DNA from: Brachyspira pilosicoli
Lineage (GTDB): Bacteria; Spirochaetota; Brachyspiria; Brachyspirales; Brachyspiraceae
Reading direction: 5' to 3'
Assembly (NCBI RefSeq): GCF_019402445.1
Contig: NZ_SRZM01000183.1
Span: 1 to 12,800, forward strand
DNA: 12,800 nt
Part shown: positions 1 through 12,800 of the stretch, piece by piece
How the letters are laid out: each line of letters opens with the position of its first letter
How positions within the stretch are numbered: the stretch's first letter is position 1
Notes under the pieces: generated by a model
What the model saw: only the letters and a program-made list of their open reading frames with translations
Database searches by the model: none
What the model was told of the DNA's origin: nothing
Translations under genes and position numbers: made by a program

Positions 1-623
1 AAAAAAAAATGTTTAAAAATCTTGATGTAAAAAAAACAATCAGGCATAATTTAAAAAACTATAATACTCAAAATAATACAATATTCGTAGATAAACTTTA
101 TTTTAATAACAATATAAGAAACTATAATCCTTGGCATATCATAATACTTATAGATGAAAGCGGTTCTATGCTTGATAGTGTTATATATTCTTCTATAATG
201 GCGTCAATATTTGCTAATTTGCCTTATTTATCTGTGAAGCTTATTATATTTGACACTTCAATAGTTGATCTTACTGATTATGTTAAAGACCCGGTGGATA
301 CTCTTTTAAAGGTTCAATTAGGAGGGGGGACTGATATTGTTAATGCTTTGGAATATGCTAAAAAAATTACAACTATTCCAGATAAGACTATATATTTGCT
401 TATAAGCGATTTGGAAGATAGTAATGATTATAAATGTATGCATAACAGTGTAAAAGGTATTATTGAGGCAAGGAGTAAGATTTTTATATTAACGGCACTA
501 AATTATGAATGTAATGAATCGTATGATAAAAATGCTGCTCAAAAACTCTCTAAACTTGGTGCTAAAGTGGCGGCAATTACACCAAATAAATTAGCTCAGT
601 ATGTAAATGATGTTATATCATAG
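1..623 (+). CDS. VWA-domain protein of the MoxR/DUF5682-associated type, C-terminal part (5' end outside window)
   Basis: The frame is already open at base 1, so the first ATG (9) is probably internal and the N-terminal part is missing; relatives recalled from memory are nearly twice as long. Numbering from that Met, a conserved basic entry segment (FKNLDVKKTIRHNLKNY, residues 2-18) precedes a complete VWA domain. A full metal-ion-dependent adhesion site is visible: Asp49-x-Ser51-x-Ser53 (DESGS), Thr108 in GGGTD and Asp134 in SDLED. VWA domains bind Mg2+ and partner proteins. VWA proteins with this basic entry segment usually work with a MoxR-type AAA+ ATPase and are commonly encoded beside DUF5682 proteins. 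No signal peptide or membrane segment is seen, so it is probably cytosolic. The gene ends at TAG 621-623, just before a bidirectional terminator. The family call is secure; the partnership with the DUF5682 gene at 9567-11873 is inference. Confidence 0.85.
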   Translation, partial: KKMFKNLDVKKTIRHNLKNYNTQNNTIFVDKLYFNNNIRNYNPWHIIILIDESGSMLDSVIYSSIMASIFANLPYLSVKLIIFDTSIVDLTDYVKDPVDTLLKVQLGGGTDIVNALEYAKKITTIPDKTIYLLISDLEDSNDYKCMHNSVKGIIEARSKIFILTALNYECNESYDKNAAQKLSKLGAKVAAITPNKLAQYVNDVIS

Positions 624-656
624 TTAATTTTAGTGGCAAATTAATCTTATAAATAA

Positions 657-687
657 AAAAGAGACTCTATATAATAGAATCTCTTTT
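657..687. terminator. Bidirectional rho-independent terminator
   Basis: A near-perfect hairpin pairs AAAAGAGA (657-664) plus TCTA (666-669) with TAGA (675-678) plus TCTCTTTT (680-687), with one C/A mismatch and a five-base loop. A T-rich tract follows on either strand (684-695 on +, 660 down to about 650 on -). It lies between the convergent ends of the VWA gene and rseP and should stop transcription from both sides. Confidence 0.85.
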
Positions 688-705
688 ATTATTTTAAACC
701 TTCAT

Positions 706-2082
706 TTATTTAAATATTTGCGTGATGTCGTTTATTGTTATAAATATAGCAAGCGTTATTAAGAATGCTGCACCAAAGGCTTGTATTTTTGTAAGCACAC
801 TTCTATTGATTGGTCTTCTCATTACAAGCTCTATAAATGAAAATACTATCATACCTCCGTCTACAACAGGAAGAGGCAAAAGATTCATTAAAAATAATAT
901 TAAACTTATAGTAGCAGTAAAAGATAATATAGTTCTAATTCTATCAACACTAACAGATATTACTTGAGAAGAAAGCTGTATTATTCTTACAGGTCCTCCT
1001 AAATTCTCTCTTACTGATAGCTTTCCTGTAAATAAAAGTTTTAATCCATTTACATAAGAAACAATATATTTACCAGTCTCTTTAAAAGCTTCTGGTATAG
1101 ATTTTGGAAAAGGTGTACCCTCTATTTTTTCAACCTTTATAGGTGTGCTCATAAACTCTATACCTAAGCTTCCGTAAGTACCGTTTTTTGATTCTACAGG
1201 TCTTGGTATAGCTTCTCTTGTTATCTCTTTTCCATCTCTTAAAACAGTGATTGTAATTTTATTTAAAGCATTATCCATTATAAGAGGTCTGAAATCTGCT
1301 ATATTATCAGCATTTATATTGTTTACAGCTAATATCTTATCTCCATTTTGAAGACCAGCTTCCTCAGCAGCAGAACCTTTAACTACATTTTTGATAATTA
1401 AATCACCACCGAAATAAAATCCTAATGCTCTCTCACCGCTTAATGCTTTTAATATTTCTACAGAAGGTATAGATACATTTACTTTTTCTATATTTCCGCT
1501 TTCTGCAGATTTTCTGTTTAATGTGAAGTTGATGTTGTCGGCATTTTTTTGTACAGCTTCTTCATTTATAAGTTTTAATACATCATTGTCATAATTAACT
1601 TTAATTCCATTTACTGCAGTAATAGTATCTCCGCTTTTCAGGCCATATTCATAAGCTAATGTGCTTCCAGATTTGGCATGCATATATCTAGCATCTTTAA
1701 ATACGCTTATAGTTGGAGAATATAAATCCACTGTAGAAGGTATTGATACTAATATAACAAGAAGCAAAAAAGCAAATAAATAATTAAAAAATGGTCCTGC
1801 AAAATATACTATGATTCTTTTTAAAGGCGACATACTTATAAAATCATCATCTTCCACTTTTCCGTCTTCTGACATCTCTCCTTTAAACTTACAGTATCCT
1901 CCAAATGGTATTACTGAGAATCTAAAATCTATTCCTTTTATAGTTTTTCTAAATATTATAGGTCCGAATCCTATTGAAAAAGCTTCAGCCTTTATTCCTA
2001 CAGCTAAACCAGCAAGTAAATGCCCCATTTCATGGACAAATACAAGTACACTTAATAATATAATAGCACCTATCCAACTCAA
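706..2082 (-). CDS. rseP: Intramembrane site-2 zinc metalloprotease RseP (peptidase M50)
   Basis: This 458-residue protein has the usual length and domain order for RseP. The zinc site HEMGH (His17, Glu18, His21) lies in the first membrane helix, followed by PFGGYCKFKGE (59-69), a second hydrophobic segment (about 90-113), two PDZ-like regions (about 140-195 and 225-285), the GGPVRI motif (362-367) and the third metal ligand Asp408 in NLLPLPVVDGG. A last membrane helix lies at about 430-450. RseP enzymes cut membrane-anchored anti-sigma factors and signal-peptide remnants inside the inner membrane. The start is TTG at 2082-2080. An in-frame TAA two codons upstream rules out an earlier start, the next Met lies within HEMGH, and a perfect AAGGAGG sits seven bases before the TTG. 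It is the third gene of a leftward cluster but is 190 bp from tsaC, so it may have its own promoter. The specific substrate is unknown. Confidence 0.95.
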   Translation of the reverse strand: MSWIGAIILLSVLVFVHEMGHLLAGLAVGIKAEAFSIGFGPIIFRKTIKGIDFRFSVIPFGGYCKFKGEMSEDGKVEDDDFISMSPLKRIIVYFAGPFFNYLFAFLLLVILVSIPSTVDLYSPTISVFKDARYMHAKSGSTLAYEYGLKSGDTITAVNGIKVNYDNDVLKLINEEAVQKNADNINFTLNRKSAESGNIEKVNVSIPSVEILKALSGERALGFYFGGDLIIKNVVKGSAAEEAGLQNGDKILAVNNINADNIADFRPLIMDNALNKITITVLRDGKEITREAIPRPVESKNGTYGSLGIEFMSTPIKVEKIEGTPFPKSIPEAFKETGKYIVSYVNGLKLLFTGKLSVRENLGGPVRIIQLSSQVISVSVDRIRTILSFTATISLILFLMNLLPLPVVDGGMIVFSFIELVMRRPINRSVLTKIQAFGAAFLITLAIFITINDITQIFK

Positions 2083-2089
2083 TTTTTAG

Positions 2090-2096
2090 CCTCCTT
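2090..2096 (-). promoter_or_regulatory. Strong ribosome binding site fixing the TTG start of rseP
   Basis: On the minus strand this reads AAGGAGG, seven bases upstream of a TTG codon. It is the best Shine-Dalgarno match seen in the window. Together with the in-frame TAA between it and the TTG, it makes TTG the only plausible start. Confidence 0.85.
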
Positions 2097-2141
2097 ATAT
2101 TAAACACTATACTTATTAAGAATAATTACTAAATAATATAT

Positions 2142-2169
2142 ATTATATAATAAAATATTTCAACACTAA
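2142..2169 (-). promoter_or_regulatory. Possible rseP promoter
   Basis: On the minus strand a perfect TATAAT lies at 2147-2142, with a weak TTAGTG 16 bp upstream (2169-2164). It sits in the 190 bp gap upstream of rseP, about 60 bp before the start codon. TATAAT-like strings are frequent by chance in DNA this AT-rich, so support is modest. Confidence 0.3.
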
Positions 2170-2273
2170 TGTTTTAATATTTTTTTAAATTTGAAAAATG
2201 ATATATTATTTTTAATATATTTCAATAGGAATTATGTAAATTTATTTTTTATATAAATTAATATATTTTAAAA

Positions 2274-2864
2274 TTATAGATAAACACTTCCCTGACGAAG
2301 CACTTTATTATTAATGCAATCATATAAAGTAGAAGGAAGTTTTTTTTCGATAGTACCGCAATTGACAATAAGGTCAACTTTGTCTTTATATAGTTCTACA
2401 AGCTTATTGCCGTCATATATAACACCATAACCTGTAGGATTAGCAGAAGGAGCAACTAACGGAGGAGTTAATTTTAATAATTTTTCCATATAGTCATCTT
2501 TAGGTATTCTAAGGGCAACAGTATTTTTAAGATATAGAAAATCTTTTTTTATAATTTCTTTTAGAGGCATAATAAAAGTAAGTTCGCCAGGTATTTTTGC
2601 TTTCACTATATCAGGTATATTTCCTTCACATAATATATTAATAAACTTAGAATCTTTTAAAAGTATAAGAAGTGGTTTTTCTCTTTCTCTCTCTTTTATT
2701 GAATATATTCTATTAATAGCATCAACATTAAAAGCATCAGCCAACATTCCATAAACAGTATCTGTTGGAGATATTACAACCCCCCCATTATTTATAACTT
2801 TAGCAACCTCTTCTACAGCATATTCTATACTATCAGAATTATTTTTATCAAGCTCAATTACCAT
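2274..2864 (-). CDS. tsaC: L-threonylcarbamoyladenylate synthase (TsaC/YrdC type)
   Basis: The enzyme makes threonylcarbamoyl-AMP from threonine, bicarbonate and ATP, the first step of the t6A37 modification of ANN-decoding tRNAs. At 196 residues it is the single-domain TsaC/YrdC form, without the C-terminal Sua5 domain. Family motifs appear in order: PTDTVYG (33-39), KER (57-59) followed by KPL (63-65), PGELT (92-96), ALRIP (117-121), SAN (140-142), PSTLYD (177-182) and LRQG (189-192). The ATG start has GAGGA about nine bases upstream. It begins 20 bp after the stop of the degenerate GGDEF gene, so the two are probably co-transcribed. A run of seven G on the coding strand (plus strand 2780-2786) falls in the codons for Gly27-Gly28-Val29, just before the active-site PTDTVYG. 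The enzyme assignment is firm. Confidence 0.93.
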   Translation of the reverse strand: MVIELDKNNSDSIEYAVEEVAKVINNGGVVISPTDTVYGMLADAFNVDAINRIYSIKEREREKPLLILLKDSKFINILCEGNIPDIVKAKIPGELTFIMPLKEIIKKDFLYLKNTVALRIPKDDYMEKLLKLTPPLVAPSANPTGYGVIYDGNKLVELYKDKVDLIVNCGTIEKKLPSTLYDCINNKVLRQGSVYL

Positions 2865-2884
2865 ATAACTATCCTCATTATTAA

Positions 2885-3907
2885 TTACCTTCTAATAACA
2901 GTAGGGTGAATATATACTTTAGCAAAACCTCTTCTTTTAGCATTATGTAAAGCAAGAAGTGAAGGGGCAATTTCTTTATCAAGATTATCAAAATGATAGT
3001 TAGCTTTGTAGGCAGTATATGCTATTCCAGCAGATACAGTATATTTTATAACTATTTCATTATACATTATTTCATTTTTATTAACTAATTCTTTTATTTG
3101 CTCTATTTTATCTTCATAAAGTCTTATATCCATTCTCTTAAATGCCACCATAAATAAATTGGTGTCATATCTTGCTATAATGTCTTCTTCTCTTGTAGCA
3201 TTGATTAATACTTTAGAGAATTGTAATATTATTTCTTCTCCAGCCATTATTCCAAATTCTTCTATAATATCATCTATACCGTCTATTGAAAAAGAAGCTA
3301 ATATTATAGTTTCTTCATGTCTTACTGTTTCTGCTAATAATCTTTTAAATTGAATTAAAAACTCTTTTTTATTATAAAAACCTGTTTCCAAATCAATATT
3401 TAATATCTCTTCATATTTCTTTTGCGAATCTTTATAAGACTGATAATTTTTATTTGAAGTTTCAGTCATATTATTTAGAGCATTTTGTAGATAATCAATT
3501 TGTTTTAGAGTTTTTTGATGTTCTATATACATTTTCTTTTCTTTCATTGCATTATGAACATTAACTATAAACTCCATTTCATCAAAAGGAGTAAATACAA
3601 GCCCATCAATGTCTAATGATATAGCCTCTTCTATAAACTCTATTTTTTTATATGGAGTACTTAATAATATTACAGGTATTCCCTTAGTATTTTCTTGATT
3701 TTTAAAAGTGTCCAAAAGCTGAAGCCCTTGAGAATCACCTATATCAGCATCGATGATGATTAAGTCAAGAGATGTTTCATTAGATATATTAATAGCTTGA
3801 GAACGTGATTTTGTTGATATTGGGTTATAATGTCTTTCTTTTAATATATCAACTATTTTTTCTAATAGTTCTGCTCTATGTTCTATGACTAAAATGTTTT
3901 CATTCAT
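2885..3907 (-). CDS. Response-regulator-like protein with degenerate receiver and degenerate GGDEF domain
   Basis: The frame is open to 3994, but the receiver fold begins at the Met at 3907 (MNENILVIEH), so I take that start (340 residues); its ribosome site is weak. Residues 1-120 are a CheY-like receiver. The phospho-acceptor Asp53 is present, but the acidic pair is Glu9-His10 and the conserved switch Lys is Thr106. Residues 118-168 look like a coiled-coil linker. Residues 172-340 match a GGDEF domain (DLETGFYNKKEF at its start, SAGIAY and LHNAKRRGFAKVY near its end), but the catalytic GGDEF is replaced by DTNLF (248-252). Diguanylate cyclase activity is therefore unlikely; a sensory or protein-binding role is more plausible. 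It lies 20 bp upstream of tsaC and is divergent from the OmpA-like lipoprotein gene. The fold assignment is solid; the biological role is unknown. Confidence 0.85.
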   Translation of the reverse strand: MNENILVIEHRAELLEKIVDILKERHYNPISTKSRSQAINISNETSLDLIIIDADIGDSQGLQLLDTFKNQENTKGIPVILLSTPYKKIEFIEEAISLDIDGLVFTPFDEMEFIVNVHNAMKEKKMYIEHQKTLKQIDYLQNALNNMTETSNKNYQSYKDSQKKYEEILNIDLETGFYNKKEFLIQFKRLLAETVRHEETIILASFSIDGIDDIIEEFGIMAGEEIILQFSKVLINATREEDIIARYDTNLFMVAFKRMDIRLYEDKIEQIKELVNKNEIMYNEIVIKYTVSAGIAYTAYKANYHFDNLDKEIAPSLLALHNAKRRGFAKVYIHPTVIRR

Positions 3908-4065
3908 AAATAATACTTTTATTAATTTGATATATATATGTTTTAATATCGTAAATAAAACAAAATATATTAAATAAAAATATTCAAATTGCATGCTTAA
4001 AATATAATATGTAATTTTATAAAAAATAATATGAATATTAGAGTTTATAAATAATTATCCGATAA

Positions 4066-4071
4066 TATAAT
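4066..4071 (+). promoter_or_regulatory. Possible -10 element for the OmpA-like lipoprotein gene
   Basis: A perfect TATAAT lies about 40 bp before the ATG at 4112, in the divergent gap between the GGDEF-like and OmpA-like genes. The only -35 candidate is TTTATA at 4044-4049 with a 16 bp spacer, which is poor. Chance occurrence is quite possible. Confidence 0.28.
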
Positions 4072-4111
4072 AAAATTTAAATAATAATAAGTAGATAAAA
4101 TTAATTGTATA

Positions 4112-4714
4112 ATGAGAGTTTTTATATTATTGTTTTTGTTATTTTTTATAGGCTGCCAAAGTGCCGTTATCATATCAAAAGATTCCAATGAAGTAAATAA
4201 TAAAGAAACTAAAGAAAATATTACCAACGAAATAACAACTAATACTAACAGTGTTTATTATGTACAAAACACTAAAAGAGGGAAACTATTAATATTAAAA
4301 GACCCTATATTATTTGATTCTAACAGTAGCATTGTAAATACAAATAAATATGCAGAAACTCTAGATTATTTATCTTTAGTATTAAAGTCTACAAATATTC
4401 TTAATATATATATAGAAGGTCATATTGATTCTAGTGAAGTTAGATATATGAATAAGAATACTGTATACAATTTAAGTACTACAAATAATATATTATATTT
4501 ATATGATAGAAATAATGAAGTTGATTTATCATATTTACGTTCATTAGCTGTAGGAGATTTATTAACAGACAATGATAATAAATTAAAAGCAATAGGGGTT
4601 CAAAATTTAATAGACTATGGCACTCCTGAACAAAATAGAAGAGTTGAATTTGTAATAATAGAAAACTCTAATGATATGTATATGTATACCAACTATATAT
4701 ATAATTTATATTAA
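4112..4714 (+). CDS. OmpA-like lipoprotein with altered peptidoglycan-binding site
   Basis: The 200-residue product begins with a short lipoprotein signal (MRVFILLFLLFFIGC), with FIGC as lipobox and Cys15 as the lipidated residue. A Ser/Asn/Thr-rich linker (16-55) leads into an OmpA-C-like domain (about 57-185). Its landmarks are ILFDSNSSIV (66-75), IEGHID (101-106) and the closing NRRVEF (175-180). OmpA-C domains anchor the outer membrane to peptidoglycan through an Asp and an Arg that contact diaminopimelate. Here the Asp (Asp106) is kept, but the Arg of the LSxxR motif is Asn125 (LSTTN), so binding may be weak or altered. No clear Shine-Dalgarno precedes the ATG, but the lipobox fixes the start. 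The end overlaps the convergent dehydrogenase gene by 4 bp. Location at the periplasmic face of the outer or inner membrane is inferred from the signal. Confidence 0.8.
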   Translation: MRVFILLFLLFFIGCQSAVIISKDSNEVNNKETKENITNEITTNTNSVYYVQNTKRGKLLILKDPILFDSNSSIVNTNKYAETLDYLSLVLKSTNILNIYIEGHIDSSEVRYMNKNTVYNLSTTNNILYLYDRNNEVDLSYLRSLAVGDLLTDNDNKLKAIGVQNLIDYGTPEQNRRVEFVIIENSNDMYMYTNYIYNLY

Positions 4715-6267
4715 ACTTTTTTGTAATGGGCTTTAAAGTTATCGTCAAAATAATAAATCATATTTTCATCTTCTTTATGAGAATCATACCATACCTGAGC
4801 GAAGTAAGGATTTTTCTTAGCTAATATATCAAAGTTCCATGTGTAGTCAGGCATACATTCTTCGCACCAATGTCCTGCTTTTATAACAGTAAATGGAGAA
4901 GCTTCAAATTCATGACCTTCAGCACAAGACCATTTTAGCTTTGTATATAAATCTCCTTTAGTCATGCTGGTGCTTAAAAGTTTACCGCCTCTAAACTCTG
5001 CAGCTTTTTTAAGGTCTTCCAAATCTATTTCACTGTCTTTTTTACTTTCATCATAACCATGATTAAGAAGCTTAGCATTTTTTATATTGAGCAAAGCCTT
5101 ATAATCTATATAATTTCCTTCAGAATCTTTATTTTCAAAAAGCAAGTTAAAATCTTCCCATTTTTTAGGCAAATTATCAAAGTTTTCTAAACTTCCAAAA
5201 TATGCAATTATTTTTCCATCTTCATTATTTTTACGCCAATATGTTGGTGAATTAGGGTGAGGTAAAAGTCTTTGTATAGCGAAAAATGATATTAAAGATG
5301 GAGGCACTATTTTGCCTAATGCATAATACCAATGAGTTTTTCCTATTTCGTTCCAATAATCTGTAACAGACTCTTTTTGATATGAGAATAATTCTTCTAA
5401 TTTGTATCCGTCATAATACCAAAGACCATGAAAATTTCTTATGGCATTCCAATTAGGCTTCATATATTTTTTTGTAGAGCCACCGATTAGCTTAAATCCA
5501 TCATTGAATGTATCATAACCAATAAGTCTATTTTCTGCTTTACTTCCTAAATTAAAACAACCCTTCCAAAAATAATCATCTAAATTACCTTTAATATCTT
5601 CTTCAACAATTCTTTTCATTAAAAGTCCGCTATCTCTTGCTGTAGCCCATTCAAGCGGTGCATTATAACAAGTGTGAAACATAAGTCCGTCACTCATATT
5701 GTCAGTAAGCATTCTGTTATGAAGCATTGCAGTTTGTCTTATTATAGCTCTATTTTCTAATGATGAATCAAGAACATATCTTTCACCTTTTAGTTTAGAG
5801 AAAGAATAAGCATCATAAGGACTTATAAGTAATGGGTCTCCAACTCTTCCCCAAGGGTGTTTTTCGTTTCTGTTTCCATAAAGAGCAACTGTTGATATAT
5901 GAACAAGTTTAGGACGTTTGTCTTTAGGCATTTCTTCTAATATATCAACAACGTTTTTTACTCCCACAAAGTTAGTTAAATGTGCTAGTTTTGGGTATTT
6001 GTCAGAATTTGGCGGAATAACTGCAGCGAGATTAAGCACATAGTGGCTATCTTTTATTAACTTCTCAGAGTCTTCTTTATTATATAAATAACCTGTAACT
6101 ATTTCTACTCTTTTACCATATTCTTTTTTAAATTTTTCGCCTACTTTTTTGCTTTCTTTTCTTACAAGTATTTTTACAAGTTCAATATCTTCTATCTCCA
6201 TTAATTGTCTTAATGTTTCAAGCCCCATATTTCCTGTAGCACCTGTTAAGCTAACTATATATTTCAT
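4711..6267 (-). CDS. NAD(P)-dependent epimerase/dehydratase (extended SDR) with C-terminal treble-clef zinc finger
   Basis: The 518-residue protein starts with a Rossmann-fold extended short-chain dehydrogenase: GATGNMG (9-15) binds the dinucleotide, LNLAAVIPP lies at 79-87, HISTVALYG at 123-131 supplies the catalytic Ser/Thr, and the YxxxK pair is Tyr154-Lys158. Such enzymes act on nucleotide sugars or related alcohols; the substrate is not readable here. Residues of about 170-400 are less familiar. At the C-terminus a compact motif, Cys448-x3-His452 ... Cys468-x2-Cys471, with KLKWSCAEGHEFEA and AGHWCEEC around it, matches the treble-clef zinc fingers often seen in nuclease-associated modules. 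Such a domain is unusual on a dehydrogenase. The ATG lies 8 bp after the upstream gene's stop, and its AGGAGA ribosome site overlaps that TAG, so the two genes are very probably co-transcribed and possibly translationally coupled. The SDR call is firm; the physiological role is unknown. Confidence 0.85.
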   Translation of the reverse strand: MKYIVSLTGATGNMGLETLRQLMEIEDIELVKILVRKESKKVGEKFKKEYGKRVEIVTGYLYNKEDSEKLIKDSHYVLNLAAVIPPNSDKYPKLAHLTNFVGVKNVVDILEEMPKDKRPKLVHISTVALYGNRNEKHPWGRVGDPLLISPYDAYSFSKLKGERYVLDSSLENRAIIRQTAMLHNRMLTDNMSDGLMFHTCYNAPLEWATARDSGLLMKRIVEEDIKGNLDDYFWKGCFNLGSKAENRLIGYDTFNDGFKLIGGSTKKYMKPNWNAIRNFHGLWYYDGYKLEELFSYQKESVTDYWNEIGKTHWYYALGKIVPPSLISFFAIQRLLPHPNSPTYWRKNNEDGKIIAYFGSLENFDNLPKKWEDFNLLFENKDSEGNYIDYKALLNIKNAKLLNHGYDESKKDSEIDLEDLKKAAEFRGGKLLSTSMTKGDLYTKLKWSCAEGHEFEASPFTVIKAGHWCEECMPDYTWNFDILAKKNPYFAQVWYDSHKEDENMIYYFDDNFKAHYKKV

Positions 6268-6272
6268 TAATT

Positions 6273-6279
6273 CTCCTAT
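6273..6279 (-). promoter_or_regulatory. Ribosome binding site of the dehydrogenase overlapping the upstream stop codon
   Basis: On the minus strand the bases read TATAGGAG-A, so the TAG stop of the outer-membrane protein gene (6278-6276) shares bases with the AGGAGA Shine-Dalgarno of the dehydrogenase. The ATG follows at 6267. This arrangement favours translational coupling of the pair. Confidence 0.7.
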
Positions 6280-7850
6280 AATATATCATTTGTAATATTG
6301 TTGTTCAAATTGATATTATTCTCATTATTGGTATCCCCATTTGTATAAGAATATATAGGAGGTTCTTCTTTTTGTAAATAGTCAAATTTTGTAAATGCAT
6401 AAGATAATTGAAGTCCTACACCATTTACCCATATAGATTCTTGTTTACTTGTTACAGCTAAATCTAGGAATAAATCAAGGAATAATCTGTCTTTCCAAGA
6501 AAAGCCAAGTCCAGCATACATTCCTAATTTTGATACGAAATCTGTTTCAAGTGTTTCTATTATTTCTTTTTCAGATGTTTCTCTATATAAAGAATATATA
6601 TTCATATCTATTCCATATTTTATTCCAGCCCTAATTTCAAACCACTCTAAAGGTTTTATTGTAGTACCAACTGGTATTTCCAAATATGGAATAATACTTA
6701 TTGCATTATGAAGTATGTCGCCTGTTGCTATTAAATTACCTTCATCTATTGTATTATTAACATTATCATAAGTATTAGACATTACATATGTTTGACCTAA
6801 ATTAGTTATATCTAGTCTTAAACCTAATCTAGGCTCTGTTGTTAATTTTATTACTCTGTCTATAATATTCCATTCTAAAGTAGGGGCAGCACTAATATCA
6901 AAACTCATATTAAGATTATAAGTTTGATTGCTTTTAGCTAAACTTCCATTTATTACTTTATCTATTTCATTTGGTGATATATTAGTTGAGTTTAGAATAA
7001 ATCTATTTTGATTATCCTTGTAAAGGTCAAACTCTAATCCTAGATTGAAAGTTAATTTTTGCAAAGGTCCTGCTACTAAAGGCATCATAAACTCTGGATA
7101 AAATAATAATCTCACAGAATTATCAAAAGAATTTGTTGCCGTATTTATATATTGATGGCTTAATGTATCTTTAGTGCTACTATTTGTTTTATAATTTTGT
7201 AAATAATTATTTACTACTATAGCTATTGGTAAATTTAATCTCATATCATTATTAAAATTAATTGCAACAGCTATTTCATTATACCATTGAGAGTTTGTAA
7301 TATTATTTGTAAGATTAGCATAATTATCTGCATTAGTTTGATGATAATAAGTATATCCTTGATTAAGATAATATCCGCCTGATTTTGCTAATAAATAATG
7401 TATAGATACCATATCATTTATTTTGAATACCGGTCTAATAGCAAAAGAAGTATCTAAGTTTTTTTCTTCTCCAATTATTACTCTATCAAGTACAGGTATA
7501 TATTCTCTATTATAGTTCATACTTTGAGAATCTATAGAAAAAGCTCCGCTTATACCAAAATACATTTCATTATCTTTTATTGGTATACCAAAATATAATT
7601 GTGCTGCATTTTGCATACCATTTTTAAAACTAGGGGCATACATTCCTGAAAATAATGTTCTGTCTAAATCAAATATATCTTTTGACATTAATTTATCTGA
7701 ATATGAAGACATTTGATAAGCTGTTGATCTTTTTACAGCTGAGTTATCTAGATTAAATATAATGTCTTTAGTTGTATATAGATTTTGAGCGAACAAATTT
7801 GAAAAAGAAAATATAATTATAAAAATTATAAATATTTTTGCATTATTCAT
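6276..7850 (-). CDS. Putative beta-barrel outer-membrane protein
   Basis: The 524-residue product has a typical signal peptide: a charged start, a hydrophobic run of Ile and Phe (6-16) and a likely cut after Ala21 (NLFA-QN). The body to about residue 492 is rich in alternating aromatic/polar strands and in Tyr, Asn and Gly. It has no long hydrophobic helix, which fits an outer-membrane beta-barrel. The last likely strand (LQLSYAFTKFDYL) is followed by 32 residues, PPIYSYTNGD and an Asn-rich tail, so the chain does not end on the usual C-terminal aromatic residue. I do not recognise a named family; it may be a spirochaete surface protein. The ATG at 7850 has AGGAAAG a few bases upstream and a promoter-like sequence at 7880-7908. 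It is the first gene of an operon with the dehydrogenase downstream. Whether it is a porin or an adhesin cannot be told. Confidence 0.7.
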   Translation of the reverse strand: MNNAKIFIIFIIIFSFSNLFAQNLYTTKDIIFNLDNSAVKRSTAYQMSSYSDKLMSKDIFDLDRTLFSGMYAPSFKNGMQNAAQLYFGIPIKDNEMYFGISGAFSIDSQSMNYNREYIPVLDRVIIGEEKNLDTSFAIRPVFKINDMVSIHYLLAKSGGYYLNQGYTYYHQTNADNYANLTNNITNSQWYNEIAVAINFNNDMRLNLPIAIVVNNYLQNYKTNSSTKDTLSHQYINTATNSFDNSVRLLFYPEFMMPLVAGPLQKLTFNLGLEFDLYKDNQNRFILNSTNISPNEIDKVINGSLAKSNQTYNLNMSFDISAAPTLEWNIIDRVIKLTTEPRLGLRLDITNLGQTYVMSNTYDNVNNTIDEGNLIATGDILHNAISIIPYLEIPVGTTIKPLEWFEIRAGIKYGIDMNIYSLYRETSEKEIIETLETDFVSKLGMYAGLGFSWKDRLFLDLFLDLAVTSKQESIWVNGVGLQLSYAFTKFDYLQKEEPPIYSYTNGDTNNENNINLNNNITNDIL

Positions 7851-7879
7851 TGATCTTTCCTAACTAATTTTGTTGTATA

Positions 7880-7908
7880 AATATAAAAATGTCATTTTAT
7901 TATATCAA
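7880..7908 (-). promoter_or_regulatory. Probable promoter of the outer-membrane protein operon
   Basis: On the minus strand TTGATA (7908-7903) and TATATT (7885-7880) are separated by an ideal 17 bp. They lie 30 bp upstream of the start codon, in the divergent gap with clpX, and match the housekeeping sigma-factor pattern. Confidence 0.5.
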
Positions 7909-7994
7909 AATTTCTTATAAATGTAAATTAATAAAAAAATAAATTTTAATAATAATATAATCGTAATTTCATATTATAATATTTATAATTTCTA

Positions 7995-8022
7995 TTGAAA
8001 TAGTTTTATTTTAGTATAGAAT
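7995..8022 (+). promoter_or_regulatory. Probable clpX promoter
   Basis: TTGAAA (7995-8000) and TAGAAT (8017-8022) are 16 bp apart and about 50 bp before the clpX ATG. This matches the housekeeping sigma-factor pattern. No heat-shock operator is recognisable. Confidence 0.45.
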
Positions 8023-8075
8023 GTGTTAACTCAATTAAAAATACTTTAGAACATAAAGAATAAAGTTGGAGAGAT

Positions 8076-9284
8076 ATGTCTAAGAAAACTAATAAAGAAG
8101 CATGTGCTTTATGCGGAAGAGAATTAAAAGAATTAAGCAGATATATAGAAGGAAATGAAGGGTATTTATGCTCTGATTGTTCTGCCATAGCAAATGATTA
8201 TTTTAATGCTCATAGCAGTCAAAAAACTAATAATAAAAAATATGATATAAAAATACTTCCTCCTAAAGAGATTAAAGCTTTACTTGACCAGTATGTTATA
8301 GGGCAAGATTATGCCAAAAAGATATTATCAGTTGCTGTATATAATCATTATAAGAGAATAATGCAAGATAATACTAACAATGATGTTGAAATAGAGAAGT
8401 CTAATGTGCTTTTAATAGGTCCTACAGGAAGCGGTAAAACTTTACTTGCTCGTACTTTAGCTAAGGCTTTGAATGTGCCTTTTGCTATTGCTGATGCTAC
8501 CACTGTTACAGAGGCTGGATATGTGGGTGATGATGTTGAGAATATACTTCTTCGCCTTATACAAAATGCTGATGGAGATGTGAAGTTAGCTGAAAAAGGA
8601 ATAATATATATTGATGAAATAGATAAAATATCACGCAAGAGTGAATCGCGTTCTATTACAAGAGATGTTTCTGGTGAAGGAGTTCAGCAGGCTTTATTAA
8701 AAATAATAGAAGGAACAATATCAAGTGTGCCTCCTTACGGTGGAAGAAAGCACCCTCATCAAAATAATATAGATATAAATACTTCTAATATACTTTTTAT
8801 ATGTGGTGGGGCTTTTATAGATATAGAAAAATCTATTGCAGAGCGTACTTCAAAAAAAGGTCTTGGTTTTGCTGCTGAAGTTAATTCTATGGAAAACTTG
8901 GAATATGATGAGATAATGAAGCATATTGCAACTGAGGATTTAGTAAAATTTGGACTTATACCAGAGCTTATAGGAAGGCTTCCTGTTGTTGCTACTTTAC
9001 AAGAGCTTAAAGAAGAGGATTTGATTAGAATATTAAAAGAGCCTAAAAACTCACTCATTAAGCAATATAAAAAATTATTTGAGTATGATAATGTTGATTT
9101 AAGTTTTGATGATGAGGCTTTAAAAGTGATAGTAAAAAAGGCAATGGAAGAGCATACAGGAGCGAGAGGATTAAGGGCTTTATTTGAAAAGGTAATGCTT
9201 GATTCAATGTATGATTTGCCTTCTGATAAAAAGTCTATCAAAATAAAAAAAGAATATGTTGAAGAGAAACTAAATATACACTAA
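8076..9284 (+). CDS. clpX: ATP-dependent Clp protease ATP-binding subunit ClpX
   Basis: ClpX is the AAA+ hexamer that unfolds tagged proteins and feeds them to ClpP in the cytoplasm. The 402 residues contain the N-terminal zinc-binding domain with four Cys (10, 13, 32, 35), Walker A GPTGSGKT (115-122), the pore-loop GYVG (148-151), Walker [11 protein letters not shown] (176-185), the second pore region [15 protein letters not shown], the RKH loop (GGRKHPH), the ClpP-docking loop (KKGLGFAAE, here LGF rather than IGF) and sensor-2 GARGLR. All catalytic elements are intact. The ATG follows GGAG by four bases. No clpP or tig gene is adjacent, unlike the common tig-clpP-clpX order, so it is transcribed alone here. 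A small hairpin overlaps its stop codon. Confidence 0.97.
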
Positions 9285-9306
9285 AATTTTTAAGTGTTTT
9301 ATTTTA
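9278..9306 (+). terminator. Likely clpX terminator overlapping the stop codon
   Basis: ACACT (9278-9282) pairs with AGTGT (9293-9297), extended inward by an AAA/TTT stretch after one mismatch, and a T-rich tract (TTTATTTT) follows. The hairpin begins inside the last clpX codons. The stem is short and AT-rich, so efficiency is uncertain. Confidence 0.5.
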
Positions 9307-9313
9307 ATTATTT

Positions 9314-9382
9314 GCAGGGCTTTGCCCCCTGCGAAGCGTGCCCGTAGGGTAGCACCCCACTTCTTTTGCTGCCGCAAAGAAG
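9314..9382. repeat. GC-rich hairpin cluster at the outer end of the left repeat
   Basis: Three small hairpins follow each other in otherwise AT-rich DNA: GCAGGG/CCCTGC (9314-9319 with 9327-9332), GTGC/GCAC (9338-9341 with 9352-9355), and CTTCTTTTGC/GCAAAGAAG (9360-9369 with 9374-9382, one bulged T, loop TGCC). None is followed by a classical T-tract. They could be protein-binding or RNA-structural elements of a dispersed repeat, or serve as back-up termination after clpX. Confidence 0.6.
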
Positions 9383-9540
9383 CAAAAAGACTGCATTTTT
9401 GGATTAAAACACAAGCATTATTTTATATTTAATACATATTCCTAAGATATTAGCTATAGCATTTGCACTTTTTGCAACTTTGACGAAGTCCGCACCGCGT
9501 AGCGGCGGGAAAAAGAACAATAAAAAAGTTGATAGAAAAT
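9330..9540 (+). repeat. Left copy of an imperfect inverted repeat flanking the DUF5682 gene
   Basis: This copy matches the reverse complement of 11969-12171 in ordered blocks. The outer block tgcgaagcgtgcccg (9330-9344) is identical over 15 bp. The block at 9375-9400 (caaagaagcaaaaagactgc and on) is nearly identical. The block at 9441-9478 matches at about 32 of 38 bases around atattagctatag. The inner block aaaaaagttgatagaaaat (9522-9540) is identical over 19 bp. Between the blocks the copies differ by inserted hairpin modules, such as the GC-rich CCGC-rich palindrome at about 9490-9509. No coding potential was found in this 282 bp gap. Confidence 0.8.
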
Positions 9541-9566
9541 TATTGTTTAGGTATATACTAATATTA

Positions 9567-11873
9567 CTAATTAAATATTTTATATTCTTTCATCTTTTCA
9601 AATATTTTTTGGTCTAATAATATATCAGCTTCTGATTCTTTATTTATCTCTTCTGCTTTACTTTTATTATGCAGCTTTGATAAAAATAAAGAAAGCCTGT
9701 CTATTTCATCTGGTGAGAGATTTGTAAAAGCGTATCTTAAATTTGGTAGTATACTTAAAAAACTCTCTTCATCTTGCTTTTCTACAATAGTGTCTATTTT
9801 CTTTATTATATCATCATTAATAAATAAAATATCTCTTGATATAATAAATATTCCAGACAAGAAATAACTTATAGTATTAGCATCAGATGATTCTAAAAAA
9901 TTGCATATAATGTTAGAAAACTCTTCTGTTGTCATTCCTTTTAATTTATATTTTATTGCCAAACAAACTGCATATATATGTGAGCTTCCAAATGTGTTTG
10001 ACAATATAGAGTTTATTTTTATTGTGAAAGCTTCTATCAAATCAGCATTATTTAATATATTTGTGTAAATGTTTTTTATATGCTTTGAATATTTAATAGC
10101 TTCCTCTTCTTCTAAATCTTTTATATAATCCATATTGTTTATAGCACAAATAAATGTTGTGTTTAAAAGTTTTTTTATTAAATCATTGGCAAAAGATTCT
10201 TTTTTTATCATGCTATTATATTCAACTATATTTAATAAATAATATAAATTATATAAACATTCGCATAAACTTATAAAATTGCTGTCTTTTAAAATAACAT
10301 CTTCTATTTTTGAATAGTTGTTTACTAAGAAACCTTCTATTCCCATCATATTAGTTTCTATTATTAATTTTGAAATCTCGCTTGAATTTATATTACTATC
10401 TAATTTCTCTTTTATGATATTAATACAAACTTCATCTATAGTTACACCATAAACTGATTTATCTATTAACAAAGATTCTGCGTTGGTTTTATATTTATAT
10501 TTCCAAATCTCTCTTGCTAGGTTTTTATTAACTCTGTTAATATAATCCGGACCTTTTATTAGCCTACAAAAATCAATGTCTAAAAATCTTATTTTATGAA
10601 AGAATCTGCTCTTTTGAAAATGTGTATCATCTTTAACAATATCAAGTATAGTTTCTACTTCGCTGCTGTTGTCTAATTTAATTTTAAACTTTTTACATAA
10701 ATTTCTAAAGTCAATTATTACAGGAGGAACTGAACTTTTTGATGATACTTTTCCGTTTTTTATACCAGATAGCAGTTTGATAATAAAATCTATATTTGAT
10801 TTATTTTCAAAATTAATATCTCCTTTTATAAATGAAGTTTTTAATGAATCTATAAGCTCATAAACTCCTGCTGTGCTTTTGCCTCTTAGTTTTGAAAGAT
10901 TAACTGCCATATAGTAGGCGTTTATACAATCTGATATGCTTGAATTATTGTTATTATAATCTATATTTGAAGCTTTTATTATAAAATACATAACAGTATC
11001 TAAATAACTATTTAAATTATTTTTTTCTAGGCTCTTATAAACAAAATCATAGAATGCAGGAAACTCTATACCAGCCTGATAACCGTTTCTTCTGTCTGCA
11101 TCTTCAAATGAATATGGTATTAAATAGCTGTTAGCATTTTTTTTATTATATTTTTTTAGCTTTTCTTCTATATTAATGTTTTCTTTTAATTTAGCTATTA
11201 TGCCTTCCATATGAAAGCTTCCTATAATAACTAAAATTCTATTATATTTTTTTATGGCTTTTTTTATATTACTAGCCATAAAATATTCTCTGTTTCTTGT
11301 TTCTGTATCTTCTTGCTCTATTAAACGCATATAATAACCTAATGTATATACGCTTTTAAAAAACTCTTCTGATGTTTTTACTATGCCATTTATTTCAAAC
11401 TCTCTCTCCCAAAGCTCTTGAAATGTTCTTAGCCCTGATTTTTGCGTAAGTTTTTTTGTATAGTCGTTTATATCAAATTTTAAATCATCTTTATCATATA
11501 CAGAGCTTATTTTTTGATATTCATCATCTGTATTTTCTATCATAGAAGCAAAAGGCATATCTATAAACTCACAATTGATATTTCTTTTCGATGCTTCTTT
11601 TATTGCTACAAACTCTGGAGAATAATCTAAAAATGGATAGTAGCTTCTATATTTAATCTCGCTGTCATAGCTGGAATATATACAAAATGGTGCCTTTGTT
11701 TCTTCGTCTGTCATAAACTCCATTAAGTTGTTAGAATCTATTGGTCCTTCTATTAATATACAATCTGGATTAAAACTATTTATTACTTTTTTTAAATGAT
11801 ATGAGCAAGCTGGAGAATGATGCCTTATAGGTAATAGTAGTTGTTGTTTTTCTAAGTTATTTTTTTTTGACAT
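9567..11873 (-). CDS. DUF5682-family protein with TraB/Tiki/EreA-like N-terminal motifs
   Basis: The frame is open to 11930, but the added N-terminus (two copies of YCIII) looks unlike the family, so I take the Met at 11873 (MSKKNN), giving 768 residues. Neither start has a clear ribosome site. Residues 15-24 (PIRHHSPACS), 38-44 (CILIEGP), 103-108 (FIDMPF), about 192-200 (TRNREYFMA), 216-225 (VIIGSFHMEG) and 254-269 (YSFEDADRRNGYQAGI) match the conserved N-terminal region of DUF5682. The spacing of HH, EGP, RNREYFMA and GSFHxxG resembles the TraB/Tiki/EreA/ChaN superfamily of putative metal-dependent hydrolases, suggesting catalysis. The C-terminal two-thirds is helical and Asn/Lys-rich, with no recognised domain. 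No signal peptide is seen, so it is probably cytosolic. DUF5682 genes are commonly found beside MoxR ATPase and VWA genes; here none is adjacent. Enzyme activity and substrate are unknown. Confidence 0.85.
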   Translation of the reverse strand: MSKKNNLEKQQLLLPIRHHSPACSYHLKKVINSFNPDCILIEGPIDSNNLMEFMTDEETKAPFCIYSSYDSEIKYRSYYPFLDYSPEFVAIKEASKRNINCEFIDMPFASMIENTDDEYQKISSVYDKDDLKFDINDYTKKLTQKSGLRTFQELWEREFEINGIVKTSEEFFKSVYTLGYYMRLIEQEDTETRNREYFMASNIKKAIKKYNRILVIIGSFHMEGIIAKLKENINIEEKLKKYNKKNANSYLIPYSFEDADRRNGYQAGIEFPAFYDFVYKSLEKNNLNSYLDTVMYFIIKASNIDYNNNNSSISDCINAYYMAVNLSKLRGKSTAGVYELIDSLKTSFIKGDINFENKSNIDFIIKLLSGIKNGKVSSKSSVPPVIIDFRNLCKKFKIKLDNSSEVETILDIVKDDTHFQKSRFFHKIRFLDIDFCRLIKGPDYINRVNKNLAREIWKYKYKTNAESLLIDKSVYGVTIDEVCINIIKEKLDSNINSSEISKLIIETNMMGIEGFLVNNYSKIEDVILKDSNFISLCECLYNLYYLLNIVEYNSMIKKESFANDLIKKLLNTTFICAINNMDYIKDLEEEEAIKYSKHIKNIYTNILNNADLIEAFTIKINSILSNTFGSSHIYAVCLAIKYKLKGMTTEEFSNIICNFLESSDANTISYFLSGIFIISRDILFINDDIIKKIDTIVEKQDEESFLSILPNLRYAFTNLSPDEIDRLSLFLSKLHNKSKAEEINKESEADILLDQKIFEKMKEYKIFN

Positions 11874-11880
11874 TATTATA

Positions 11881-11910
11881 ATACAATATTTTTTTATGAT
11901 GATACAATAT
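11881..11910. repeat. Short direct repeat at the start of the DUF5682 gene
   Basis: The 9-mer atacaatat occurs at 11881-11889 and 11902-11910, 21 bp apart, directly upstream of the preferred start codon. A spacing of two helical turns would suit an operator or a promoter duplication, but chance in AT-rich DNA is possible. Confidence 0.35.
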
Positions 11911-11968
11911 ATATTAAACATTGCAAGCATAAAATTGATTATTTAATATATAGTTATTAAAGTTCATT

Positions 11969-12171
11969 ATTTTCTATCAACTTTTTTGTCGCTCAAAAAA
12001 GTTGCAAAAAACGCACATACTATAGCTAATATTTTGGGAATATACAAATAATAGAATACCAACATTTTAAGCTAAAAAATTGCAGTCCTTTTGCTTCTTT
12101 GGGTCATACACACAGGCACTTCCTTCGGTCGCTGTGTGGACTTCGTCAAAGTTTTTCGGGCACGCTTCGCA
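11969..12171 (-). repeat. Right copy of the imperfect inverted repeat flanking the DUF5682 gene
   Basis: This is the mirror partner of 9330-9540. Its inner end (11969-11987) is the exact reverse complement of the left inner end, and its outer end (12157-12171) of the left outer end. The middle blocks are 12001-12038 and about 12075-12103. It also contains a hairpin CACACAG/CTGTGTG (12109-12115 with 12132-12138). The 16-mer aactttgacgaagtcc, read on the minus strand at 12153-12138, is also present in the left copy but at another position (9476-9491). The repeat is therefore a mosaic of movable modules. It occupies most of the 436 bp gap between the two flanking genes; 12172-12309 shows nothing further. 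Confidence 0.8.
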
Positions 12172-12309
12172 AAAGTGCAAGTATAAAAATTAATATCAAA
12201 TCATAGTCATTATTTTTGAGAAAATATAACTTTTTAACCATAAAATTAATTGTTGACTTATATGCTTTTTTATTTAAACTTAAAATAAAAAAATCTTTTA
12301 GAGATATTT

Positions 12310-12693
12310 ATGAAAATAGAAAAGAAACCATTATTAAATGTTGCTTTATTATCATTAATTACATGCAGGGTATATGTGATTTATTGGATTACCGTTACAA
12401 CAAAAGATATTAATAGCTATATGGAAAATGAATATATATCCCCTACATTAGTTTGCATATTATCAATAATAACTTGCGGACTATTTGACATATATTGGTT
12501 TTATAAATATGGAAATATTGTTTTTAATGATATGTATAAAAAAGCTGATATTGATAGTTATGGAGAGAATGCTTTTGTTTTGTCATTGTTTTTTTTAATT
12601 CCTTTTGGATATATATATTCTGTTGTTACATTGCAGTCTAAGCTTAATATTATTTATGATAAGATTGATATTATTAATGATGCTAATTCTTAA
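12310..12693 (+). CDS. Small DUF4234-type integral membrane protein
   Basis: The 127-residue protein has three hydrophobic segments (about 9-28, 45-67 and 88-108) and no signal peptide. Two segments carry the same motif, LSLITCRVYVIYW (14-26) and LSIITCGLFDIYWFY (51-65), which matches the DUF4234 signature (ITxGIYxIYW), so the chain looks like a tandem duplication of one helix-turn unit. In the first copy the conserved Gly is Arg. The second unit is followed by a charged stretch and a final hydrophobic segment (LFFLIPFGYIYSVVTLQSKLN). Function of the family is not known; an inner-membrane location is inferred. The ATG has only a weak purine stretch (AGAGA) upstream. It lies 138 bp beyond the right inverted repeat and is divergent from the DUF5682 gene. 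The remaining 107 bp to the window end hold no gene that I can support. Confidence 0.75.
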   Translation: MKIEKKPLLNVALLSLITCRVYVIYWITVTTKDINSYMENEYISPTLVCILSIITCGLFDIYWFYKYGNIVFNDMYKKADIDSYGENAFVLSLFFLIPFGYIYSVVTLQSKLNIIYDKIDIINDANS

Positions 12694-12800
12694 TTAAAGC
12701 ATTGGCGAGAGCTATAATTTTTAATTAAATAAAATTTCAATTACAAAATAAATTATAAAAAATAAAGGGTAGGGTATATAAAAAATATTTTAAATTACAT

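Follow-up and report, generated by a model that had tools for sequence, protein, structure and literature searches.

Scattered VWA and DUF5682 genes in Brachyspira as probable parts of a YehILMPQ-type system with a TraB/TIKI-like domain

Two genes lying at some distance from each other on a Brachyspira pilosicoli contig raise the question of whether they are parts of one system and, if so, why they are apart. A sequence-only reading of the window (the whole contig G000:C94, 12,800 bases) had taken a VWA gene at the left edge and a DUF5682 gene about 9 kb away to be probable partners in a MoxR-VWA-DUF5682 system, which had either been split by rearrangement or had a second DUF5682 copy further left. 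Because the window is the entire contig, the sequence to the left of base 1 cannot be read in this genome.

The two genes in the window

Both genes were confirmed. The gene at the left edge (positions 3 to 623, plus strand) encodes a VWA protein of the CoxE type that is YehP-like (PF05762, E 9.6e-40) and has an open 5' end at the contig start. It lacks about 177 residues in comparison with the 383-aa protein of the closed genome G006, and full-length relatives at 27 loci have 377-409 aa. Its translation contains DESGS, the MIDAS metal-site motif of the VWA domain (153 to 167, plus strand), which is completed by a threonine (330-332) and an aspartate (408-410). The D-x-S-x-S pattern is found at the expected position in 25 of the 27 relative loci, the script having taken an earlier chance match in the other two rows. 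The second gene encodes a YehM-like DUF5682 protein (9570 to 11873, minus strand; PF18934, E 5.7e-84), and its longest frame, with the stop codon, spans 9567-11930. Position 11873 marks a further ATG in the same frame, at residue 20 of its longer version. It is the likelier start, rather than 11930, because residues 1-25 of the longer frame have a pLDDT below 50 and lie upstream of the conserved part. The scores of both families and the presence of both genes throughout the genus exclude chance as the source of this observation.

Seven genes separate the pair, leaving a free interval of about 8.9 kb. According to our reading of their Pfam families, they are rseP, tsaC, a gene for a response-regulator/GGDEF protein, one for an OmpA-like protein (which scores below the Pfam cut-off), an epimerase gene, one for a 524-aa protein without a Pfam match, and clpX.

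A cluster in other bacteria, scattered in Brachyspira

Outside Brachyspira the two genes belong together. MoxR, DUF5682 and VWA are all directly adjacent in 57 of 69 non-Brachyspira loci, three of which stop beside DUF5682 (L093, L101 and L151); MoxR adjoins DUF5682 in 65 of them and VWA does so in 60. A SWIM gene lies within the locus in 60 cases, DUF4132 in 53, and a small gene in 32. The SWIM label of a 482-aa ORF in L089 is without Pfam support, and another protein of that locus, which has no Pfam match, bears a tentative DUF5691 label. The gene order in E. coli K-12 is yehI-yehK-yehL-yehM-yehP-yehQ, in which yehL-yehM-yehP represent MoxR-DUF5682-VWA. Five profiles (DUF4132, MoxR, DUF5682, VWA and SWIM) match yehI, L, M, P and Q one to one, with E values of 5.9e-120 for VWA against YehP, 2.1e-79 for DUF5682 against YehM and 2.8e-21 for SWIM against YehQ; the small-gene profile had no match to yehK. 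The adjacent loci and the E. coli arrangement uphold the view that VWA and DUF5682 belong to a single MoxR-VWA-DUF5682 system.

The Brachyspira genomes have kept these parts without their linkage. DUF5682, SWIM and the ~95-aa partner are present in 26 of 26 genomes (the SWIM match of G024 being split over two frames), VWA in 25 of 25 (G114 was left out of this survey), MoxR in 25 of 26, and DUF4132 in 25 of 26, with 1-17 matches per genome that reach at most 42% identity with the protein of the Bacteroides cluster. The presence of either gene without the other in most relatives was not seen. None of 11 Brachyspira loci, including L169, which was counted with the genus, has MoxR or VWA beside DUF5682. 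No YehILMPQ-type cluster was found among 252 pairs of five of these genes in 26 genomes: 148 pairs fall on separate contigs, and the members of the other 104 pairs, which share a contig, are always at least 5 kb apart. The position comparison that the earlier reading had called for gave VWA-DUF5682 distances from 9 kb to about 0.9 Mb. Given this range, the 9-kb gap in the window is incidental.

These results also bear on how the pair became separated. A single DUF5682 copy was found in this genome (98.5% complete, 463 contigs), which favours a split over a second copy, although a further copy may lie in an unassembled gap; the idea of a local event in which the 9-kb spacing has a meaning found no support, the genes being dispersed in all Brachyspira examined. 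Nor did the stretches of 7-16 kb on the left side of VWA in eight relatives contain a complete cluster, and none of the MoxR, DUF5682 and SWIM profiles matched in the stretches read around that gene. The chromosomal closeness of four of the genes had P values of 0.01-0.06 in five closed or large-contig genomes and 0.92 in G021, and these related species are not independent; at most, such closeness suggests a single site of origin.

In the trees of MoxR, DUF5682, VWA and SWIM, Brachyspira groups each time with the same set of gut bacteria, namely Bacteroidales, termite Treponema and Oscillospiraceae, with support values of 100/99, 81/93, 99/96 and 100/100, respectively. These trees contain sequences that we chose, from 22 of the 69 non-Brachyspira loci, five other Spirochaetota loci and 7-9 Brachyspira sequences; the DUF5682 of G006, whose gene is broken, was omitted from the DUF5682 tree. 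Pairwise dN/dS values of 0.026-0.181 indicate that the Brachyspira genes are under purifying selection in the sequence comparisons made. Among 296 genomes sampled from the phylum, DUF5682 was found in 32. DUF4132 and DUF5682 occur together in 28 of the 296, DUF5682 alone in four and DUF4132 alone in one (Fisher P 7e-34). It should be noted that all 28 belong to one family, outside which no genome has both, so that this co-occurrence counts as approximately one event.

The DUF5682 protein and its partners

Profile comparisons and the predicted model identify the N-terminal domain of DUF5682 (11076 to 11855, minus strand; approximately residues 26-285 of the longer frame) as a remote relative of the TIKI/TraB/PrgY superfamily. 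Its profile gave hhalign values of 93.6, 96.5 and 95.7% against TraB, compared with at most 0.7% for controls and at most 1.5% for 60 column shuffles, and fold comparison of the predicted model assigned it the TraB fold. Three residues that are invariant in a 64-row alignment align with TraB motifs: His37 of RHHSP (11820 to 11822) with the GTxH histidine, Glu61 of LIEGP (11748 to 11750) with the VEL glutamate, and His240 of GSFH (11211 to 11213) with the GAGH histidine, all encoded on the minus strand. Asp124 and Arg214 are also invariant in this alignment, and the order of the His/Glu/Asp/Arg/His motifs is that of the superfamily. Some TIKI enzymes have a 2His/2Glu set, whose first Glu was not seen in DUF5682; TraB relatives have a Thr near that place. 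The domain is placed outside Pfam family PF01963 (TraB) because the Pfam search at E 0.001 reported the DUF5682 family alone. Further differences from the superfamily are the fusion of the domain to an extended helical C-terminal part and its place in a MoxR-VWA cluster. That part (9573 to 10421, minus strand; approximately residues 504-786) is helical and alpha-solenoid-like in the model. HEAT-repeat scaffold proteins dominate its VIA-align list with Z mostly 6-9, a likeness that is possibly generic. Foldseek with the whole DUF5682 model returned nothing at E 0.001 or better.

MoxR matches AAA_5, and the YehL-type Walker A motif GEPGTAK[TS] and Walker B EE are present in 31 of 31 sequences. 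The C-terminus of the SWIM partner weakly resembles tandem OB folds. A PDB sequence search for relatives of DUF5682 and SWIM gave no matches above chance level, and NCBIfam gave nothing near its cut-off for the proteins of the system. In comparison with E. coli YehILMPQ, the families of yehI, L, M, P and Q are all present, but in Brachyspira the genes are unlinked, the DUF4132 family is expanded and there is a ~95-aa partner.

A proposed machine and its alternatives

The explanation that we favour, with a probability of roughly 0.6, is that VWA and DUF5682 belong to a YehILMPQ-type machine of six parts, together with the DUF4132 protein, the MoxR ATPase, the SWIM protein and the ~95-aa protein. 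The six genes would have been inherited as a single cluster that broke up before the known species of Brachyspira separated, and their products would still cooperate in trans. By analogy with NorQ-NorD, a MoxR hexamer would remodel a client with VWA as the adaptor, and the SWIM protein, which has a zinc finger and may have OB folds, possibly serves to locate this client, perhaps on nucleic acid. DUF5682 would contribute a helical scaffold bearing a putative hydrolase or peptidase domain of TraB/TIKI-like kind, by which remodelling could be coupled to cleavage or maturation, and as clients or sensors the DUF4132 proteins are the strongest candidates. It is most likely that a MoxR-VWA motor cooperates with a putative TraB-like hydrolase. 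More tentatively, and rather doubtful as a whole, the six parts may form an ATP-driven machine for remodelling and cleavage, with MoxR-VWA as the motor, a TraB-like hydrolase carried by a solenoid, SWIM/OB as the reader of nucleic acid, DUF4132 proteins as clients and the small protein as a cofactor. Its role would be a core cell function, of enough weight for Brachyspira to keep the core parts as scattered single genes while it multiplies the client family.

An unlikely competitor is a metal-insertion chaperone, in which MoxR and VWA would act like NorQ-NorD to supply a client enzyme with a metal, and DUF5682 would serve as a scaffold that binds metal without catalysis. NorQ-NorD is among the MoxR-VWA pairs whose role is known (PMC13036017), and the Brachyspira system shares with such chaperones a MoxR ATPase and a VWA partner whose metal site is conserved. 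It differs from the NorQ-NorD type in having at least two extra conserved partners (DUF5682 and SWIM), and a metalloenzyme client was not recognised for it; an informal look at the neighbouring genes showed no metal enzyme. A scaffold would, moreover, have no need of a TraB-like domain that retains its His/Glu/His set. PMC8533742 treats DUF4132 together with MolR, which in E. coli is linked to molybdate. MoaC, of molybdenum-cofactor synthesis, is found in 19 of 26 Brachyspira but not in five of 21 good genomes holding the system (G009, G015, G018, G021 and G022; completeness at least 90%), all of which have DUF5682, VWA, MoxR and SWIM. This counts against molybdenum alone, so that a molybdate role is weakened and a metal-linked role may still hold. 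A conflict or phage-defence system is considerably less probable. Ternary conflict systems have a common MoxR-vWA core (PMC7159879) and resemble the present one in combining MoxR, vWA and a third protein, and the multiplication of DUF4132 recalls what recognition parts of conflict systems can do. Here, however, the third protein is DUF5682, and no variable effectors were recognised. The seven proteins had no PADLOC match better than E 0.0075, MoxR scored 22.3 bits against a bpMoxR cut-off of 27, and the genes are kept in the genus without linkage. Their distribution is core-like in Brachyspira and in E. coli, where yehM was found in 5284 of 5426 genomes searched; matches are rare in plasmids (31 of 72,556 records, with eight of the ten listed being records above 1 Mb) and phages (1 of 50,697). 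The conflict role left open by the sequence-only reading is therefore disfavoured.

Two further explanations concern the pair itself. That VWA and DUF5682 are functionally unrelated and occur together by chance would fit their lack of linkage in Brachyspira, but it is very improbable in view of their adjacency in most loci outside the genus and of the joint presence of all six families within it, despite the scarcity of DUF5682 in the phylum sample. Hardly credible is a recent local split, in which seven genes were inserted into the cluster at this site. The distances of 9 kb here, 12 kb in G006 and 20 kb in G018 would agree with it, but in this genome MoxR, SWIM and the small partner are on other contigs, and in closed G006 they lie 268-759 kb away from DUF5682 or VWA. 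Elsewhere in Brachyspira, 27 kb to 0.9 Mb separate VWA from DUF5682, and the neighbours differ. The wider genus refutes such a split, unless the genes had first been regathered.

Of the E. coli genomes searched, 97% have the Yeh-type system, yet DUF5682 is not named in the literature searched, and yehL, yehM, yehP and yehQ are seldom named together there. The TraB-fold assignment names residues to mutate, which makes an open question on this system testable in E. coli. In Brachyspira, the persistence of the parts although they are scattered is evidence from nature that the six genes cooperate although they lack a common operon.

The gene cluster outside Brachyspira

The loci compared were the best 80 matching a DUF5682 alignment, 69 of which lie outside Brachyspira; as these were picked via resemblance to Bacteroides and Brachyspira proteins, bacteria are unevenly sampled. 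Among these 69 loci, MoxR is encoded immediately upstream of DUF5682 in 65 and VWA immediately downstream in 60, both arrangements occurring together in 57, and the locus also includes genes for SWIM (60/69) and DUF4132 (53/69) and a small gene (32/69). Counting frames from their earliest possible start codon, a choice that biases the result towards overlap, the MoxR frame overlaps that of DUF5682 in 64 of 65 loci. The order in E. coli K-12 is yehI (DUF4132), yehK, yehL (MoxR), yehM, yehP (VWA) and yehQ (SWIM), and yehI, yehL, yehM, yehP and yehQ are matched one-to-one by the profiles. YehL is listed as a MoxR subfamily in the available text of PMC3893208. All 31 YehL-type MoxR sequences have EE as Walker B (e.g. 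locus L185:10465-11565), and the type has Ala where the final glycine of Walker A is expected.

Scattering of the genes in Brachyspira

In Brachyspira, the cluster has been lost and its genes have been retained. The window, which is the entire 12,800-base contig C94 of assembly G000 (463 contigs, 98.5% complete), begins inside the VWA_CoxE gene (3-623, plus strand) and carries the DUF5682 gene at 9567-11930 on the minus strand, with a likelier start at 11873. Between them lie rseP, tsaC, a response-regulator/GGDEF gene, an OmpA-like gene, an epimerase gene, clpX and the gene for a 524-aa protein (6276-7850, minus strand), whose start resembles a signal and which has no Pfam match at E 0.001. 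The sequence-only reading had taken VWA and DUF5682 to be probable partners in a MoxR-VWA-DUF5682 system; both belong to the Yeh-type families, and their 9-kb spacing is the shortest observed, followed by 12, 20 and 27 kb. In six closed or large-contig Brachyspira genomes, the distance is 12, 210, 292, 347, 422 and 885 kb. Our own profiles detected no MoxR-, DUF5682- or SWIM-like gene in the sequence beside VWA in eight relatives.

The system genes of G000 are spread over C94, C406, C191 and C286, with DUF4132 matches on C25, C38, C193 and C318. For the five genes other than DUF4132, 148 of 252 gene pairs in 26 genomes are on separate contigs, although in draft genomes such pairs might still be close across contig ends; none of the remaining 104, which share a contig, is closer than 5 kb. 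The break-up does not affect every neighbourhood, since the gene order with a 341-aa MreB-like protein (named by eye) is unchanged in G000 and the genomes G006 and G021. A second Brachyspira MoxR gene (~330 aa; L236-L239) likewise has, by eye, no evident VWA or DUF58 gene beside it, so MoxR operons may have been lost more widely in this genus. The ~95-aa partner gene adjoins an SmpB-like gene (named by eye) in all three loci inspected (L253, L254 and L255).

Retention and origin of the scattered genes

DUF5682 is present in 26/26 Brachyspira genomes, VWA in 25/25, SWIM in 26/26 (split over two frames in G024) and MoxR in 25/26, being partial in G020 and missing from G005 (88% complete, 990 contigs). 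The ~95-aa protein is found in 26/26, truncated by a contig end in G000; five of these proteins were aligned. DUF4132 is a multiplied family, with 1-17 matches per genome in 25/26. In G018, an 845-aa protein (L045:16638-19175) combines PARCEL surface repeats (NCBIfam) with a DUF4132-like domain, and the stretch separating VWA from DUF5682 in that genome contains relatives of its gene together with apparent arginine-biosynthesis genes.

Among pilosicoli-like genomes, dN/dS indicates purifying selection, at 0.026-0.051 for MoxR, 0.058-0.086 for DUF5682, 0.095-0.181 for VWA and 0.144-0.158 for SWIM; for neighbouring genes in the window, the extremes are 0.028 (clpX) and 0.321 (OmpA-like). Counting against function, DUF5682 is broken into 158- and 587-aa frames in the closed genome G006 (L041:6251-8589). 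The epimerase gene between VWA and DUF5682 is also split into two frames there (11952-13509), so decay and sequencing error are both possible.

In the MoxR, DUF5682, VWA and SWIM trees, Brachyspira forms a single group whose neighbours are Bacteroidales, a termite Treponema and Oscillospiraceae, with joint-group support of 100/99, 81/93, 99/96 and 100/100, respectively, in midpoint-rooted trees whose inner branching of this group varies and whose sequences are uneven in composition. Same-family genera (G066, G074 and G148) have a distant DUF5682 type with VWA alongside. On the simplest reading, a single gut-type cluster was acquired or retained by Brachyspira and then dispersed before the species diverged. 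Chromosome rearrangement in B. pilosicoli is tied to mobile elements in the available text of PMC3532143.

Possible roles of the Yeh-type system

A role linked to molybdate is weakened by the failure to find MoaC in five Brachyspira genomes, each at least 90% complete, that contain the system; a role for other metals is possible. Defence is disfavoured, because distribution is core (yehM is in 5284/5426 E. coli genomes), the system is rare among plasmid and phage records, and PADLOC gave no convincing match.

The name DUF5682 was not found in the literature searched, whose scope mostly excluded subscription papers, and two papers in it contain two or more of the names yehL, yehM, yehP and yehQ; as far as that literature goes, the scattering and the assignment of the DUF5682 N-terminal domain to a TraB-like fold are new. 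According to the available text of PMC13036017, the VWA protein of the NorQ-NorD pair reaches into the pore of MoxR with a finger, and its partner is twisted by the motor. By analogy, VWA and SWIM would bring a client, possibly a DUF4132 protein, to a putative Yeh complex, whose motor would pull or twist it, and the TraB-like domain may then cut or mature it.
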